Assembly (NCBI RefSeq): GCF_000973085.1
Contig: NZ_CP011280.1
Location: 956,642-1,020,641 of the forward strand
Source: Sneathia vaginalis
Lineage (GTDB): Bacteria; Fusobacteriota; Fusobacteriia; Fusobacteriales; Leptotrichiaceae
DNA: 64,000 nucleotides
Reading direction: 5' to 3'
The position numbers were made by a program, and so were the translations under genes. How positions within the stretch are numbered: position 1 is the stretch's first letter; each line of letters opens with the position of its first letter. The notes under the pieces are model-generated. The model searched no databases. It was given only the letters and a program-made list of their open reading frames with translations, and was not told the origin of the DNA. Positions 1-64,000 of the stretch are shown piece by piece.

Positions 1-36
1 TACTTAACTAAAAAATGTAATCAGAAGGAGTAAATT

Positions 37-1008
37 ATGAAAAAAATAGCTATTCTAACTAGTGGCGGTGATGCACAAGGTATGAACACTGCAATTCGTG
101 CCGTTGCAAAAACAGCAATGTTTAAAGGTTGGGAAGTTTATGGTATCAGAAGAGGTTACAAAGGTATGCTTGAAGATGACATATACAAAATGACACCACT
201 AGACGTTTCAAATATTGCAGATAAAGGTGGAACAATATTAAAGACAGCTAGATTGCCTGAATTTAAAGATCCTAAAGTAAGAGCATTAGCTGCAGAAAAT
301 TTAAAGAAAAGAGGTATTGACTCTCTTGTTACAATAGGTGGTGACGGTTCATATCATGGTGCATACTATTTAAATATTGAACATGGTATACAAACTGTTG
401 GATTACCTGGTACAATAGACAATGATATTGCAGGTACTGATTTCACTATTGGTTTTTACACTGCATTAAACATTGTAATTGACGCTATATCAAAATTACG
501 TGATACTGCTCAATCTCATGACAGAACTATCCTTGTAGAAGTTATGGGAAGAAATTGTGGAGATATTGCTTTAAATGCTTGTATCGCTGGTGGTGCAAAC
601 GGTGTTATTATCCCTGAAATGCCATATAAAATAGAAGCTATTGAAGAAATAATAAGAAAAAGAAGAGAAGAAGGAAAGAATTTTGATGTTATAGTTGTTT
701 CTGAAGGTGTAAAAGAAGGCACTCAAGAAATTGCAAGACAATTAAAAGAAAGAAATCCTAAATTAGATGTAAAAGTTACAACTCTAGGACATATACAAAG
801 AGGTGGATCTCCTACAGCATTTGATAGATTACTTGCAACTAGATTAGGTGTAGCTGCAGTTAATTTAATAGAAAAAAATGAAGCAGATGGAGTTATGCTT
901 GGAATAGAAAAGACTTTAGTTGTTACACACAAATTACAATATGCTTGGGAAAACTATGAAAAGAAAGATCAAAAATTCTATGAAATTGCAATGATGTTAT
1001 CAATCTAA
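37..1008 (+). CDS. pfkA: ATP-dependent 6-phosphofructokinase
   Basis: Phosphorylates fructose 6-phosphate to fructose 1,6-bisphosphate with ATP, the committed step of glycolysis; a cytosolic tetramer in the family. The 323 residues match the usual length of bacterial PfkA. Visible motifs are the nucleotide loop GGDAQGMN at residues 10-17 (the family usually has Pro where this has Gln), GGDGS at 101-105, catalytic TIDND at 126-130 with base Asp128, and MGRNCGD at 170-176. The ATG follows an AGAAGGAG ribosome site by 6 nt. pyk starts 30 bp downstream on the same strand, so both are probably one glycolytic transcript whose promoter lies at or left of the window edge. Identification is secure. 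Confidence 0.97.
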   Translation: MKKIAILTSGGDAQGMNTAIRAVAKTAMFKGWEVYGIRRGYKGMLEDDIYKMTPLDVSNIADKGGTILKTARLPEFKDPKVRALAAENLKKRGIDSLVTIGGDGSYHGAYYLNIEHGIQTVGLPGTIDNDIAGTDFTIGFYTALNIVIDAISKLRDTAQSHDRTILVEVMGRNCGDIALNACIAGGANGVIIPEMPYKIEAIEEIIRKRREEGKNFDVIVVSEGVKEGTQEIARQLKERNPKLDVKVTTLGHIQRGGSPTAFDRLLATRLGVAAVNLIEKNEADGVMLGIEKTLVVTHKLQYAWENYEKKDQKFYEIAMMLSI

Positions 1009-1038
1009 TATAATATATAATATAACTTAGGAGGAAAT

Positions 1039-2490
1039 ATGAAAATTAAAATGACAAAAGTTGTTTGTACTATAGGGCCTAAAAGTGAAGATCCAAAGGT
1101 ATTAAAACAATTACTATTAAGTGGAATGAACGTAATGAGATTAAACTTCTCACACGGTGACCACGAAGAACATGGAAAAAGAATTAAAACATTAAGAAAG
1201 CTTTGTGAAGAAACAGGAAAATTTGTTGCAATAATGCTTGATACTAAAGGACCAGAAATTAGAACTGGTGAATTTAGAGATGGTGACATTAAATATGATT
1301 TAGTCGAAGGTCACAAAATCACATTAACAACTGACTATGCATTCAAAGGTGATGACAAGAAAATATCTGTTTCATACAAAGATATTACAAAAGACTTAAA
1401 ACCTGGAGATACTGTTTTAATTGATGATGGTTTAATCGCATTAAACGTTGATTCAATCGAAGGTGAAGAATTACACTGTACAGTTAAAAACAGTGGTGCT
1501 TTAGGACAAAAGAAAGGTGTTAACTTACCAAATGTTTCAGTAAGCTTACCTGCTTTAGCACCTAAAGATATATCTGACTTAAAATTCGGTTGTGAACAAG
1601 GTGTAGACTATGTTGCTGCTTCATTTATAAGAAAAGCATCAGACGTTGCTGAAGTTAGAAAAGTTCTTGATGAAAATGGTGGAGAAAACATTAAGATTAT
1701 TCCTAAGATTGAAACTCAAGAAGGATTCGACAACTTTGATGAAATACTAGAATTATCAGACGGTATCATGGTTGCAAGAGGTGACTTAGGAGTTGAAGTA
1801 CCAGTTGAAAGAGTACCATACATGCAAAAGGTTATGATAAAGAAATGTAATGAAGCTGGAAAACCAGTTATTACAGCTACTCAAATGTTAGACTCTATGC
1901 AAAAAAACCCTAGACCTACAAGAGCAGAAGCAGGAGACGTTGCTAACGCTATACTAGATGGTACTGATGCTGTTATGTTATCAGGAGAATCTGCAAATGG
2001 TAAATACCCAGTAGAAGCTGTTAAAACTATGGCTAGAATTTCAAGTGTAACTGATGAAATAGGAGTTGGAAGAAGAAGTTATACACCAGCATCTATGACT
2101 ATTACTGAATCTATTAGTAAGAGTGCAGTTTATGCAAGTGAAACATTAAATGCTAAATTAATAGTTTGTTGGACTAAGACAGGTAGAGCTGCTAAGATGA
2201 TAAGAAAGTATAACCCTACTGTACCTATCATTGCTTTAACTGACCACCCACAAACTGCAAGACAATTATCTGTTGTTAGAGGTGTAAGATCAGTATTAGC
2301 TACAGGACTTGATAAGACTGAAGACTTCTTCAAAAAAGCTGTAGAAGTTGCTGAAAGTCATGCATTTACAACTGAAGACGAAAATTACACTGGTATTAAA
2401 AAAGGTGATTTAATCGTATTAGTTACAGGTATATCTGAAACAGGAACTACAAATACACTTAAAGTTACTAGAATAGGAGAAAACCAATAA
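1039..2490 (+). CDS. pyk: pyruvate kinase
   Basis: Converts phosphoenolpyruvate and ADP to pyruvate and ATP, the last step of glycolysis, in the cytosol. The protein has 483 residues: a TIM-barrel A domain with the start motif CTIGPKS (residues 10-16), a B-domain insertion around 71-170, catalytic Lys223 in PKIETQEG and the metal and phosphate segment MVARGDLG at 244-251. It ends with the regulatory C domain and lacks the extra PEP-utiliser domain of some Firmicutes enzymes. The ATG follows TAGGAGGAAAT. It lies 30 bp after pfkA, so the regulatory step and the payoff step of glycolysis are co-transcribed. A strong terminator follows the stop. Identification is secure. Confidence 0.97.
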   Translation: MKIKMTKVVCTIGPKSEDPKVLKQLLLSGMNVMRLNFSHGDHEEHGKRIKTLRKLCEETGKFVAIMLDTKGPEIRTGEFRDGDIKYDLVEGHKITLTTDYAFKGDDKKISVSYKDITKDLKPGDTVLIDDGLIALNVDSIEGEELHCTVKNSGALGQKKGVNLPNVSVSLPALAPKDISDLKFGCEQGVDYVAASFIRKASDVAEVRKVLDENGGENIKIIPKIETQEGFDNFDEILELSDGIMVARGDLGVEVPVERVPYMQKVMIKKCNEAGKPVITATQMLDSMQKNPRPTRAEAGDVANAILDGTDAVMLSGESANGKYPVEAVKTMARISSVTDEIGVGRRSYTPASMTITESISKSAVYASETLNAKLIVCWTKTGRAAKMIRKYNPTVPIIALTDHPQTARQLSVVRGVRSVLATGLDKTEDFFKKAVEVAESHAFTTEDENYTGIKKGDLIVLVTGISETGTTNTLKVTRIGENQ

Positions 2491-2502
2491 TAGTAAATAT
2501 AA

Positions 2503-2539
2503 AAGGAGTATATTTACCAAAATATACTCCTTCTTTTTT
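2503..2539 (+). terminator. rho-independent terminator after pyk
   Basis: A perfect 13-bp stem (AAGGAGTATATTT, 2503-2515, paired with 2520-2532) with loop ACCA is followed by a T-rich tail. It ends the pfkA-pyk transcript 12 bp after the pyk stop. Confidence 0.9.
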
Positions 2540-2553
2540 GTAAAGGAATATAT

Positions 2554-3141
2554 ATGACAAAATTAGATGAATTAATAAAGGCTTTTTCTGGTCTACAAGG
2601 TATAGGAAGAAAAAGTGCTGCAAGAATTGCTTTTGATTTATTAAAAAAAGATGAAAAAGAAGTTAATAAATTCATAAATACTTTGACTGAAGCATATAAT
2701 ACCATTAAACCCTGCACTGTATGCAATACTTTAACTGACAGTGGTGTATGTAATATATGTACTAATGAAAAAAGAAACCATTCTGTAATATGCATAGTTG
2801 AAGACACTAAAGATGTTTTTGCAATTGAAAATTCTAATGTATATAACGGCATATATCATGTACTTGGTGGAAAAGTTGATCCCCTAAATGGTGTTGGTAT
2901 AGATGACCTTAATATTTCAACACTTTTAAATAGGCTAGATAATGTAAAAGAAATTATCTTTGCACTAAATCCAGACCTTGAAGGTGAAACTACCATACTT
3001 TACTTAACAAAGCTATTGCCTAAAAGTATAAAAATAAGTAAAATAGCAAGTGGTATACCTATGGGTGGTAATATTGAATATACCGACATAGTTACGCTTA
3101 CTAAATCATTAGAAGGGAGACAAACGATAAATAATGAATAA
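2554..3141 (+). CDS. recR: recombination mediator protein RecR
   Basis: RecR acts with RecO and RecF to load RecA onto gapped DNA; a toroidal tetramer in the family. The 195 residues contain an N-terminal helix-hairpin-helix ([14 protein letters not shown], about 14-27), a four-cysteine zinc site (C54, C57, C66, C69) and a Toprim domain starting near residue 78 (ICIVEDTKD) with the NPDLEGETT segment near 145. The start follows a GTAAAGGAATAT ribosome site and lies only 14 bp after the pyk terminator, so its own promoter is not obvious. The stop overlaps the metK start by 8 nt, suggesting translational coupling. No dnaX or ybaB gene is adjacent, unlike the common dnaX-ybaB-recR arrangement. 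Confidence 0.95.
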
Positions 3142-4288
3142 TAATTATTCTTTTTTTACATCAGAATTTGTATCACCTGGGCATCCAGATAAAATATGTG
3201 ATCAAATTTCAGATGCAATATTAGATGAATGTTTAGCAGATGACGTAAATTCAAGAGTTGCTTGTGAAACATTTGCAACTACTGGTTTAATTTTAATTGG
3301 TGGTGAAATAACTACTAATACATATGTTGATGTACAAACAATCGCAAGAGGCGTTATAAAAGAAATAGGATACAAACCTGGACTAGGATTTGACTATGAC
3401 TGTGGTGTAATAAACACTATTCATGCTCAATCACCAGATATCTCTATGGGTGTTGATACAGGAGGTGCTGGAGACCAAGGTATCATGTTTGGTGGAGCTG
3501 TTGATGAAACACCTGAACTTATGCCACTTGCAATTACACTAGCTCGTGAAATAATAAAGAGATTGACTAAGTTAACTAGAGATAAAACTCTTCCTTGGGC
3601 AAGACCTGATGCTAAATCACAAGTTACACTAAAATATGATAATGATAAAATAGTTGGTATAGATGCTATTGTATTATCTGTACAACATGATGAAAGTGTA
3701 ACACAAGATATGATTAAAGAAGAAGTTAAAAATCTTGTATTTGAACCTGTACTAAGAAAATATGGATATGATTTACAAGATGTTAAAAAAATCTTCATAA
3801 ATCCAACAGGACGTTTTGTAATAGGTGGTCCTCATGGAGATACTGGTCTTACAGGTAGAAAGATAATAGTTGATACCTATGGTGGATACTTTAGACACGG
3901 TGGTGGTGCATTTTCTGGTAAAGATCCATCTAAAGTTGATAGATCTGCTGCATATATGGCAAGATACATTGCAAAAAATATCGTTGCAGCTAAATTAGCC
4001 AAAAAATGTGAAGTTCAATTATCATACGCAATTGGTGTAGTAGATCCAATATCTATTAAAGTTGAAACATTTAATACATCAAATGTTCCAGAACAAAAAA
4101 TTGAGGAAGTTATACCTCAACTATTTAATTTATCACCACGTGGTATAGAAAAAACATTGAATTTAAGAACACCTAATTTTAAATACAAAGACCTTGCAGC
4201 CTTTGGGCACATTGGTAGAACAGATATAGAATTACCATGGGAAAAAATTGATATGGTAGATAAATTATTGGGGGCAATACATGATTAA
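3134..4288 (+). CDS. metK: S-adenosylmethionine synthetase
   Basis: Makes S-adenosylmethionine from methionine and ATP, the methyl donor for the methyltransferases in this window (TrmB, RlmH). The 384 residues are the standard length. Seen: GHPDK at 16-20 (ATP phosphate binding), GAGDQG at 111-116, and the glycine-rich phosphate loop GGGAFSGKD near 255. The ATG lies inside the last codons of recR (8-nt overlap), and its own stop overlaps the next gene by 8 nt, so recR-metK-oppA-like is one coupled operon. No SAM riboswitch was recognised upstream. Identification is secure. Confidence 0.97.
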
Positions 4289-5753
4289 AAAACTACTTAT
4301 TTTACTTCTTTTTTGTTTTACTTTTAGTTGTGGTAATACAAATACAACTTTAACATACAATATGGTATCAGAACCTACTACAATAGATCCACATCATTTT
4401 AATGAATTAGTAAGTGTACAACTTATGAATAATATTTATGAAGGTCTTCTTAGATTAAACGATAAGAATGAATATGAACCTTGTCTTGCTAGTTCATATA
4501 CAAAAAATGGAAATACATTAACTTTTACAATAAGGAAAAACTTAAAATGGAGTGATGGTAGTCCTTTAACTATAGATGATATATTATTTGGATTTAAAAG
4601 AGCATTAAATCCAAAAACTGCGTCTAGATTTGCCGAATTACTTTATCCTATTAAAAACGCAAAAGAATACAATGAGGGTAAAGTTAGTGAAGATGAACTA
4701 GGTGTTAAAAATGTTAATGGTAAACTTGTAATAACACTAACTAAACCAACTGTATATTTTGAAGATATACTAACCCTACCCATATCTTTTCCTGTAAAAA
4801 AAGGAACGACAAAAGATATAGGGGACTTTAAAACAGCACTATACAATGGACCATACACAATACAAAAAATGGATAACTCAAGTATTCTTCTAAAAAAGAA
4901 TAAGTACTATTGGAATAGTAAGAATGTATACTTTAGTAATGTAAAGCTACTATTTATCTCAGATTTCTCTGTTTTAGAAAATTTAATAAAAAACGATGAA
5001 GTTGATCTTGCTCGTGTTGAACCTTATGATCTTGAAAGTAAGAAGAAGAATAAGGAGTTAATAAATTATCAAAATGGTAGACTTTGGTACTTAGACTTTA
5101 ATCTTGATAATCCAATACTAAGTAAAAAAGAAAATAGACTTGCTATACGTGATAGTATAGATAGACAAAAATATGTAAATGTGATTAAAGAAGATGGATC
5201 TATTGTAAGTAAATCAATAGTATCTAATGTATTTAAGAAATATAGACAAATGTATCCAGATAAAGATTACTTTAAGGACAATGTTAAATCAAACATATTA
5301 TCTGGTAAAACTTTAAGACTTCTTACTGGTAATACATCTATAGAAGTTAAAGAAGCAAACTTTATACAAGAAGAATTAAGAACTAAATTAAATTTAAATG
5401 TAGTTGTTACAACTGTAACATTTAAAGATAGACTAGCTCTAACAAGAGCACGTGACTTTGACATTGTATTAAATACATATAGTCCGAAATTTAATGACCC
5501 CGTTAGTATGCTATACAGATGGGGCAATAAGGGAAATAAAGAATATGATGATATATTATCGAAAATAGATAATGAACAAAATGAAAATGCTCGTTATTTA
5601 CTTGTAAATAAGGCTGAAAGATTATTAGTCGATAATGCCATCATTGCACCTCTTTACTACTCTACTGAAAATTGGTTCATACGTAAAGGTCTTAAAAATA
5701 TTGTAATACACCCCATCACTAATACGATGGATTTATTTAGAATAAAGAAATGA
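4281..5753 (+). CDS. OppA-family peptide-binding lipoprotein (SBP_bac_5)
   Basis: Probable extracytoplasmic solute-binding protein of an oligopeptide ABC transporter, anchored as a lipoprotein. The N-terminus is a lipoprotein signal peptide: MIKK, a hydrophobic run of about 12 residues, then lipobox FSC with lipidated Cys17. The mature 474 residues follow the SBP_bac_5 pattern: [12 protein letters not shown], an early YEGLLRL segment, and [20 protein letters not shown]. The substrate cannot be read from sequence; short peptides are the family default. No permease or ATPase gene is adjacent, so this is an orphan receptor that must use components encoded elsewhere. It is translationally coupled to metK (8-nt overlap). 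A bidirectional terminator follows. Confidence 0.88.
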
Positions 5754-5754
5754 G

Positions 5755-5810
5755 AATGATACTCTGAAAGACAAAAATGATACTCTGAAAGGTGAAAATG
5801 ATACTCTGAG
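5755..5810. repeat. 21-bp tandem repeat, three units
   Basis: Units starting at 5755, 5776 and 5797 share AATGATACTCTGAAAG or AATGATACTCTGAG, giving an exact 21-bp period. Read on the plus strand this encodes heptads beginning NDTLK, but the frame is only about 27 codons and has no start, so it looks like a decayed coiled-coil coding scrap or a repeat element, not a gene. Confidence 0.85.
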
Positions 5811-5817
5811 ATTTTTA

Positions 5818-5855
5818 AAAATGTCGGTCTAAAATGTCGGTCTAAAATGTCGGTC
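5818..5855. repeat. 13-bp tandem repeat, three units
   Basis: AAAATGTCGGTCT occurs at 5818 and 5831, and once more at 5844 lacking only the last T, immediately after the 21-bp repeats. The following terminator arm begins with the related sequence AAAATATCGGCT, as if it were a fourth, diverged copy. Confidence 0.85.
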
Positions 5856-5862
5856 AAGAACA

Positions 5863-5904
5863 AAAATATCGGCTTAAGGTTTATTACCTTATAGCCGATA
5901 TTTT
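5863..5904. terminator. bidirectional terminator between convergent genes
   Basis: A long imperfect hairpin pairs AAAATATCGGCTTAAGGT (from 5863) with its complement ending at 5904, with one bulge and loop TTATT. A-rich and T-rich flanks on both sides allow it to end the oppA-like transcript (plus) and the ATPase transcript (minus), whose stop codon it overlaps. Confidence 0.8.
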
Positions 5905-7228
5905 ATAAAAACATTGCTAAATATGTGGGTAGATATATAACATTATCTTTAACTTCTAAATCCTTGGGATATATTACATATCGATTTTTTATCCTATTTG
6001 AATACTTCTCACAAAAAATATCTAATGATTTATGTGCCTTGTAACTTGAAGATTTAACTTCAATAGGGCTAATTTTTTTACCATCTGAAATTAAAAAATC
6101 AACTTCATAATTACGTTTTTGTACTTCATTATACATAGTATGATAGTACAACTTATGACCATTTGTAACTAAAGTTTGTGCTATAACATTTTCATAAAAT
6201 ATCCCTAAATTAACATTCAATTTATCACTTAATAATTTTAAATAAATGTCATTAGAAGTAAATTCCCTGTCTTTAAACATTAATGTTACAAGTAATCCTA
6301 CATCAGATAAGTATAACTTGAAATTATCCTTATTATACATACTACTTAATCCAGTATTTGGATCATTTACGTTATATGCAGGCAATACTGTCTTAGATTG
6401 TATAAGTTCATATAATTCATTTAATGCACTTTCTTTACTACCAGTAATTACACTTGAAATTTTAAAACCTGTACTATGTCTATTTAATTCACTAGGTATA
6501 GCTTCATATATACTAGATACTTTACCACTATTATCTATTTTGTAAAAATCATCGGAATACAAATTGATTATTTCTCTTTTAACATCATCTACCATTTTAA
6601 GATTATTTGTATTAATATATTCATTAATAGCTTGTGGCATACCTCCAACTAGCATATATAATCTAAACTTTCTCATTTGATTTCTATGTTGTAAATTACC
6701 TAAAGAAATCTTTTTATCAAATACTTCTTTTAATAATTTAGCTGTTACATTATCACCTATAGCCCACAAAAATTCTTCATAGTCTAATGGATACATATTA
6801 ATTTTTTTCTCCTCACTAGGAATTAGAATATCTTTTACATTCTTTTTTATTGAAATTAATGATCCTGTTTCAATGTAGTCATATCTACCATCTGCAACTA
6901 AATGCTTTATTGCTTGTCTTGCAGTTGGACAAAACTGCACTTCATCAAAAACTATTAGTGATTCTCTTTCAAATAGACTTACATTATATTGTAATTGTAA
7001 CTTCAAAAATATATATGATAAATTTGTTATATCATTAAATAGATTAATGATTTCTTGAGGAGCTATTGAAAAATCTATGAAAATGTAGCTCTTATACTCT
7101 TTCTTTGCAAACTCTCTAACTATTGTAGATTTTCCTACACGTCTTGCACCTTCAATTAAAAGTGCTCTACTCCCTTTACACTCATTTTTCCAAGCTAATA
7201 ATTTGTCATATATTTTACGTTTAAACAT
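5903..7228 (-). CDS. AAA_14/DUF4143-family ATPase
   Basis: A 441-residue P-loop ATPase of the AAA_14 plus DUF4143 architecture. Walker A is GARRVGKST (residues 27-35) and Walker B LIVFDEVQF (91-99). The C-terminal half is the DUF4143 region, with EVDFLI and IEVKS segments resembling a PD-(D/E)XK nuclease-like fold. The family is common in several copies in anaerobes; its role is unknown and I infer none. The ATG follows GGAAGGTG. The gene stands alone between two repeat clusters: 21-bp and 13-bp tandem repeats after its stop and two GTTCCCGCAC boxes in its promoter. Next to it lies a decayed adhesin fragment, so the locus looks like an accessory insertion. Confidence 0.85.
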   Translation of the reverse strand: MFKRKIYDKLLAWKNECKGSRALLIEGARRVGKSTIVREFAKKEYKSYIFIDFSIAPQEIINLFNDITNLSYIFLKLQLQYNVSLFERESLIVFDEVQFCPTARQAIKHLVADGRYDYIETGSLISIKKNVKDILIPSEEKKINMYPLDYEEFLWAIGDNVTAKLLKEVFDKKISLGNLQHRNQMRKFRLYMLVGGMPQAINEYINTNNLKMVDDVKREIINLYSDDFYKIDNSGKVSSIYEAIPSELNRHSTGFKISSVITGSKESALNELYELIQSKTVLPAYNVNDPNTGLSSMYNKDNFKLYLSDVGLLVTLMFKDREFTSNDIYLKLLSDKLNVNLGIFYENVIAQTLVTNGHKLYYHTMYNEVQKRNYEVDFLISDGKKISPIEVKSSSYKAHKSLDIFCEKYSNRIKNRYVIYPKDLEVKDNVIYLPTYLAMFL

Positions 7229-7260
7229 AGATTTTCACCTTCCGCGTTTTTTATAATACG

Positions 7261-7289
7261 ATTATATCATGTTCCCGCACTTTTTGAAA
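7261..7289 (-). promoter_or_regulatory. promoter of the DUF4143 ATPase
   Basis: On the minus strand a consensus -10 TATAAT (7266-7261) lies 33 bp before the ATG. Seventeen bp further upstream is only a weak -35 (TTTCAA). One copy of a repeated GTGCGGGAAC box sits inside the spacer, where a bound protein would block or replace -35 recognition. Confidence 0.6.
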
Positions 7290-7318
7290 GCTACTTTTAT
7301 GCTGTTCCCGCACTTTTT
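7271..7318. repeat. two GTTCCCGCACTTTTT boxes, 33 bp apart
   Basis: Identical 15-bp boxes at 7271-7285 and 7304-7318, GC-rich in a very AT-rich region and spaced by 33 bp, about three helical turns. The proximal box lies in the promoter spacer of the ATPase gene. This spacing suits a cooperative operator; a remnant repeat element is the alternative. Confidence 0.75.
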
Positions 7319-7389
7319 CACATTTTAACTTTTTATTACATTTTTCTATTTATTTTTTTTAATTTTTATGATATTATACTCATATAGAT

Positions 7390-7680
7390 AGATTTCCTTT
7401 ATTATTGTTTTGGTTTTCATATTATAGGGTCTATCTATTTTTTTATTAATTTTAACTCCATTCCCTAATACAATATTATTTTCACTATATATTTCATTAT
7501 TATTACCATGTACCACATTACCATTTTAATTTGTTTCAGATAAATCACTTTTTAAACTATTACTACTATATTTATTACTAGAAGTATTAACAAAACTAGA
7601 TCTCATATATATGTACCTGTTTCACTAAATATTTGATATGGTTTTTCATCAGTGATTTGACTACAGGTTGACCTCTGCAA
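7390..7680 (-). pseudogene. decayed fragment of a trimeric autotransporter adhesin
   Basis: The minus strand of about 7436-7535 translates to a peptide closely matching the head region of the adhesin at 27034-29040: HGNNNEIYSENNIVLGN followed by VKINK, against HGNNNEIYGENNIVLGN and VKINK there. Upstream in the same frame is an in-frame TAA inside what reads SDLSETN-stop-NGNVV, and further upstream a frameshift near 7605 separates a SETGTYI segment. Downstream the anchor domain is missing. No start, signal peptide or anchor survives, so this is a relic. The surrounding 7229-7835 region holds no other gene. Confidence 0.75.
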
Positions 7681-7792
7681 TTACCATATTTATTTGGAAA
7701 TCATATACTATATCTTAAAGTTACTTTCTTCTTCTTACTTTTTTCTATAATAAGTCATCTCTTATATATTATTCAGCTAAATCTTACCTCCC

Positions 7793-7826
7793 AAAAAAAA
7801 AAAAAAAAAAACAGCTTTCGCTGCTT
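7793..7826 (-). terminator. terminator of the hydrolase-gapN-glucokinase operon
   Basis: Just after the glucokinase stop the minus strand has AGCAGC-GAAA-GCTGTT, a short GNRA-loop hairpin, followed by an unbroken run of 19 T (plus-strand A19, 7793-7811). An exceptionally long homopolymer for a terminator tail. Confidence 0.88.
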
Positions 7827-7835
7827 TTCTGTTTC

Positions 7836-8795
7836 TTACTTATTTTCTTCTTCTAGCATTGATAAGTAAGCTGCACCATATATTCCTGCATCATTTCCAA
7901 GTATTGCTGGTTTAATTTCTAAGCCTTCTAATACTGGTGGTAGGACGTATGCTTTCATTTTCTTTTTTATTCTATCAAATAGTATATCTCCTGCTAGGGC
8001 AACTCCCCCTCCTATTACTACAACTTGTGAATCTGTAATATTTAATACATTTGATATACCTAATGCCATCTTATCTGTAACACTTTCAACTATATCTAGT
8101 GCGAATGCATCACCTTTTTTAGCTGCATCAAAGACATCTTTTGCTTCAACTTTTCTATCTTGTACCATTTCATAAAGAAGATTATTCTTATTAACTTCTA
8201 ATCTAGATTGTGCTTCTCTTGCTATACCTGTTGCTGATGCATAAGCTTCAAAACAACCTTTTTGTCCACAACCACATAAAGCTCCATTTGCCACTAACTT
8301 TATATGCCCTATTTCTCCACCTGCACCAACTTTACCTGAAATTAATTTACCATTTGCAACTACACCTGCACCTATTCCAGTACCTATGGCAAGTCCTAGA
8401 ACATCTGTATAACCTTTTGCTGCTCCTGTCCAAACTTCACCTAAAGTTATTACATTAACATCATTGTCTAGGTATACTGGTTTTTTCAAGTATTTTTCAA
8501 ATTCTTTTGCTAAATTCAAATTTTTACCCCAAGGAAAATTAGCAAAGAACTTAACAATTTTTTTCTTAACTACGGGTCCTGGAATTCCAACACCAAATGA
8601 TACAACATCTTCCATTGAAATTTCTGCTGCTTCAATTTCATGAATTAATACTTCACAAATTCTTTTAACAGTTATTTCATAACCTTCTTCAGATGAGGTC
8701 TTAATATTAGTCTTTAATATTAATGTCCCTTTTTCATCTAACAACCCTATTTTTGTATTTGTTCCACCCAAATCAATTCCACCATAATACTTCAT
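7836..8795 (-). CDS. glcK: ROK-family glucokinase
   Basis: Phosphorylates glucose at C6, feeding glycolysis. The 319 residues are typical of ROK kinases. Seen: phosphate-1 motif GGIDLGGTNTK (5-15), catalytic Asp112 in LDNDVN, phosphate-2 region IGTGIGAGVV (137-146), EIGH at 161-164 and the zinc motif CGCGQKGC (174-181) typical of ROK proteins. There is no N-terminal HTH, so this is an enzyme and not a ROK repressor. It is the last gene of a three-gene minus-strand operon, 11 bp after gapN. Other hexoses such as mannose or N-acetylmannosamine cannot be excluded from sequence, but glucose is the best guess. Confidence 0.88.
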   Translation of the reverse strand: MKYYGGIDLGGTNTKIGLLDEKGTLILKTNIKTSSEEGYEITVKRICEVLIHEIEAAEISMEDVVSFGVGIPGPVVKKKIVKFFANFPWGKNLNLAKEFEKYLKKPVYLDNDVNVITLGEVWTGAAKGYTDVLGLAIGTGIGAGVVANGKLISGKVGAGGEIGHIKLVANGALCGCGQKGCFEAYASATGIAREAQSRLEVNKNNLLYEMVQDRKVEAKDVFDAAKKGDAFALDIVESVTDKMALGISNVLNITDSQVVVIGGGVALAGDILFDRIKKKMKAYVLPPVLEGLEIKPAILGNDAGIYGAAYLSMLEEENK

Positions 8796-8806
8796 TTTTC
8801 TATCTC

Positions 8807-10174
8807 CTATATATCGAATATTATATTTTTTAATCTTGTCATACTTTCAATGCTATACTTAATTCCTTGAACACCTAATCCACTATTTTTCACACCTAAA
8901 AATGGAAAATTATCTGGTCCTCTTTGTGTCTTATTGTTAATATGAACACTTCCTACTTCTAATTTTCTTGCAACATAGAAAGCTTTTTTCATATCTTTTG
9001 TAAATACAGAACTTTGTAATCCATATTCAGACTTATTTGCTATTTCTATACCTTCTTCAACATCTTTTATTGAAATTATTGGTAAAACTGGTCCAAAAGG
9101 TTCTTCAAAATATATTCTCATATTTTCTTTAACACCATCTAACACACATGGGTATATTAGATTCTTTTCTCTTTTATCACCTATTAATACCTTGGCACCT
9201 TTACTTTTTGCATCATCAATTAAACCTTGTACATAATCTGCACTCTTATCATCAATTAATGGTGTAACAGTTGCATTATCCATAGGATCTCCAACCTTTA
9301 TTTTCCCTACTTTATCTAGTATCAATTGAACTAGTTCTTCTTTCACACTTTCAACAACCAATACACGTTTTATAGCGGTACATCTTTGACCTGAATAACT
9401 AAAAGCACCTTTTACTATTTCGCTACTTGCCTTTTCTAAGTCTGCATCTTGTAGGACTATTGCGGCATCTTTACCACCTAATTCCATCATAAGACCTTTT
9501 AATCCAGCTTGATTTGAAATTCTTTCTCCAACTTTTGTACTTCCAGTAAAGTTAATAAATGATATATCTTTATGTGTATTAATGTAATCTCCTATTTCAC
9601 TTCCACGACCTGTTACTATTTTCAACACACCCTTAGGTAGTACTTCATTCATTAATTCAACTAATCTTGTACAAACTACAGACCCTTGTGTAGGTGGTTT
9701 AAATAGGACAACATTACCTGTTATTAATGCAGGAACTATCTTAGATAAAGAAAGGTTAATAGGATAATTAAATGGTGCTATACATAACACTACACCTAGA
9801 GGTTCTCTTATGCTAAGACATATCTTATCTTTAACTCCATAAGATTCCCCACTAGACATTTCACCTTGTAATCTTATACCTTCTTCTATAGTATAGTCTA
9901 TCATTTCAACTGATCTTAAAACTTCTGTAAGACTATCCTTATACCCCTTAGAAATTTCTTTAGTCATCAAAACTGCTAATTCTTCAGAATGTTCTTTTAA
10001 AACTGCACTTACTTTTTTTAAATATTCTGCTCTTTTTGTAACAGCTAATTCACTAAATGCCTTAAAATTTTCTTTTAATTCTTTTATCATATCATCTATA
10101 TGTTCTTTTGTCATAGCAGGCACTTCGCCAATATATTCATTGTTAATAGGGGAATATATTTTAATACTACTCAT
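8807..10174 (-). CDS. gapN: NADP-dependent non-phosphorylating glyceraldehyde-3-phosphate dehydrogenase
   Basis: Oxidises glyceraldehyde 3-phosphate directly to 3-phosphoglycerate and makes NADPH, bypassing the ATP step of GAPDH and phosphoglycerate kinase. The 455-residue aldehyde dehydrogenase shows general base Glu231 in ELGGKD and catalytic Cys265 in GQRCTA. The GapN-like C-terminus includes FPFLGVKNSGLGVQGIK. The chain is about 20 residues shorter than streptococcal GapN, mostly at the N-terminus. Its start overlaps the upstream hydrolase-like gene by 8 nt and glucokinase follows 11 bp later, so NADPH supply and sugar entry are co-expressed. A general aldehyde dehydrogenase is the alternative, but the C-terminal motif favours GapN. 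Confidence 0.9.
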   Translation of the reverse strand: MSSIKIYSPINNEYIGEVPAMTKEHIDDMIKELKENFKAFSELAVTKRAEYLKKVSAVLKEHSEELAVLMTKEISKGYKDSLTEVLRSVEMIDYTIEEGIRLQGEMSSGESYGVKDKICLSIREPLGVVLCIAPFNYPINLSLSKIVPALITGNVVLFKPPTQGSVVCTRLVELMNEVLPKGVLKIVTGRGSEIGDYINTHKDISFINFTGSTKVGERISNQAGLKGLMMELGGKDAAIVLQDADLEKASSEIVKGAFSYSGQRCTAIKRVLVVESVKEELVQLILDKVGKIKVGDPMDNATVTPLIDDKSADYVQGLIDDAKSKGAKVLIGDKREKNLIYPCVLDGVKENMRIYFEEPFGPVLPIISIKDVEEGIEIANKSEYGLQSSVFTKDMKKAFYVARKLEVGSVHINNKTQRGPDNFPFLGVKNSGLGVQGIKYSIESMTRLKNIIFDI

Positions 10175-11048
10175 TTGTTACCTCCTTTAGCCATTCATTT
10201 ATTTTACCATATACTACGTCCTTATTTACTTCAAGTAAACTATTTCTTCTACCTTTTTCATTTTTAAATATTCTAATATTTCTTGTATTACTATTTATTC
10301 CTATCATATATTTCTTTATTTTATCACTATTTAAATATATGTCTTCTCCACCATAAATATTTAGTATATTAACCCCATCTGGAATATTTTTAAAATTCTT
10401 TTTTACATATCTACATAGTCTTAACATATCATTAAAGTATGCAGGACTTGCAGATATCATATATTTTTTATCTTCTCTTAATTTTTTCTTAAAATTACTA
10501 TCAGCTGTTATCATACCATGCACACCTTCTTTAAGGTATTTTTTAGATGTACTATAGTAATACTTATTTAATCTGCTATTTTTTACATTTGCTTTTTCTT
10601 CTATTTTAGATAAAAGTATATTTGCGTTAATTGTAATTAAGTTTTCCATAAATAGGGAAGAAAGTATAAGGGTATTAAATTTATTACCTATGAAGGTATA
10701 GTAACTAATTAAAGCTCCTATCCCTTGACCTACTAATATTATATCGCTATATCTTACATTAACAAATTTTTTATGTATAAATATATCTATATCTTTTAAA
10801 ACTGCTTCTATTCTTCCATCGCCAAAATCTGTATATTCTTTTTCACGTAAATTACCATTACCTCGTATTTCTGGTACATATACATCATAGCCCTGATTAA
10901 AAAAATATTCTATAAAATCTATGTATAGGTCTATATCCTCAAACATATCATGTATCAATACTATCTTCTTACATTTTTTATCAGTATGTTCTTTCATATA
11001 GTACTCTATATTTTTTTGATTATAGCCCTCAAAAAACTCTTTAACCAT
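10167..11048 (-). CDS. alpha/beta hydrolase-fold protein lacking catalytic Ser and His
   Basis: A 293-residue protein matching the monoacylglycerol-lipase/YtpA type of alpha/beta hydrolase: strand and oxyanion region IVLIHDMFEDID (29-40), DVYVPEIRGNGN (55-66), nucleophile elbow LVGQGIGALIS and a C-terminal acid region IYGGED. At the elbow the usual GxSxG is GQGIG (107-111), so the nucleophile position 109 is Gly. Near the C-terminus the usual catalytic His (family pattern HELLNE) reads RRNSLLEVN, with Asn instead. The fold seems kept but the triad is not, suggesting a binding or scaffold role. It is the first gene of the gapN-glcK operon and overlaps gapN by 8 nt. The minus-strand promoter probably includes TATAAT at 11084-11079. 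Confidence 0.8.
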   Translation of the reverse strand: MVKEFFEGYNQKNIEYYMKEHTDKKCKKIVLIHDMFEDIDLYIDFIEYFFNQGYDVYVPEIRGNGNLREKEYTDFGDGRIEAVLKDIDIFIHKKFVNVRYSDIILVGQGIGALISYYTFIGNKFNTLILSSLFMENLITINANILLSKIEEKANVKNSRLNKYYYSTSKKYLKEGVHGMITADSNFKKKLREDKKYMISASPAYFNDMLRLCRYVKKNFKNIPDGVNILNIYGGEDIYLNSDKIKKYMIGINSNTRNIRIFKNEKGRRNSLLEVNKDVVYGKINEWLKEVTNE

Positions 11049-11489
11049 TGCTAAATCCTCTTTTCTTTTTTTATTTAAATTATATCAGAACTTAAAGTAA
11101 ATATCTAGTATTTGGAAGTGTAAAAAAATATGTGTTTTATTAACAAAAGTAAAAAAAGTTCTATGCAAGCCCTTGCAAAAAATATCTATTCTTTTTATTA
11201 GTTTTTATAATATATATTGTCCTGTAGTTTTTTTATGTTGCAAAGTATAATAAAAAAACAAAAATATATTTAAACATTTTTCGGATTATATCTTATATTT
11301 CTTGCAGTTTAATCTTACATTTTTCTTATTTTTATTAAAATATCTCAGATTTTTTTAATATACCCACCCTTAGGATATGCACTTTATGCTTTTTTTAACT
11401 TTGTTATTTTTTTATTTTTAATATATGTTGATTTTTTTTTTAGAAACATATATAATAGTTCTGTACTTAAAAATAGGAGGGATTTTTTT
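11049..11489. other. intergenic region between divergent operons
   Basis: 441 bp without a credible gene, extremely AT-rich. It holds the minus-strand -10 of the hydrolase-gapN operon near its left end, a 14-bp palindrome TGCAAGCCCTTGCA at 11164-11177 that could be an operator, and the plus-strand promoter of the next gene at its right end. No riboswitch fold was recognised. Confidence 0.6.
11428..11456 (+). promoter_or_regulatory. promoter of the HTH-PfkB kinase and dus genes
   Basis: TTGATT (11428-11433), a spacer of exactly 17 bp, and consensus TATAAT (11451-11456), 33 bp before the ATG, which has the ribosome site AGGAGGGA. Confidence 0.8.
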
Positions 11490-12623
11490 ATGACAAAAAG
11501 GGAAAGACAAATATATGAGCTTATAAAATCTAGACCTAGTATTACTCAAAATCAAATAGCAAGAGAACTTAAGATCTCAAGAGCTTCTGTTGCAGTACAT
11601 ATTACACATATAATTCAAAAAGGATTTATACTTGGAAGACAATATGTTATTAAAACAGATCCAGCAATACTAGTTATAGGGGCTTGTAACTTAGATTTAC
11701 AAGGTGTACCTGAAGATACCTTAAAATTTCACGACTCAAACATTGGAAAAATAAATATTAGACTTGGCGGTGTCGCAAGAAATATAGCAGTCAACTTGAA
11801 GAAATTAATGACTAACATTAAATTCATAACAGTTTTAGGTGAAAATTTCTATAGCAATAAATTAATAGACGATTTAAATATTCGTAGAATAGACACAACT
11901 GATATTTTAAGAGTTCCTGATGAAACTATATCTATGTACTTATCAATATTAGATAATAACGGTGAAATGGTTTCTGGTATAACCGATATGGATATATTAA
12001 AATATATCACACCAGACTTCTTAAAAGAAAAAGTTGATGTTATTAAAAACGCTGAAATTATCGTAGTTGATACTAATATTTCTCAAGAAAGCTTAGAATA
12101 TATAGCAAGTATCAAAGGAACTAATCAAAAATTAGTTGTTGATACTGTTTCAATTAAAAAGTCTGAAAGAATTAAAAATATTTTAGATAAGATTGATGTT
12201 TTAAAGACTAACAAACTTGAACTTGAATCTATCTTCGGTAAAACATTTAGAAACAAAAAGGAAATGAGACAAGCTATGAGAGAACTTATAGCCAAAGGTG
12301 TTAAAGACGTTTACATAACTCTTGGTTATGATGGCATCTTAGCTATGAATGCTAAAAAATCTTTAAAATTGCCTCTACCTATAGTAAAACATGTTGAAGA
12401 TATTACAGGTGCTAGTGACATATTTACAGCTGCTTTAGTATACTGTGCAAAGAATGACTTACCATTAACTAAAACTGCTAAAGTTGCACAAGCTGCATCA
12501 ATTTTAAAGATGTCACAAACTGGAACTATTCCAGAAGAATTTTCATTTGACTTATTAAATGAAAAAGTAAAAGAACTATACAATCAAGCTATATTCAATG
12601 GCGAAGATGATGAAGAACTATAA
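11490..12623 (+). CDS. winged-helix PfkB-family carbohydrate/nucleoside kinase
   Basis: A 377-residue protein with an N-terminal winged HTH (about 1-55; TQNQIARELKISRASVAVHI) joined to a PfkB kinase domain (from about residue 60, AILVIGACNLD). Kinase motifs are the glycine-rich RLGGVARNIAVNL and the C-terminal DITGASDIFTAAL, which holds the catalytic Asp; the family usually has GAGD, here GASD. The same HTH-kinase layout is known in pseudouridine-kinase (PsuK/YeiC) relatives, so a nucleoside such as pseudouridine is a plausible substrate, but no psuG glycosidase is adjacent. The HTH suggests the kinase also binds DNA. It overlaps the tRNA-dihydrouridine synthase gene by 26 nt, putting two RNA-nucleoside functions together. 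Confidence 0.8.
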   Translation: MTKRERQIYELIKSRPSITQNQIARELKISRASVAVHITHIIQKGFILGRQYVIKTDPAILVIGACNLDLQGVPEDTLKFHDSNIGKINIRLGGVARNIAVNLKKLMTNIKFITVLGENFYSNKLIDDLNIRRIDTTDILRVPDETISMYLSILDNNGEMVSGITDMDILKYITPDFLKEKVDVIKNAEIIVVDTNISQESLEYIASIKGTNQKLVVDTVSIKKSERIKNILDKIDVLKTNKLELESIFGKTFRNKKEMRQAMRELIAKGVKDVYITLGYDGILAMNAKKSLKLPLPIVKHVEDITGASDIFTAALVYCAKNDLPLTKTAKVAQAASILKMSQTGTIPEEFSFDLLNEKVKELYNQAIFNGEDDEEL

Positions 12624-13503
12624 AATATACATTGCTCCAATGTCTGGTATAACCGATTATTCGTATCGTCAGATATTAAAAAAGTTCCATCCAGATCTTA
12701 TGTATACTGAGATGGTTAATTCCACTTTATTTACTCGTGAAAATGAGAAAACATTAAAAACTATCATGAGAATGAGTAAAGATGAAAATACTGGCATACA
12801 ATTATTCGGTTCTGACATGGATGAACTTTTTTCAAATTTTTGCAAACTACATGAAATGGGCTACCATGATTTACTTTTAAATATGGGCTGTCCTAAACCA
12901 AAAATTTTGAAAAATGGTTCTGGAGCTGGCTTACTTGATAGAATAGATGATATCGATTCACTGCTTACTAGACTAAATAGGGAAAAAATTAAAGTGTCAC
13001 TAAAGATTAGACTCTGTGACAAAATCGATGAATACTTTGCCTTAGCGTATAAGCAGGAAATTCCTTATCTTTGTGTTCACGCAAGAAGCTTACAAGAAAA
13101 ATTTGAGTCTGATTCACATTTTGAAGAAATCAAAAGGTTATCTAAATTACCCAGAAACTTTGAATTTATCGCTAATGGTGGGATATATTCACTTGAAGAC
13201 TTCAAAAATATACAAGACATAAATATAGATGGTATTATGCTTGCAAGAGGAATAATAGGAAATCCTTGGCTAATTTCAGAAATACAAAATGGCATTAATT
13301 ATACACCTACATTAGATGAAATTAAATCTACATTAATTGAACACATTCAATTAATCAAAGAAGACAAAGGAGAGAAAAAGGCTGTTATAGAAATAAATAA
13401 ATTTTTAGAACACTACTTTAAAAACTTTAATATCAACTATACCGACATTATGTTAGAAATGGATTATGCTAAAAAAATTGAGTATATAAAAAGGGCTATC
13501 TAA
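12598..13503 (+). CDS. dus: tRNA-dihydrouridine synthase
   Basis: Flavoenzyme reducing uridine to dihydrouridine in the tRNA D-loop with NADPH. The 301 residues form the Dus TIM barrel: IAPMSGITDYSYR at 12-24, the active-site segment NMGCPKPK with catalytic Cys98, KIRLC (substrate binding), VHARS, and the FMN-phosphate segments IANGGI and MLARGIIGNPW. The C-terminal helical tail is short. The first ATG overlaps the kinase gene; two further ATGs at 12607 and 12610 are equally plausible starts since no strong ribosome site is visible. DusB-type by motif order, but the exact tRNA position cannot be assigned. A second, DusA-type paralogue is at 15246-16190. Confidence 0.9.
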   Translation: MAKMMKNYKIYIAPMSGITDYSYRQILKKFHPDLMYTEMVNSTLFTRENEKTLKTIMRMSKDENTGIQLFGSDMDELFSNFCKLHEMGYHDLLLNMGCPKPKILKNGSGAGLLDRIDDIDSLLTRLNREKIKVSLKIRLCDKIDEYFALAYKQEIPYLCVHARSLQEKFESDSHFEEIKRLSKLPRNFEFIANGGIYSLEDFKNIQDINIDGIMLARGIIGNPWLISEIQNGINYTPTLDEIKSTLIEHIQLIKEDKGEKKAVIEINKFLEHYFKNFNINYTDIMLEMDYAKKIEYIKRAI

Positions 13504-13529
13504 ACTAGTTAGAGAACCCTTTCTTTTTT
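13490..13529. terminator. bidirectional terminator between dus and trxA
   Basis: AAAGGG plus TCTAA pair with TTAGA plus CCCTTT around loop ACTAG, with two small mismatches, followed by a T run (13524-13529). It overlaps the stop codons of both convergent genes, so it probably serves both. Confidence 0.8.
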
Positions 13530-13860
13530 ATTTAGTTGCTTTTTCAACATCTTCATTTAATTGTTCTTTTGATCTTCCACCTATTAATGTATCAACAGGT
13601 TTTCCATCTTTAAATATTACTAATGTCGGAATACTTCTAACTCCATAGAATGCTGCTAAATCTGGATATTTATCAACATCTACTTTTACTATTCTGTATT
13701 CTACTTCCATAGATAACTCATCTAATACAGGCCCTAATGCTCTACATGGTCCACACCATGTTGCAAAAAAGTCTACTACTGTAACTCCTTTTTCTAAAAT
13801 AGCTGTTGCTAATAAGCTATCTACTACATTTTCTCCTTCATAATGAACTACTTTACTCAT
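13528..13860 (-). CDS. trxA: thioredoxin
   Basis: Cytosolic dithiol-disulfide oxidoreductase. The 110 residues are one thioredoxin domain with active site WCGPC (Cys36 and Cys39) and the conserved cis-Pro in SIPTLVIF. Right after the domain start the spacing VVDFFATWCGPCR is canonical. It lies 10 bp downstream of the NADH oxidase gene, suggesting a redox operon: Nox removes oxygen and thioredoxin repairs disulfides. No thioredoxin reductase gene is adjacent. Identification is secure. Confidence 0.95.
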   Translation of the reverse strand: MSKVVHYEGENVVDSLLATAILEKGVTVVDFFATWCGPCRALGPVLDELSMEVEYRIVKVDVDKYPDLAAFYGVRSIPTLVIFKDGKPVDTLIGGRSKEQLNEDVEKATK

Positions 13861-13870
13861 ATTCTCCCCC

Positions 13871-15205
13871 TTATTTTGCAGATAATGCTGCCATTGTTAT
13901 ATAGTTATATGGTTGGTTAAAGTGTGGTAAGAAGAATATATCTAATAATTTAAACTTATCTATTGTTATACCTTCTTGTATTGCTAGTGAGAATACATGT
14001 ATACCCATAGATATGTCATATTTAGATGCAATTTGTGCTCCAACTATTCTTCTTGATTCTTTTTCATAAACTATTTTTATCATAACTTTTTCATTTTCAG
14101 ATTCCATAAATCCTGGTTTTTGAAGATCGTTATAACTTGTAGATAATACATCCATTCCTAATGCTTTCGCCTTTTCTTCACTTAAACCTGTTGAAACCAT
14201 ATTAAATCCATAAATTGATATACCATTTGAACCTTGTACACCTATTGATTCTAACTTAGTTCCACAAGCATTGTGTGCTGCGATAATACCTGATCTAACT
14301 GCATTAGTTGCTAATGCAATGTAGTCTATACTTCTTGTTGCATTATCATATATACTTGCACAGTCTCCTATTGCATATACATCTTTTTGACTTGTTTCTT
14401 GGTTTCTATTAACCTTGTATGCATTCTTGAATAATTCTAACTTATCTTTTAATAAGTCTGTGTTAGGTCTAAATCCTACACAAAGTATAACCATGTCTGT
14501 GTTTATAGTTCCCTTATCTGTTTTAACACCAGTTACCTTTGTATCTCCTAGTATTTCTACTAATTTTTCACCATAGTGAGTTTTGATTCCATGTTCAACT
14601 AATACCTTATTCATTTCTTCTCTGAATTCTTTATCATAGTATGTTGTTAAACACATTTCTTTAGCATCAAGTAATGCTACTTCTTTACCTATTCTCTTAA
14701 ATGCTTCAGCTAATTCAACTCCTATGTATCCTGCACCAACTACTGTTACATGGTTTATCTTTTCATGATCAATTTTATCGATTACTTCTTGAGCGTTTTG
14801 GAATAGTTTTACAAATTGTACATTTTCTAAGTCTCTTCCAGGTACCTTTATATCTATTGGTAATGAACCAGTTGATAATATTAATTTATCATATTTTTCT
14901 TCATATTTCTTTCCATCTTTTCCTACTGCATAAACAACTTTTTTGTCAAAGTCTACATTTGTAACTTCTGTTTCCATATGTACAGTTGCACCTTTTCTTT
15001 CAAAAACGTCTTTTGAGCAATAGAACAATCCATCTGAACCCTTTATTTGCTTACCTATCCATAATGCCATTCCACAACCTAAAAAGCTAATGTTGCTATT
15101 TCTTTCAAATACAACTACTTCATTTCCTTTATAGTTGTCTAAAATTGTATTTACAGCAGCTGTTCCTGCATGGTTTGCACCTATTACAACAATTTTCATT
15201 TTCAT
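13871..15205 (-). CDS. nox: NADH oxidase, water-forming type (Nox/CoADR family)
   Basis: FAD enzyme that reduces oxygen to water with NADH, protecting an anaerobe and regenerating NAD. 444 residues: FAD-binding [13 protein letters not shown] (5-17), redox-active Cys44 in [12 protein letters not shown]-binding [17 protein letters not shown], second FAD segment VYAIGDCAS, and a C-terminal dimerisation domain. The single Cys44 with the [11 protein letters not shown] context matches the water-forming streptococcal and lactobacillar Nox; the coenzyme A disulfide reductase subgroup is the main alternative. The gene is first in the nox-trxA operon. Its promoter lies inside the end of dusA. Confidence 0.9.
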
Positions 15206-15244
15206 ACCTCCATGTTTTTTTATTCAAGTTTATTTGACATCTTT

Positions 15245-15272
15245 ATTATATCATATCTTTTAATTTTTTCAA
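15245..15272 (-). promoter_or_regulatory. promoter of nox-trxA
   Basis: Minus strand TTGAAA (15272-15267), 16-bp spacer, TATAAT (15250-15245), about 40 bp before the nox ATG. It lies in the last codons of dusA, so nox can be transcribed separately from the upstream operon. Confidence 0.75.
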
Positions 15273-16190
15273 GAATTCTTTTAAATCTGCCACTGTTATA
15301 CTCGAATTAGATGCAACATTTTTCCATATTTTACTGTATTTTGTAGCGTAAAATAGACCTAATGTGTGCATAGTAAAATGATAAACTCTTCCATCATATT
15401 TTTCTAAAAATTTTATCATTTTTTCTAATATTTCTATTCTTGATATCTTATCTTCATTAAATAGCATGGGGTTATCGTAACTTGCTCTACCTATCATAAC
15501 AGAATCTACATGCTTTAATTGTTCTTCTACATCTTCTAATGTCTTTATACCACCATTTATCTCTATATCGTATTCTGGTCTATCTTTTTTTAACCTATAC
15601 ACCATATCATAGTCTAATTGTGGTATAGTCCTATTTTCACTTGGACTAAGACCTTTTAATATTGCTATTCTTGCATGAATGATATTTCTTTTAACACCTG
15701 CTTTATGTAATTTATCAACAAAATTAATTAATTCTTCATAGCCAACTATTTTTCTATCATTTTTTAGTATACCTGTACCATCTATACCTATTCTATGTTT
15801 TACCGTTACATCTTTTTGACAAATATCTTGTATTACCTTAACCATATCACAGACCAAATCTGGTTGGGACATTAAATATGCTCCCATATGGTTATCCGAT
15901 ACCCTATCAGATGGACAACCTGCATTAATATTAATTTCATCAAAACTATATTCTTTCAGTATTTCACAAGCTTTTTTTGTATACTCTATACTAGAAGTTG
16001 CTAATTGAAATACTAATTTATGTTCATTTTCATCAAATTTTAATATTCTATCTCTATCACCATTTATTACTGCCTGAGCCGTAATCATTTCAGTGTATAG
16101 GGTAGATTTTGTATTAAACATTCTAATAAATTGCCTAAAATTATATGTCGTCCTATCCACCATAGGTGCTATACTCATTTTTTCTACCAT
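15246..16190 (-). CDS. dusA: tRNA-dihydrouridine synthase A
   Basis: Flavoenzyme making dihydrouridine at positions 20/20a of tRNA. 314 residues: IAPMVDRTTYNFRQF (7-21), catalytic Cys92 in NAGCPSDRV, and the DusA signature after HARIAIL, namely GLSPSENRTIPQLDYDMVYR. Family members usually have HARKAWLKGLSP; here the segment is HARIAILKGLSP. The FMN-phosphate segments EINGGI and VMIGRASYDNP follow. It starts immediately after the rarA stop and is the last gene of the hemW-malQ-rarA-dusA operon. Together with the enzyme at 12598-13503 it gives two Dus paralogues in the window. Confidence 0.93.
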   Translation of the reverse strand: MVEKMSIAPMVDRTTYNFRQFIRMFNTKSTLYTEMITAQAVINGDRDRILKFDENEHKLVFQLATSSIEYTKKACEILKEYSFDEININAGCPSDRVSDNHMGAYLMSQPDLVCDMVKVIQDICQKDVTVKHRIGIDGTGILKNDRKIVGYEELINFVDKLHKAGVKRNIIHARIAILKGLSPSENRTIPQLDYDMVYRLKKDRPEYDIEINGGIKTLEDVEEQLKHVDSVMIGRASYDNPMLFNEDKISRIEILEKMIKFLEKYDGRVYHFTMHTLGLFYATKYSKIWKNVASNSSITVADLKEFLKKLKDMI

Positions 16191-17399
16191 CTAGTTATTT
16201 TCCTCTTTTATTTTACTCCAAACTTCTTTCATGCTCTTTTCAAACTTGTTGTCTGAATACTCATAAAATTTAATTGGATTATTCATATATACTTGTTTTG
16301 TGTAATGATTCTTAAAATTATGTGGATAAACATATTGCTTAATACCTTCTCTTGTTAAGTGCTTAGGTACATCTTGGACTCCATTTTCACGTATATTTTC
16401 TAGTGCACTGTTTATCGCGTTATAGCTACTATTACTCTTAGGTGATAGGGCAAGATATATTACGCACTCTGCTAAAATTATTCTAGCTTCTGGTAAACCT
16501 ATCTTTTCAACTGCACGCATACACGATACAGCCACATCTAATGCCTTTACATTTGCAAGCCCTATATCCTCACTAGCTAATATTACAAGCCTTCTTGCTA
16601 TATACAATATATCTTCTCCGCCATCTATCATACTTGCTAGCCAGTAAATGCTTGCATTTTCATCACTACCCCTAATACTTTTTATCATGGCAGATATCCT
16701 ATCATACTTGTCACTATCGTTATATCTTCTCCTAATATCTAAGCCCTGCTTTACAACATCAAAGCCCACTTTACCAATCAATTCTAGTGTGTTTATAGCT
16801 ATTCTAGCATCTCCATCATAAATAGATAATATATATCTTCTTATTTCTTCTGTCACTTGTATATCATATTTTTTTGAAACATTGTCCACTATTTTTAAGA
16901 TTTCATCAGTACTTAATTTATCGAATTTTAAAACTACACATCTTGATACTAATGCCTTGTTTAGGTTATAGAAAGGGTTTTCTGTTGTTGTACCAATAAG
17001 GATAACATTACCCTCTTCTATGTCTTGTAATAAGGAGTCTTGTTGTGATCTATTAAATCTGTGTATTTCATCAAAAAGTAATATTGTCTTTTTGTTATTT
17101 AAGTTCATCATTTCTTTTGCTCTTAAACAAACACTTTTTACTTCTTGTACACCTGTGTTAATAGCATTTAGGTACTCAATATTATACCCCAACTCTTTAG
17201 CAAGTATTCTTGATAAAGTTGTTTTACCAGTCCCAGAAGGCCCATATATTAAAAGATTTACTAATTCTTTTTTCTTTACTATTTTCTCTATTATTCCCAT
17301 AGCATAAGATTGACCTACAAATTCTTTTAAACTTGTAGGTCTTGCTCTATATGCCAATGGCTTATTTTCTTTTTTACTATATATCCCTAATTGTTCCAT
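16191..17399 (-). CDS. rarA: replication-associated recombination protein A (RarA/MgsA)
   Basis: Clamp-loader-like AAA+ ATPase acting at stalled forks. About 402 residues with LAYRARPTSLKEFVGQ near the start, Walker A GPSGTGKTT near 55, Walker B LLFDEIHRF near 110, sensor 1 IGTTTENP, and the C-terminal MgsA tetramerisation domain (SDENASIYWLASM and later SPKSNSSYNAI). I chose the ATG at 17399: it follows the malQ stop by one base and has GGAAG 5 nt upstream, while the ATG at 17411 inside malQ has no ribosome site. dusA follows without a gap. Identification is secure; the start is less certain. Confidence 0.92.
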   Translation of the reverse strand: MEQLGIYSKKENKPLAYRARPTSLKEFVGQSYAMGIIEKIVKKKELVNLLIYGPSGTGKTTLSRILAKELGYNIEYLNAINTGVQEVKSVCLRAKEMMNLNNKKTILLFDEIHRFNRSQQDSLLQDIEEGNVILIGTTTENPFYNLNKALVSRCVVLKFDKLSTDEILKIVDNVSKKYDIQVTEEIRRYILSIYDGDARIAINTLELIGKVGFDVVKQGLDIRRRYNDSDKYDRISAMIKSIRGSDENASIYWLASMIDGGEDILYIARRLVILASEDIGLANVKALDVAVSCMRAVEKIGLPEARIILAECVIYLALSPKSNSSYNAINSALENIRENGVQDVPKHLTREGIKQYVYPHNFKNHYTKQVYMNNPIKFYEYSDNKFEKSMKEVWSKIKEENN

Positions 17400-17400
17400 A

Positions 17401-18879
17401 TTATCTTCCATATATTTCAGTTATATGCCCTATAGCACCAGCTAATTCATGTGTTAATACTCCTTCTCTTAACTTGAATTGCCAGTTACCTGAACCTACA
17501 CCTGGAACATTCATTCTTGTATCGCTACCATAACATAAGTAGTCTTGTATAGGAATTATACTATACTTTGCTACACTTCTATGTGCAAGACGTATAAGTC
17601 TCCAACACATACCATCATCGCTTGCTGAGTCTGTATAATCTCTTACAAGTCCTCTTTCATATTCATTTAATGAATTGTACCAACCTTGTGTTGTATCATT
17701 GTCATGTGTACCTGTATATACTACACAATTAGTTGTTGTGTAATTGTGTGGTAAGTAAACATTATCTGGATCATCATCAAATGCAAATTGAAGTATCTTC
17801 ATTCCAGGATATCCTGTTTCTTCTACCAATTTAATATCTTCTTCTTCAAGATTACCTAAATCTTCTGCAATAATTTTTAAGTTTGGATATTCTTCTTCTA
17901 TTGATTTGAATAAGTCTATTCCAGGTCCTTCTACCCATTTACCATTTATTGCAGTTTCTTCACCATAAGGTATTTGCCAGTATGCTCTAAATCCTCTAAA
18001 GTGATCTATACGTATTATATCGCATAATTTCAAGTTAGCTTTTATTCTATCTTTCCACCACTTATACCCTGTTCTTTTTAGCTTCTTCCAGTCATATAGA
18101 GGGTTACCCCATAATTGACCTGTAGCACTAAAGTAATCAGGTGGAACTCCTGCTACACAAACTGGTTTTCTATCTTTGTCGAATAAGAATATTTCTGGAT
18201 TTGACCATGCATCTGCTGAATCAAATGATACAAATATTGGTATGTCCCCTATAATTTCTATTCCCTTGCTATTTGCATATTTTTTAACATCATTCCATTG
18301 TTTGAAGAATAGGAATTGTATGAATTTTTGCACATCTACTTCTTTTTCTAATTTCTTAGCATATTTGTCCTTAGCTCTCTTATGTGCTAATCTTAATTCA
18401 TTATCAGGCCATATATCCCATGATGCTCCATTGAAATAGTTCTTGACTGCTATAAACAACGCATAGTTATCTAGCCATTCTGCATTTTCTTGTTTAAACT
18501 TATCGAATTCTTTTTCTAAGATTTCTTTTTTATCATATGCTTTCATAAGTATTGGGTTTTTTACATTGTATAACTTACCATAATCTATTACTAAATCATT
18601 TGTTCTCATAGGTTGTATATCATCGTATGTAAGCAAACCATTTTCAACTAACTTTTCTAGGTCAATTAAATATGGATTACCTGCAAATGCTGAAAAACAT
18701 TGATATGGTGAATCACCAAAACCTGTGGGTCCTAGAGGAAAAATTTGCCATAATTTTTGTTTTGCCTCATGTAGAAAATCAATAAATTCAAAACACTTTT
18801 TACCTAATGTACCTATACCATATTCACTTGGTAATGAAATAGGTTGCATTAAAATTCCTGCTTTTCTTTCTTGTTTCAC
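17401..18879 (-). CDS. malQ: 4-alpha-glucanotransferase (amylomaltase)
   Basis: Transfers glucan chains between maltodextrins, releasing glucose in glycogen or maltodextrin use. 492 residues of the GH77 family: RKAGILMQPISLPSEYGIGTLG at the N-terminus (in two parts, residues 5-26), GFGDSPYQCFSAFAGNPYLID, the nucleophile region IIRIDHFRGF, the acid/base region IAEDLG and the GTHDNDTT segment. All are canonical for the enzyme. It lies 15 bp after hemW, an unusual pairing, and just before rarA. Glucose made here would feed the ROK glucokinase at 7836-8795. No maltose transporter or glycogen gene is in the window. Confidence 0.96.
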   Translation of the reverse strand: MKQERKAGILMQPISLPSEYGIGTLGKKCFEFIDFLHEAKQKLWQIFPLGPTGFGDSPYQCFSAFAGNPYLIDLEKLVENGLLTYDDIQPMRTNDLVIDYGKLYNVKNPILMKAYDKKEILEKEFDKFKQENAEWLDNYALFIAVKNYFNGASWDIWPDNELRLAHKRAKDKYAKKLEKEVDVQKFIQFLFFKQWNDVKKYANSKGIEIIGDIPIFVSFDSADAWSNPEIFLFDKDRKPVCVAGVPPDYFSATGQLWGNPLYDWKKLKRTGYKWWKDRIKANLKLCDIIRIDHFRGFRAYWQIPYGEETAINGKWVEGPGIDLFKSIEEEYPNLKIIAEDLGNLEEEDIKLVEETGYPGMKILQFAFDDDPDNVYLPHNYTTTNCVVYTGTHDNDTTQGWYNSLNEYERGLVRDYTDSASDDGMCWRLIRLAHRSVAKYSIIPIQDYLCYGSDTRMNVPGVGSGNWQFKLREGVLTHELAGAIGHITEIYGR

Positions 18880-18894
18880 TTTAATACCTTCTTT

Positions 18895-19980
18895 CTATAT
18901 TAACTCAAGTATAACGCTATCTGCTAGCATTATTCCCTTTTTCGTCAAGTATATTCTATTATCTTTGTGTGTGATTAGCCCTCTTTCTATTAGACTATCA
19001 ATTTTATGCTTATCTTCTTTAAAAAATTTTGCTCCCGTTTGAAGTTTTCTTAACCCTAGAATATATTCTAATTCTTTTTTATCTTTTTCATTAACTTTTT
19101 CTAGAGTTAGTTGGTTAATTGGAAGCTTACCTTCATCAATTTCTCTGTAATATGTTAAAAGTTTTCTTGCCTTCTCATATCTTTCGCCTTGTAAATAGCT
19201 TGATGCACTTATACCAACACCAATATATTCTTTATTTTCCCAATATTTCATATTATGTCTACCATACAACTTCTTTTTGCAAAAACTTGATATCTCATAA
19301 TGTTCATAGCCTAATTCTTCTAAACTATTCATAACATACTCGTACATATTAGCTTCCATATCTTCATCTAGCTTTTCTAATTTATGCTCCCTTAAAAGTT
19401 TAGAAAATCTTGATTTTTCTTCCCATATTAAGGAGTATATGGATATATGATCTGGATTAAGTTTTTTTATCATAGATATATCATACTCTAAATCTGACAT
19501 ACTCTGTCCTGGAACGGCAAATATTAGGTCTATTGAGATATTTGTAAAGCCTGCTTTTCTTGCCTGAATAAATGTATCTATGTTATCCTTTGCTGTATGT
19601 TCTCGATTCATAAGCTGTAATATTTTATCATTAAAACTTTGCATACCTATGCTGAGTCGATTAATTCCTAGTGAATGTAACTGACATAGTTTGGTATAGT
19701 CCATATTTGTTGGATTAAGTTCTAAAGTAATTTCTGTTTTTTCTGTAAATTTAAGTGTATTTAATATTCTTCCTATTTGTTCTACACTAAGTACAGATGG
19801 TGTACCTCCACCAAAGTAAATACTATCATATACGATATCTTTATCATACATAGATATTTCCTTTATTAAATATTCTGTATATTTTTCATACTGATTTTGC
19901 ATATTAGTTAGAATGTAAAAGTCACAGTATGAACATTTTTTATTACAAAAAGGAATATGTATATATATACTATCTACCAT
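18895..19980 (-). CDS. hemW: radical SAM heme chaperone HemW
   Basis: Radical SAM protein of the coproporphyrinogen-oxidase-like family that in other bacteria delivers heme to target proteins. 361 residues: iron-sulfur motif CNKKCSYC (Cys12, Cys16, Cys19) after YIHIPF, SAM-binding YFGGGTPS and ELNP, RLSIGMQSFN, and a C-terminal HemN-type domain. The extra N-terminal sequence of true HemN is absent, which supports HemW. Its ATG is only 9 nt from the 3' end of the RNase P RNA gene, and the ribosome site AAGGAG overlaps the 3' strand of RNase P helix P1. No terminator lies between them, so rnpB and this operon probably share a transcript. Confidence 0.9.
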   Translation of the reverse strand: MVDSIYIHIPFCNKKCSYCDFYILTNMQNQYEKYTEYLIKEISMYDKDIVYDSIYFGGGTPSVLSVEQIGRILNTLKFTEKTEITLELNPTNMDYTKLCQLHSLGINRLSIGMQSFNDKILQLMNREHTAKDNIDTFIQARKAGFTNISIDLIFAVPGQSMSDLEYDISMIKKLNPDHISIYSLIWEEKSRFSKLLREHKLEKLDEDMEANMYEYVMNSLEELGYEHYEISSFCKKKLYGRHNMKYWENKEYIGVGISASSYLQGERYEKARKLLTYYREIDEGKLPINQLTLEKVNEKDKKELEYILGLRKLQTGAKFFKEDKHKIDSLIERGLITHKDNRIYLTKKGIMLADSVILELI

Positions 19981-19988
19981 AAATTTCT

Positions 19989-20320
19989 CCTTGGCACTTT
20001 ATAAGCCGAATTCTGTATTTGTTAATCATTTTTCTAGACTTATACTTGCGTATAGGTTCAAGCGAATACCCCAAAGACTCAGCGGGCAACCGATATATCT
20101 TTAATTTTTCTTGCTTCAGAAGGGGTTTACCTAGCTATCTTAGTCTCCTAAGACACTGGTGAGCTCTTACCTCACCGTTTCACCCTTACAATTTCTTGCG
20201 GTCTATTTTCTGTGGCACTTTCCTTAGAATTACTTCTAGCAGCCATTAACTGCCTTCCTGCCCTATGAAGTTCGGACTTTCCTCAAAGTTTTACCCTTGC
20301 GATTAACCAAAGTACCAAGG
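19989..20320 (-). ncRNA. rnpB: RNase P RNA
   Basis: Catalytic RNA of RNase P, which cuts 5' leaders from tRNA precursors. The minus strand carries the conserved core: GAGGAAAGTCCGAAC near the 5' end, GGGCAGGAAGGCAG, the central GTGCCACAGAAAA, AAACGGTGAGGTAAGAGCTC, and ACAGAATTCGGCTTA at the 3' end. Helix P1 is explicit: CCTTGGTACTTT (20320-20309) pairs with AAAGTGCCAAGG (20000-19989) with one G-U pair, which sets both ends at a length of about 332 nt. A strong promoter ends 8 bp upstream of the 5' end. hemW begins 9 nt after the 3' end. Confidence 0.96.
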
Positions 20321-20327
20321 CTACTAA

Positions 20328-20356
20328 ATTATACTATAATTTGCGTTGTTTTTCAA
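20328..20356 (-). promoter_or_regulatory. promoter of rnpB (and probably hemW operon)
   Basis: Minus strand TTGAAA (20356-20351), spacer of exactly 17 bp, consensus TATAAT (20333-20328). The predicted start, about 7 bp downstream, agrees with the P1-defined 5' end of the RNA at 20320. Confidence 0.88.
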
Positions 20357-20380
20357 ATTATAATTAATTCATCACTTCCT

Positions 20381-20444
20381 TACGAATAATTTATGTGAAT
20401 TTCCACATTTTTTATTCGTACATATTTTGCCATAAAATATGTAC
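20381..20444. promoter_or_regulatory. two overlapping palindromes in a divergent promoter region
   Basis: First palindrome: 20381-20397 (TACGAATAATTTATGTG) against 20404-20420, mismatched only at the central TTT. Second: GTACATATTTT (20418-20428) against AAAATATGTAC (20434-20444), perfect, loop GCCAT. They share 20418-20420, so as RNA they are mutually exclusive. No T run follows, so simple termination is unlikely. They sit between the rnpB promoter and the PTS regulator promoter and are good operator candidates. Confidence 0.6.
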
Positions 20445-20486
20445 AAGTAAGAAAGGTATGTATAATTCCTTTTATTTCATTAAATA

Positions 20487-20515
20487 TTGAAAAAATTTAA
20501 ATCTTGAATTATACC
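20487..20515 (+). promoter_or_regulatory. promoter of the PTS operon
   Basis: TTGAAA (20487-20492), 17-bp spacer, TATACC (20510-20515), about 40 bp before the ATG of the PRD regulator. The -10 is weaker than consensus, as expected for an activator-dependent promoter. Confidence 0.6.
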
Positions 20516-20555
20516 ATTGTGCGATTATACTAATAATAATAAGGAGGACATATAT

Positions 20556-22637
20556 ATGCTAACTAAACGGAGTATTGATTTGATTTATGATATTTCCACA
20601 GAAAAATATACTCTCACTGAACTAGCTAATAAACATCATATATCTGATAGAATGTTAAGATATGATATAAATGAAATAAATGAAGTTTTTATTAAATATT
20701 TTAATGATAATATTATTGAAATAAAAAATTCAAATGTATATTTATTAATAGATCCTACAACATATAATAAATATATTTCTCAATTACCTATAGAAATTTA
20801 TACTCTTACTTCAAATGAACGTGAATACTTAATTATTTTAGATATTTTATTATTTAACAATAAATTTAAGATTCAAGAAATATGTGATACATATTTAGTT
20901 AGTAAAAGTACTACAAGACAAATCATAAAAAATATTTCTTATATACTATCAAAATATAAATTAAAACTTTGCGTATCATCAAGCATAAATAAAGGTTATA
21001 CACTTGTAGCAAATGAATTAGACATTAGAAAATTTTTGATTAATCATTTACAAGACAAACGGCAAATAACAGAAAATAATCCTTTTATGGAAAAATTAAT
21101 TGAAAATAAAATAAATAAATTCTCTTGTGCAACTACAATAAAACAAGCTAAAAATGAAATTTTAAATTTTTTAAAAGAATATGACCTAAACATTAATGAT
21201 GAAGCTTTTATGATTGTTTCTTATTACTTATTTCTTGCTAAAAATAGAAATTATCAAGGTTTTCATATTAAAAATGAAAGTATAGATAATAGAACATTTT
21301 TATACAACACAAAAGAATATAATTGTGTTAAGCAAAAAATAAATAAAGTATATTTTAATGAAAATGATATTTTAGTTATAACTGATTTTTTAATAGGTCT
21401 GTATAATTTTAATAAAAACTATTCTTTCTTCGCAAATTGGGTTTTAACTGAACAACTAGTATTTAATATTTTAAAAAAATTAAGTAATGAATTTAACATA
21501 GATTTTACTAAAGATAAAATTTTAATAAATGAATTATTGCATCATATTAAACCTGCAATTTATAGGATGAAAAATAATTTAAAATTAAGTGAAAGTATTG
21601 TGGATCAAGTTATTAAAGAATATGGTGAAACTTATTTCAAAGTAAATAAAGCTTTAGAATATTTGAAAGATATTCTTAATATAGAATTAGATGCTGATGA
21701 AATATCCTTTATCACAATTATGATACAAAGATCTATAAAAAGAAATTCGAAAATTAAAGTAAGTAATTATCCTAAAATACTAATAATTTGTGGATTTGGT
21801 TACTCAAGTTCAAAATTAATAGCAGAAAATTTAAATGAAAATTTTTATGTAAATATAGTGGATACTATTCCATATAATAAGCTACAAAATTATAAAAATA
21901 TATCTAATATTGATTTAATAATAACAACAATAGATATTACTCTAAATACTCATGATATTTTAAAAGTAAACACTATTTTCAATGAAGAAGATATAAACAA
22001 ATTATCTGATTATGGACTTGTAAAAAGAAATATAAAAATTCCTGAAAAAGAATTATTAGAGTTTATTGAAAATAACAGAAATCTCTCTAAAGAAAATTTA
22101 AAAATAAAAATAAGAGAAAACTTTAAAAATTATATTTTAGAAGAAATTGATGAGAATAATTACAAAAATTTTTATGAATTTTTAAATAAAAATAATACTA
22201 GATTCCAATTAGATATTAATAACTTAGATGAACTTTTAAATACAATCAATGAATTAATGTGTTCTAATGGATATACTACTCCAAAATATATTAATTCTCT
22301 AAAAATACAAATTAAAAAATATGGTTCATACATACAAATTGGTAAAAAAACAATTCTACCTCATGGAGAATTAAATGTTGATGTTTTAAAAACTGGGTTT
22401 GTTTTAATAACTTTAAAAAATCCAATAAATTTCTTTGGAGAAAAAATAAGTATAATTATTGCTCTAGCATCTAAAAATGTTGAAGAACATAGACTTGCAG
22501 TTTTAGATATAAATAAATATTTGAAAAATAATGATTTTGAAACAAAATTAGAAAAAATAAAAAATTACATTGAATTAATTAAATTTTTAAAGTCATTATT
22601 TGTAGAAGGTGATTCTAATGAAAATAGTAGATATTAA
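20556..22637 (+). CDS. PRD-domain PTS operon regulator (BglG/MtlR/LicR-type)
   Basis: A 693-residue transcription regulator controlled by PTS phosphorylation. In order: N-terminal HTH (about 1-45, LTELANKHHISDRMLRYDI), second HTH_11/Mga-type helix-turn-helix (about 85-130, IQEICDTYLVSKSTTRQII), two PRD domains (about 170-395), an EIIB-like domain with its Cys kept (IICGFGYSSSK, near 415) and a C-terminal EIIA-like domain with a His in LPHGE. I chose the ATG at 20556 because AAGGAGG lies 8 nt upstream; a longer reading from a TTG at 20517 has no ribosome site. First gene of the PTS operon, overlapping the EIIA gene by 20 nt. Composition is even more AT-rich than the neighbours. Confidence 0.88.
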   Translation: MLTKRSIDLIYDISTEKYTLTELANKHHISDRMLRYDINEINEVFIKYFNDNIIEIKNSNVYLLIDPTTYNKYISQLPIEIYTLTSNEREYLIILDILLFNNKFKIQEICDTYLVSKSTTRQIIKNISYILSKYKLKLCVSSSINKGYTLVANELDIRKFLINHLQDKRQITENNPFMEKLIENKINKFSCATTIKQAKNEILNFLKEYDLNINDEAFMIVSYYLFLAKNRNYQGFHIKNESIDNRTFLYNTKEYNCVKQKINKVYFNENDILVITDFLIGLYNFNKNYSFFANWVLTEQLVFNILKKLSNEFNIDFTKDKILINELLHHIKPAIYRMKNNLKLSESIVDQVIKEYGETYFKVNKALEYLKDILNIELDADEISFITIMIQRSIKRNSKIKVSNYPKILIICGFGYSSSKLIAENLNENFYVNIVDTIPYNKLQNYKNISNIDLIITTIDITLNTHDILKVNTIFNEEDINKLSDYGLVKRNIKIPEKELLEFIENNRNLSKENLKIKIRENFKNYILEEIDENNYKNFYEFLNKNNTRFQLDINNLDELLNTINELMCSNGYTTPKYINSLKIQIKKYGSYIQIGKKTILPHGELNVDVLKTGFVLITLKNPINFFGEKISIIIALASKNVEEHRLAVLDINKYLKNNDFETKLEKIKNYIELIKFLKSLFVEGDSNENSRY

Positions 22638-23046
22638 TAATATCTTATATAAAGAAAAATTAAAAACGAAAGAAAAGATTATAAAAAAAATGCTAACTAA
22701 AGTTACTAATGATACATTAAAAGAAAAAAATCTTTTCAATGAAATTATCAAACGTGAAGAAATAGAAAATACTGTCATTGGCTTTAATTTCGCTATACCA
22801 CATTCGAAAACTGATTTTGTTGACAAACCTTATGTTATTTATGCACAATTAGAAAATGAAATTGAATGGGCTAAAAATGAAGAACTTGTAAAATATGTCA
22901 TGCTAGTTCTAGTACCTAAAAAAAATTCTGATGTTCACATTGATATTTTAAAAGATATCTCAACGAAACTTATTAATGAGGACTTTAGAAAAAAATTAGA
23001 AAATGTAAAAAATATTTCAGAAATATATGAAGTATTAAATGTTTAA
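22618..23046 (+). CDS. PTS EIIA component, fructose/mannitol type
   Basis: Receives phosphate from HPr and passes it to EIIB. 142 residues of the PTS EIIA type-2 fold with the phospho-acceptor His62 in the motif AIPHSK. The ATG at 22618 follows GAAGGTGATT; an in-frame GTG three codons earlier is less likely. The start overlaps the end of the regulator gene, and the EIIB gene follows after 15 bp. The separate A, B and C proteins with a PRD regulator resemble the E. coli Frv and Fry fructose-like systems. The sugar cannot be deduced. Confidence 0.88.
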   Translation: MKIVDINNILYKEKLKTKEKIIKKMLTKVTNDTLKEKNLFNEIIKREEIENTVIGFNFAIPHSKTDFVDKPYVIYAQLENEIEWAKNEELVKYVMLVLVPKKNSDVHIDILKDISTKLINEDFRKKLENVKNISEIYEVLNV

Positions 23047-23061
23047 GGAGATGAATATATT

Positions 23062-23379
23062 ATGGCAAAATTTGTTGCAATCTGTGCATGCCCTATGGGA
23101 TTAGCACATACATTTATGGCAGCTGATTCTTTAAAAAAAGCTGCTGAAGAATTAGGAGTAGAAATTAAAATAGAAACTCAAGGTGCTGATGGCATAAAAA
23201 ATGAATTAACAAAAAAAGATATTAAAGAAGCTGATGCTGTTATACATGCAATTGCTATCACACCTCAAGGTATTGAAAGATTTGATGATGTTGATGTTTA
23301 TGAAATATCATTGAAAGAAGCTATTAGAGAAGGAAAACAAGTTCTTCAAGAAATAATGGAAGAATTAAATTTAAAATAG
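23062..23379 (+). CDS. PTS EIIB component, fructose family
   Basis: Phosphocarrier that donates phosphate to the sugar moved by EIIC. 105 residues of the EIIB-fructose type: ICACPMGLAHTFMAA carries the active-site Cys10; family members usually have ACPTGIAHTFMAA. TQGADGIKNEL follows as in known EIIB-Fru. The ATG has the ribosome site TAAGGAGATG. It lies 15 bp after the EIIA gene and 11 bp before the EIIC gene. Identification as fructose-superfamily EIIB is secure; the sugar is unknown. Confidence 0.92.
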   Translation: MAKFVAICACPMGLAHTFMAADSLKKAAEELGVEIKIETQGADGIKNELTKKDIKEADAVIHAIAITPQGIERFDDVDVYEISLKEAIREGKQVLQEIMEELNLK

Positions 23380-23390
23380 GAGGATAGTTT

Positions 23391-24584
23391 ATGGCTATAA
23401 GAAGAAGAGGACATGAAGTCTCAGGATTTCAAAGTTTTTACAAACATATTATGACAGGTATATCATATATGATACCTATTCTAATTATGGGTGGATTAAT
23501 TGGAGCATTTTCACAAGTAATTCCATATGTAATTTTTAAATTAAGTCCATCAGTATCAATTTTAGATGCTATAAATTCTGGTAATTTTACAGGTATGAAT
23601 CTACAATTATTAAAATTAGCTTCACTTATGGAAAGCTTTGGATTCACATTATTTTCATTTGCTATACCTATGTTTGCAGCATTTGTTGCAAATTCAATAG
23701 GTGGTAAGACTGCATTAGCTGCAGGATTTATAGGTGGATATATTGCAAATAAACCTATATCTGTTATAAAACTAGTTGATGGTGTTTTTGATAAAGTATC
23801 ACCTGTTCCAAGTGGTTTCTTAGGAGCTATATTAATCGCTATATTTGTCGGATATACTGTTAAATGGCTAAATAAACATATTAAATTACCTGAAAATTGG
23901 TTAGCATTTAAAACTACATTTTTAATACCATTATTATCAGCTGTATTATGCATGATAGCTATGATTTTCGTAGTAACACCAGTAGGTGGATGGATAAATA
24001 TACAAATTAGAAATATTCTAGAATTAGCTGGTAAACAAGGTGAATATGTTTATGCATTAATATTATCAGCAGCAACTGCTTTTGATTTAGGAGGACCTGT
24101 TAATAAAGCAGCAGGATTTGTTGCATTAGGATTTACAACTGAAAAAATATTACCTTTAACAGCAAGAAATATTGCTATAGTAATACCTTCTATTGGTCTT
24201 GGATTATCAACTATGATAGATAGATTATTAGTCGGTAGAAGAGTATATAATAAAGAATTCTATGATGCTGGTAAAACTTCTATGTTCTTAGCATTTATGG
24301 GTATAAGTGAAGGTGCTATACCTTTTGCATTAGAAAATCCTATGTTTGTTATCCCACTATATGTAATATCTGCAATAATAGGATCATTAACTGCAATTTT
24401 ACTTGGTGCTGTACAATGGTTCCCTGAATCAGCAATATGGGCATGGCCATTAGTAGAAGGTTTACCACAATATATACTTGGTATTTTAGTAGGTTCAGTT
24501 ATAATTGCTATTGTAAATGTATTCTATAGAAACTATCAAATTAAAAATGGAAAAATACAAGTAGATGACGATGATGAAATATAA
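23391..24584 (+). CDS. PTS EIIC component, fructose family (membrane permease)
   Basis: Membrane channel of the PTS. 397 residues with about ten hydrophobic segments. Diagnostic stretches are MTGISYMIPILIMGGLIGA near the N-terminus, AGFIGGYIANKP, SGFLGAILIAIFVGY and the substrate-site signature GISEGAIPFALENP. No fused B or A domain. Ribosome site AGGAGGATAG. It overlaps the following PLP-enzyme gene by 20 nt, which ties transport to that enzyme. Relatives include FrvB and FryC; the sugar is not known. Confidence 0.92.
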   Translation: MAIRRRGHEVSGFQSFYKHIMTGISYMIPILIMGGLIGAFSQVIPYVIFKLSPSVSILDAINSGNFTGMNLQLLKLASLMESFGFTLFSFAIPMFAAFVANSIGGKTALAAGFIGGYIANKPISVIKLVDGVFDKVSPVPSGFLGAILIAIFVGYTVKWLNKHIKLPENWLAFKTTFLIPLLSAVLCMIAMIFVVTPVGGWINIQIRNILELAGKQGEYVYALILSAATAFDLGGPVNKAAGFVALGFTTEKILPLTARNIAIVIPSIGLGLSTMIDRLLVGRRVYNKEFYDAGKTSMFLAFMGISEGAIPFALENPMFVIPLYVISAIIGSLTAILLGAVQWFPESAIWAWPLVEGLPQYILGILVGSVIIAIVNVFYRNYQIKNGKIQVDDDDEI

Positions 24585-25767
24585 TTTTGATGAAATTGTT
24601 AATACAAATAATGATATAAGAAGAAAATGGAATAAAGATATAATTAAAAATATTTTTAATATAGAACCTACTGAAAATTTTATACCTTTGTGGATAGCTG
24701 ACATGGATTTTAAAGTACCAGAAAATCTAAAAAGCGAAATAATAAAGTTTATTTCAGAGTCAAATATGGGTTATACTTTTCTTACTGATGACTTCTTTAA
24801 TTGTATAATAAATTGGTATAATAAAAGGAAAAATATCGTATTAAAAAAAGAATGGATAAATATTACATATGGTACTGTTGGAGCATTACATATATTAAAT
24901 CAAGTATTTCTGAATGAAAATGATTGTTCACTTATACTTACACCAGTATATGAACCATTTAAAAATGCAGCAACAGATAATAACAGAAATATTGTAACAT
25001 CTAAATTAATTATAAAAGAAAATCGATATTATATAAATTTTTTAGATGTAGAAAATAAAATCAAAAAATTTCATCCAAAATTATTTATCCTATGTAATCC
25101 ACATAATCCATCTGGAAGAATATGGAACTTAAATGAATTAAATAAAATTGCTAAATTATGCTATGAAAATGATGTTATACTTGTTTCTGATGAAGTCCAT
25201 TCTGAAATGATTCATATTGGAAAATATTATAGTTCCTTAAATATTGATAATAGATATATTAATAATTTAATTGTTTTAAGTTCACCTAATAAAGCTTTTA
25301 ATCTTGGTGGACTTAAAACATCATATTCTATCATACCCAATAAACTACTAAGAGAAAAATTTAAATGTGGAATGAAAAAAAATTCTGTAACATCTCCTAA
25401 TATAATAGGTTTAATTTGTTTAGTTACAGCATATAATAAATGTGAAGATTGGTTAGATGAATTAACAAAATATATTTATGAAAATTATAAACTTTTTTCA
25501 TCTAATTTAGAAAAAATAGGACTATCTTATCAAAAAATGGAATCATCATATCTAATATGGGTGAATTTAGAAAATACAAAAAAAGATGGAAAATGGTGGA
25601 CAACTAAACTTAAAGAAAAAGGAATATTAGTTGAAACTGGTTATGATTTTATTGAGAATGGAGAAAATTTTATAAGAATAAATTTAGGTATCCCAAGAAA
25701 ATATCTATTTAAAGTACTAGAAATAATGAAAGAAGAATGTTATGAACTTACTAGAAACTCTAAGTAA
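24565..25767 (+). CDS. MalY/PatB-family PLP-dependent C-S lyase (cystathionine beta-lyase type)
   Basis: Pyridoxal-phosphate enzyme, fold-type I class I/II aminotransferase superfamily, of the MalY/PatB subgroup. Members cleave C-S bonds of cystathionine or cysteine conjugates to pyruvate, ammonia and a thiol. 400 residues: IPLWIADMDFKVP near 35-47 is the subgroup hallmark, then NPHNPSGR, SDEVHSEM (PLP-binding Asp) and SSPNKAFNLGG with the Schiff-base Lys. ATGs at 24565, 24571 and 24574 are all possible starts; no clear ribosome site. It lies inside the PTS operon, overlapping EIIC by 20 nt and the peptidase by 26 nt. E. coli malX-malY is a known parallel of a PTS permease paired with this enzyme family. 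Confidence 0.88.
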   Translation: MTMMKYNFDEIVNTNNDIRRKWNKDIIKNIFNIEPTENFIPLWIADMDFKVPENLKSEIIKFISESNMGYTFLTDDFFNCIINWYNKRKNIVLKKEWINITYGTVGALHILNQVFLNENDCSLILTPVYEPFKNAATDNNRNIVTSKLIIKENRYYINFLDVENKIKKFHPKLFILCNPHNPSGRIWNLNELNKIAKLCYENDVILVSDEVHSEMIHIGKYYSSLNIDNRYINNLIVLSSPNKAFNLGGLKTSYSIIPNKLLREKFKCGMKKNSVTSPNIIGLICLVTAYNKCEDWLDELTKYIYENYKLFSSNLEKIGLSYQKMESSYLIWVNLENTKKDGKWWTTKLKEKGILVETGYDFIENGENFIRINLGIPRKYLFKVLEIMKEECYELTRNSK

Positions 25768-26725
25768 TTTAGATGCTGTTGCTTCTAATGAAGATGAAAT
25801 TAAAAACTTTTTAAAAACTGAATTGTCACAATATGCAGACGAAATTCTGTATGATAATCTAGGATCAATAATATTTAAAATTGGAAATAATGATAATTTT
25901 AAAATTATGCTTGATGCTCATATAGACGAAGTAGGTTTTATTGTAAAAAATATATTAGATAATGGAAAAATATTATTAAAAGAATTAGGGAATGTTAGTG
26001 ATTATGCAAAATTTAATATTAGAGGTAGAATAACTACTACTTCTGGAAATAAAATATATGGTATAATTAATGGAGGTTCTGATGACTTACATTTCGATTT
26101 AGGAATAACTAATAAGAATGATATTGAAAAATTAGGGATAGAAGTAGGTAATATGGTTTGTTTTGCTACTGAATTTAAAGATTATAAAATAAATAATATT
26201 GTTGAAGGTAAAGCATTAGATAATCGTGTTGGATGTTACATTTTGGCACAAACTATAAAAAAATTAAAAAATAAAAATCTAAATTCAAGTATATATTTTG
26301 CATTTTCATCAAGTGAAGAAGTTGGATTAAGAGGTGGAAAAACTGCAGCTAGTTTAATAAATCCAAATATTGCTTTTGTAATTGATGTAGTTAGTGCAAA
26401 AAATGTATTTGATAATAGTGGTTTAAATACTCGAAAAAATGGAAATGGTTTTTTAATAGAAGTTTACGATAAAACTTTTATTCCATCTAAAAAAATGATT
26501 AATCTAGTTAAAAATATTGCTATAAAGAAAAATATTAAATACCAACTTGATACTATGAATGGCGGTGGAACTAATGCTGGAGAAATACATAAATTAGGAA
26601 AAGGTATTCCAAGTCTAGTAACTGCTATTTCTCTTAGATATTGCCACGGATCTCATAGTATGGTAAATATGAATGATGTAAATGATTTAATAAATGTATA
26701 TGTTCAGTTATTACAAGAAATATAA
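25742..26725 (+). CDS. M42-family metallo-aminopeptidase (FrvX/YpdE-like)
   Basis: Dinuclear-metal aminopeptidase of the M42 family; members form large tetrahedral particles that trim peptides. 327 residues: metal motif AHIDEVGF with His60 and Asp62, ALDNRVGCY (bridging Asp), FSSSEEVGLRGG (catalytic and metal Glu pair), VIDVVSA (metal Asp) and RYCHGSHSMV (C-terminal metal His). It is the last gene of the PTS operon and overlaps the C-S lyase gene by 26 nt. M42 genes also sit in E. coli fructose-like PTS operons (frvX, ypdE, sgcX), so this pairing recurs. A terminator follows 17 bp after the stop. Confidence 0.9.
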   Translation: MNLLETLSNLDAVASNEDEIKNFLKTELSQYADEILYDNLGSIIFKIGNNDNFKIMLDAHIDEVGFIVKNILDNGKILLKELGNVSDYAKFNIRGRITTTSGNKIYGIINGGSDDLHFDLGITNKNDIEKLGIEVGNMVCFATEFKDYKINNIVEGKALDNRVGCYILAQTIKKLKNKNLNSSIYFAFSSSEEVGLRGGKTAASLINPNIAFVIDVVSAKNVFDNSGLNTRKNGNGFLIEVYDKTFIPSKKMINLVKNIAIKKNIKYQLDTMNGGGTNAGEIHKLGKGIPSLVTAISLRYCHGSHSMVNMNDVNDLINVYVQLLQEI

Positions 26726-26742
26726 AAAATGGAGTGTATAAT

Positions 26743-26786
26743 AAAGTGTGTAAATTATAAAAATAATTTATGCACTTTATTTTTAT
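26743..26786 (+). terminator. terminator of the PTS operon
   Basis: A 16-bp stem, AAAGTGTGTAAATTAT (26743-26758) against 26763-26778 with two G-U pairs, followed by ATTTTTATTT. It ends the six-gene PTS transcript. Confidence 0.88.
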
Positions 26787-26935
26787 TTAAAAACAATATA
26801 TATCAATAGAAATAAATTGAAAGAAAATGAATTAATTTGTTATGTTAGTAAAAAAAAATAAATGTAGTAAAGCAATAAGCAAAGGCTATTGCCTAAAAGT
26901 GCTAAAGAGATGCAAGATGCTCTTTATGAGAAATA
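26787..26935. other. intergenic segment with two small inverted repeats
   Basis: No gene seen. Contains GCAATA (26872-26877) facing TATTGC (26887-26892) and AAAGAG (26904-26909) facing CTCTTT (26920-26925). These could be part of a small structured RNA or a repeat remnant; I found no promoter to support transcription. Confidence 0.35.
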
Positions 26936-27001
26936 TTAAAAATAGTGAGACCTATAATGCTTCTCATAGATTTTGAATACATTATATATTTAGTCTCACT
27001 A
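26936..27001 (-). terminator. terminator of adhesin TAA1
   Basis: On the minus strand TAGTGAGAC (27001-26993) pairs with GTCTCACTA (26951-26943), with a second inner stem TATAATG against CATTATA, followed by TTTTT. It lies 33 bp after the TAA1 stop. Confidence 0.75.
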
Positions 27002-27033
27002 AAATAAAATTTACATAACTTGCTTGTCAAATT

Positions 27034-29040
27034 CTAATTTTTTTTAATTAATTTTCTTAATTCTTTCATTTCATTTTCTAATTCTTTAATTTTTTCGTTT
27101 TGTTCTTTACTTTCTTTCATATACTCTAGAATTTTCTTTTCCATTCTTTTTATAACGTCATCTTTTGTACTACTTACTACTGTCATACCAAAGCCTAGTC
27201 CTACTCCTACATTTCCTCTCATATTTGTTGATACTCCCAACTTATATGAAAATCTTTCTGTATTTCCACTGATTCCTACTGCTAATGCATGTTCTCCTCC
27301 ATATGTTCCATATGCCCCTGTTATATTAACCAAACCTTCTCTTGGTTGTGTCATACTTGACATAGCTATTGCATTCGCTACTCCACCTAGGGCTAAGTTT
27401 GATTTTGCATTAATACCTTCTAATTTTTTATCTACTTCTGCTTTGTTATAGTAGTTTTCAGCTGAAAAAGAATTAGCCGCAACATAATCTTTTAATTGTT
27501 TTACATTTACTGCATCTGTATCAGCTGTTCCTTTTGCAACAAATTTTAATTGTCTTTGTGTAGTCTCATTACCAATTGATACTGCATTTTCTATTGCTTC
27601 AGAGCCATTACCTATTACTACTGCGTTATTTTTTTTATTAATTTTAACTTCATTCCCTAATACAATATTATTTTCACCATATATTTCATTATTATTACCA
27701 TGTAATATATTATTATTTCCAACAGTAATATTTTCAACTCCAAATACTTGATTTTTATCTCCTTTAGTATAGTTTTTTTCACCTATAGAATTAGAACCAT
27801 TACCAAAAGTTGCACTATTAGAACCTAATGTTACAGAATCAATACCTGCTGTTAAAGCATTAGTACCTATTGCATACGATCTAATCCCTATTGCATATGA
27901 AGAAGTTCCATATGCTAAATTATCTTCTCCTTTATATTCAATACTCTTTAAAAGTTCTTTCAATTCATTATTAAATTTTTCTTTCCATTCTGTAAAATAT
28001 GCTACTCTTCCTTCATATTCATTTAACAAATCTTTTTCTTTTTCTACGTTTTTATTTAACTCATCATATGTTTTCCCTACATTGTAGTGTGACACTTTAT
28101 TCCTAAAAGCAATTTTGTATAACTCTTCACTACAATTATCCATTTTATCAATTTCAAATTCTTTATGAGCTTCCAAAAAACTTTGTATTAAAGGCAATCT
28201 ATATGTTTTTATTTTTGCCTTTATATCCTTAACATTTTCATTTATTATATTATTGTCTTGTGGTTTACCATAATATGGACTAATATCATATACATTACCT
28301 GCCATAGGCTCTTTTAATTTATAACTAATACAATCTGATAAATATTTTTTCAAATTTTTTTCATCATCTAATTTCAAATAATCCCAAACAACTTGATCAT
28401 TAATAAATCCTTTTATTTTAGCCTTACTTAAATTAGAATTTCTATTATCATCAGCTTCATCTTTAAATGTAATATTTTCTATTGTTTCACCAACTAATCC
28501 TTTTTTATCTATTAAATAATCAGCTATTTTTCTTAAAGTAGCTCTGTAATCTCCAATTGGTGTACCAAACTTTTTATTAATTTCAATATTTTTTAATATT
28601 ATTATATTAGCAAATTCTCTAAATTTTTCTCTATCATCTGTAACTTGTTTTAATTGTGTTTCTACTTTTTGTTTATCAATAAAAAAATCATTTATTATTT
28701 TCATTTGACTTTCTATAGAATTTATTCTTTTTAATTTATTTATATATTGTTCTTTTATATCCTTAACTCTATTATCTATATCTGCTTTTGTTTTTTGTAT
28801 TTCATTTTCTATTTTACTCTTATCAATTAAATTTGAATTATAATATTCAAAATAATTATCTAAAGAATTAGAATTCGTTCCAATTGCAATACTATTTTTT
28901 GTTAAACTTATACCATCACTACCTTTAACATAAGAATTTTCACCTATTTCAAACTCATTTATTCTATTCTCAGATAAAGTAATACTACCAGTAATTACAA
29001 ATAAAATTATTATTAATATTTGTCTTGTATTTTTATTCAT
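27034..29040 (-). CDS. trimeric autotransporter adhesin TAA1 (YadA-like)
   Basis: Surface adhesin that trimerises and crosses the outer membrane through its own C-terminal barrel. 668 residues: signal peptide (about 1-23, MNKNTRQ then a hydrophobic run), a short head start, a long helical stretch (about 60-370), a YadA head with left-handed-roll repeats of the SxAIGxxS type (about 375-510), a neck ending in TDAVNVKQLKDY, and the YadA anchor (about 547-622, SNLALGGVANAIAMSS to GFGMTVV). Unusually the chain runs on for 46 residues past the last barrel strand as a charged coiled coil. Promoter with a run of 11 G in its spacer. A decayed relative of the head lies at 7390-7680. Confidence 0.92.
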   Translation of the reverse strand: MNKNTRQILIIILFVITGSITLSENRINEFEIGENSYVKGSDGISLTKNSIAIGTNSNSLDNYFEYYNSNLIDKSKIENEIQKTKADIDNRVKDIKEQYINKLKRINSIESQMKIINDFFIDKQKVETQLKQVTDDREKFREFANIIILKNIEINKKFGTPIGDYRATLRKIADYLIDKKGLVGETIENITFKDEADDNRNSNLSKAKIKGFINDQVVWDYLKLDDEKNLKKYLSDCISYKLKEPMAGNVYDISPYYGKPQDNNIINENVKDIKAKIKTYRLPLIQSFLEAHKEFEIDKMDNCSEELYKIAFRNKVSHYNVGKTYDELNKNVEKEKDLLNEYEGRVAYFTEWKEKFNNELKELLKSIEYKGEDNLAYGTSSYAIGIRSYAIGTNALTAGIDSVTLGSNSATFGNGSNSIGEKNYTKGDKNQVFGVENITVGNNNILHGNNNEIYGENNIVLGNEVKINKKNNAVVIGNGSEAIENAVSIGNETTQRQLKFVAKGTADTDAVNVKQLKDYVAANSFSAENYYNKAEVDKKLEGINAKSNLALGGVANAIAMSSMTQPREGLVNITGAYGTYGGEHALAVGISGNTERFSYKLGVSTNMRGNVGVGLGFGMTVVSSTKDDVIKRMEKKILEYMKESKEQNEKIKELENEMKELRKLIKKN

Positions 29041-29059
29041 TTCTACCTCTCCCTATCCC

Positions 29060-29091
29060 ATTATATACCCCCCCCCCCGAAATTTTGTCAA
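29060..29091 (-). promoter_or_regulatory. TAA1 promoter with G11 tract in the spacer
   Basis: Minus strand TTGACA (29091-29086), then AAATTTC, eleven G (plus-strand C11, 29068-29078), then TATATAAT. Spacer is 18 bp to TATATA or 20 bp to the better box TATAAT (29065-29060). The ATG is 20 bp downstream of TATAAT, after AGGGAGAGG. Slippage of the G run would shift the spacer length and so promoter strength. Confidence 0.85.
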
Positions 29092-29123
29092 GTTTTATTA
29101 TCCAAATGTTAACTTTTTTTCAT

Positions 29124-29155
29124 CAAAAAACCCTTAGCTACTATACTAAGGGTTT
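29124..29155 (-). terminator. terminator of the outer-membrane protein gene
   Basis: Minus strand AAACCCTTAG (29155-29146) pairs with CTAAGGGTTT (29137-29128) around an 8-nt loop, followed by a T run. It separates the barrel-protein transcript from the TAA1 promoter 30 bp further on. Confidence 0.88.
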
Positions 29156-29185
29156 AAAACAATTATGTATCAAACGTATTGATAA

Positions 29186-30820
29186 CTATTTCCATTCATA
29201 TTTTAAGTTTAAACTTGTTTTAATTTGAGTATCTGTATACTTAAATTCTTTTCCAACTGTTTTAAATTTAACTGGAGTTTCAACACTTCCTGTTAATGTT
29301 AATGTGTCAGTTGGTTTGTATTCAGCTGATACTTTTGGTGTTAATGTTAATTCTGTACCTACTAATACTCCTTGTAGTGTATTTAATGTAAGGTGAGCTG
29401 TTGCTTCTGGTGTTACATTGAATTTTTCATTTACATCATATTTGTATTTTGCATTTACATCAAAATCAAATTTACCATGGTGTGCCATTCCTACTCCATT
29501 TAATAGTAGAGAAGCTCCTTGTAATTTAGATTTACCTGTTAATGTTAATTTTTCATTTAACATCTTGTATTCAGCTTCTAAGTTTACACCATATGTTACT
29601 ATATCAGAACGTAATAAAGGTGTTTTTTCTAAGTTATAGTGTCCTAAGAATGGATTAACAGTTAATTTTAATCCTTCAACACCTGTATATATTGCTTTGA
29701 AGTCATATGTATCTGAGTAATTGTATGCTCCTATTGTATCTTTAAAGTCACCATCATCTAATTTTGCAACCTTATTTACATTTACTTTAAAGTCAAATGC
29801 TCCTTCTAATCTTAAGTCTTTTACACCTTCATAAGCTGCACCTAAGTGACCTGAAACGTAGTCTACTCTTTCTCCAGGTTTTACAACATTTTTAGCATAG
29901 TTATGTTTGATTTCAAGATTTGCTTTTACATCTCTTAATCCTTTAACGTATACATCTTTATCTTTTTCACTTTCAACAAAGATTTTGTGTGTTGATTTAA
30001 CTATTGCACCATAATCAGCTGCTACATCATATGTTGCAGTATGGCTACCATTTAAGTATGCATATGTTTTGTTACTTAATGGGAAGTTAGTCTTAGAATT
30101 AAATCCAAATGTTAACATATCATGTTTGTAGCTTACTTGTCCTTCTAATTCTGCACTACCTTTATCTACATTTTTTGGAGTAACATTTTCAAGAGTTGCA
30201 TCATTTCTAGCTTTATCTTTAGCTTTTTGTACAGCTTCAAAAGCAGCATTAACTTTATTTTTAGCGTCATCCATATTCGGTTTATTATTTATTAATTGTC
30301 CAAACATAGCTTTAAGTGATTCTGCAGATGCTGTTTTACTTCTCTTTAAATTGTTTGCTATTGGACCTGTTAGATTTTTTTCTGAAATTACTTTGTTTAT
30401 TTCATCTCTTAATTTTTCTGTAGTTTCTTTTCTTGCTTCATCCACTCTTTTGTTTACATCAACGTGTTCTTCTAATACTCCCACAAACTTAGGACTAACA
30501 CTTACCTTAACATACATATTAAGTCCTTCAGTTAATTCAGGTAATTCATATTTAGCCCATATGCTTGAGTGGTTTAATAGGTTTGGTTTTGTGATTTTAC
30601 CTAATTCTAAGTCTTTTGCTACAAAGTCTCCACCAAAGCTAAATCCTGTTCCATTTACTTTAACTTCTGTTTTAACTCCTGTTTTCTTTGCTACAAATCT
30701 TGGCTTTTCACCTTTTACAAATGTAGCTTCATTTTCGTTGTATGCTTCAACTGATCCAGTTGTTGCTGCAAATGTAGTTACTGAAGCTATTAAGCTTGCT
30801 AATAGTAATGTCTTTTTCAT
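29186..30820 (-). CDS. outer-membrane beta-barrel protein with helical insert
   Basis: A 544-residue secreted protein, probably an outer-membrane barrel. A clean signal peptide ends at about residue 19 (MKKTLLLASLIASVTTFAA). From about 210 onward alternating hydrophobic and polar residues with repeated Tyr and Thr, as in YKHDMLTFGFNSKT and LTLTPKVSAEYKPTDTLTLT, indicate beta strands. The C-terminus LNLKYEWK has an aromatic penultimate residue, close to the barrel-assembly signal. Residues about 118-205 are instead charged and helical, a possible plug, coil or surface loop. I cannot name a family beyond OMP. Ribosome site AAAGGAGA; it has its own terminator, and codon use suggests high expression, perhaps a major porin-like protein. 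Confidence 0.75.
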   Translation of the reverse strand: MKKTLLLASLIASVTTFAATTGSVEAYNENEATFVKGEKPRFVAKKTGVKTEVKVNGTGFSFGGDFVAKDLELGKITKPNLLNHSSIWAKYELPELTEGLNMYVKVSVSPKFVGVLEEHVDVNKRVDEARKETTEKLRDEINKVISEKNLTGPIANNLKRSKTASAESLKAMFGQLINNKPNMDDAKNKVNAAFEAVQKAKDKARNDATLENVTPKNVDKGSAELEGQVSYKHDMLTFGFNSKTNFPLSNKTYAYLNGSHTATYDVAADYGAIVKSTHKIFVESEKDKDVYVKGLRDVKANLEIKHNYAKNVVKPGERVDYVSGHLGAAYEGVKDLRLEGAFDFKVNVNKVAKLDDGDFKDTIGAYNYSDTYDFKAIYTGVEGLKLTVNPFLGHYNLEKTPLLRSDIVTYGVNLEAEYKMLNEKLTLTGKSKLQGASLLLNGVGMAHHGKFDFDVNAKYKYDVNEKFNVTPEATAHLTLNTLQGVLVGTELTLTPKVSAEYKPTDTLTLTGSVETPVKFKTVGKEFKYTDTQIKTSLNLKYEWK

Positions 30821-31073
30821 AAATTTTCTCCTTTTTAATATAATATATTTATAGTAGTCAAGATATTTTACCTTAAATTAGAGGTAATAAGAATAAAGGT
30901 TTAATTAATTTGTTATTTATTTTTTAACCGCATTAATTTTAATATGTGTCAAGATTTTTATATAGTGATATTCTTTTATGTACAACTTTTTTAACCTTTT
31001 ACGTATTTTTATATAATTAATAAAAAAATGTAGCAATATAGTATGACTAATATAAATTTAAAAATATTTTTAT
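30821..31073. other. upstream region of the outer-membrane protein gene
   Basis: About 250 bp without a gene. On the minus strand two TCTTGAC elements (30958-30952 and 30863-30857) could be -35 boxes; the downstream -10 choices, TTAAAA in each case, are weak. I see no other feature. Confidence 0.4.
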
Positions 31074-31104
31074 AAAAAAATGATGGAATTTTATCTTCCA
31101 TCAT
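31074..31104 (-). terminator. terminator of the purA-purB-nif3 operon
   Basis: Minus strand ATGATGGAA (31104-31096) pairs with TTCCATCAT (31088-31080), 7-nt loop, followed by a T run (31080-31074). It lies 11 bp after the nif3 stop. Confidence 0.88.
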
Positions 31105-31114
31105 TAATATATTA

Positions 31115-31888
31115 TTAATAAATATAGACTGGATTGTTGTGAAACTCAACAATTTGTACATTTGTAATTTCTTTTAAATAGTTTGATAATAGGTCTACTG
31201 CATGAACTTCACTTTCAAGATGCCCAAAGTCTATTATACTAACACCTTGTTCTAATGCATCTTGTGCTTCATGATATTTAACATCTGCTGTAATGAATAA
31301 GTCTACCTTATCTTTTACCTCATTAAAAAAGTCCATACCTGATCCTGTTACAAGAGCAAAACTCTTTATATCTTTTTTTGTATAATACTCATCATATATT
31401 ACTCTAAGTTGAGAAATATTTAACTTTTCTTTCACAACTTTCACCATTTCTTCAATAGTCATCTTTTTAGTTAGATCAAAATATCGAAGTGGTCTATTTT
31501 TAGTTTCATCCTCATACATTCTTTTTGCATCTAAATCTAGTAATTTAAACACATAGTCATTTAATCCACCTGTTGCAGAATCAAGGTTAGTATGCATAGC
31601 ATATACAGCTATATCATTTTTTAAAAGACGCATAATTCTTGAGCCTATCATATCATCTTTTGTAATTTTCTTTAAAGATTTAAATATTAATGGGTGATGT
31701 GATATTATTACATCAACTCTTTCTTGTATAGCCTTATCAATAGCTTTAGAGTTAACTTCTAGGGCTATTAAGACCTTTTTTACATCTTTATCTTTGTCGC
31801 CTAATAGTAGACCAACATTATCCCAAGATTCGCAAATATTTTCTGGAAATTTTTCATTCAACTTATCTATCAATTCAGTTAATTTCAC
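31115..31888 (-). CDS. Nif3-like dinuclear metal center protein (YqfO/DUF34)
   Basis: A 257-residue member of the widely conserved Nif3/DUF34 family (also annotated GTP cyclohydrolase I type 2-like, on thin evidence). Seen: ESWDNVGLLLG (20-30), metal-binding HHPLIF (near 64-69), AMHTNLDSA (near 97), and the C-terminal metal motif around DFGHLESEVHAV. The long mid-domain insertion found in some bacterial members is absent. Function is unsettled; metal-dependent hydrolase or metal chaperone are both proposed. It overlaps the preceding unknown gene by 4 nt and is last in the purA-purB operon. In many Firmicutes it follows sigA and trmK instead. Confidence 0.88.
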   Translation of the reverse strand: MKLTELIDKLNEKFPENICESWDNVGLLLGDKDKDVKKVLIALEVNSKAIDKAIQERVDVIISHHPLIFKSLKKITKDDMIGSRIMRLLKNDIAVYAMHTNLDSATGGLNDYVFKLLDLDAKRMYEDETKNRPLRYFDLTKKMTIEEMVKVVKEKLNISQLRVIYDEYYTKKDIKSFALVTGSGMDFFNEVKDKVDLFITADVKYHEAQDALEQGVSIIDFGHLESEVHAVDLLSNYLKEITNVQIVEFHNNPVYIY

Positions 31889-32742
31889 GCTTCCTCCGTT
31901 TCACTAACCTTTTTTAATATATCATTTAGCATTTCATCATACTTTTTATCCTCTATTTTCAATGCTTTGCATATATCATCTTTAGTATTCTTTTTATCTT
32001 CTAAATTTAAATACTTAATCAAAAGATTTTCTTCAAAATAGTTGAACATGAATATTTGTCTATTACTATTAAATTCATCAGTAACTTTTTCTGTATATGA
32101 GTATACATCGCCTAAATCCTCTATTTCTATACCTCTATACATTTGATCTAGATTTTCAAAGTATTCTTTCTTTAGGCCCATACCTTTCAATACACTATTT
32201 AATTCTTCATTCTTTTCTAGTCTATCTCTAACTTTTAAGTAGACTAGTATTGATATCTTAGTAGAAAATTCTTCATTTTCCTTCTTTATTTGTAGCATAA
32301 GTTGCTTAATAGCACAGTAAACATCAAAAATTTCACTTATCTTTTTTTCATCATACTTCTTAGATAATTTAGGATAGAAATTTTTTAAAAATTGTAAGGT
32401 TATTAAATTTGTTTCATTTATTAATTCAATCAATGAAAAGTGTGCCTTAATATTTTTAATAGCTTGTATTACACCTCTATCTATTAAGTTACTAAATACC
32501 TTATCCTTTATTCCTTCCTTATTTTCACCTTTTCGTATACTTTCTAGGTAAAACTTAGTTGTATCACTAATTTCTGATGTAGCATCTTTTTTATCATATG
32601 ATTCTCTAACTTGTGCTATGTTATTATCAACAATATACGTAGAAAGAAGTAAAGCCTTAATATCATCTAAAATTAAAGTCTTTAACTCTAAATTTAAATC
32701 TATACTCTTACTTTTTTCTATTTTTTTCAATAATTCATTCAT
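31885..32742 (-). CDS. uncharacterised helical protein, purine operon
   Basis: I do not recognise this 285-residue protein. It is highly charged, almost all helical by composition, and has no signal peptide, membrane segment or obvious catalytic motif. It overlaps both neighbours by 4 nt (ATGA-type junctions), so it is a firmly embedded gene of the purA-purB-TM protein-this-nif3 operon. In many Firmicutes Nif3 pairs with TrmK, but no SAM-binding motif is visible here, so I make no such claim. Likely cytoplasmic and lineage-specific. Confidence 0.7.
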   Translation of the reverse strand: MNELLKKIEKSKSIDLNLELKTLILDDIKALLLSTYIVDNNIAQVRESYDKKDATSEISDTTKFYLESIRKGENKEGIKDKVFSNLIDRGVIQAIKNIKAHFSLIELINETNLITLQFLKNFYPKLSKKYDEKKISEIFDVYCAIKQLMLQIKKENEEFSTKISILVYLKVRDRLEKNEELNSVLKGMGLKKEYFENLDQMYRGIEIEDLGDVYSYTEKVTDEFNSNRQIFMFNYFEENLLIKYLNLEDKKNTKDDICKALKIEDKKYDEMLNDILKKVSETEEA

Positions 32743-33191
32743 TTTTTCAAGCCCTCAACAAATTTTTCAACATCTTTTTCTACATATTTCTTATACTCTT
32801 CTTTGGTCTTTTTTTCTAAGCTCTTTTTAAATGCAACGCTTCTAACTATGCAGAATAAGCTTGCAAACCCTATTATACACATTAAAAGAATATTAGAATT
32901 AGGTTTAAAGCCAAAAGCGACTATGCATGTAATTATTAACATATATACAGCAAAAAAGATTACTTCTCTAAAGAATATTCTTTGTGCTCTTTTTACGTAT
33001 TGTTTATAGCTTTCTTTTACTACTTTATTTAATTCATCTTGGTCATATTCTTTTAAAACTTCTTTGTAGTCTTCCTTCTTGTCTTCTATATACTCCCTTA
33101 TTTTGTCAAAAACATATTCAGCTTGTACCAAATTATCTGAACTTTCTTTTAAGATATCTAATAATTTACGTATATTTTCTTTAACTGTCAT
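32739..33191 (-). CDS. small membrane protein with two transmembrane helices
   Basis: Unrecognised 150-residue protein. Residues 1-70 and 120-150 are highly charged helices rich in Lys and Glu. Two hydrophobic segments lie between them, about 74-93 (FFREVIFFAVYMLIITCIVA) and 99-116, forming a hairpin, so both charged ends should face the cytoplasm. It overlaps purB by 4 nt and the next unknown gene by 4 nt. This tight coupling to adenylosuccinate lyase suggests co-expression, not necessarily shared function. Confidence 0.7.
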   Translation of the reverse strand: MTVKENIRKLLDILKESSDNLVQAEYVFDKIREYIEDKKEDYKEVLKEYDQDELNKVVKESYKQYVKRAQRIFFREVIFFAVYMLIITCIVAFGFKPNSNILLMCIIGFASLFCIVRSVAFKKSLEKKTKEEYKKYVEKDVEKFVEGLKK

Positions 33192-34618
33192 AGAGTCACT
33201 TCCTCGTCTTCTATATCTAGATATTCTTTATTCTTTTCTAAAATTTTTCTAACCTTTTCTAGATACTCTTTTGTTTGTTCAACAGAAAATCCTATATATT
33301 TACTAGGTATTAATATATTATCTAATTCTTCCTTAGTTAATTTTAATCTACCATCAGAAACTATTCTATCTATTAAGTGATTATCATTTCCATGAATTTT
33401 AATACTCTTAACTTCTTCCATAGATAATTCTCTAATTATTTCATGTACTTCTTGTCTATCCATACCTTTTTTTACAGCATCCATTATTATATTCTCTGTT
33501 GCCATAAATGGCAATTCTCTAATTACATTCTTTTTTATCATTTCTTCATAAACTACAACACCATTTAATATGTCTTCTATTATCACCAATATTGCATCTA
33601 CTGCTAAAAAGCTTTGTGGATATGAAAGTCTCTTGTTTGCTGAATCATCTAAAGTTCTTTCAAACCATTGTGTCATATGTACTAAATGTCCATTTAATTC
33701 TTGGCTTATTACAAACTTAGCTAATGAAGATACTCTCTCACATCTCATAGGATTTCTCTTGTACGCCATAGCTGAAGACCCTATTTGATTTTTACCAAAA
33801 GGTTCTTCTATTTCTTTTTCATGTTGCAACATTCTAAAATCATTAGTAAATTTATGTGCAGAACTTGCAAGTGATGCTAGTGTTTGTAATATATATGTAT
33901 CTTGTTTTCTATCATATGTTTGTCCACTTACTTCTTGTTTTTTACTAAATCCCATTTTTTGAGTAACTAATTCATCAAGTTTTTTGAATTTTTCATAGTC
34001 ATCTCCAAATAGTTCTTTAAAACTAGCACCAGTCCCTGTAGTACCTTTTACACCTCTAAATTCCAAGTTTTCTATTCTTCTATCAATTTCATCTAGGTCA
34101 TACATAAATGACTTTAACCACAGTGTAGCTCTTTTACCCACTGTACTTAACTGTGCTGCTTGATAGTGTGTGTATGATAAGCAAGGTAAATCCTTATACT
34201 TATCAGAAAACTTAACTAAATTTTGTATTACAGCTAGTAATCTCTTTTTTATCAATATTAGTGCTTGTCTTATTTGTATCAAATCTGTATTATCACCAAC
34301 ATATGCACTTGTAACTCCTAGGTGTATTATCCCTCTAGCTTTTGGGCACACATCTCCAAATGTGTATACATGAGCCATGACATCATGACGTAATTTTTTC
34401 TCATATTCTCTAGCCACATCAAAGTCAATATTTGAGATATTATCTTTCATTTCTTTTAATTGTTCATCTGTAATATTTGATAAACCTAATTGCTTTTGTG
34501 ATTCTGCTAATGTATACCACAATTTTCTCCAAGTTGTAAATTTATTATCACTAGAAAATATATACTGCATTTTCTTACTTGCATATCTAGTACATAATGG
34601 ATTTTCATATCTATTCAT
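33188..34618 (-). CDS. purB: adenylosuccinate lyase
   Basis: Cleaves adenylosuccinate to AMP and fumarate and acts earlier in purine synthesis on SAICAR. 476 residues of the fumarase/aspartase superfamily: HLGVTSAYVGDNTD near 105, THYQAAQLSTVGKR near 155 and the signature SSAMAYKRNPMRCE near 285. It starts 2 bp after the purA stop, so the two steps from IMP to AMP are encoded together. No other de novo purine genes are in the window; with hpt nearby this fits purine salvage with IMP-to-AMP conversion. Identification is secure. Confidence 0.96.
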   Translation of the reverse strand: MNRYENPLCTRYASKKMQYIFSSDNKFTTWRKLWYTLAESQKQLGLSNITDEQLKEMKDNISNIDFDVAREYEKKLRHDVMAHVYTFGDVCPKARGIIHLGVTSAYVGDNTDLIQIRQALILIKKRLLAVIQNLVKFSDKYKDLPCLSYTHYQAAQLSTVGKRATLWLKSFMYDLDEIDRRIENLEFRGVKGTTGTGASFKELFGDDYEKFKKLDELVTQKMGFSKKQEVSGQTYDRKQDTYILQTLASLASSAHKFTNDFRMLQHEKEIEEPFGKNQIGSSAMAYKRNPMRCERVSSLAKFVISQELNGHLVHMTQWFERTLDDSANKRLSYPQSFLAVDAILVIIEDILNGVVVYEEMIKKNVIRELPFMATENIIMDAVKKGMDRQEVHEIIRELSMEEVKSIKIHGNDNHLIDRIVSDGRLKLTKEELDNILIPSKYIGFSVEQTKEYLEKVRKILEKNKEYLDIEDEEVTL

Positions 34619-34620
34619 AC

Positions 34621-35943
<1,323 letters not shown>

Positions 35944-36012
35944 TTATTTAATTTGCTCTATTTTTCCATACATATATTACACTATTATTCATAAAAAAGT
36001 AAATAGTTTGTG

Positions 36013-36045
36013 TATAAAAAATAGTTACTAGGCAAGTAACTATTT
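36013..36045 (-). terminator. terminator of hpt
   Basis: Minus strand AAATAGTTAC (36045-36036) pairs with GTAACTATTT (36028-36019), 7-nt loop, followed by a T run. It isolates hpt from the purA operon. A shorter T run on the other side may give weak bidirectional function. Confidence 0.85.
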
Positions 36046-36123
36046 ATACTGTTTTTTTTATTCTTGAAACGAATTCCCTTTACAACAATTTTATATCATA
36101 TTTTAAATTATTGTTCAACTAAC

Positions 36124-36654
36124 TTATTCTTTATCTTGCACAACTTCTCCTAAATAAGGTAATGTTCTATATTGTTGTGCATAATCTATACCATATCCTA
36201 CAATAAATACGTCTGGTATTGTAAATCCTACATAATCTACCTTAACATCATGTATTCTTCTTGAAGGTTTGTCTAATAGGGTACAAATTTTAAGGGTTTT
36301 GGGATTTCTTTGTAATAGAAATTCCTTTATTTTGTATAATGTTGTACCTGTGTCTATTATGTCTTCTATAATCAATACATTTTTACCACAAATATCTTCA
36401 TCTAGATCTTTTTTTATGTTAATATTTCCACTAGTATTCATTTCATTACCATAGCTAGAAACGCACATAAAATCTATACGACATTTACTTGTAATTTTTC
36501 TTGAAATGTCAGCTAAAAATAGGGCTGATCCTCTTAATAACGCTACTAAAATTACTTCTTCATCTTTGAAGTCTTCTGAAATTTGTTTTCCTAATTCTTC
36601 AATTCTTTTTGCGATCTTTTCTTCGCTTATCAGTTCTTCAATATGATGTTTCAA
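36124..36654 (-). CDS. hpt: hypoxanthine phosphoribosyltransferase
   Basis: Purine salvage: converts hypoxanthine or guanine and PRPP to IMP or GMP, supplying PurA/PurB and bypassing GuaB for GMP. 176 residues with the PRPP loop VLIIEDIIDTGTTL near 95-108 and LRGSALFLADI near 44. The start is a TTG: GGAGGG lies 6 nt upstream at the right spacing, and no better ATG exists before the conserved ISEEKI segment. It is divergent from the tRNA cluster and ends with its own terminator, so it is monocistronic. Identification is secure. Confidence 0.95.
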   Translation of the reverse strand: MKHHIEELISEEKIAKRIEELGKQISEDFKDEEVILVALLRGSALFLADISRKITSKCRIDFMCVSSYGNEMNTSGNINIKKDLDEDICGKNVLIIEDIIDTGTTLYKIKEFLLQRNPKTLKICTLLDKPSRRIHDVKVDYVGFTIPDVFIVGYGIDYAQQYRTLPYLGEVVQDKE

Positions 36655-36757
36655 ATTAATCCCTCCATAATAATTGTTTCGTAAAAATGCTTTTTACTTT
36701 TTATTTTACCACTTATATGATTTTTTCGCAAATTATTCCCCACAAAATATTTTTTTG

Positions 36758-36786
36758 TTGACAATAGTTTTTTTTTATTGTACACT
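36758..36786 (+). promoter_or_regulatory. promoter of the tRNA-Val-Asp-Phe cluster
   Basis: Consensus TTGACA (36758-36763), spacer of 17 bp rich in T, TACACT (36781-36786), 14 bp before the first tRNA. A strong stable-RNA promoter. Confidence 0.88.
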
Positions 36787-36800
36787 ATGCTAGTAAGTGT

Positions 36801-36876
36801 GGTCGCATAGCTCAGTTGGGAGAGCACCTGCCTTACAAGCAGGGGGTCATTGGTTCGAGCCCAATTGTGACCACCA
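36801..36876 (+). tRNA. tRNA-Val (anticodon TAC)
   Basis: Cloverleaf of 76 nt with acceptor GGTCGCA paired to TGTGACC (one G-U), anticodon loop CTTACAA giving TAC, T loop GGTTCGAGC and a genome-encoded CCA end. First of three tRNAs. Confidence 0.97.
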
Positions 36877-36881
36877 TACGT

Positions 36882-36958
36882 GGAGGTGTAGCTCAGTTGG
36901 TTAGAGTGCTTGCCTGTCACGCAAGATGTCGCGAGTTCAAGTCTCGTCACTTCCGCCA
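36882..36958 (+). tRNA. tRNA-Asp (anticodon GTC)
   Basis: Cloverleaf of 77 nt with acceptor GGAGGTG paired to CACTTCC, anticodon loop CTGTCAC giving GTC, discriminator G and encoded CCA. Five bp after tRNA-Val. Confidence 0.97.
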
Positions 36959-36961
36959 TTT

Positions 36962-37037
36962 GCCCAGATAGCTCAGTCGGTAGAGCAAGGGACTGAAAAT
37001 CCCTGTGTCCGTGGTTCGATTCCGCGTTTGGGCACCA
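36962..37037 (+). tRNA. tRNA-Phe (anticodon GAA)
   Basis: Cloverleaf of 76 nt with acceptor GCCCAGA paired to TTTGGGC, anticodon loop CTGAAAA giving GAA, and encoded CCA. Three bp after tRNA-Asp. Confidence 0.97.
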
Positions 37038-37046
37038 TAACTCTTT

Positions 37047-37080
37047 AAATACTTTGAGCTATAGTTTAAAGTATTTTTTT
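37047..37080 (+). terminator. terminator of the tRNA cluster
   Basis: AAATACTTT (37047-37055) pairs with AAAGTATTT (37068-37076), followed by further T. It lies just before the glycosyltransferase gene, which may be reached by read-through. Confidence 0.75.
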
Positions 37081-37096
37081 AAATTCAGGAGATTTT

Positions 37097-38179
37097 ATGA
37101 AGTATTTAATTTTAACCGCTGCAACAGGTGGTGGTCATATTCAAGCTGCTAACAACTTGAAAAAAGAAATAGAAAAAGATGGAGATACTTGTATTGTTTA
37201 TGGGCTTTTTTCAAAATCTAAATTTAAGATTGTTGAAAAAGGTTATGATTTCTTATTAAATTCTAACCTACTAAAAACATATAGCCTATTATACAAAATA
37301 TCTGACATTGACTTTATTAATCAATTCATTTTAAAGAATACCTTTATACACTACGAATTGAATCTAAAAAAAGTTTTGGAACAAGAAAAACCAGATGTAA
37401 TAATCTCAACACACCCATTTGGTGTTCCGATTTATTCACAATTAAAAACACTATTTCATTTTAAAATACCATACATACAGATAATTACAGACTTTAAAGC
37501 TCACTCTACTTATATAGATAAAAAAGTAGATGCGTATATCACTGGTAGTGATTATACAAAAGAAACTTTAATTAACAAAGGTATTGATAAGGATAAAATA
37601 TTTGTATTTGGTATACCTGTAAAAGAAGAATTTAGAAATACTACTTCTAAAAAAGATGATAATAGCTTTAATATATTAATTATGGGTGGATCTTTAGGTC
37701 TTAAAAAAATGGAAAATGTTGTTGATACATTGATGCATTCTAATTTGGATATAACATTAGATGTGGTTTGTGGTAAAAATATTAAATTGCAAAAAAGAAT
37801 AACTAAGATTTTAACTAAGGATATTATCGAAGGAAAAGCTAATGTATATGGCTTTACTGATAAGGTTAGTGAAATTATGGATAGATCTAAATTGATTATT
37901 ACAAAGCCTGGTGGTCTAACTTCTAGTGAAGCGATTAATAAGCATATACCTATGCTGATACCATTTTACATACCTGGTCAAGAAGAAGAAAATACAAGCT
38001 TCCTTGTTGAATCAAATATGGCACTAGAAATACGTAATATTAACTATATACCTGAATATGTTAAATTTTTAAAGGATAATAAGGAATATTATGAAAAGAT
38101 GGTAGATAATATGAAAAAATTATCTAAATGCTATTCGGTTAGTAAGATTATTGAACTTGCAAAGAGTTTAAAAAAATAG
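37097..38179 (+). CDS. MurG/UgtP-type diacylglycerol glycosyltransferase
   Basis: A 360-residue GT-B enzyme of family GT28, closest in pattern to the processive diacylglycerol glucosyltransferases (UgtP/MGDG synthase). Seen: ILTAATGGGHIQAANNL (5-21), the acceptor-side THPFGVP near 110, ITDFKAHSTYI near 130, the linker ILIMGGSLGLKKM near 195 and the nucleotide-sugar site KPGGLTSSEA near 272. It likely makes glucosyl- or galactosyl-diacylglycerol at the inner membrane face. The donor sugar cannot be read. No membrane helix, as in the family. Ribosome site AGGAGATTTT. Confidence 0.85.
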   Translation: MKYLILTAATGGGHIQAANNLKKEIEKDGDTCIVYGLFSKSKFKIVEKGYDFLLNSNLLKTYSLLYKISDIDFINQFILKNTFIHYELNLKKVLEQEKPDVIISTHPFGVPIYSQLKTLFHFKIPYIQIITDFKAHSTYIDKKVDAYITGSDYTKETLINKGIDKDKIFVFGIPVKEEFRNTTSKKDDNSFNILIMGGSLGLKKMENVVDTLMHSNLDITLDVVCGKNIKLQKRITKILTKDIIEGKANVYGFTDKVSEIMDRSKLIITKPGGLTSSEAINKHIPMLIPFYIPGQEEENTSFLVESNMALEIRNINYIPEYVKFLKDNKEYYEKMVDNMKKLSKCYSVSKIIELAKSLKK

Positions 38180-38207
38180 CTAGTAGAATTAACTACTAGC
38201 TTTTTTT
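38172..38207. terminator. bidirectional terminator between convergent genes
   Basis: AGCTAGTAG (38178-38186) pairs with CTACTAGCT (38193-38201), loop AATTAA, with A and T runs on the two sides. It serves the glycosyltransferase and the convergent unknown gene, whose stop it overlaps. Confidence 0.85.
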
Positions 38208-39027
38208 ATGCTAACATAATGAATAAATTAAATGTCTTTAGTATTGAATAAAAGTCAACAACTGCTTCTTTATTTCCTTCTATTAAATCTACAAAAATAT
38301 CTCTTATCTTATCTGTAAAATCTTTTACTGTCTTGATATCAGAAGCTTTTATTACATTCTTTTTAACGTTATTACCCTTTAAATATTTGAAGATATAGTC
38401 ACATTGTTCTTTTGATAATTCTATTTCTTCTATATTCATACAATAAAAATCAAATGCAACCTTAGTTAAAACCTTATCGCTTTCTGTAACTGTTAAGACT
38501 TCTGTAAATTCTCCTCTTTTTCCAAATTCTCTATTAATTAAATTTAAATTTCTAATACATGCGTCTACTAGTCTTACTAAACCATCTATACAGTATGCAT
38601 GTATATTTATCTTACCACGATTTTCTTTTCTAATATTAGATATTTTTTCTAAGACTTTATCAACCTTATTTTTAGTTAATAAGTCTAATACTTCTTTTTC
38701 TTCTTTAGTATCAGCCTTTATATCTTCTAACTTTCTTGTATTTTGTAAAAATTGAATTACACTACTGTCAAATTCTAAATAAAATCTTCCCTTTACTTCT
38801 TTGACTTCCTTTTTAGAATTTAGCTTACTTTCTATCTTAGAATCAATATATTCAGCTAATTTTCCTTCTTTATTTCTAATATCTTCACAAAATACTTTTA
38901 AGTCTTCTAAAGTCTTTATATTATTAATCTTTTCTTCATATTTTTTGTTAATATTGTTCTTATTGATAAAGTTGATTATACCTTTTTTTGTCATAGGATG
39001 TAACTTATTTTTCAAATTATCTGACAT
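38206..39027 (-). CDS. uncharacterised charged protein
   Basis: I do not recognise this 273-residue protein. It starts MSDNLKNKLHPMTKKGI, is rich in Lys and Glu, and has no signal peptide or membrane helix. The C-terminus turns hydrophobic (FNLFIMLA). A central segment INIHAYCIDGLVRLVDACIRNLNLI looks like a buried helical pair (read in two parts). The ATG follows AAGGAGAA, so translation is well supported. It is monocistronic, facing the glycosyltransferase and divergent from the transporter gene. Lineage-specific protein of unknown role. Confidence 0.65.
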   Translation of the reverse strand: MSDNLKNKLHPMTKKGIINFINKNNINKKYEEKINNIKTLEDLKVFCEDIRNKEGKLAEYIDSKIESKLNSKKEVKEVKGRFYLEFDSSVIQFLQNTRKLEDIKADTKEEKEVLDLLTKNKVDKVLEKISNIRKENRGKINIHAYCIDGLVRLVDACIRNLNLINREFGKRGEFTEVLTVTESDKVLTKVAFDFYCMNIEEIELSKEQCDYIFKYLKGNNVKKNVIKASDIKTVKDFTDKIRDIFVDLIEGNKEAVVDFYSILKTFNLFIMLA

Positions 39028-39149
39028 AGCTTATTCTCCTTTTTTTAGTTAAGTAAATTATATATAATTTAATATTCATAGTCAAGCATAGTTTGTGTTT
39101 TAAAATATTTTATGTTATTATTTAATAAATATTTTTAAAAGGAGATTTT

Positions 39150-39857
39150 ATGGGAAGAAACGAACTTATTTGGTTTTGCTATTTAGTAGTTAATTACGGT
39201 TTTATACTGTACGCTTACAAAAAATGGGGTAAAATTGGACTTATGTTATTTATACCTCTTTCTATCATTGTAGCTAATATACAAGTCAATAAATTTATAT
39301 GTCTATTCGGGATAGATGCTACTATGGGAAACATTGCTTATGGGGGTATATTCTTAGTTGCTGATATTTTATCTGAAAATTATGGTAAAAAATATGCAAA
39401 ACATATTGTTAGTATGGGATTTTTAACAATGATATTTATGACAGTTATAATGAACATAGCTTTAAAAATATCACCTACACCTATTGATACATTACAACCA
39501 CACTTAGAAGCTTTATTCACACCATTGTATCGTTTAACTTTCGCATCTCTTGTGGCATATGGTGCATCAAGCCTTATAGACGTATACTCATATCAAGCGA
39601 TAAGAAAGGTTTTCCCAAGCTTTGGATCTATATGGATAAGAAACAATCTTAGTACCATATTCAGTCAAATTATTGATAGTGTAGTATTTACGGTTATAGC
39701 GTTTATAGGGGTAGTAGATACTAAGACTCTGCTTTCTTTCATCTTTACAACTTATGCACTTAAATTTATTGTAGCACTTTGTGATACACCTTTTGTGTAT
39801 ATAGCTGCACACTGGAAGAAAACTGGTAAAATTAAGGAATTAATAGAAAGCGAGTAA
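39150..39857 (+). CDS. VUT-family (YhhQ/QueT-like) queuosine precursor transporter
   Basis: Integral membrane protein of 235 residues with about six helices, of the VUT/DUF165 family whose E. coli member YhhQ imports queuosine precursors. Family pattern seen: ANIQVNKFICLFGIDATMGN (residues 42-61), FLVADILSENYGKKYAK, and later IRNNLSTIFSQIIDSVVF with Gln and Asp in a helix. Ribosome site AAAAGGAGAT. No preQ1 riboswitch was recognised in the 120-bp leader. It lies 3 bp before exoA. Queuosine salvage fits the several tRNA-modification genes in the window. Confidence 0.85.
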   Translation: MGRNELIWFCYLVVNYGFILYAYKKWGKIGLMLFIPLSIIVANIQVNKFICLFGIDATMGNIAYGGIFLVADILSENYGKKYAKHIVSMGFLTMIFMTVIMNIALKISPTPIDTLQPHLEALFTPLYRLTFASLVAYGASSLIDVYSYQAIRKVFPSFGSIWIRNNLSTIFSQIIDSVVFTVIAFIGVVDTKTLLSFIFTTYALKFIVALCDTPFVYIAAHWKKTGKIKELIESE

Positions 39858-39860
39858 TAT

Positions 39861-40625
39861 ATGTTAAAACTTTTTTCATGGAATGTTAATGGTTTTAGGG
39901 CTGTATTAAAAAAAGGATTTATGGATTTTTTCAATGAAGTAAATCCTAGTATTATAGCCTTACAGGAAATTAAGTTATCTAGTGGTCAAATAGACTTTTC
40001 TATACCAGGATATACACTGTATTGGAACTATGCAGAAAAAAAAGGATATTCTGGAACAGCAATTTTTACAAAAAAAGAAGCACTTAACGTTCAATATGGT
40101 ATAGGTATAGAAGAACATGACAAAGAAGGTAGGGTAATATCTCTTGAATACGACGACTTCTTCTTTGTAACCGTCTATACACCTAACTCTAAAGATGGAC
40201 TTTTAAGACTAGACTACAGAATGGAATGGGAAGATGCCTTTCTTAACTTCCTGAATGAATTAAAGAAAAAAAAGCCAGTAATTGTTTGTGGAGATTTAAA
40301 TGTTGCACATAATGAAATTGACTTGAAAAACCCAAAAACAAACACAAAAAACGCTGGATTTACTATACAAGAAAGAAATAAATTTAGTAATTTAATAGAT
40401 AACGGGTACGTTGACACATTTAGATACCTATACCCTACTATGGAAAATATGTATACTTGGTGGTCATATAGACAAAATTCAAGAGCTAAGAATACCGGTT
40501 GGAGAATAGACTACTTCGTTGTTTCAGATAACTTAAAAGACAAAGTTGAAGATTCTATAATTCATTCAGATGTTTTAGGTTCAGACCATTGCCCTATACA
40601 ATTAAATATAAACTTGACATTTTAG
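39861..40625 (+). CDS. exoA: exodeoxyribonuclease III / AP endonuclease
   Basis: Cuts DNA at abasic sites and degrades 3' ends in base-excision repair. 254 residues of the EEP fold: SWNVNGFRA (6-14), metal Glu in LQEIKL, VYTPNS, CGDLNVAHNEIDL (catalytic Asp and Asn), WWSYRQNSRAKNTGWRIDY and the terminal SDHCPI with the catalytic His. All key residues are present. It would process abasic sites left by a DNA glycosylase such as the UDG-like protein encoded 1.6 kb downstream. Starts 3 bp after the transporter gene, with weak ribosome site. Its last codons contain the promoter of tRNA-Leu. Confidence 0.95.
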   Translation: MLKLFSWNVNGFRAVLKKGFMDFFNEVNPSIIALQEIKLSSGQIDFSIPGYTLYWNYAEKKGYSGTAIFTKKEALNVQYGIGIEEHDKEGRVISLEYDDFFFVTVYTPNSKDGLLRLDYRMEWEDAFLNFLNELKKKKPVIVCGDLNVAHNEIDLKNPKTNTKNAGFTIQERNKFSNLIDNGYVDTFRYLYPTMENMYTWWSYRQNSRAKNTGWRIDYFVVSDNLKDKVEDSIIHSDVLGSDHCPIQLNINLTF

Positions 40626-40641
40626 GCTAAATTTAATAAAA
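40614..40641 (+). promoter_or_regulatory. promoter of tRNA-Leu and the downstream operon
   Basis: TTGACA (40614-40619), 16-bp spacer, TAAAAT (40636-40641). It overlaps the exoA stop. No terminator was seen after tRNA-Leu, so this promoter may also drive the long operon that follows. Confidence 0.8.
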
Positions 40642-40657
40642 TAGGGTGTCATTTAGG

Positions 40658-40742
40658 TGCCTGGGTGGCGAAATGGTAGACGCATCAGACTCAAAATCTG
40701 ACGGAGAAATCCATAAGGGTTCAAGTCCCTTCCTAGGTACCA
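40658..40742 (+). tRNA. tRNA-Leu (anticodon CAA)
   Basis: An 85-nt cloverleaf with acceptor GCCTGGG paired to CCTAGGT (G-U at the end), TGGCGAAATGG D region, anticodon loop CTCAAAA giving CAA, a long class II variable arm, TTCAAGT T loop and encoded CCA. The next gene starts 22 bp later. Confidence 0.95.
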
Positions 40743-40764
40743 TTTTTATATATTAGGAGGAATT

Positions 40765-41559
40765 ATGTTAACACTTGAGATGACTAGTGATGAATTAAAA
40801 GCTGTAGAGTATAACGAAGAAGCTATAAAAAATATTCTAGTTTCAAGAGCGATATATAACGAAAGCTACAATTATGAATTTAACGAAAAGGAAGCTGAAG
40901 AAATTAAATATCTTGAAAAAAATGAAATAATACGTTTATACATGCACAAAACTGTAGAACCTAGAGTTATTGTCACAGAAAACTCTATTATAGACAGATA
41001 TAACAAGGATAAGGCATATTTTGATAATCAAAACATACCTTTTACAAAGGCTCATGAAATAATTAAGAGTCAATTAAATGCTGAAGTAAACTATGGTCTT
41101 GAACAAGATTTAGTTACTAATTTAGTTCATAATATGGCTGATACTGTAACTTTAAAAAAGGAAGATATTATCTTTTCTAAGGGAGATCCTGAATTAATTA
41201 AAACTATGGTTCTTTTTGAACTACTAACAATAGAAGCTAATAAAATAGACTTCTTCAATAAGTATGCAAAAGATATAGATATACTTAAAAAAGAAGTTAG
41301 AATTAAATACTACGTTAACCACATCTGTTCTAAAGATATTAAAATAACTGAAGAACAAGTAAGTAAGTTCTATGTAGATCACACAAATGATTTTTCAGGT
41401 GTAGATATACAAGTTGCATACAACAACATTGCATCATACTTATTCCAACAAGAAATGGATAAAAGAACTAACGAATACATACTAAGTATTTCAGAAAAAT
41501 ATCATTTAGATGAAGAAGTTAAAAAATACAAAAAAGATGACAAGGATGTAGTTAACTAA
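40765..41559 (+). CDS. SurA-N-like chaperone-type protein without PPIase domain
   Basis: A 264-residue, mostly helical protein. Two halves repeat a pattern like the SurA/PrsA N-terminal chaperone domain: residues about 55-118 (VTENSIIDRYNKDKAYFDN then a long helix) and about 185-250 (ITEEQVSKFYVDHTNDFS then a long helix). No parvulin peptidyl-prolyl isomerase domain and no signal peptide are visible, so it would be cytoplasmic, unlike SurA. It directly follows tRNA-Leu and abuts trmB (1-nt overlap). The SurA-like call rests on pattern only and could be wrong; function unknown. Confidence 0.55.
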   Translation: MLTLEMTSDELKAVEYNEEAIKNILVSRAIYNESYNYEFNEKEAEEIKYLEKNEIIRLYMHKTVEPRVIVTENSIIDRYNKDKAYFDNQNIPFTKAHEIIKSQLNAEVNYGLEQDLVTNLVHNMADTVTLKKEDIIFSKGDPELIKTMVLFELLTIEANKIDFFNKYAKDIDILKKEVRIKYYVNHICSKDIKITEEQVSKFYVDHTNDFSGVDIQVAYNNIASYLFQQEMDKRTNEYILSISEKYHLDEEVKKYKKDDKDVVN

Positions 41560-42254
41560 TGATAGAATACAAAGGAAAAGAACTTTGGACATACTTTTTT
41601 AATAAACCTAAAAACCACTACAATCAATATATGTTTGAGATGATTAACTATGAATCTTTCCTATATTTTGATGAAGAAGAAATTTTATCTTTCAAAAAGA
41701 ATTGGTCTAAAGTATTTAATAATACCAACCCCATATTTTTAGAAATAGGTTCTGGTAGTGGTAATTTTCTAATAGAATTAGCTAGTAAAAACCCTTTATG
41801 TAACTATATTGGTGATGAATTAAGACTTAAACGTTTAGTTTATGCTAGTAGAAAAGCAAAAAATCATAGTCTTAATAATGTTAAATTTATTAGAATTGAT
41901 GCAAATAAACTAGATAAATTCTTAGATAATGGTGAATTATCTGGTGTATATATTAATTTCCCTGATCCATGGGAAAATGAAGAACATAAAAGAATACTAT
42001 CAAATGATCTTTTGGAAAAACTATACCCAATATTAAAAGAAAATGGTAAAATATTTTTCAAAACTGATCATACTGATTATTACAACTCTGTTTTAAAACT
42101 TATTAGTAAGAATGAAAAGTATAAGTTGGTGTTTAATACAGATGACTTACACTCTACCGAACTAAGACATGATAATATTAAAACAGAATTCGAACATTTG
42201 TTTATAAACAAGATAAAAACAACTATTAAATACATAGAAATTATTAAGTGTTAG
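41559..42254 (+). CDS. trmB: tRNA (guanine-N7-)-methyltransferase
   Basis: Methylates G46 of tRNA using S-adenosylmethionine. 231 residues: SAM loop FLEIGSGSGNFL near 53-64, the acidic ribose contact IGDELRLKRL, FIRIDANKL, the catalytic YINFPDPWENEEHKR and a C-terminal FKTDHTDYY. Family members usually read PDPWPKKRHHKRR after the proline; here it is shortened to PDPWENEEHKR. The start overlaps the previous stop by one base. A 60-residue N-terminal extension precedes the Rossmann domain, as in many Firmicutes. Identification is secure. Confidence 0.92.
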   Translation: MIEYKGKELWTYFFNKPKNHYNQYMFEMINYESFLYFDEEEILSFKKNWSKVFNNTNPIFLEIGSGSGNFLIELASKNPLCNYIGDELRLKRLVYASRKAKNHSLNNVKFIRIDANKLDKFLDNGELSGVYINFPDPWENEEHKRILSNDLLEKLYPILKENGKIFFKTDHTDYYNSVLKLISKNEKYKLVFNTDDLHSTELRHDNIKTEFEHLFINKIKTTIKYIEIIKC

Positions 42255-42262
42255 GATAATAT

Positions 42263-43885
42263 ATGAAACTCATATTAAAGCAATATATAACTCCTAGTTT
42301 AAAAACTAGGGATTTTGAAATTAATCCTCTTACAAATACACTTATTACAGTTGGTGATAAACTTACTTTCTATAATAAAGAATATAAGGAGATTAAAAGT
42401 TTTAAAAGAAAAATAAATAACAGTGATAATATACGATATATTAAAGAGGAAAATCAATTATTTGCTTCCTCTACTTTTTATATCACAACATCAAAAAATG
42501 AAGTATATAAATGCGATAGTTCTACTAAAAAAATAATAGATTGCATTTTTAAACCTACTAATACAATTTTATCTATTGCAGTTAGTCCTTTAGGTAAGAT
42601 TGTATATATAGACTCTAGTTCATCAAATTTATGCCTTATTGATACATTAAATAAGACTAAAAAGGAACTAGAACTTGATGATATATATAGCAATAATTAT
42701 TCTGTATATATCTATAACGAAAATGTAATACTAAAAAGCAGAAAAACTGATGAAAACTCTAATAATATCCGTATATTTACAGCCGATTTAGAAGAAATTA
42801 GTAATATCTCTTCTAAGGATAATAATATATTTATAAAACTTGTAGGTATTAATCTACTTATGACAAAATTGGACGGATATGTAGAAATATGGGATGCATC
42901 TACAAGTGAGATTTATGATTACAGCCATATTTCAGAGTATAAGATAACATATCTTGAAAACGATGATGAGTGGTTCTATTTTGGAAACTCTATGGGTGAG
43001 ATTATAGTCACTAATGATAGATTCAAAGTAGTTAGTAAAATAAAGGTATTTAAAAGTGAAATAAAAAAACTCCTATACATCGAGGAAGATACACTTTATG
43101 CACTTAGCGAAGATGGAGAAATTGCTATTATCCTAATAGTTGATGATGATAATACTTCTGTTGTAGGTAAATTTATGAAAATGTACAATATTCATCATGA
43201 CTATACAGAGTTTTTCACAACAGAAAAGGTTTCTATTATCGAAAATTTCTTAAAAAAATTAAATATGAATAAGAAAAGCTATTCTCCACATGATAATAAT
43301 ATCTTCAAGGCATTAGAAACTAGTATCATGGATAAAAAAGTTTGTATACTAGGTAAAGAACCTTACCCACAACCTAATCTTTCAACAGGGCTAGCCTTTG
43401 AGATTAAGACAAAATCATGGGGAACAAAATTAGTAAATAAATCTCTTAAAAATATACTAAGATTACTTTACTATTCATATACTAAAGAATTAAAAGATGT
43501 TAATGAAATTTTAGCAGATATAGAAACAGGTAAATTTAAAATTTTACCACCCGATAAACTATTTAAATCATGGGTTGATCAAGGTGTGCTTTTACTTAAT
43601 ACAGCACTAACAGTAGAAGTCGGACTACCTAGTTCACACCATAAATTCTGGGATGATATATGTAAGGACTTAATTAAATATATTTCTATAAAAAATCCTA
43701 ATATAACATACCTATTATGGGGAAAAGATAGTCAACAATTTGAAAAATACATATTATCTGGTAAAAAGATTATGCACAATCACCCATCAAATAACATTAA
43801 TTTAGAAAATCCTAATGACTTTCTAAATGGTAAATCGTTTGTTAGTACCATGAGTACAATAAACTGGTTAGGAGGAGAAAATTGA
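42263..43885 (+). CDS. beta-propeller fused to a uracil-DNA-glycosylase-like domain
   Basis: A 540-residue fusion. Residues 1-300 form repeated four-strand units typical of a WD40/PQQ-type propeller (LTFYNKEYKEIKSF; SIAVSPLGKIVYID; YVEIWDASTSEIYDY; TLYALSEDGEIAIIL). Residues about 345-537 align with family 1 uracil-DNA glycosylase: CILGKEPYPQP (361-371) where Ung has LGQDPYHGP, SWVDQGVLLLNTALTV (436-451), TYLLWGKDSQQF, and HPSNNI (507-512) where Ung has HPSPLS. The catalytic Asp of Ung is Glu366 and the following His is Pro369; the C-terminal His507 is kept. It may be a divergent glycosylase or an inactive binder. It overlaps guaB by 4 nt. Confidence 0.75.
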   Translation: MKLILKQYITPSLKTRDFEINPLTNTLITVGDKLTFYNKEYKEIKSFKRKINNSDNIRYIKEENQLFASSTFYITTSKNEVYKCDSSTKKIIDCIFKPTNTILSIAVSPLGKIVYIDSSSSNLCLIDTLNKTKKELELDDIYSNNYSVYIYNENVILKSRKTDENSNNIRIFTADLEEISNISSKDNNIFIKLVGINLLMTKLDGYVEIWDASTSEIYDYSHISEYKITYLENDDEWFYFGNSMGEIIVTNDRFKVVSKIKVFKSEIKKLLYIEEDTLYALSEDGEIAIILIVDDDNTSVVGKFMKMYNIHHDYTEFFTTEKVSIIENFLKKLNMNKKSYSPHDNNIFKALETSIMDKKVCILGKEPYPQPNLSTGLAFEIKTKSWGTKLVNKSLKNILRLLYYSYTKELKDVNEILADIETGKFKILPPDKLFKSWVDQGVLLLNTALTVEVGLPSSHHKFWDDICKDLIKYISIKNPNITYLLWGKDSQQFEKYILSGKKIMHNHPSNNINLENPNDFLNGKSFVSTMSTINWLGGEN

Positions 43886-45342
43886 GTAAAATTATAGCCG
43901 AAGGATTAACATTTGATGATGTATTACTAATACCACAAGCATCTAGTGTAATCCCTAGTGAAGTAAGTTTAAAAACTAATCTAACAAAAGATATCGTACT
44001 AAATGTTCCTATACTAAGTGCTGCGATGGATACAGTTACTGAATCAAGACTAGCAATTAGTCTTGCAAGAGTTGGGGGTATAGGTTTTATACACAAAAAT
44101 ATGACTATAGAACGTCAAGCAGAAGAAGTTCATAGAGTTAAACGTTCTGAAAGTGGTATGATAACAAATCCTATTACATTAAATGTAAATTCAGTACTTC
44201 AAGATGCTGTTGATTTAATGAGAAAATACAAGGTATCTGGATTACCTGTAATAAACGATAAAAATGAACTTTTAGGTATCATTACAAATAGAGATATTAA
44301 ATATAGAGAAGATTTAACTCCAAAAGTTACTGATGTAATGACTAAAGATAACCTAATTACTGCTAATACAGATATTACATTTGAAGAAGCAAAACATATC
44401 TTGCTTGAAAATAGAATAGAAAAATTACCTATAGTAGAAGGTAAAATATTAAAAGGTTTAATTACTATAAAAGACATAGATAATATTGTAAACTACCCTA
44501 ATGCTTGTAAAGATAAAAAAGGTAGATTAAGAGTAGGTGCTGCTGTTGGTATAGGTACTGATACTCTAAGAAGAGTAGAAGCTTTAGTTGAAGCTGGTGT
44601 TGATATAATTACAGTAGACTCTGCACATGGACATTCTAAAGGTGTCATAGAAAAAATTAAAGAAATTAGAAAAGCTTTCCCTAACCTACCTCTAATTGGT
44701 GGTAATATTGTAACAAAAGAAGCTGCAAAAGACTTAATAGATGCTGGTTGTGATGCTGTAAAAGTTGGTATAGGACCTGGATCAATTTGTACAACTCGTG
44801 TTGTTGCAGGTGTTGGTATGCCACAATTAAGTGCTGTTATGGAAGTTAGTGAATACTGTAATTCTAAAGGCATAGGAGTAATAGCTGATGGAGGTATAAA
44901 GTTATCTGGAGATATAGTTAAGGCTTTAGCTGCTGGTGCTGATTGTGTAATGCTTGGTGGCTTATTAGCTGGTACAAAAGAATCACCTGGTGAAGAAATC
45001 TTATACAACGGTAGAAGTTACAAGAGTTATGTTGGTATGGGATCTCTTATTGCAATGAAAAGAGGAAGTAAAGATAGATACTTCCAATTAGAAGCTGCAA
45101 CAGATAAATTAGTCCCAGAAGGTATTGAATCTATGGTTCCAACTAAAGGTAGTATAAAGGATACAGTATTTCAATTATGTGGTGGACTACGTGCTGGTAT
45201 GGGATACTGTGGTACAAAGACTATCGCTGAATTAAAAGTTAATGGTAAGTTTGTTAAAATTACTAATGCTGGACTTAAAGAATCACATCCTCACGATGTA
45301 ATTATAACAAAGGAAGCACCTAATTATTCTGGAGCAAAATAA
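43882..45342 (+). CDS. guaB: IMP dehydrogenase
   Basis: Oxidises IMP to XMP with NAD, the first step to GMP. 486 residues: catalytic barrel with a CBS-domain pair inserted at about 95-200 (MITNPITLNVNSV; VTDVMTKDNLIT), active-site Cys in GIGPGSICTTRVVAG near 300, and the flap region GMGSLIAMKRGSKDRYFQ. The start is a TTG overlapping the previous stop (TTGA) with AGGAGGAGA at the right spacing; no ATG fits the conserved N-terminus. Followed by ligA with a 1-nt overlap. With PurA, PurB and Hpt the window holds the IMP branch point in full except GuaA. Confidence 0.96.
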   Translation: MSKIIAEGLTFDDVLLIPQASSVIPSEVSLKTNLTKDIVLNVPILSAAMDTVTESRLAISLARVGGIGFIHKNMTIERQAEEVHRVKRSESGMITNPITLNVNSVLQDAVDLMRKYKVSGLPVINDKNELLGIITNRDIKYREDLTPKVTDVMTKDNLITANTDITFEEAKHILLENRIEKLPIVEGKILKGLITIKDIDNIVNYPNACKDKKGRLRVGAAVGIGTDTLRRVEALVEAGVDIITVDSAHGHSKGVIEKIKEIRKAFPNLPLIGGNIVTKEAAKDLIDAGCDAVKVGIGPGSICTTRVVAGVGMPQLSAVMEVSEYCNSKGIGVIADGGIKLSGDIVKALAAGADCVMLGGLLAGTKESPGEEILYNGRSYKSYVGMGSLIAMKRGSKDRYFQLEAATDKLVPEGIESMVPTKGSIKDTVFQLCGGLRAGMGYCGTKTIAELKVNGKFVKITNAGLKESHPHDVIITKEAPNYSGAK

Positions 45343-47324
45343 TGCTAGATAGATATTTAAAATTAAAAGAATTAGTAGAAAAATATTCATATTACTATTA
45401 TGAAAAAAGTGAAACACTAATCTCTGATGAAGAATTCGATAAGCTTTTAAAAGAACTTGAAGATATTGAAAAACTACATCCTGAGTACAAAAATCAAAAG
45501 TCACCCACTCAAGTTGTTGGTGGTTTTGTTAATACAAAATTTACTAAAGTTAGACATAATAAACCTATGCTAAGTCTTGCTAATACATATAGTATAGAAG
45601 ATATTAAAGACTTCGATACTAGGGTTAGAAAAATATTAAATAGACCTGTTATCTATGTATTAGAGTTAAAATTGGATGGAATTAGTATAGATTTACAGTA
45701 CAAAAAAGGAAAACTTGTACTAGCCTTAACTCGTGGAGATGGTATTTTTGGTGAAGATGTTACAGATAATGTTTATCAAATACAAAATATACCTAAAATT
45801 TTAAAAAAAGATATAGACATTGAAGTTAGAGGTGAAATAATCTTACCTATTTCTGAATTCAACAGAATCAATAGAGATAGAGAAGCTAATGGTGAACAAG
45901 TATTTTCTAATCCAAGAAATGCAGCTAGTGGTACTATACGTCAATTAGATTCAAGTATAGTTGCAAGTAGAAAACTTTCTTGCTTCCTATACTATGTAAT
46001 AAATACACAAGATTTTAACATTACTACTCACCTTGAAAGTATCAATCTTTTAAAAGAACTAGGTTTTGAAACTGCCAATGTTTTTGAAACATATACTGAT
46101 TTTTCAAGTATGAAAAAAGCTATAGACGAATGGGACATAAAAAGAAAAAAATTAGACTTTGAAACTGATGGACTTGTTCTAAAAGTTAATGACTTATCTA
46201 CATATGATATGCTTGGTTATACTGCTAAAAGTCCTAAATGGGCAATAGCGTATAAGTTTAAACCAGATCAACTATATACCAAAATTTTATCAGTTGACTA
46301 TCAAGTAGGTAGAACTGGTGTAATAACCCCAGTAGCTAATTTTAAGCCTATTAATCTTTCTGGATCTATTGTTAAAAGGGCCTCAATGCATAATTTTGAT
46401 GAAGTAGAAAAAAAGGATATTAGAATTCATGACACTGTCTTGGTTGAAAAAGCTGCTGAAATAATACCACAAGTTGTTAATGTTGATTTTTCAAAAAGAA
46501 CAGGTTTAGAAGAAAAGATTATAGAACCTAAATTTTGTCCCGCTTGTAATGAAAAACTATATAAATCTGATAAATTAGTTGCTATTAAATGTATTAACCC
46601 CTTCTGCCCTGAAAGAATTATGCGATCTATTGAATATTTCACTTCAAGAGACTGTATGAATATCAAGGGATTGGGTGAAAAAATAGTAAAAAAATTAATT
46701 GATATTGGTTTAATTACTAATATATTGGATATATACAACCTACATAATTTTAAAAATGAATTAATTACCTTTGATAAGATGGGACAAAAGAATGTAGATA
46801 ATTTAATAGGTAATATTGAAAAATCTAAATCTAATTCTTTTAGTACTGTACTTTATTCTTTAGGTATACCCTATGTAGGTAAAACTACAAGTAACCTAAT
46901 TTGTGATAATATTACAGATATTGATAAACTAATTAATGCTAGCTTTGATGACTTAGTTAGTATAAAGGGTATAGGTGATAAGGTTGCAACTTCTATCATC
47001 GAATACTTTAAAGAAAAAAATAATATACGCCTTATTAAAGGCTTGCAAGAAATAGGCTTTGTACTTGAAACAAAACAAAAAGAAAAAAAATACAATAAAT
47101 ACATTAGTGGAAAAACATTTCTTGCAACTGGTACACTTAAAGAATTTACAAGAGATGAAATAAAGGATATAATCATAACTAACGGTGGTAAATACTTATC
47201 TAGTGTATCAAAAAATTTAAATTACTTAATTGTTGGTGATAAAGCTGGTTCTAAGTTAGAAAAAGCAAAGAAATTAAATATTGCCATACTAACAGAACAA
47301 GACTTATTAGATATGATAAAATAA
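45342..47324 (+). CDS. ligA: NAD-dependent DNA ligase
   Basis: Seals nicks in replication and repair using NAD. 660 residues: Ia domain (YYYYEKSETLISDEEFD near 17-33), adenylation domain with the AMP-accepting Lys110 in ELKLDG, RGDGIFGEDVT, EVRGE, an OB fold, a four-Cys zinc finger (CPACNEKL to CINPFCPE), helix-hairpin-helix repeats and a C-terminal BRCT domain (about 590-660). All canonical. Stop TAA of guaB and the ATG share one base. Ligase, the UDG-like fusion and exoA nearby give parts of a base-excision route. Confidence 0.97.
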   Translation: MLDRYLKLKELVEKYSYYYYEKSETLISDEEFDKLLKELEDIEKLHPEYKNQKSPTQVVGGFVNTKFTKVRHNKPMLSLANTYSIEDIKDFDTRVRKILNRPVIYVLELKLDGISIDLQYKKGKLVLALTRGDGIFGEDVTDNVYQIQNIPKILKKDIDIEVRGEIILPISEFNRINRDREANGEQVFSNPRNAASGTIRQLDSSIVASRKLSCFLYYVINTQDFNITTHLESINLLKELGFETANVFETYTDFSSMKKAIDEWDIKRKKLDFETDGLVLKVNDLSTYDMLGYTAKSPKWAIAYKFKPDQLYTKILSVDYQVGRTGVITPVANFKPINLSGSIVKRASMHNFDEVEKKDIRIHDTVLVEKAAEIIPQVVNVDFSKRTGLEEKIIEPKFCPACNEKLYKSDKLVAIKCINPFCPERIMRSIEYFTSRDCMNIKGLGEKIVKKLIDIGLITNILDIYNLHNFKNELITFDKMGQKNVDNLIGNIEKSKSNSFSTVLYSLGIPYVGKTTSNLICDNITDIDKLINASFDDLVSIKGIGDKVATSIIEYFKEKNNIRLIKGLQEIGFVLETKQKEKKYNKYISGKTFLATGTLKEFTRDEIKDIIITNGGKYLSSVSKNLNYLIVGDKAGSKLEKAKKLNIAILTEQDLLDMIK

Positions 47325-47346
47325 AACAAAATAAAAGGAGACACTT

Positions 47347-48351
47347 ATGGCAAACACAATTATACCTAAAGGATATAAATCAAAACATACTATACTTGAA
47401 ACAGAAATATTAATTAAATTAATTAAAGACTTCTTTCAAGTAGAACTTGCAAAAGAATTAAAATTAACAAGACTTTCTGCACCACTTTTCGTTAGAAAAG
47501 AATCTGGATTCAATGACACTTTAAATGGTGTTGAAAGACCAGTTAGCTTTGATATGTTAGAAGAACCAGGAAGACAAATAGAAATAGTTCACTCTCTTGC
47601 AAAATGGAAGAGATTTGCATTAAAAAGATATGGTGTACAAACTGGTTATGGAATTTATACAGATATGAATGCTATTAGACGTGATGAAGAATTAGATAAT
47701 CTACACTCTATTTACGTTGACCAATGGGACTGGGAAGCAATAATAACTAAAGAAGATAGAAATATTGACTTCTTAAAAACTATGGTTAAAAAAATATACA
47801 GTGTATTTTTAAGAACTGAAGATATGTTATCTAAAAAAATACCTGATTACAAAAAATTCTTAAGTAAGGATATCTTCTTCTTAACTTCACAAGAATTATT
47901 AGATATGTATCCTAATCTTAGTCCAAAAGAAAGAGAAAAAGAAATAGCTAAAAAATATGGTGCTGTTTTCATTATGAAAATAGGAGATCTTTTATCTAAT
48001 GGACAAAAACATGACGGACGTGCTCCTGACTATGATGACTGGAAATTAAATGGAGATATTATTGTATATAACGAAGTTTTAGATATACCATATGAATTAT
48101 CTTCTATGGGTATTAGAGTTGATAAAAAAGCTTTATTAGAACAATTAGAAAAAGCTAATGTAAAAGAACAATCAAACTTCCATAAAATGCTATTAAATGA
48201 CGAATTACCATTAACTATAGGTGGTGGAATAGGTCAATCAAGAATTTGTATGTTATTCTTAAAAACTGCCCATATAGGTGAAGTTCAAGCATCTCTTTGG
48301 ACAAAAGATATTGAAGAAGCTTGTGAAAAAGCAGGTATCAATCTATTATGA
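47347..48351 (+). CDS. asnA: aspartate-ammonia ligase
   Basis: Makes asparagine from aspartate, ammonia and ATP. 334 residues of the AsnA family, related to class II tRNA synthetases: [22 protein letters not shown] in two parts near 38-60, [14 protein letters not shown] near 84, [15 protein letters not shown], and the C-terminal motif 3-like [14 protein letters not shown]. Ribosome site AAAGGAGACA. It lies 22 bp after ligA and overlaps tmk by 4 nt. Identification is secure. Confidence 0.96.
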
Positions 48352-49022
48352 TAGGAAAATTAATTGTTATAGAAGGTACTGATGGTAGTGGTAAACAAAC
48401 ACAATCTAATCTTTTGTATGAGAATTTATCAAATTTAGGGTATAAGGTTAAAAAAATTACTTTCCCTAATTATGAAAGTAATGCTTGTTATCCTGTTAAA
48501 ATGTACTTAAATGGTGAATTTGGTAATAACGATGATGTAAATGTTTTTGCATCATCTACCTTCTATGCTGTTGATAGATATGCTTCATTTAAGACTACAT
48601 GGGAAAAGCTATATAACGAAGGGTATATAATAATAGCAGATAGATATACTATTTCTAATATTATACACCAAGGTAATCGTATAACAGATGAAAAAGAATT
48701 TATGGAATACAATAAGTGGATAATAGATCTTGAATGGAATAAATTTAACCTTCCTACTCCAGACTTAATAATTCTATTGGATATGCCTTATACATATTCA
48801 AATCTTCTTATAAAAAATAGAAAAAATAAGATAAATGGAAGTATGAAAAAAGATATATTAGAAGCTGATGAAAAACAAAAAAAGCGTGCATATGATGTTA
48901 CAAAAAAAATTGCTAAAATGTACGATATGAAAATCATTAATTGTACAATAAATGATAGTATAAAAGATATAGAAGATATTCAAAATGAAATACTAAAATT
49001 TGTAAAGGAGATTATTAAATGA
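48348..49022 (+). CDS. tmk: thymidylate kinase
   Basis: Phosphorylates dTMP to dTDP. 224 residues, P-loop kinase: [12 protein letters not shown] (8-19) with Lys16, [10 protein letters not shown] near 65, [14 protein letters not shown] near 98 and a lid region rich in Lys near 160. The P-loop reads GSGKQTQ, a variant form (commonly GSGKTTQ or GSGKSTQ) seen in the longer dTMP-kinase subgroup. It overlaps asnA and hisS by 4 nt each. Identification is good, though a related deoxynucleotide kinase is possible. Confidence 0.9.
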
Positions 49023-50245
49023 TACAAATTTTAAAAGGTATGAAAGATATACACTATGATAATATGGATAAGTTTTCTTTTGTAACTAAGACAGCTGATG
49101 AAGTATTTACAAGATATGGTTACTCAAGAATAATTACACCCATATTAGAAGAACTAGACCTATTTAAAAGATCTGTAGGTGATGAAACAGATGTAGTTTC
49201 TAAAGAAATGTATGTATTCAAAGATAAAGGTGATAGAAATGTTGCACTAAGACCTGAGGGTACTGCTGGTGCTGTAAGAGCATTTTTAGAAGCTAAATTA
49301 TACAACATACAACCAGTTACAAAATGGTACTATTACGGAAGTATGTACAGATATGAAGCTCCTCAAAAAGGAAGATATAGAGAATTTAATCAAACTGGTG
49401 TTGAATGCTTTGGAATTAGAAATCCCCTACTTGATGCAAGCCTAATATCTATGGCTTTAGAATTTTTAGATAAGCTAGGTATTAAAAATTTAACTCTTGA
49501 AATTAATAGTTTAGGGAATAAGGAATCTAGAGTTAAATATATTAAAGCTCTACAAGAATACTTAATTAAAAACTATGATAAATTATCAGAAATATCTAAA
49601 GTTAGATGCTATAAAAATCCATTAAGAGTTTTAGATTCTAAAGATGATGATGAAATTGTTAGTAATGCACCTAGCTTATACGACTACTTTGATGATGAAA
49701 GTACCAAGTACTTTAAAGATGTTTTACACTACCTAGATAAATTTAATATTAAATATGTGGTTAATAACAAGCTTGTACGTGGTTTGGACTATTATAGCGA
49801 TACTGTATTTGAAATTAAATCAAACGCATTAGGTTCTCAATCAACTGTATTAGGTGGTGGTAGATATGACAAGCTAATTGAAAACTTAGCGAATAAGTCT
49901 ATACCTGCTATTGGTTTTGCTGCTGGTATAGAAAGAATCTTACTATTACTAGATGAAACCCTACTACCTAAAAAGAAAGAAAAAATCTTTATAGCCTACT
50001 TTGAAGAAACTAAAGATTACTTGTTTGATGTCTTAAATGAATTAAAAGACTGTGATGCAGAAATTAATTATGAATATACTATTAAAAACTTTAGTTCTCA
50101 AATGAAAAAGGCTAATAAGTTAAATGCTTCTCGTGTTTTAATACTAGGTGAAGATGAATACAAGAATAATAGTGTATCAATTAAGGACTTTGAAACTGGT
50201 TTACAAAAGACTGTAAAATTAAATGAATTGAAAGGAGAACTATAA
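49019..50245 (+). CDS. hisS: histidyl-tRNA synthetase
   Basis: Charges tRNA-His. Class II synthetase, 408 residues: motif 1 region RYGYSRIITPILEEL, RPEGTAGAVRA, motif 2 SMYRYEAPQKGRYREFNQ near 107-124, the histidine signature RGLDYYSDTVFE near 258, motif 3 AAGIERILLLL near 300 and the C-terminal anticodon domain. All key motifs are present. It overlaps tmk by 4 nt and lies 1 bp before aspS, a pairing (hisS-aspS) common in Firmicutes. No T-box leader. Identification is secure. Confidence 0.97.
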   Translation: MIQILKGMKDIHYDNMDKFSFVTKTADEVFTRYGYSRIITPILEELDLFKRSVGDETDVVSKEMYVFKDKGDRNVALRPEGTAGAVRAFLEAKLYNIQPVTKWYYYGSMYRYEAPQKGRYREFNQTGVECFGIRNPLLDASLISMALEFLDKLGIKNLTLEINSLGNKESRVKYIKALQEYLIKNYDKLSEISKVRCYKNPLRVLDSKDDDEIVSNAPSLYDYFDDESTKYFKDVLHYLDKFNIKYVVNNKLVRGLDYYSDTVFEIKSNALGSQSTVLGGGRYDKLIENLANKSIPAIGFAAGIERILLLLDETLLPKKKEKIFIAYFEETKDYLFDVLNELKDCDAEINYEYTIKNFSSQMKKANKLNASRVLILGEDEYKNNSVSIKDFETGLQKTVKLNELKGEL

Positions 50246-50246
50246 T

Positions 50247-51974
50247 ATGTATAGAACAAATAAGCTAAATGAATTAAGAATAGCTGATTGTGGTAAAACT
50301 GTTACTCTTTCAGGTTGGGTATCTACTATACGTAATCTTGGATCATTTGCATTTATTGATTTACGTGATAGATATGGAATTACACAAATTTTAGTTAAAG
50401 ATGACCTTACCGACTTAGTTAAAGATATTAAAAATGAATATGTCTTAAAAGTAACTGGTTTAGTACAAGAAAGATCTTCTAAAAATCCTAAATTAGATAC
50501 TGGAGATATTGAAGTATTAGCTAATAGTATAGAAATTTTAAGTAAGTCTAAGGCCTTACCGTTTGAAATTAATGATGAAGAAGTTGCAAATGAAAGTTTA
50601 AGACTAAAATACAGATATCTTGATTTAAGAAAACCTAGAATGTTAAATAATATTATTAAAAGAAATACTATGCTATTCTCAATGAGAGAATTTCTAAACC
50701 AAAATGGCTTTCTAGATATTGACACACCAGTACTAGCTAAAGCTACACCAGAAGGTGCTCGTGACTTTATAGTCCCTAGTAGAATTCAAAAAGGAAGTTT
50801 TTATGCTCTTCCTCAATCACCTCAATTATTCAAACAAACTCTTATGATTGCTGGTCTTGATAAATACTATCAACTAGCTAAATGTTTTAGAGATGAAGAC
50901 TTAAGAGCTGATAGACAACCTGAATTTACACAATTGGATATAGAAATGTCATTTGTTGAACAAGAAGATATAATAAATATGGCTGAAAAATTAGCTAAAA
51001 AAGTATTTCATGATGTAACTGGTAAGACTATTGACTATACTTTCCCTCGTATAGAATACAATGATGCTATGGAATTTTATGGATCAGACAAACCAGATAC
51101 AAGATTTGAAATGAAGTTAATAGATATTAAAGACTGTGTTCAAAACAAAGGATTTAGTATCTTTGATAATGCTGAATATATAAAGGCTATTGTAGTTAAT
51201 AAGCTACTATCTAGAAAAAATGTTAAAGACTATGAAGACTTTGTTAAGACATATTATCACGCAAAGGGTCTAGCCTTCGTTAAAAAAGAAAATAATGAAT
51301 TAAGTTCACCAATATTAAAATTCTTTGAAAAAGAAACAATTGATAAGTTAGAATCTGTACTTCATTTAGAAAATAATGAAACAGCTCTAATAATCTCAGA
51401 CACAAAAGAAATAGTTTTATCTAGTCTTGGTGCTCTACGTCTTAAGATTGCTGATGAACTTAACTTAATTGATAAAGATAAATTTAACTTCTTATGGGTT
51501 GTTGACTTCCCTATGTTTGAATATAGCGAAGAAGAACAAAGATATAAGGCATGTCACCATCCATTTACTATGTTGAAAAAGGAAGATATTCCTCTATTAG
51601 AAAAGAATGACTTAAAATATATTAAGTCTGACACTTATGACATAGTACTTAATGGATATGAAATTGGTGGTGGAGGTATTAGAATACATGATTCTAATCT
51701 TCAATCATTAGTATTCGATAGATTACTAATTGATAAAGAACAACAAGTAGATAAATTTGGTTTCCTACTTGAAGCACTAAAATACGGAGTTCCACCTCAT
51801 GGGGGACTAGCATTCGGTATTGATCGTTGGTTGATGGTTATGCTAAATCAAAATTCTATTAAAGAAGTTATACCATTCCCTAAGACAAATAAAGGACAAG
51901 ATCTATTAACTGATGCTCCTAGTGATGTTGACGAAAAGCAATTAGAAAAGGACTTACAGTTAAAAAAATTATAG
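50247..51974 (+). CDS. aspS: aspartyl-tRNA synthetase
   Basis: Charges tRNA-Asp, the gene for which lies at 36882. 575 residues, bacterial-type class II enzyme: N-terminal OB anticodon domain (VTLSGWVSTIRNLGSFAFIDLRD in two parts), motif 1 region, AKATPEGARDFIVPSR, QSPQLFKQTLM, motif 2 CFRDEDLRADRQPEFTQLD near 217, a GAD insertion domain and motif 3 GVPPHGGLAFGIDRW. Ribosome site AAAGGAGAAC. Last gene of the 40765-51974 operon; its final codons lead directly into the promoter of the small RNA. Identification is secure. Confidence 0.97.
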   Translation: MYRTNKLNELRIADCGKTVTLSGWVSTIRNLGSFAFIDLRDRYGITQILVKDDLTDLVKDIKNEYVLKVTGLVQERSSKNPKLDTGDIEVLANSIEILSKSKALPFEINDEEVANESLRLKYRYLDLRKPRMLNNIIKRNTMLFSMREFLNQNGFLDIDTPVLAKATPEGARDFIVPSRIQKGSFYALPQSPQLFKQTLMIAGLDKYYQLAKCFRDEDLRADRQPEFTQLDIEMSFVEQEDIINMAEKLAKKVFHDVTGKTIDYTFPRIEYNDAMEFYGSDKPDTRFEMKLIDIKDCVQNKGFSIFDNAEYIKAIVVNKLLSRKNVKDYEDFVKTYYHAKGLAFVKKENNELSSPILKFFEKETIDKLESVLHLENNETALIISDTKEIVLSSLGALRLKIADELNLIDKDKFNFLWVVDFPMFEYSEEEQRYKACHHPFTMLKKEDIPLLEKNDLKYIKSDTYDIVLNGYEIGGGGIRIHDSNLQSLVFDRLLIDKEQQVDKFGFLLEALKYGVPPHGGLAFGIDRWLMVMLNQNSIKEVIPFPKTNKGQDLLTDAPSDVDEKQLEKDLQLKKL

Positions 51975-52000
51975 ACAATATTATGTTTAACTGATATAAT
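51972..52000 (+). promoter_or_regulatory. promoter of the 6S-like RNA
   Basis: TAGACA (51972-51977), spacer of 17 bp, consensus TATAAT (51995-52000), predicting a start near 52007. It overlaps the aspS stop codon. Confidence 0.8.
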
Positions 52001-52006
52001 AAATTA

Positions 52007-52203
52007 TAAAACTAGAGTTTAGAGTACTAACAAATTTTTGGGCTTTACTCAAATTTACTGGGGGTGTCCCTAGATTACGTGCCTCAGGTTAATCACGAAT
52101 GACTTAGAGCTTAAACGGATTCTGTACACGTTTTCTAAATACCTGCCACTTGTCTTTTCGTAAAAGGCATCCAAAAATTTGGTACTAACTCTAGTTTTTA
52201 TTA
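52007..52203 (+). ncRNA. ssrS: rod-like small RNA, probable 6S RNA
   Basis: About 190 nt with its own promoter. The ends form a long closing stem: AACTAGAGTT near 52010 pairs with AACTCTAGTT near 52185-52195, continued by AGTAC with GTACT and AAATTTTTGG with CCAAAAATTT. Inside is a large asymmetric open region, then an apical arm where TAGA and ACGTG pair with CACGT and TCTA. A long rod with a central bubble, about 190 nt in length, is the 6S RNA design, which traps sigma-70 RNA polymerase. TTTTTATT follows the stem, so it self-terminates. SRP RNA and tmRNA hallmarks are absent. The 6S identity is inference; that it is a structured RNA is well supported. Confidence 0.65.
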
Positions 52204-52214
52204 TGAGGTGATTT

Positions 52215-53858
52215 ATGGGTATTATTAAAATTCTTGATGAAAATGTTTCTAACATTATTGCCGCAGGTGAAGTTGTTGAAAATCCTGCATCTATGCTAAA
52301 AGAACTCTATGAAAACAGTGTCGATGCTAAAAGTTCTAGTATAGAAATCAGTATGAAAAGTGATTTAAGCTATTTTAAAATTGTTGATGATGGTATAGGT
52401 ATGAAAAAAGAAGACGTATACCTATGTATACAACGTCATGCAACATCTAAATTACAAAAAAAAGAGGATATATTTAATCTTAAAACATTTGGTTTTAGGG
52501 GTGAAGCACTTGCCTCTATTTCTAGTGTTTCAAAATTATGTATATCAAGTAAAACAGATACTGATAAACTAGGTACGAAAATAACGGTATATGGTGGGAA
52601 TATAATAAACGATACAAGTGTTGCAATGAAGACTGGTTGTATTATTGAAATACGTGATCTATTCTACAATACACCAGCTAGAAAAAAATTTTTAAGAAAA
52701 GAAAAAACTGAAATAAGTGCAATAAAAGATATATTAGTTAAATTGGCTCTGTCTAATCCAATAATTAAAACTAAATTAATAATAGATTCTAAAGTAATAT
52801 TCTCAACTTCAGGAACTAACATGGATAATACCATAATAGAACTACTAGGTAAAAATATATTTAAGAATTTAAAAAAGTTTAAGTATGGCTATCTTGGTAA
52901 TCAAGAAATTTACCGTGGCACTAAAAACTATATCTACACCTACATAAACAATAGATACTGTAAATCTAACATAATTGAACGTGCAGTAATTGATGGATAC
53001 TATACCAAATTAATGAAACATAAATACCCTTTTGCACTCATTCTATATGACATAGACCCTACGCAAATTGATGTGAATGTACATCCCTCAAAAAAGATTA
53101 TTAAATTTTCAGATGATAAGATTGTATACAAGCAAATTAGAACTAGTATAGAAGAATTTTTCTATGAAGATGATAGAAAAACCTATACTCCTGTCATACA
53201 TGAACAAAAAGAAGTTTCAATAAATGAAAATGTTAGTACAACACAACAAGAATTATTCACATATGATGCTCATGATGATGTCGTAGAAAAAAATAACTAT
53301 GATATATTAGCCCAAGTATTTGATACGTATATTATAGTAAAAAACAAGGATAGCCTTGATTTTTACGATCAACATGCCATGCATGAAAGAATAACTTATG
53401 AAGCACTTAAGGACAAATACTACAATCAACAAATGGCAAAAAAACAGCTACTAATACCTGAGGTAATAGAACTATCTCTTACAGAAAAAAATGTATTACT
53501 TGCTAATATTAAAATATTTGAAGATTTTAAATTTGAACTTGATGAAATAAGTGAAACTGAAATAATTATACGTGCTGTTCCAGATTTTGAACTTAGAAAC
53601 TCAAATGAAAGAATTATTAAAGGCATAATAGAATGCCTAATGGAGAATAAAACTGTTACAGATATTAGAGAAAAAGTAATAATCTCTATGGCTTGTAGAA
53701 CTTCTATTATGGCTGGTCAAAAATTAAGCTATAATCAAATGACTGAATTAGTTAATAAGCTGCATGAAATAAATAAGTTTAACTGTCCTCATGGTAGACC
53801 CGTAATCTCTACAGTAACGAAAAATCAATTAGACAAATTATCTAAAAGAAAAATTTAG
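52215..53858 (+). CDS. mutL: DNA mismatch repair protein MutL
   Basis: Mismatch-repair ATPase and nicking endonuclease that links MutS to strand removal. 547 residues: GHKL ATPase motifs ELYENSVDA (30-38), DDGIGM (58-63), HATSKL (75-80), TFGFRGEAL (91-99), then a flexible linker (about 320-360) and the C-terminal dimer domain with the endonuclease motif DQHAMHERITYE (385-396), plus ACR and CPHGRP metal motifs. So it is a nicking-type MutL, as in bacteria without MutH. mutS is not adjacent. Ribosome site GAGGTGAT. Mismatch repair activity would influence slippage rates in the adhesin repeat tracts. Identification is secure. Confidence 0.96.
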   Translation: MGIIKILDENVSNIIAAGEVVENPASMLKELYENSVDAKSSSIEISMKSDLSYFKIVDDGIGMKKEDVYLCIQRHATSKLQKKEDIFNLKTFGFRGEALASISSVSKLCISSKTDTDKLGTKITVYGGNIINDTSVAMKTGCIIEIRDLFYNTPARKKFLRKEKTEISAIKDILVKLALSNPIIKTKLIIDSKVIFSTSGTNMDNTIIELLGKNIFKNLKKFKYGYLGNQEIYRGTKNYIYTYINNRYCKSNIIERAVIDGYYTKLMKHKYPFALILYDIDPTQIDVNVHPSKKIIKFSDDKIVYKQIRTSIEEFFYEDDRKTYTPVIHEQKEVSINENVSTTQQELFTYDAHDDVVEKNNYDILAQVFDTYIIVKNKDSLDFYDQHAMHERITYEALKDKYYNQQMAKKQLLIPEVIELSLTEKNVLLANIKIFEDFKFELDEISETEIIIRAVPDFELRNSNERIIKGIIECLMENKTVTDIREKVIISMACRTSIMAGQKLSYNQMTELVNKLHEINKFNCPHGRPVISTVTKNQLDKLSKRKI

Positions 53859-53908
53859 TTTTTACTTGTAATTTTTTTTAAAATATGTATAATAAGGTAG
53901 GATATTAT

Positions 53909-54367
53909 ATGCTAAAAATTAATATAATCACAGTTGGAAAAGTAAAAGAACAGTATATTAACGACGGAATAAAGGAATTTTCTAAACGTCTTTCTAAGTA
54001 TGTTAGCTTAAAAATTGTAGAATTGGCTGAAGAGGCTGACAATGCCACTTCTGTCGATATAGAATCTAATAGAATATTAGCTTATCTTGAAAAAACTAAA
54101 GGTTATACTATACTTCTTGATTTAAAAGGAAAAGAACTTGATTCTGTAGAATTATCTAATAAAATATCTAAACTTACTATTAATTACAGTGAAATATCCT
54201 TTTTAATAGGAGGATCTAAAGGAATAAATAATATGGTACGAGAAAAATGTGATTATTCACTTTGTTTTTCTAAGTTTACCTTCCCCCATCAACTATTTAG
54301 ATTAATACTATTAGAACAAATATACAGATCTATCTGTATAATAAATAATATAAAATATCATAAATAA
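53909..54367 (+). CDS. rlmH: 23S rRNA (pseudouridine-1915-N3)-methyltransferase RlmH
   Basis: SPOUT methyltransferase acting on the assembled 70S ribosome. 152 residues from the ATG at 53909: INIITVGKVKEQY near the start, LIGGSKGIN (SAM knot) and the C-terminal FTFPHQLFRLILLEQIYR ending YHK, all family hallmarks. An ATG eight codons earlier (53885) is less likely: the family begins with MKI-like sequence and an AGGATATT ribosome site precedes 53909. It is 50 bp after mutL, same strand. Confidence 0.95.
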   Translation: MLKINIITVGKVKEQYINDGIKEFSKRLSKYVSLKIVELAEEADNATSVDIESNRILAYLEKTKGYTILLDLKGKELDSVELSNKISKLTINYSEISFLIGGSKGINNMVREKCDYSLCFSKFTFPHQLFRLILLEQIYRSICIINNIKYHK

Positions 54368-54379
54368 TGGAGGTTGAAT

Positions 54380-54835
54380 ATGTACTCATACGATGATGAG
54401 TTTACTTACACTATTGACGGAGAATTAGAATATTTTACATGTATTGGAAATGTTAAAATAAAGGATAACGAATATATTATTGGTGAAAATGACTATGGTC
54501 AAAAAAGGGCGTTTAAAGTTGACGAGGATGAAGAAGAACTTTACTTACTAGATGATGATGAAGAAGAATATGTTTTTGAATGTTTTCAAAGACAATCATT
54601 AGATGAAGATCCTGATTTTGGTGATTTAGATGATGATTATGAATATGAATCAAAATACATAGAAGGTCATAATGATGATGACGATAATGAATTTGATGAT
54701 TTTGTTGATGACAATGAAAAAAGTAATTATCCTGTATTTGATTATGATGACAATGATGATAAAGATATTTATGATAGTGATATAGATGATGATAGCTTCA
54801 TAAATGATTTACTTGAAGATGAAGAAGAAGAATAG
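54380..54835 (+). CDS. acidic DUF1292-like protein
   Basis: A 151-residue protein. The first 75 residues resemble the small DUF1292 (YrzB) domain: a beta-rich stretch TCIGNVKIKDNEYIIGEN, then FKVDEDEEELYLLDDDEEEYVFECF. The remaining 75 residues are almost entirely Asp, Glu, Asn and Tyr, ending in a run of acidic residues, and are probably disordered. Typical DUF1292 proteins are about 90 residues without such a tail. The ATG at 54380 follows GGAGG by 6 nt; a TTG two codons earlier is less likely. Sits in the rlmH-lysS operon. Function unknown. Confidence 0.7.
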   Translation: MYSYDDEFTYTIDGELEYFTCIGNVKIKDNEYIIGENDYGQKRAFKVDEDEEELYLLDDDEEEYVFECFQRQSLDEDPDFGDLDDDYEYESKYIEGHNDDDDNEFDDFVDDNEKSNYPVFDYDDNDDKDIYDSDIDDDSFINDLLEDEEEE

Positions 54836-54841
54836 AAGAAA

Positions 54842-55219
54842 ATGATTAATATAGATATCTGTAGTGTATTTAATTACTATGATAGCAATACTGAGAATAT
54901 TGATTCATTAAATCTTGAATTTATTAGGTTAAATAAAGAAACTCTTTATTGTGAAAATGAAAAACTCTATTTAATTTTAGAAGAAAATAAGATTACAATA
55001 AAAAAAGACGATAAGCTTAGCTATACTAAGGTATTTGACCTTGATAACTATACTACCGCCTTTTTAAAACTTGATAATATGGTTATGAATACTAAAATAA
55101 AAACCATATTCTTAAGAAATACTAATAACCATATTAATATTAATGCTAAAGAATATTCAATAAATGATGAGTTCTTATCTGAAATTAATATTAATATATA
55201 TTTTAAAGGAGAAAATTAA
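54842..55219 (+). CDS. small uncharacterised protein, possibly calycin-like
   Basis: A 125-residue protein with alternating beta-type segments (EKLYLILEENKITIKKDD; AFLKLDNMVMNTKIKTIFLRN in two parts; ININAKEYSIN). Pattern and size recall the DUF1934/YwiB family, small beta barrels often coded near tRNA-synthetase genes, but I cannot confirm it. No signal peptide or membrane helix. It begins 6 bp after the acidic protein and ends one base before the lysS ATG, and lysS takes its ribosome site from its last codons. Confidence 0.6.
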   Translation: MINIDICSVFNYYDSNTENIDSLNLEFIRLNKETLYCENEKLYLILEENKITIKKDDKLSYTKVFDLDNYTTAFLKLDNMVMNTKIKTIFLRNTNNHININAKEYSINDEFLSEININIYFKGEN

Positions 55220-55220
55220 A

Positions 55221-56699
55221 ATGGCTGAACAAACAACTAGCTATATCATGGGTGAAAAACTTAAAAAAGTTCAACAACTACGTGATATGGATATAGAACC
55301 TTATGGTAGATTTTTTGATAAAAAAGATATGATAAAAGATATTTGGAACAACAAAGATGATAGCGAACGTATATTTATTACCGCTGGACGTATAGTTTCA
55401 TACAGAAGAATAGGTAAAAATGGATTTGCTCACTTAAAAGATCCATCAGGTAAGATACAAATATATGTAAATAAAGGTGAAGTTGGCGAACAAGAATATG
55501 AAATATTCAAAAATATTGGTGTTGGTGATTTTATCGGTATAGAAGGTAGACTATTCTACACTCAAACTGGTGAATTAACACTAAGAGCTATAAAATACAC
55601 TGTTTTATCTAAGAATATTCGTCCATTACCTGATAAGGTTCATGGTTTAACTGATGTTGAATTAAGATATAGACAAAGATATGTTGATCTTGTCATGAAT
55701 GATGAAGTAATGGATACAATGAAAAAAAGATTTAAGATTATTAGCTACATCAGAAGATATTTGGAAAATAAGGGATTTTACGAAGTTGAAACACCTATGC
55801 TACATCCAGTTGCAAGTGGGGCTAACGCTAAACCTTTCGTAACTTTCCACAATGCACTAGATCAAGAAATGTACTTAAGAATAGCACCTGAACTATACTT
55901 AAAAAGACTATTAGTTGGTGGATTTGAAAAGGTATTTGAAATTAACCGTTCATTTAGAAATGAAGGTATTTCAATTAAACATAATCCAGAATTTACAATG
56001 ATGGAACTTTATCAAGCTTTTGCTGATTTTAATACCATGATGGATATAGCTGAAGATCTAATATCTTCTCTTGCTTTCACATTATACGGTAAGTATGAAT
56101 TAGAATATGAAGGTAAGATGATAAATCTTGCTAAACCATGGAGAAGAGTCACTATGGCTGATATAGTAAAGGAAAAGACAGGATTTGATATACATAAGGT
56201 TACATCTGATGAAGAAGCTATTAACTTTGCTAAAAGCATAGATATACCTTTAGATCCTAAGGTTAAATACACTAAATATGGTATCTTAAACTTACTATTT
56301 GAAGAAAAGGTAGAATCTACATTAATTAATCCTACTTTTGTTACAACTTATCCAAAAGAAATTTCACCTTTATCTAAAAATTCATATAAGAGTGAAGACT
56401 GGGTAGATAGATTTGAATTATTCATAACTGGTAGAGAATATGGTAATGCATATTCAGAACTAAATGACCCTATGGAACAAAAAGCTAGATTTGAAGACCA
56501 AGTTAAGAAAAAACAAGAAGGTGACGATGAAGCTTGCGATATGGACCTAGACTATATCAGAGCCCTAGAATATGGAATGCCACCTGCTGGAGGTCTTGGA
56601 ATAGGTATTGATAGATTAACAATGCTATTAACAAATTCTGCCTCAATTAGAGATGTAATCCTATTCCCAACATTAAAGAAAGAAAAGAATATAGATTAA
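55221..56699 (+). CDS. lysS: lysyl-tRNA synthetase, class II
   Basis: Charges tRNA-Lys. 492 residues from the ATG at 55221, chosen because AAAGGAGA lies 7 nt upstream; a longer reading from 55164 overlaps the previous gene and adds residues foreign to the family. OB anticodon domain with GRIVSYRRIGKNGFAHL, motif 1 region, TPMLHPVASGANAKPF, motif 2 FEINRSFRNEGISIKHNPEF in part, and motif 3 PPAGGLGIGIDRLTMLL. All canonical. Last gene of the mutL-lysS cluster; a bidirectional terminator follows. Confidence 0.96.
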   Translation: MAEQTTSYIMGEKLKKVQQLRDMDIEPYGRFFDKKDMIKDIWNNKDDSERIFITAGRIVSYRRIGKNGFAHLKDPSGKIQIYVNKGEVGEQEYEIFKNIGVGDFIGIEGRLFYTQTGELTLRAIKYTVLSKNIRPLPDKVHGLTDVELRYRQRYVDLVMNDEVMDTMKKRFKIISYIRRYLENKGFYEVETPMLHPVASGANAKPFVTFHNALDQEMYLRIAPELYLKRLLVGGFEKVFEINRSFRNEGISIKHNPEFTMMELYQAFADFNTMMDIAEDLISSLAFTLYGKYELEYEGKMINLAKPWRRVTMADIVKEKTGFDIHKVTSDEEAINFAKSIDIPLDPKVKYTKYGILNLLFEEKVESTLINPTFVTTYPKEISPLSKNSYKSEDWVDRFELFITGREYGNAYSELNDPMEQKARFEDQVKKKQEGDDEACDMDLDYIRALEYGMPPAGGLGIGIDRLTMLLTNSASIRDVILFPTLKKEKNID

Positions 56700-56728
56700 A
56701 AAATGCCAGACACATCTGGCATTTTAAT
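56697..56728. terminator. bidirectional terminator between lysS and TAA2
   Basis: AAATGCCAGA (56701-56710) pairs perfectly with TCTGGCATTT (56715-56724), loop CACA, flanked by A and T runs on both sides. It ends both convergent transcripts. Confidence 0.92.
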
Positions 56729-59006
56729 TTTGACCTAATCTTTTCATGACTTTTTCAAGTTGTTTTTCTAATCTATTAGTCTTTTCAGTTTGTTCTTTTA
56801 ATCTATTTTCAAGATCACTAATTCTCTTATCCTTACTATTTACACTACCAAGCATTACTCCAGCTCCAATACCAAAGGCAAGATTACCCTTACTATTAAC
56901 TGATCCACTTAGTTTGTAGATAAAGTTTTGATTATCATTTGTTCCACTAAATCCAACAGCTACTGCATGAGAACCACCATAATATCCATATGATGCTGCT
57001 AAATTAAACTTCTTATCTCCCATTACTTGTGGTAGATTAGCCATAGCCACTGCATTTGATACTCCACCTAAAGCAAGGTCTGATTTCTTATCTACTTCTT
57101 TAACATCTTTTTGTAGTTGTTGTATATCACTAGTATTCTTTTCTACTTTTGTTCTAACAGCCTTTAATTGACTTACATTTACTGCATCTTTAGCTTTGAC
57201 ACCATTAGCTACATTTGTTATGACTTTTTCACCATCTTTAACACGTAATATTACATTCTTTTTTTCATCACTTTTTAACTTAGAATATTCTTCTTCAGAT
57301 AAAACTTTTTCATCTAAAACATATTCAAATGTATTTGAACCTCCAACATTTTCATTTACTTTAAAGGTTGCTATATGTTCTTTTGGTGTTTTAGTTTCTG
57401 TTGGTGTAGGTGCAATTTGTGGTGTTACAGCAGGTTTACTAGTATTAGGTTGTGTTGTTTGAGATTGTTTACTAGTTTTATCATCATCTACTGATATATC
57501 AATACCATCTCCTTTTAACACCAAAGTATCTCCTAATTTAACGTTTATAGTTTTTTCTCCTGCTTTTACATTTATATATTGGTTCTTTATTACTTGTTTT
57601 AGTTGTGCAACATTAACTGCATCAGTATCTTCACTACCTGCTGCAAGTCCTGTTAATTGACGAGTCATTCCTGTATCTTCATTACCTATAGATACTGCAG
57701 CTCCTGTTGATTTCCACATACAAATTGCCTTATTATATGCCATTGAATTTTCAGCACTTAATCTTTCAACCTCTTCTTTTAAATTTTTATCATCGGGCTT
57801 AGTTTTTAATTCATCTTTTTTTACTTTCAAATTATTATATGCCTTAACCCATTCATCATATTTTTCATCATTCCCTATTTTTTTATTCAAATCTACTTTA
57901 TCAACAAATGGAACATAACCTAAAGTCCCTTTATCTCTATTTGATATAGAACCATAACCTAAAGCTACACCAGTTTCATAATTTACTTTTGAACTTACAC
58001 CTAATGCTGTTGCAAATCCAACATTAGCATTTGAATAAGGTCCTATCGCTAATGACCAGTTACCATTTACATTTGCTTTATATCCATATGCCATACTTGC
58101 TAGTCCTATAGCATTTGAATTACTACCACTTGCAATTGTATAGTTCCCTATAGCATTTGAATCACGACCAATTGATATAGCATCTTCACCTGATGAAACT
58201 AAAAAAGATCCTAAAGCTAAACCATGTTGTCCTCCTCGGTATTCTTTTTCTTTTTCTTTTTCCCCATATTTATATTTAGATTCTGAACCTATAACTTCAT
58301 TCCCATATCCAAATGACATTCCTAAATCTTCAACTTTAGAACTTTTACCGAAAATAACACTACCACCACTAATTGTATTTGTCATACCAGTAACTACATT
58401 TTGATCAGATCCTTTTTTATTGTATTCCCATACTGCTAATTCATTTTTTTTATCAGCATTTTTATTAATTGCTGTCCATCCAACTAAATTCCCTTGACCT
58501 ATAACTACATTGTGTTCTCCAGATACTTTTGTAAGCTTATTATCTCCATTATAGTAATCTATTCCTACAACAACATTATATGCACCATCGACTTCAAGAT
58601 TATTACCTAAAACAACACTATTATTTTTACCATTTTTTATACCTGTAAGTTTAGAATTTACACCAATTACAATACCATTATCTCCTCCTTTAGCACCATC
58701 ATTAGTATAATTACTATTTGGACCTGTTTCATTTGAATTTACTGAAATATAATGTAATCCATCATTTAAATTTATTGTATATGCTTTATTATTTTCATCA
58801 ATAACTACTAGCTTATACTTATTTTTTTCTTCATTTGTAAGCTTATTGTATTCTTCTTCTGTTAAAACTTTCTTACTTTGTGCATCAACATATATTTTAA
58901 TATTATCTGCGTATCCTATACTACCATAGAATAAGAATGGTAATATTGTTAATATCATTAATTTAAGTTTAAATTTAAAACTAAACTTAATGTCATTTAT
59001 ATTCAT
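56724..59006 (-). CDS. trimeric autotransporter adhesin TAA2 (YadA-like)
   Basis: 760-residue surface adhesin. Extended signal peptide with a charged start and hydrophobic core (about 1-33, ending GSIGYA). Then a passenger of left-handed-roll head repeats (about 95-375, for example SGEDAISIGRDSNAIGNYTI), a helical neck, RQLTGLAAGSEDTDAVNVAQLK (two parts, near 480), a Thr/Pro-rich linker (near 540-565), a second neck KAKDAVNVSQLKAV, and the YadA anchor (about 648-722). A 38-residue coiled coil follows the anchor. A module of the form VLxEEEYxKL with following acidic residues occurs twice, near 47 and near 590. Promoter spacer contains a G tract. Confidence 0.93.
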   Translation of the reverse strand: MNINDIKFSFKFKLKLMILTILPFLFYGSIGYADNIKIYVDAQSKKVLTEEEYNKLTNEEKNKYKLVVIDENNKAYTINLNDGLHYISVNSNETGPNSNYTNDGAKGGDNGIVIGVNSKLTGIKNGKNNSVVLGNNLEVDGAYNVVVGIDYYNGDNKLTKVSGEHNVVIGQGNLVGWTAINKNADKKNELAVWEYNKKGSDQNVVTGMTNTISGGSVIFGKSSKVEDLGMSFGYGNEVIGSESKYKYGEKEKEKEYRGGQHGLALGSFLVSSGEDAISIGRDSNAIGNYTIASGSNSNAIGLASMAYGYKANVNGNWSLAIGPYSNANVGFATALGVSSKVNYETGVALGYGSISNRDKGTLGYVPFVDKVDLNKKIGNDEKYDEWVKAYNNLKVKKDELKTKPDDKNLKEEVERLSAENSMAYNKAICMWKSTGAAVSIGNEDTGMTRQLTGLAAGSEDTDAVNVAQLKQVIKNQYINVKAGEKTINVKLGDTLVLKGDGIDISVDDDKTSKQSQTTQPNTSKPAVTPQIAPTPTETKTPKEHIATFKVNENVGGSNTFEYVLDEKVLSEEEYSKLKSDEKKNVILRVKDGEKVITNVANGVKAKDAVNVSQLKAVRTKVEKNTSDIQQLQKDVKEVDKKSDLALGGVSNAVAMANLPQVMGDKKFNLAASYGYYGGSHAVAVGFSGTNDNQNFIYKLSGSVNSKGNLAFGIGAGVMLGSVNSKDKRISDLENRLKEQTEKTNRLEKQLEKVMKRLGQN
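56825..57097. repeat. anchor-coding repeat, copy 1
   Basis: About 270 bp coding for the YadA anchor of TAA2, nearly identical at DNA level to 59267-59537 and 62084-62356. Long stretches, such as the one beginning CCAATACCAAAGGCAAGATT, match without difference in all three. Confidence 0.9.
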
Positions 59007-59028
59007 ATATAATCCCCTCCAACTCTGT

Positions 59029-59055
59029 ATTCTACCCCCCCCCGCATATTTTCAA
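59029..59055 (-). promoter_or_regulatory. TAA2 promoter with G tract in the spacer
   Basis: Minus strand TTGAAA, then ATATGC, a run of about nine to eleven G (plus-strand C run starting at 59035), then directly TAGAAT (59034-59029), 22 bp before the ATG, with GGAGGGG as ribosome site. The spacer is about 15-17 bp, so a change of one or two G would move it through the optimum of 17. Confidence 0.82.
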
Positions 59056-59093
59056 GGCTTTTTTAGCATTTTATATAAACATTTTTTAACATC

Positions 59094-59138
59094 AAAAAAG
59101 ATGAAGCTCGCAACAGTTTGCAATACCTCATCTTTTTC
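59094..59138 (-). terminator. terminator of TAA3
   Basis: Minus strand AAAGATGA, then TTGCAA facing TTGCGA, then TCATCTTTTTT: a two-part hairpin with a T run, 18 bp after the TAA3 stop and before the TAA2 promoter. Confidence 0.8.
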
Positions 59139-59155
59139 CTATTAATGTTTATTAA

Positions 59156-60928
59156 CTATTTATTCATTAATCTTTTCACAATATCTTCTAGTTTTTGAAT
59201 TCTTTCATTTTGTTTTCTAATATTTTCTGCAAATATATTATTTTGTTTAGTTAATTCTTCTATTTTCTTATCCTTACTATTTACACTACCCATCATAACA
59301 CCAGCTCCAATACCAAAGGCAAGATTACCCTTACTATTAACTGATCCACTTAGTTTGTAGATAAAGTTTTGATTATCATTTGTTCCACTAAAGCCTATAG
59401 CTAACGCATGAGAACCTCCATAATATCCATATGATGCTGCTAAATTAAACTTCTTATCTCCCATTACTTGTGGTAGATTAGCCATAGCCACTGCATTTGA
59501 TACTCCACCTAAAGCTAGGTCTGATTTCTTATTTGCATCCTCTATCTTTTTATTCATTTCTTCTTTTTCCTTGGCTAATAGACCAGCACCTTTTGTTATA
59601 TCCTTGAAAAAGTCTTCTTCCTTAGCATTAGGCTTATTTTTCTTTTCTTTCCATACTTCAAAGGCACTCTTTCCATCTTGTCCATCTTTTCCATTTTTTC
59701 CATCTTGCCCTTTATCACCTTTATCGCCTTTTAACCATTTAACAAAGTCTCCTTCACTTTTGCCTGCATTACCATCTTGCTTTAACCAACTTTGATATGC
59801 TGATTCACCATCGCCTTTTATTCCTTGTTCTCCTTTTAATGAATCAATAAAATCTAATTCAGTTAAGTCCTTCAATTTTTTATTATGCTTATCTGCATAT
59901 TCAATAGCTTTAGATGATGTAGCCCATATATCATATGCACTCTTTCCTGCTTTTAATGTAACTTTTTTATCTACATAACTTCTCATTGCTTTTAATTGAG
60001 CAACATTAACTGCATCTGTATCTTCACTACCTGCTGAAAGACCTGTTAATTGACGAGTTATACCTTTATCAGGATTACCTATAGATATTGCACTAACTGT
60101 ACTAAAATACGGTGTTACTCCTTTAATTTTATCTTCTAATTCTTCTAATGCTGTATCTAATGTTTCTCTTTCAGTTTTTAAACTTTTTATTTTTACTTTT
60201 TTTTCATTTAAATCTCTTTCCAAAGAATCTTTTGTTTTTTTAATTTGTTGCAAAATATAATTTTCATGGACATTAGTTTCATTAAATTCATTAAGACCCT
60301 TTATATTAATTTCATTTTTTTCATTTTCTTTTTCTAAATTTTTTATGTCATAAATATTATTCTTTATTTCCTGTTTTTTATCTTTTATTTTTTTTATATA
60401 ATCAGTGTATTTTACACTTTCATCTAATCCTAAATCTTTATTTGTATATTCTTTATCTTCAACAACATTATATCCATACTTCCCTTTTTCTCTATCTGCT
60501 AGTGCTTCGCTACCTATTGAAAATCCTTCTTCAATTTTTGTTACTGCACCTTTTCCTATAGATACTCCTTCAGTTGCACTAGGTTCTACAGTTCCTCCTG
60601 AAAGTGCAAGTGAATTTTTAGCCTTTGCATAACTCCAACTACCCATTGCAATTGCATTATTCCCATATGCTTCTGATTCATAACCACTCGCAAATGAACT
60701 ATTACCATAAGCTTTAGTATAATATCCAAATGATATTGATTCTTTACCTGCTGAAAGTGTATTATATCCATAAGAAATTGAATGAATTCCTGAAGATATG
60801 GCATTTTCACCACCTGCAAATGTTCCTTTATTACCTGCAACACTTTCTATTCCTATTGCGAATGCTCCTTGTCCATATGAAGCATTTCTAACACCTATAG
60901 CAGTTGAATTATTACTTGGTTTATTCAT
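59156..60928 (-). pseudogene. TAA3, distal part: head, stalk and anchor of a frameshifted adhesin
   Basis: 590 codons that begin directly in YadA head repeats (NNSTAIGVRNASYGQGAFAIG) with no signal peptide, so alone they could not be exported. They continue a gene begun at 61731: the upstream frame ends at 60925 just after a run of eight A (minus strand, about 60952-60945), and one extra A would join both frames. Contents: head (1-175), long coiled coil (190-285), neck TDAVNVAQLKAM, a collagen-like stretch GDKGDKGQDGKNGKDGQDGK with three SAY/F-x-x-W modules (about 330-450), YadA anchor (about 475-549) and a 41-residue coiled tail. Either a true off state, a dead gene or a base-calling error at the homopolymer. 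Confidence 0.85.
59267..59537. repeat. anchor-coding repeat, copy 2
   Basis: YadA-anchor segment of TAA3, near-identical to the copies in TAA2 and TAA4. It differs from both mainly around 59393-59422, coding SHALAIGF instead of SHAVAVGF. Confidence 0.9.
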
Positions 60929-61731
60929 TTCAAATAAACCAAATTTTTTTTAAAACTATAATAATTATTTTTCCAATCATAATTTATAGCATAAGGCTTA
61001 TTTTTCTCCTTAATTCCAGGATTATCTCTTTCTTGTTCATAGCCAATTATTAATTCTTTATCCTTTATACCATTGGATATCTTCTTTTTAATTGGTTTCA
61101 ATTGCATTCCAGCACTATTCCCCCAACCCAAAGCAATGTTAGAATTTAAATCTTGTCTACCCCAATTATCTTTTCCTTTATACACGTTATTATTAAACAT
61201 TGCTAAGTATTGTGCAGTATCATCATTAGCAGTATATATATTCCCATGCAATCCATCAAATTGTAAAGCTCCTAGACTAAAATTATGGTTATTTAAGTCT
61301 AACTTTGTTTGTGCAAATGCTCCTCTTACAAATTTTTCATTACCTATACTTACACCTGAAATTATTTGATTTTTACCATCAAGATTAATAAATCCTACAG
61401 AAAATTTAGCTTCCCCTCCATTTTCACCATCTTCTTTTATTTCTATTTTAACGCCTGGATACGTTCCACCATTTTTTGATGTTTTAAATTTACCAATTTC
61501 TATATTTTTTAAATCTTTTTCTATTTGTTTTTTTACTGCATTTGGTATTTTTTTATCTATTTTTTTCCCTAATTCATCATCCAAATAGTCTAACCATTGA
61601 TTTATTCGATCATCTACATAATCATTTATTTTATCTACATCTCCATTAGCATATATATTACTTACTCCTGTAAGGAATATACTTGAAATAATTAAAATTA
61701 AATTAATCTTTTTCTTACCACTTTTTTTCAT
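60925..61731 (-). pseudogene. TAA3, proximal part: signal peptide and N-terminal domain
   Basis: 268 codons with a signal peptide (MKKSGKKKINLILIISSIFL, cleavage near residue 28) and an N-terminal region of helices (30-75) and beta segments with head-like elements (QIISGVSIGNEKFVRGAFAQ; SNIALGWGNSAGMQ). No anchor. It stops at 60925, overlapping by 4 nt the ATG that opens the distal part in another frame. The shift is explained by a run of eight A in TTTAAAAAAAATTTGG; nine A would give FKKKFGLFEMNK and read through. As it stands it would be a secreted fragment without outer-membrane anchor. Confidence 0.82.
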
Positions 61732-61763
61732 ACTAATACCTCAACTTAAAAATATTTCAGATA

Positions 61764-61791
61764 ATTGTACCCCCCCCCATTCTATTTTCAA
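61764..61791 (-). promoter_or_regulatory. TAA3 promoter with G9 tract in the spacer
   Basis: Minus strand TTGAAA (61791-61786), ATAGAAT, nine G (plus-strand C9, 61770-61778), then directly TACAAT (61769-61764). Spacer is 16 bp; adding one G gives 17. The ATG is 32 bp downstream of the -10, and the ribosome site (GTTGAGG) is weak. Confidence 0.85.
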
Positions 61792-61895
61792 GGTCTTATT
61801 TAGTATTAGTAAATACCTTTATTAACTTATCAATGACTACATTATTACTTTTTATTATATATTGTGTTTTATTATCTCACATTTTTTAACTGTAT

Positions 61896-61928
61896 GTAAA
61901 AAGACAAGTACACTTTCATATACTTGCC
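61896..61928 (-). terminator. terminator of TAA4
   Basis: Minus strand CAAGTA (61926-61921) pairs with TACTTG (61910-61905), extended by TAT/GTG-type pairs, followed by TCTTTTT. It lies 17 bp after the TAA4 stop. Confidence 0.75.
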
Positions 61929-61942
61929 AAAATACTTATTAT

Positions 61943-64000: not shown

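Follow-up and report, generated by a model that had tools for sequence, protein, structure and literature searches.

A candidate phase-variable poly-G promoter upstream of a trimeric autotransporter gene in Sneathia vaginalis

Introduction

Sneathia vaginalis has been associated with both preterm birth and bacterial vaginosis, and among its candidate virulence factors are the adhesins. In the window, that is, the whole 64-kb stretch of Sneathia DNA analysed here, a pure run of G separates the -35-like and -10-like boxes upstream of TAA2, a gene for a YadA-like trimeric autotransporter. The locus raises the question of whether the length of this run sets the expression of the adhesin, or whether the run is instead a fixed spacer, a relic of promoter duplication or an element of the transcript.

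Results

Anatomy of the TAA2 promoter

The elements of the promoter and the ribosome-binding site were read from the sequence, and are located around TAA2 as follows:

59029-59055, minus strand: whole TAA2 promoter, TTGAAA-ATATGC-GGGGGGGGG-TAGAAT
59050..59055, minus strand: -35-like box TTGAAA, which also precedes other tract promoters of the genome
59035..59043, minus strand: G9 tract (GGGGGGGGG) within the -35/-10 spacer
59029..59034, minus strand: -10-like box TAGAAT abutting the tract, spacer 15 nt
59014..59020, minus strand: ribosome-binding site GGAGGGG, 7 nt before the TAA2 ATG
56724..59006, minus strand: TAA2, YadA-like trimeric autotransporter of 760 aa with a signal-peptide-like N-terminus (YadA_stalk 3.4e-19, YadA_anchor 5e-11, YadA_head 5.6e-6)
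59094..59139, minus strand: terminator-like hairpin with a U run, between the TAA3 stop and the TAA2 promoter (fold -23.2 kcal/mol, z -6.2)

An earlier note, made from the letters of this DNA, had described the site as TTGAAA, ATATGC, about nine to eleven G and TAGAAT without a gap, and this description was exact. The tract consists of exactly nine G, with nothing between it and the -10-like box; assemblies may miscount a homopolymer by one base. Each of the two boxes has one mismatch to the consensus, and the TAA2 ATG is located 28 nt downstream of the tract. The site was absent from the output of a simple promoter scan because that scan allows only spacers of 16-18 nt. The window contained no G/C runs of length 6-8 and three of 9-11, and G8 words were observed 8 times compared with 0.07 from dinucleotide shuffles, so the G tracts in the window are far from chance.

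The protein combines head repeats, a coiled stalk and a C-terminal YadA anchor, and the matches to PF05658, PF05662 and PF03895, all above their cut-offs, identify it as a trimeric autotransporter adhesin of the YadA/Hia type. The hairpin with its U run, which was not listed by a pattern scanner, lies about 90 nt from the TAA2 ATG. Because this hairpin follows TAA3, TAA2 probably depends on its own promoter, and read-through from TAA3 appears unlikely.

Other tract promoters in the window

Two further G-tract promoters, one of them outside the earlier note's finding, precede trimeric autotransporter (TAA) genes in the window:

61764..61791, minus strand: TAA3 promoter TTGAAA-ATAGAAT-G9-TACAAT, spacer 16 nt, from the sequence
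60925..61731, minus strand: 5' reading frame of TAA3, 268 aa, with a frame change near an A8 run at ~60944
59156..60928, minus strand: 3' reading frame of TAA3 with stalk and anchor, 590 aa, from the open reading frame and domain matches
29061..29091, minus strand: third tract promoter TTGACA-AAATTTC-G11-TATATAAT, tract at 29068-29078, from the sequence, outside the earlier note's finding
27034..29040, minus strand: TAA downstream of the third tract promoter, 668 aa (YadA_anchor 2.3e-9)
61943..64000, minus strand: TAA4, running past the window end; its upstream region (genome 1021781, beyond the window) carries T14 and no G tract

The kinship of design between the TAA2 and TAA3 promoters, to which the note had drawn attention, is borne out by these elements. 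The frame change in TAA3 near the A8 run (~60944-60951) could mean a second switch within the coding sequence, decay of the gene or a fault in the assembly. On the minus strand, positions 7793-7811 of the window hold a T19 run, possibly a terminator tail and the sole A/T run longer than 10 in the window.

G tracts recur in promoter spacers across the Sneathia genome

The Sneathia genome analysed, a single contig of 1,330,224 bases, contained 13 tracts of at least 8 G, and outside the window its sequence was read in the stretches surrounding tracts. Twelve of these were located in promoter spacers with a common layout and strand, 11 before TAA genes and one before a small secreted protein; at 198499 and 410635, the TAA assignment is by position and a long downstream open frame. 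The -35-like boxes of the 12 promoter tracts were TTG-led, with one TTC-led, and a -10-like box was found at the tract edge or at most 3 bases away. All 13 tracts directly preceded TA or TG, and most were followed by a -10-like hexamer. In a strict register, which allowed at most one mismatch in the -35 and at most two in an abutting -10, both boxes were present at 7 of the 13 tracts compared with 0.9% of equivalent positions upstream of open reading frames (binomial P ~6e-12). Signal-peptide-like N-termini, called by a simple hydrophobicity rule, were encoded downstream of the tracts in 11 of 11 cases and in 8 of 49 background reading frames. YadA_anchor matches numbered 20 in this genome, and 11 of them have a promoter G tract.

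The one non-promoter tract, a G9 at 576604-576612, lies inside an open reading frame of 689 aa after a proline/glutamate-rich stretch and is in frame in the assembly. This reading frame is a candidate translational switch, with no Pfam family above cut-off. A strand bias was also observed: every G tract (13 of 13 in Sneathia, 40 of 40 in S. moniliformis) occupies the plus strand when it falls in the first half of its contig and the minus strand when it falls in the second. With an origin close to position 1, the tracts would apparently be oriented along the direction of replication.

T tracts form a second candidate promoter class

Six of the nine remaining TAAs carried a run of T13-T20, mostly a few bases 5' of a TAAAAT-like box, and the same layout was found at seven outer-membrane-like paralogs. 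The runs are located as follows:

Genome 16836, 62914, 67567, 83265, 85007, 878857, 882287, 1021781, 1095833, 1100866, 1109146, 1160196 and 1205357: T13-T20 tracts (MKKTLLLTSLVASMVAMAGTTGSV...)

The downstream -10-like box is indistinct at 1021781. Together, the T-tract promoters make up another class of candidate switches. A long homopolymer, G or T, is thereby present in the promoter region of 17 of the 20 Sneathia TAAs. No tract was found for the three others, 822189, 818453 and the degenerate 833860; the start of 822189 is uncertain, and 8.5 kb upstream of it were examined. In S. sanguinegens, several contigs (C2, C10, C15, C17 and C18) end in or near T17-T21 runs, which may break the assembly and conceal further promoters.

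Tract length varies between related promoters, and the nearest S. sanguinegens homolog of TAA2 lacks a tract

Tract length differed in 15 of 25 closely related promoter pairs with flanks 75-100% identical, nearly all of them from Streptobacillus and, as the pairs share members, not independent of one another. The differences amounted to 1-3 G, with the flanks kept. Clear single pairs included G10 and G11 with flanks 98-100% identical and, inside a single genome, G9 and G11 followed by identical DNA.

As for the TAA2 locus itself, its closest homolog in S. sanguinegens (84% identity) lacks a G tract and adjoins an apparent ATP synthase epsilon gene, a neighbour other than that of TAA2. A syntenic TAA2 copy was not found behind lysS in S. 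sanguinegens, where other genes are located. Because the homolog lacks the tract and lies in other surroundings, the comparison indicates that the TAA2 tract was gained or lost between the species, or that the gene moved to another promoter; long-term conservation of the tract at this locus is not supported by these sequences. A search with the TAA2 protein returned no relative from the genome_contigs, viral contigs and plasmids collections. Within the Sneathia genome, the DNA upstream of TAA2 was clearly similar to that at the tract promoters 876939 and 884081 and weakly similar to that at 874072 and 985709. Similarity to this upstream DNA was slight or absent at the tract promoters 880580, 1046788, 198499, 410635 and TAA3, and for TAA3 none was detectable.

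The same design in Streptobacillus, the phylum and gut bacteria

In Streptobacillus moniliformis, the rat-bite-fever bacterium, 36 of 40 G tracts were located in TTGACA-N6-10-G9-13-(TATAAT-like) spacers with a perfect TTGACA. All 20 tracts of a second, presumed Streptobacillus genome had a perfect TTGACA on one side and a TATAAT/TATACT-like box on the other. Signal-peptide-like N-termini were found behind 31 of 35 tracts in S. moniliformis and 18 of 20 in the second genome, which brings the count to 60 of 66 with Sneathia included, these three being the best-sampled genomes, and in Streptobacillus the design precedes several gene families. Across the phylum, the design with at least 8 G was present in 15 of 98 genomes, concentrated in the Sneathia/Streptobacillus family; a reversed control pattern gave one match in the 98 genomes compared with ~65 for the forward pattern.

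In a pattern scan of named genomes, the TTGACA-N-G8+-TATAAT design was also observed in many gut Bacilli, Clostridia, Saccharibacteria and others, in at least 120 stretches, mostly before secreted or membrane proteins. Among the matches listed for gut genomes, 17-nt spacers were rarer than expected (9 observed, 19 expected; permutation, P ~0.003) in an exploratory histogram built from a pattern that took spacers up to 19 nt only. Streptobacillus was without a dip at 17 nt against permutation.

Discussion

We interpret the TAA2 promoter as a phase-variation (contingency) promoter with a slippage-prone G tract in its spacer, and assign this reading a probability of roughly 85%. The label of phase-variable-type promoter given in the earlier note is strongly supported, since the design recurs genome- and family-wide before surface proteins and the tract length differs between related Streptobacillus promoters. 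TTGAAA and TAGAAT would form the sigma-70-type promoter in use at TAA2, and replication slippage would add or remove G and thereby alter how far apart the two boxes stand. RNA polymerase has its optimum near a spacer of 17 nt and performs poorly on either side. Tract length may therefore set TAA2 expression, on/off or high/low in each cell, in a heritable and reversible manner and independently of the other tract promoters. With G9 the spacer measures 15 nt, so the recorded state of TAA2 is probably low or off; two more G (G11) would give the optimal 17 nt. Absent mismatch repair as the cause of slippage was considered and rejected, since the Sneathia genome and five relatives have intact MutS and MutL, so no mutator state need be assumed.

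The uniform layout over many promoters is also what would be expected of a regulon-specific site, and many tracts share a length of G9-G10. Both would suit a tract that acts as a fixed structural spacer (a stiff, A-form-like G run) or as the site of a shared regulator, with its length not being a switch. We regard such a role as unlikely. Tracts this long are slippage-prone in well-studied bacteria, which counts against a fixed spacer. Furthermore, the differences of 1-3 G between related promoters with kept flanks argue against it, and a binding site needs neither pure runs of 8-13 nor an abutting -10. The output of poly-G promoters in T. pallidum, moreover, varies with tract length (PMC7864442).

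Less probable still is that the tract was passed on when TAA promoters duplicated and has persisted as a relic without selection. Such a relic would fit the alignment of the region upstream of TAA2 with four other tract promoters, two of them more weakly, and the S. sanguinegens homolog that manages without a tract, but five tract promoters, that of TAA3 among them, have little or no such upstream similarity, and in Streptobacillus more than one gene family is preceded by this design. Neutral pure G runs would also decay, and the window is without G/C runs of 6-8. That the tract acts post-transcriptionally in a 5' leader, through a G-quadruplex or an effect on translation, with the true start further upstream, is very improbable. 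The G tract does lie on the RNA-like strand, and an upstream start would be compatible with the sequence, but all 13 tracts directly precede TA or TG, most of them a -10-like hexamer, and the distance from hairpin to ATG is small. An intramolecular RNA quadruplex was rejected, as a single G run is present where four are needed.

The same evidence bears on the proposal in the earlier note that the tract is kept by selection and not only by common descent. For the design overall, the proposal holds. It is weaker for the TAA2/TAA3 pair, and it is unproven at the TAA2 site, given the tract-free S. sanguinegens homolog and the upstream kinship to other tract promoters.

A length-switched TAA2 promoter would belong to a known kind. 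In Treponema pallidum tp0126, which encodes an OmpW-like protein, reporter data showed that transcription is best when poly-G sets the boxes 17 nt apart (PMC7864442), and in the passages on Neisseria meningitidis porA in the same source, poly-G lies between -35 and -10, with near 17 nt being best (PMC7864442). TAA2 shares two properties with this spacer type: a pure homopolymer of slippage-prone length lies between TTGAAA and TAGAAT, and the product, with its YadA stalk and anchor and its signal-peptide-like N-terminus, is surface-exposed. It shares with tp0126 the poly-G between -35 and -10 and an outer-membrane protein (PMC7864442), and with porA, as those passages describe it, the pure G tract in the spacer and a surface protein. 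Both systems are from other phyla, and tp0126 belongs to another protein family. Whereas porA is one gene, at least 12 promoters in one Sneathia genome carry the design, with the tract abutting the -10 and preceding trimeric autotransporters, and switching there is predicted from the DNA. In N. meningitidis opc and T. pallidum tpr, the length of a G/C tract in the promoter of an outer-membrane protein sets transcription (PMC7864442); the opc tract covers the -35 and the tpr tract adjoins the start site, whereas the TAA2 tract lies within the -35/-10 spacer. The T13-T18 tract in the promoter of the Helicobacter pylori adhesin gene sabA (PMC11162790) resembles the T13-T20 class of Sneathia and not the G9 of TAA2. 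The sabA tract brings UP-like elements into register with the core promoter, whereas the putative Sneathia T-tract promoters mostly have the tract a few bases before TAAAAT.

The TAA2 case and the family-wide scale of the design seem undescribed. Phase variation and homopolymer tracts are unmentioned in the Sneathia genome papers (PMC3535699 and PMC13393775) and in the S. moniliformis genome paper (PMC3035246). A full-text literature search for phase-variable Streptobacillus, or for Leptotrichia phase variation together with simple sequence repeats, returned no reports; its coverage left subscription journals mostly outside.

Taken jointly, the observations allow a wider reading that we advance tentatively, at somewhat less than even odds. 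According to it, 17 of the 20 TAAs and seven outer-membrane-like paralogs would be under independent switches, poly-G in the spacer or poly-T near the -10, and the poly-G design would recur before secreted proteins of many gut bacteria, with assemblies avoiding the optimal 17 nt and most cells keeping most such promoters off. If each adhesin has its own length switch, thousands of adhesin combinations could arise from one strain. If the length switches are true, a single genome or a single expression snapshot would mislead.

What the first reader, a model, noticed from the sequence alone, without database searches (positions are those of the whole stretch)
61764..61791. G9 tract fills the promoter spacer of adhesin TAA3
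Seen directly: TTGAAA, 7 bp, nine G, TACAAT, total spacer 16 bp. In a genome this AT-rich a nine-base G run at exactly this place is very unlikely by chance. Established knowledge: homopolymer runs between -35 and -10 drive phase-variable transcription in other bacteria, for example Neisseria porA and opc. Inference: one inserted G gives a 17-bp spacer and higher transcription.
Basis: partly seen in the sequence, partly recalled or inferred. Interest (0 to 1): 0.85.

Follow-up and report, generated by a model that had tools for sequence, protein, structure and literature searches.

The report
Homopolymer promoters switching nearly all adhesins
A run of nine Gs sits inside the promoter of a surface adhesin gene of a small vaginal bacterium (most likely Sneathia vaginalis), and it turns out to be one of a genome-wide set in which almost every trimeric adhesin gene, here and in many cases in the rat-bite-fever bacterium Streptobacillus, has a slippery G or T run at its promoter that probably switches it on and off at random.

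Summary
In detail: minus strand, TTGAAA - 7 bp - G9 - TACAAT, spacer 16, at 61764-61791. It is not isolated. The 1.33-Mb genome holds 13 G runs of 9-11 bases (0.17 expected, none of exactly 8); 12 lie between a -35-like and a -10-like box, and all 12 precede trimeric autotransporter adhesin (TAA) units, three of them in this window. Five further TAA genes and seven paralogous secreted-protein genes have a 13-20-base T run at the equivalent place. Twenty of these 24 promoters share two GTTAA boxes 63-66 bp apart, so a common regulator is likely. In Streptobacillus the same G-run design occurs up to 37 times per genome, mostly with near-consensus boxes. Between Streptobacillus species, tract length differs in 6 of 9 orthologous promoter pairs whose flanks are at least 93% identical, as slippage predicts. 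Best reading: transcriptional phase variation by changed promoter spacing, as in Neisseria porA/opc and Treponema tp0126; I found no report of it for these genera in the held library. Not shown: length mixtures in one strain, mRNA versus length, which length is 'on'. The focal gene is split into two ORFs in this assembly.

The parts
61786..61791 (-). -35-like hexamer TTGAAA of the focal promoter
   Evidence: (joint promoter scoring)
61770..61778 (-). G9 tract filling the 3' part of the spacer (7 + 9 = 16 bp)
61764..61769 (-). -10-like hexamer TACAAT directly abutting the tract
61822..61826 (-). near GTTAA box, 48 nt 5' of the tract
61886..61890 (-). far GTTAA box, 64 bp upstream of the near one
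60925..61731 (-). 268-aa ORF with signal-peptide-like N-terminus, first ORF of the focal transcription unit; no Pfam hit
59156..60928 (-). 590-aa ORF with YadA stalk and YadA anchor (head repeats below cut-off), no signal sequence; overlaps the previous ORF by 4 nt in another frame
59050..59055 (-). -35-like TTGAAA of the next TAA promoter
59035..59043 (-). G9 tract, second promoter of the same kind (spacer 15)
59029..59034 (-). -10-like TAGAAT of the second promoter
59086..59090 (-). near GTTAA box of the second promoter
59152..59156 (-). far GTTAA box of the second promoter, overlapping the stop codon of the upstream TAA ORF
56724..59006 (-). 760-aa TAA (YadA stalk and anchor) behind the second tract
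29086..29091 (-). -35 TTGACA of the third promoter
29068..29078 (-). G11 tract of the third promoter (spacer 18 to TATATA or 20 to TATAAT)
29060..29065 (-). -10 TATAAT, two bases 3' of the tract
27034..29040 (-). 668-aa TAA behind the third tract
61943..64000 (-). TAA gene running off the window (about 1065 aa in the genome); the one intact TAA unit without a recognised tract promoter (a T14 run lies near its start, without the GTTAA boxes)

Best explanation
The G9 run is a contingency tract: a slippage-prone homopolymer that forms the 3' half of the -35/-10 spacer. Gain or loss of a G during replication changes the spacing (and twist) between the two boxes and so the strength of the promoter, giving heritable, reversible high/low transcription of the TAA unit behind it. 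Shown here: position, statistical excess, repetition at 12 TAA promoters of this genome and at tens of promoters in Streptobacillus, and length differences between near-identical promoters. Inferred: slippage inside one strain, the effect on transcription, and the on/off assignment. In Sneathia most of these promoters have a weak -35 plus two GTTAA boxes 63-66 bp apart, so I infer that a shared activator works on top of the private switch of each gene. A sister class uses a T run of 13-20 bases instead of the G run.
For: Exact anatomy. 13 G runs of 9 or more against 0.17 expected, none of length 8. 12 of 13 lie 0-3 bp 5' of a -10-like box with a -35-like box 6-9 bp upstream of the tract; spacers 15-20. 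All 12 lead into TAA units; binomial chance about 1e-21 if tracts fell before random genes. In 33 Leptotrichiaceae genomes TTGA-N-G8-T is found in 11, with none for the reversed control pattern; 37 of 40 tracts in S. moniliformis and 21 of 23 examined in S. notomytis are promoter-like, mostly TTGACA-N6..9-G8..13-TATAAT or TATACT, before TAAs, classical autotransporters and small secreted proteins. Orthologous Streptobacillus promoters with at least 93% identical flanks: tract length differs in 6 of 9 pairs, flank divergence 2.8% per base; 17 of 22 pairs at the 80% level. T-run paralogs: five with near-identical flanks carry T13, T16, T17, T18, T19. The tract lies 5' of the -10 box, so it should not be transcribed. 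The same mechanism is shown experimentally for tp0126 (17-nt optimum; PMC7864442) and reported for porA, fetA and opc (PMC2791445).
Against: No reads and no second isolate of this species were available, so length variation at this very tract is unseen. No mapped transcription start. MutS is present, so loss of mismatch repair does not add to instability. If this assembly is the 454-based SN35 genome, homopolymer lengths may be off by one. The focal gene is split, so it may not make a full adhesin at present.
Confidence: 0.86

Rival explanations
1. The G run is a fixed structural element (stiff, A-like DNA or a protein-binding G stretch) needed by these promoters, not a switch.
For: The tract is kept in place across two genera and always abuts or nearly abuts the -10 box.
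Against: Lengths vary from 8 to 13 and differ between near-identical orthologous promoters; a fixed element would hold its length. Five TAA genes in this genome use a T run instead.
Confidence: 0.07
2. The tract acts mainly by changing the spacing between an upstream regulator (GTTAA boxes) and the core promoter rather than between -35 and -10 (as in nadA of Neisseria).
For: In 8 of 12 G promoters and 12 T promoters a pair of GTTAA boxes sits at a fixed distance 5' of the tract; all eight G promoters with a weak -35 have the pair and the four others do not (p = 0.002). nadA precedent: PMC2791445.
Against: Four G promoters here, and most of those in Streptobacillus, have tracts but no such boxes, so the spacer effect alone must suffice there. 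Both effects can act together.
Confidence: 0.2
3. Chance or assembly artefact in an AT-rich genome.
For: Homopolymers are error-prone in 454 data; the SN35 genome was sequenced that way.
Against: 0.17 expected against 13 observed, all but one at TAA promoters; independent genomes show the same design, with reversed-pattern controls at zero in the family.
Confidence: 0.01

Closest known systems
Neisseria meningitidis porA / opc / fetA promoters (homopolymer between -35 and -10)
   Same: Homopolymer inside the spacer, outer-membrane protein downstream, sigma-70-type boxes (PMC2791445).
   Different: Here the gene class is TAAs, and the design is used for 12 promoters in a 1.33-Mb genome of another phylum, with a parallel T-run class and paired GTTAA boxes.
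Treponema pallidum tp0126 (OmpW homolog) and tpr promoters
   Same: Poly-G in the promoter; for tp0126 between -35 and -10, best transcribed when the spacing is 17 nt (PMC7864442).
   Different: T. pallidum has G+C near 53% and G runs are common there; here G+C is 28% and the runs stand alone. No expression data here.
Moraxella catarrhalis uspA1
   Same: A TAA gene whose mRNA level depends on the length of a G run upstream of the ORF (PMC7302503).
   Different: From my own knowledge the uspA1 tract lies in the untranslated leader, not in the spacer; single gene rather than a set.
Neisseria meningitidis nadA
   Same: TAA gene with a length-variable repeat that alters spacing between promoter and regulator sites (PMC2791445).
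   Different: Tetranucleotide TAAA repeat upstream of the promoter, NadR repressor; here a homopolymer in the spacer and an unknown regulator, probably an activator.
Mycoplasma hyorhinis vlp promoters (own knowledge, not looked up)
   Same: Several paralogous surface-protein genes each with a homopolymer (A run) in the promoter spacer.
   Different: A runs instead of G runs; the T-run class described here is the nearer parallel.

Membership tests
Homopolymer-spacer phase-variable promoter (porA/opc/tp0126 type) | Homopolymer run between recognisable -35 and -10 boxes | tested here: met
Homopolymer-spacer phase-variable promoter (porA/opc/tp0126 type) | Run longer than chance allows for the genome | tested here: met
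   13 observed, 0.17 expected; shuffles
Homopolymer-spacer phase-variable promoter (porA/opc/tp0126 type) | Surface-exposed product downstream | tested here: met
   YadA stalk and anchor in the unit behind the focal tract; 11 of 11 proteins of the set have YadA_anchor
Homopolymer-spacer phase-variable promoter (porA/opc/tp0126 type) | Tract length differs among isolates or cells while flanks are conserved | tested here: inconclusive
   Differs between orthologous promoters of Streptobacillus species (6 of 9 pairs) and between T-run paralogs; no second isolate or reads of this species
Homopolymer-spacer phase-variable promoter (porA/opc/tp0126 type) | Transcript level depends on tract length | not testable with these tools
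   Needs reporter fusions or RNA
Trimeric autotransporter adhesin (type Vc) | C-terminal YadA-like membrane anchor | tested here: met
   PF03895, E = 4.9e-11 in the 590-aa ORF
Trimeric autotransporter adhesin (type Vc) | Coiled stalk | tested here: met
   PF05662, E = 8.2e-8, over cut-off
Trimeric autotransporter adhesin (type Vc) | Single reading frame with N-terminal signal peptide and C-terminal anchor | tested here: not met
   In this assembly the signal-bearing ORF (268 aa) and the anchor ORF (590 aa) are in different frames, so the focal gene as it stands is a split TAA; the other two TAAs behind G tracts in the window are single frames

The most novel reading that the evidence does not exclude
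A two-layer surface switchboard: one regulator binding paired GTTAA boxes 63-66 bp apart (about six helix turns) sets most of the TAA and secreted-protein repertoire, while each promoter carries a private homopolymer switch, either a G run in the -35/-10 spacer or a T run of 13-20 bases that takes the place of the -35 region, a design for which I know no close precedent outside mycoplasmas. Some 24 independently switching promoters in a 1.33-Mb genome would allow millions of surface states.
Probability: 0.42. Interest if true: 0.82.

Novelty: new variant of a known kind. Interest (0 to 1): 0.7.

Why it matters
Phase variation was not found described for Sneathia or Streptobacillus in the held literature, although Sneathia is linked to bacterial vaginosis and preterm birth and Streptobacillus causes rat-bite fever. 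If nearly all TAAs switch independently, single-isolate adhesin surveys, strain comparisons and antigen choices miss most of the expressed variety. It also makes the likely state of every adhesin readable from tract lengths in ordinary sequencing data, and gives a test bed for how RNA polymerase reads spacer length, with dozens of natural promoters that differ mainly in one tract.

Tried and rejected
Mismatch-repair loss as the cause of long runs: rejected, MutS is present in all 17 genomes searched. Looking for the same promoters in other strains through viral contigs: no match for the focal flanks or the T-class flank, one hit for a loose pattern that was not followed. Annotated SN35 record: not held. 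GTTAA boxes in Streptobacillus: not enriched at a fixed place, so the boxes look Sneathia-specific. Transcript-level effects of the G run (RNA structure, polymerase stutter) were rejected because the run lies 5' of the -10 box. The 13th tract (576604) is inside a coding ORF and is not a promoter. Protein folding was not used: the families are clear from Pfam.

Full report
OBSERVATION. The sequence is as described: on the minus strand TTGAAA (61791-61786), ATAGAAT, G9 (61778-61770), TACAAT (61769-61764), spacer 16. The predicted start codon is at 61731, 38 nt after the tract. The window is bases 956642-1020641 of a single 1,330,224-bp contig; the window has 28.2% G+C. I take the organism to be Sneathia vaginalis (formerly S. 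amnii): size and G+C fit the published strain SN35 (about 1.34 Mb, 28.3%; PMC3535699), and the same family contains a genome whose chromosome length (1,662,578 bp) is that of Streptobacillus moniliformis 9901T (PMC3035246) and another whose 98,448-bp contig matches S. notomytis LJRV01000165 in length. The name of the window's own genome is inference.

CHANCE. Within the window, G runs fall off roughly geometrically (continuation probability 0.16), which predicts 0.17 runs of nine or more genome-wide. There are 13, of lengths 9 (8), 10 (4) and 11 (1). Runs of exactly 6, 7 and 8 number 8, 2 and 0. The long runs are thus a distinct population, separated by a gap from ordinary runs.

WHERE THE 13 ARE. 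Twelve lie directly (0-3 bp) 5' of a TANNNT box, with a TTG- or TT-type hexamer 6-9 bp upstream of the tract; the best-scoring spacers are 15, 15, 16, 16, 17, 18, 18, 18, 19, 19, 19 and 20. The thirteenth (576604) is in frame inside a 689-aa ORF. All twelve promoter tracts lead into units that encode trimeric autotransporter adhesins (TAAs): eleven have one TAA with a YadA anchor (11 of 11; for 410635 and for the focal tract the anchor is in the second ORF), and at 833614 a 170-aa secreted protein precedes a giant TAA that is itself broken into three ORFs. Three of the twelve are in the window: 29068-29078, 59035-59043 and the focal one.

THE OTHER TAA GENES. The genome has 20 YadA_anchor matches, two of which are a small 136-aa ORF and a fragment. 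Five TAA genes without a G run (starting near 16902, 878762, 1095895, 1160149 and 1205305) have instead a T run of 15-20 bases ending 3-5 bp before TAAAAT or TACAAT. Seven paralogous secreted proteins (MKKTLLLTSLVAS..., no Pfam hit for the one scanned) have the same design with T13-T19. Of 19 T runs of 13 or more in the genome, 12 are of this kind. The remaining TAA (window 61943-64000 and beyond) has a T14 run near its start but not the rest of the layout. So 17 of 18 substantial TAA units carry a homopolymer at the core promoter.

A SHARED UPSTREAM ELEMENT. In 8 of 12 G promoters and in all 12 T-class promoters (12 of 13 if the doubtful T14 is counted), two GTTAA boxes lie 63-66 bp apart, the near one 46-48 nt (G class) or 31-36 nt (T class) 5' of the tract. 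Chance expectation is about 0.2 GTTAA per 110 bp. The longer form GTTAANNAATAAAC occurs eight times in the genome, all eight at T-class promoters, with none for the reversed control (positions compared). The eight G promoters with the box pair have TTGAAA, TTGATT or TTCAAA as -35; the four without it have TTGACA (three) or TTTGCA/TTGCAA with a perfect TATAAT (p = 0.002; the grouping was made after seeing the data). I infer an activator that helps weak -35 boxes. Some of these regions are duplicates of each other, so they are not all independent. The focal promoter has both boxes (61822-61826 and 61886-61890).

RELATIVES. In 33 Leptotrichiaceae genomes the pattern TTGA-N-G8-T occurs in 11 genomes and the reversed control in none; in 98 Fusobacteriota the control has 2 single matches. 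It is concentrated in Sneathia and Streptobacillus. S. moniliformis has 40 G runs of 8 or more, 37 of them promoter-like, mostly TTGACA-N6..9-G9..13-TATAAT. The 39 downstream proteins include 13 TAAs, 4 classical autotransporter or pertactin-like proteins, 2 OmpA-like proteins and many small secreted proteins; by position at least 16 of its 24 anchor matches lie behind a G run (searches compared), while three TAA genes whose upstream regions I read have none. Leptotrichia-type genomes checked (g6) have 1-2 G runs each and lack the design as a set.

LENGTH VARIATION. Between Streptobacillus species, 9 orthologous promoter pairs have flanks at least 93% identical; tract length differs in 6, against 2.8% change per flank base. 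At the 80% level 17 of 22 pairs differ. The pairs share members, so these are not all independent. In this genome five T-class paralogs with nearly identical flanks carry T13, T16, T17, T18 and T19. This is what slippage predicts. It is not proof of switching inside one strain, and sequencing error in homopolymers may add or drop a base here or there.

MECHANISM. Best reading (0.86): replication slippage in the tract changes the -35/-10 spacing and thus transcription. The experimental model is tp0126 of Treponema pallidum, best at 17 nt (PMC7864442), and porA, fetA and opc of Neisseria (PMC2791445). uspA1 of Moraxella shows that TAA mRNA can depend on G-run length (PMC7302503). The T class may work by spacing between a GTTAA-bound regulator and the core promoter, as in nadA.

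THE FOCAL GENE. It may be an assembly error, a real inactivation, or a second contingency site. No repair is given.

NOVELTY. The single G9 promoter is a new member of a known kind. The set (12 G-run and 12 T-run promoters in one reduced genome, almost the whole TAA repertoire, paired GTTAA boxes, and the same G-run design in Streptobacillus) is a new variant in scale and layout. I found no report of phase variation in these genera in the held library; most subscription papers are not held, so absence is weak evidence.

LIMITS. No reads, no second S. vaginalis isolate, no transcription data. If the assembly is the 454-based SN35 genome, individual lengths may be off by one.

Noticed in passing
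G000 C1: 16837, 62915, 67568, 83266, 85008, 878853, 882282, 1095834, 1100867, 1109147, 1160193, 1205353 (loci L252, L259-L261, L264, L265, L014, L253-L255): A second class of homopolymer promoters with T13-T20 just before TAAAAT/TACAAT, ahead of 5 TAA genes and 7 paralogous secreted proteins; tract length varies between paralogs with almost identical flanks.
   Followed up: yes
Upstream of 8 G-class and 12 T-class promoters; window 61822-61826/61886-61890 and 59086-59090/59152-59156: Pairs of GTTAA boxes 63-66 bp apart at fixed distance from the tract; in two G promoters the near box is doubled with a 10-11 bp step, reminiscent of response-regulator direct repeats. Regulator unknown.
   Followed up: partly
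L132-L249 (genome contigs): TTGACA-N9-G9-TANNNT is found in over 118 stretches across many phyla (Treponema and other spirochaete MAGs, rabbit-gut Bacilli and Clostridia, Saccharibacteria, others); 67 of 98 with an ORF close by start with a crude signal sequence against 26% of background ORFs (the test set was allowed several start codons, so the contrast is inflated somewhat). G-run spacer promoters before secreted proteins may be far more common than described.
   Followed up: partly
window 59156-61731; L010 3662-6393; L012 3950-15040: Several TAA units are split or broken in this assembly: the focal one, the one at 410635 (94-aa ORF then 779-aa ORF without signal), and the giant one at 821949-833030 (three ORFs). 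True contingency sites, decay or sequencing error not resolved.
   Followed up: no
L012 15031-15540 (G000 833027-833539) and G030 191522, 267330, 1650337: A small secreted protein (165-183 aa) encoded just before a giant TAA behind one G-run promoter, in both Sneathia and Streptobacillus; possibly an accessory of the giant TAAs.
   Followed up: no
G028 contig ends (C5, C6, C10, C12, C14, C15, C17, C18, C19): In the draft genome of the second Sneathia species many T runs of 13 or more lie at or near contig ends, so T-run promoters are probably under-assembled in draft genomes.
   Followed up: no
window 7793-7811: A T19 run on the minus strand directly after CAGC-GAAA-GCTG: reads as an intrinsic terminator, not a promoter tract.
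   Followed up: partly
G000 C1:576604-576612 (L258): G9 run in frame inside a 689-aa ORF; would be a frame-shifting contingency site if it slips.
   Followed up: no
whole genome G000: G runs of 6-8 number only 10, fewer than a geometric law predicts (about 37 runs of 6 or more), so G runs outside the promoter set look selected against.
   Followed up: no
G001 C38:80864, 84521 (L062) and C11 (L060): In another genus of the family (g2) G runs precede adhesin-like genes with a different following sequence (GGTAAT or TTATAGTA), perhaps a diverged version of the design.
   Followed up: no
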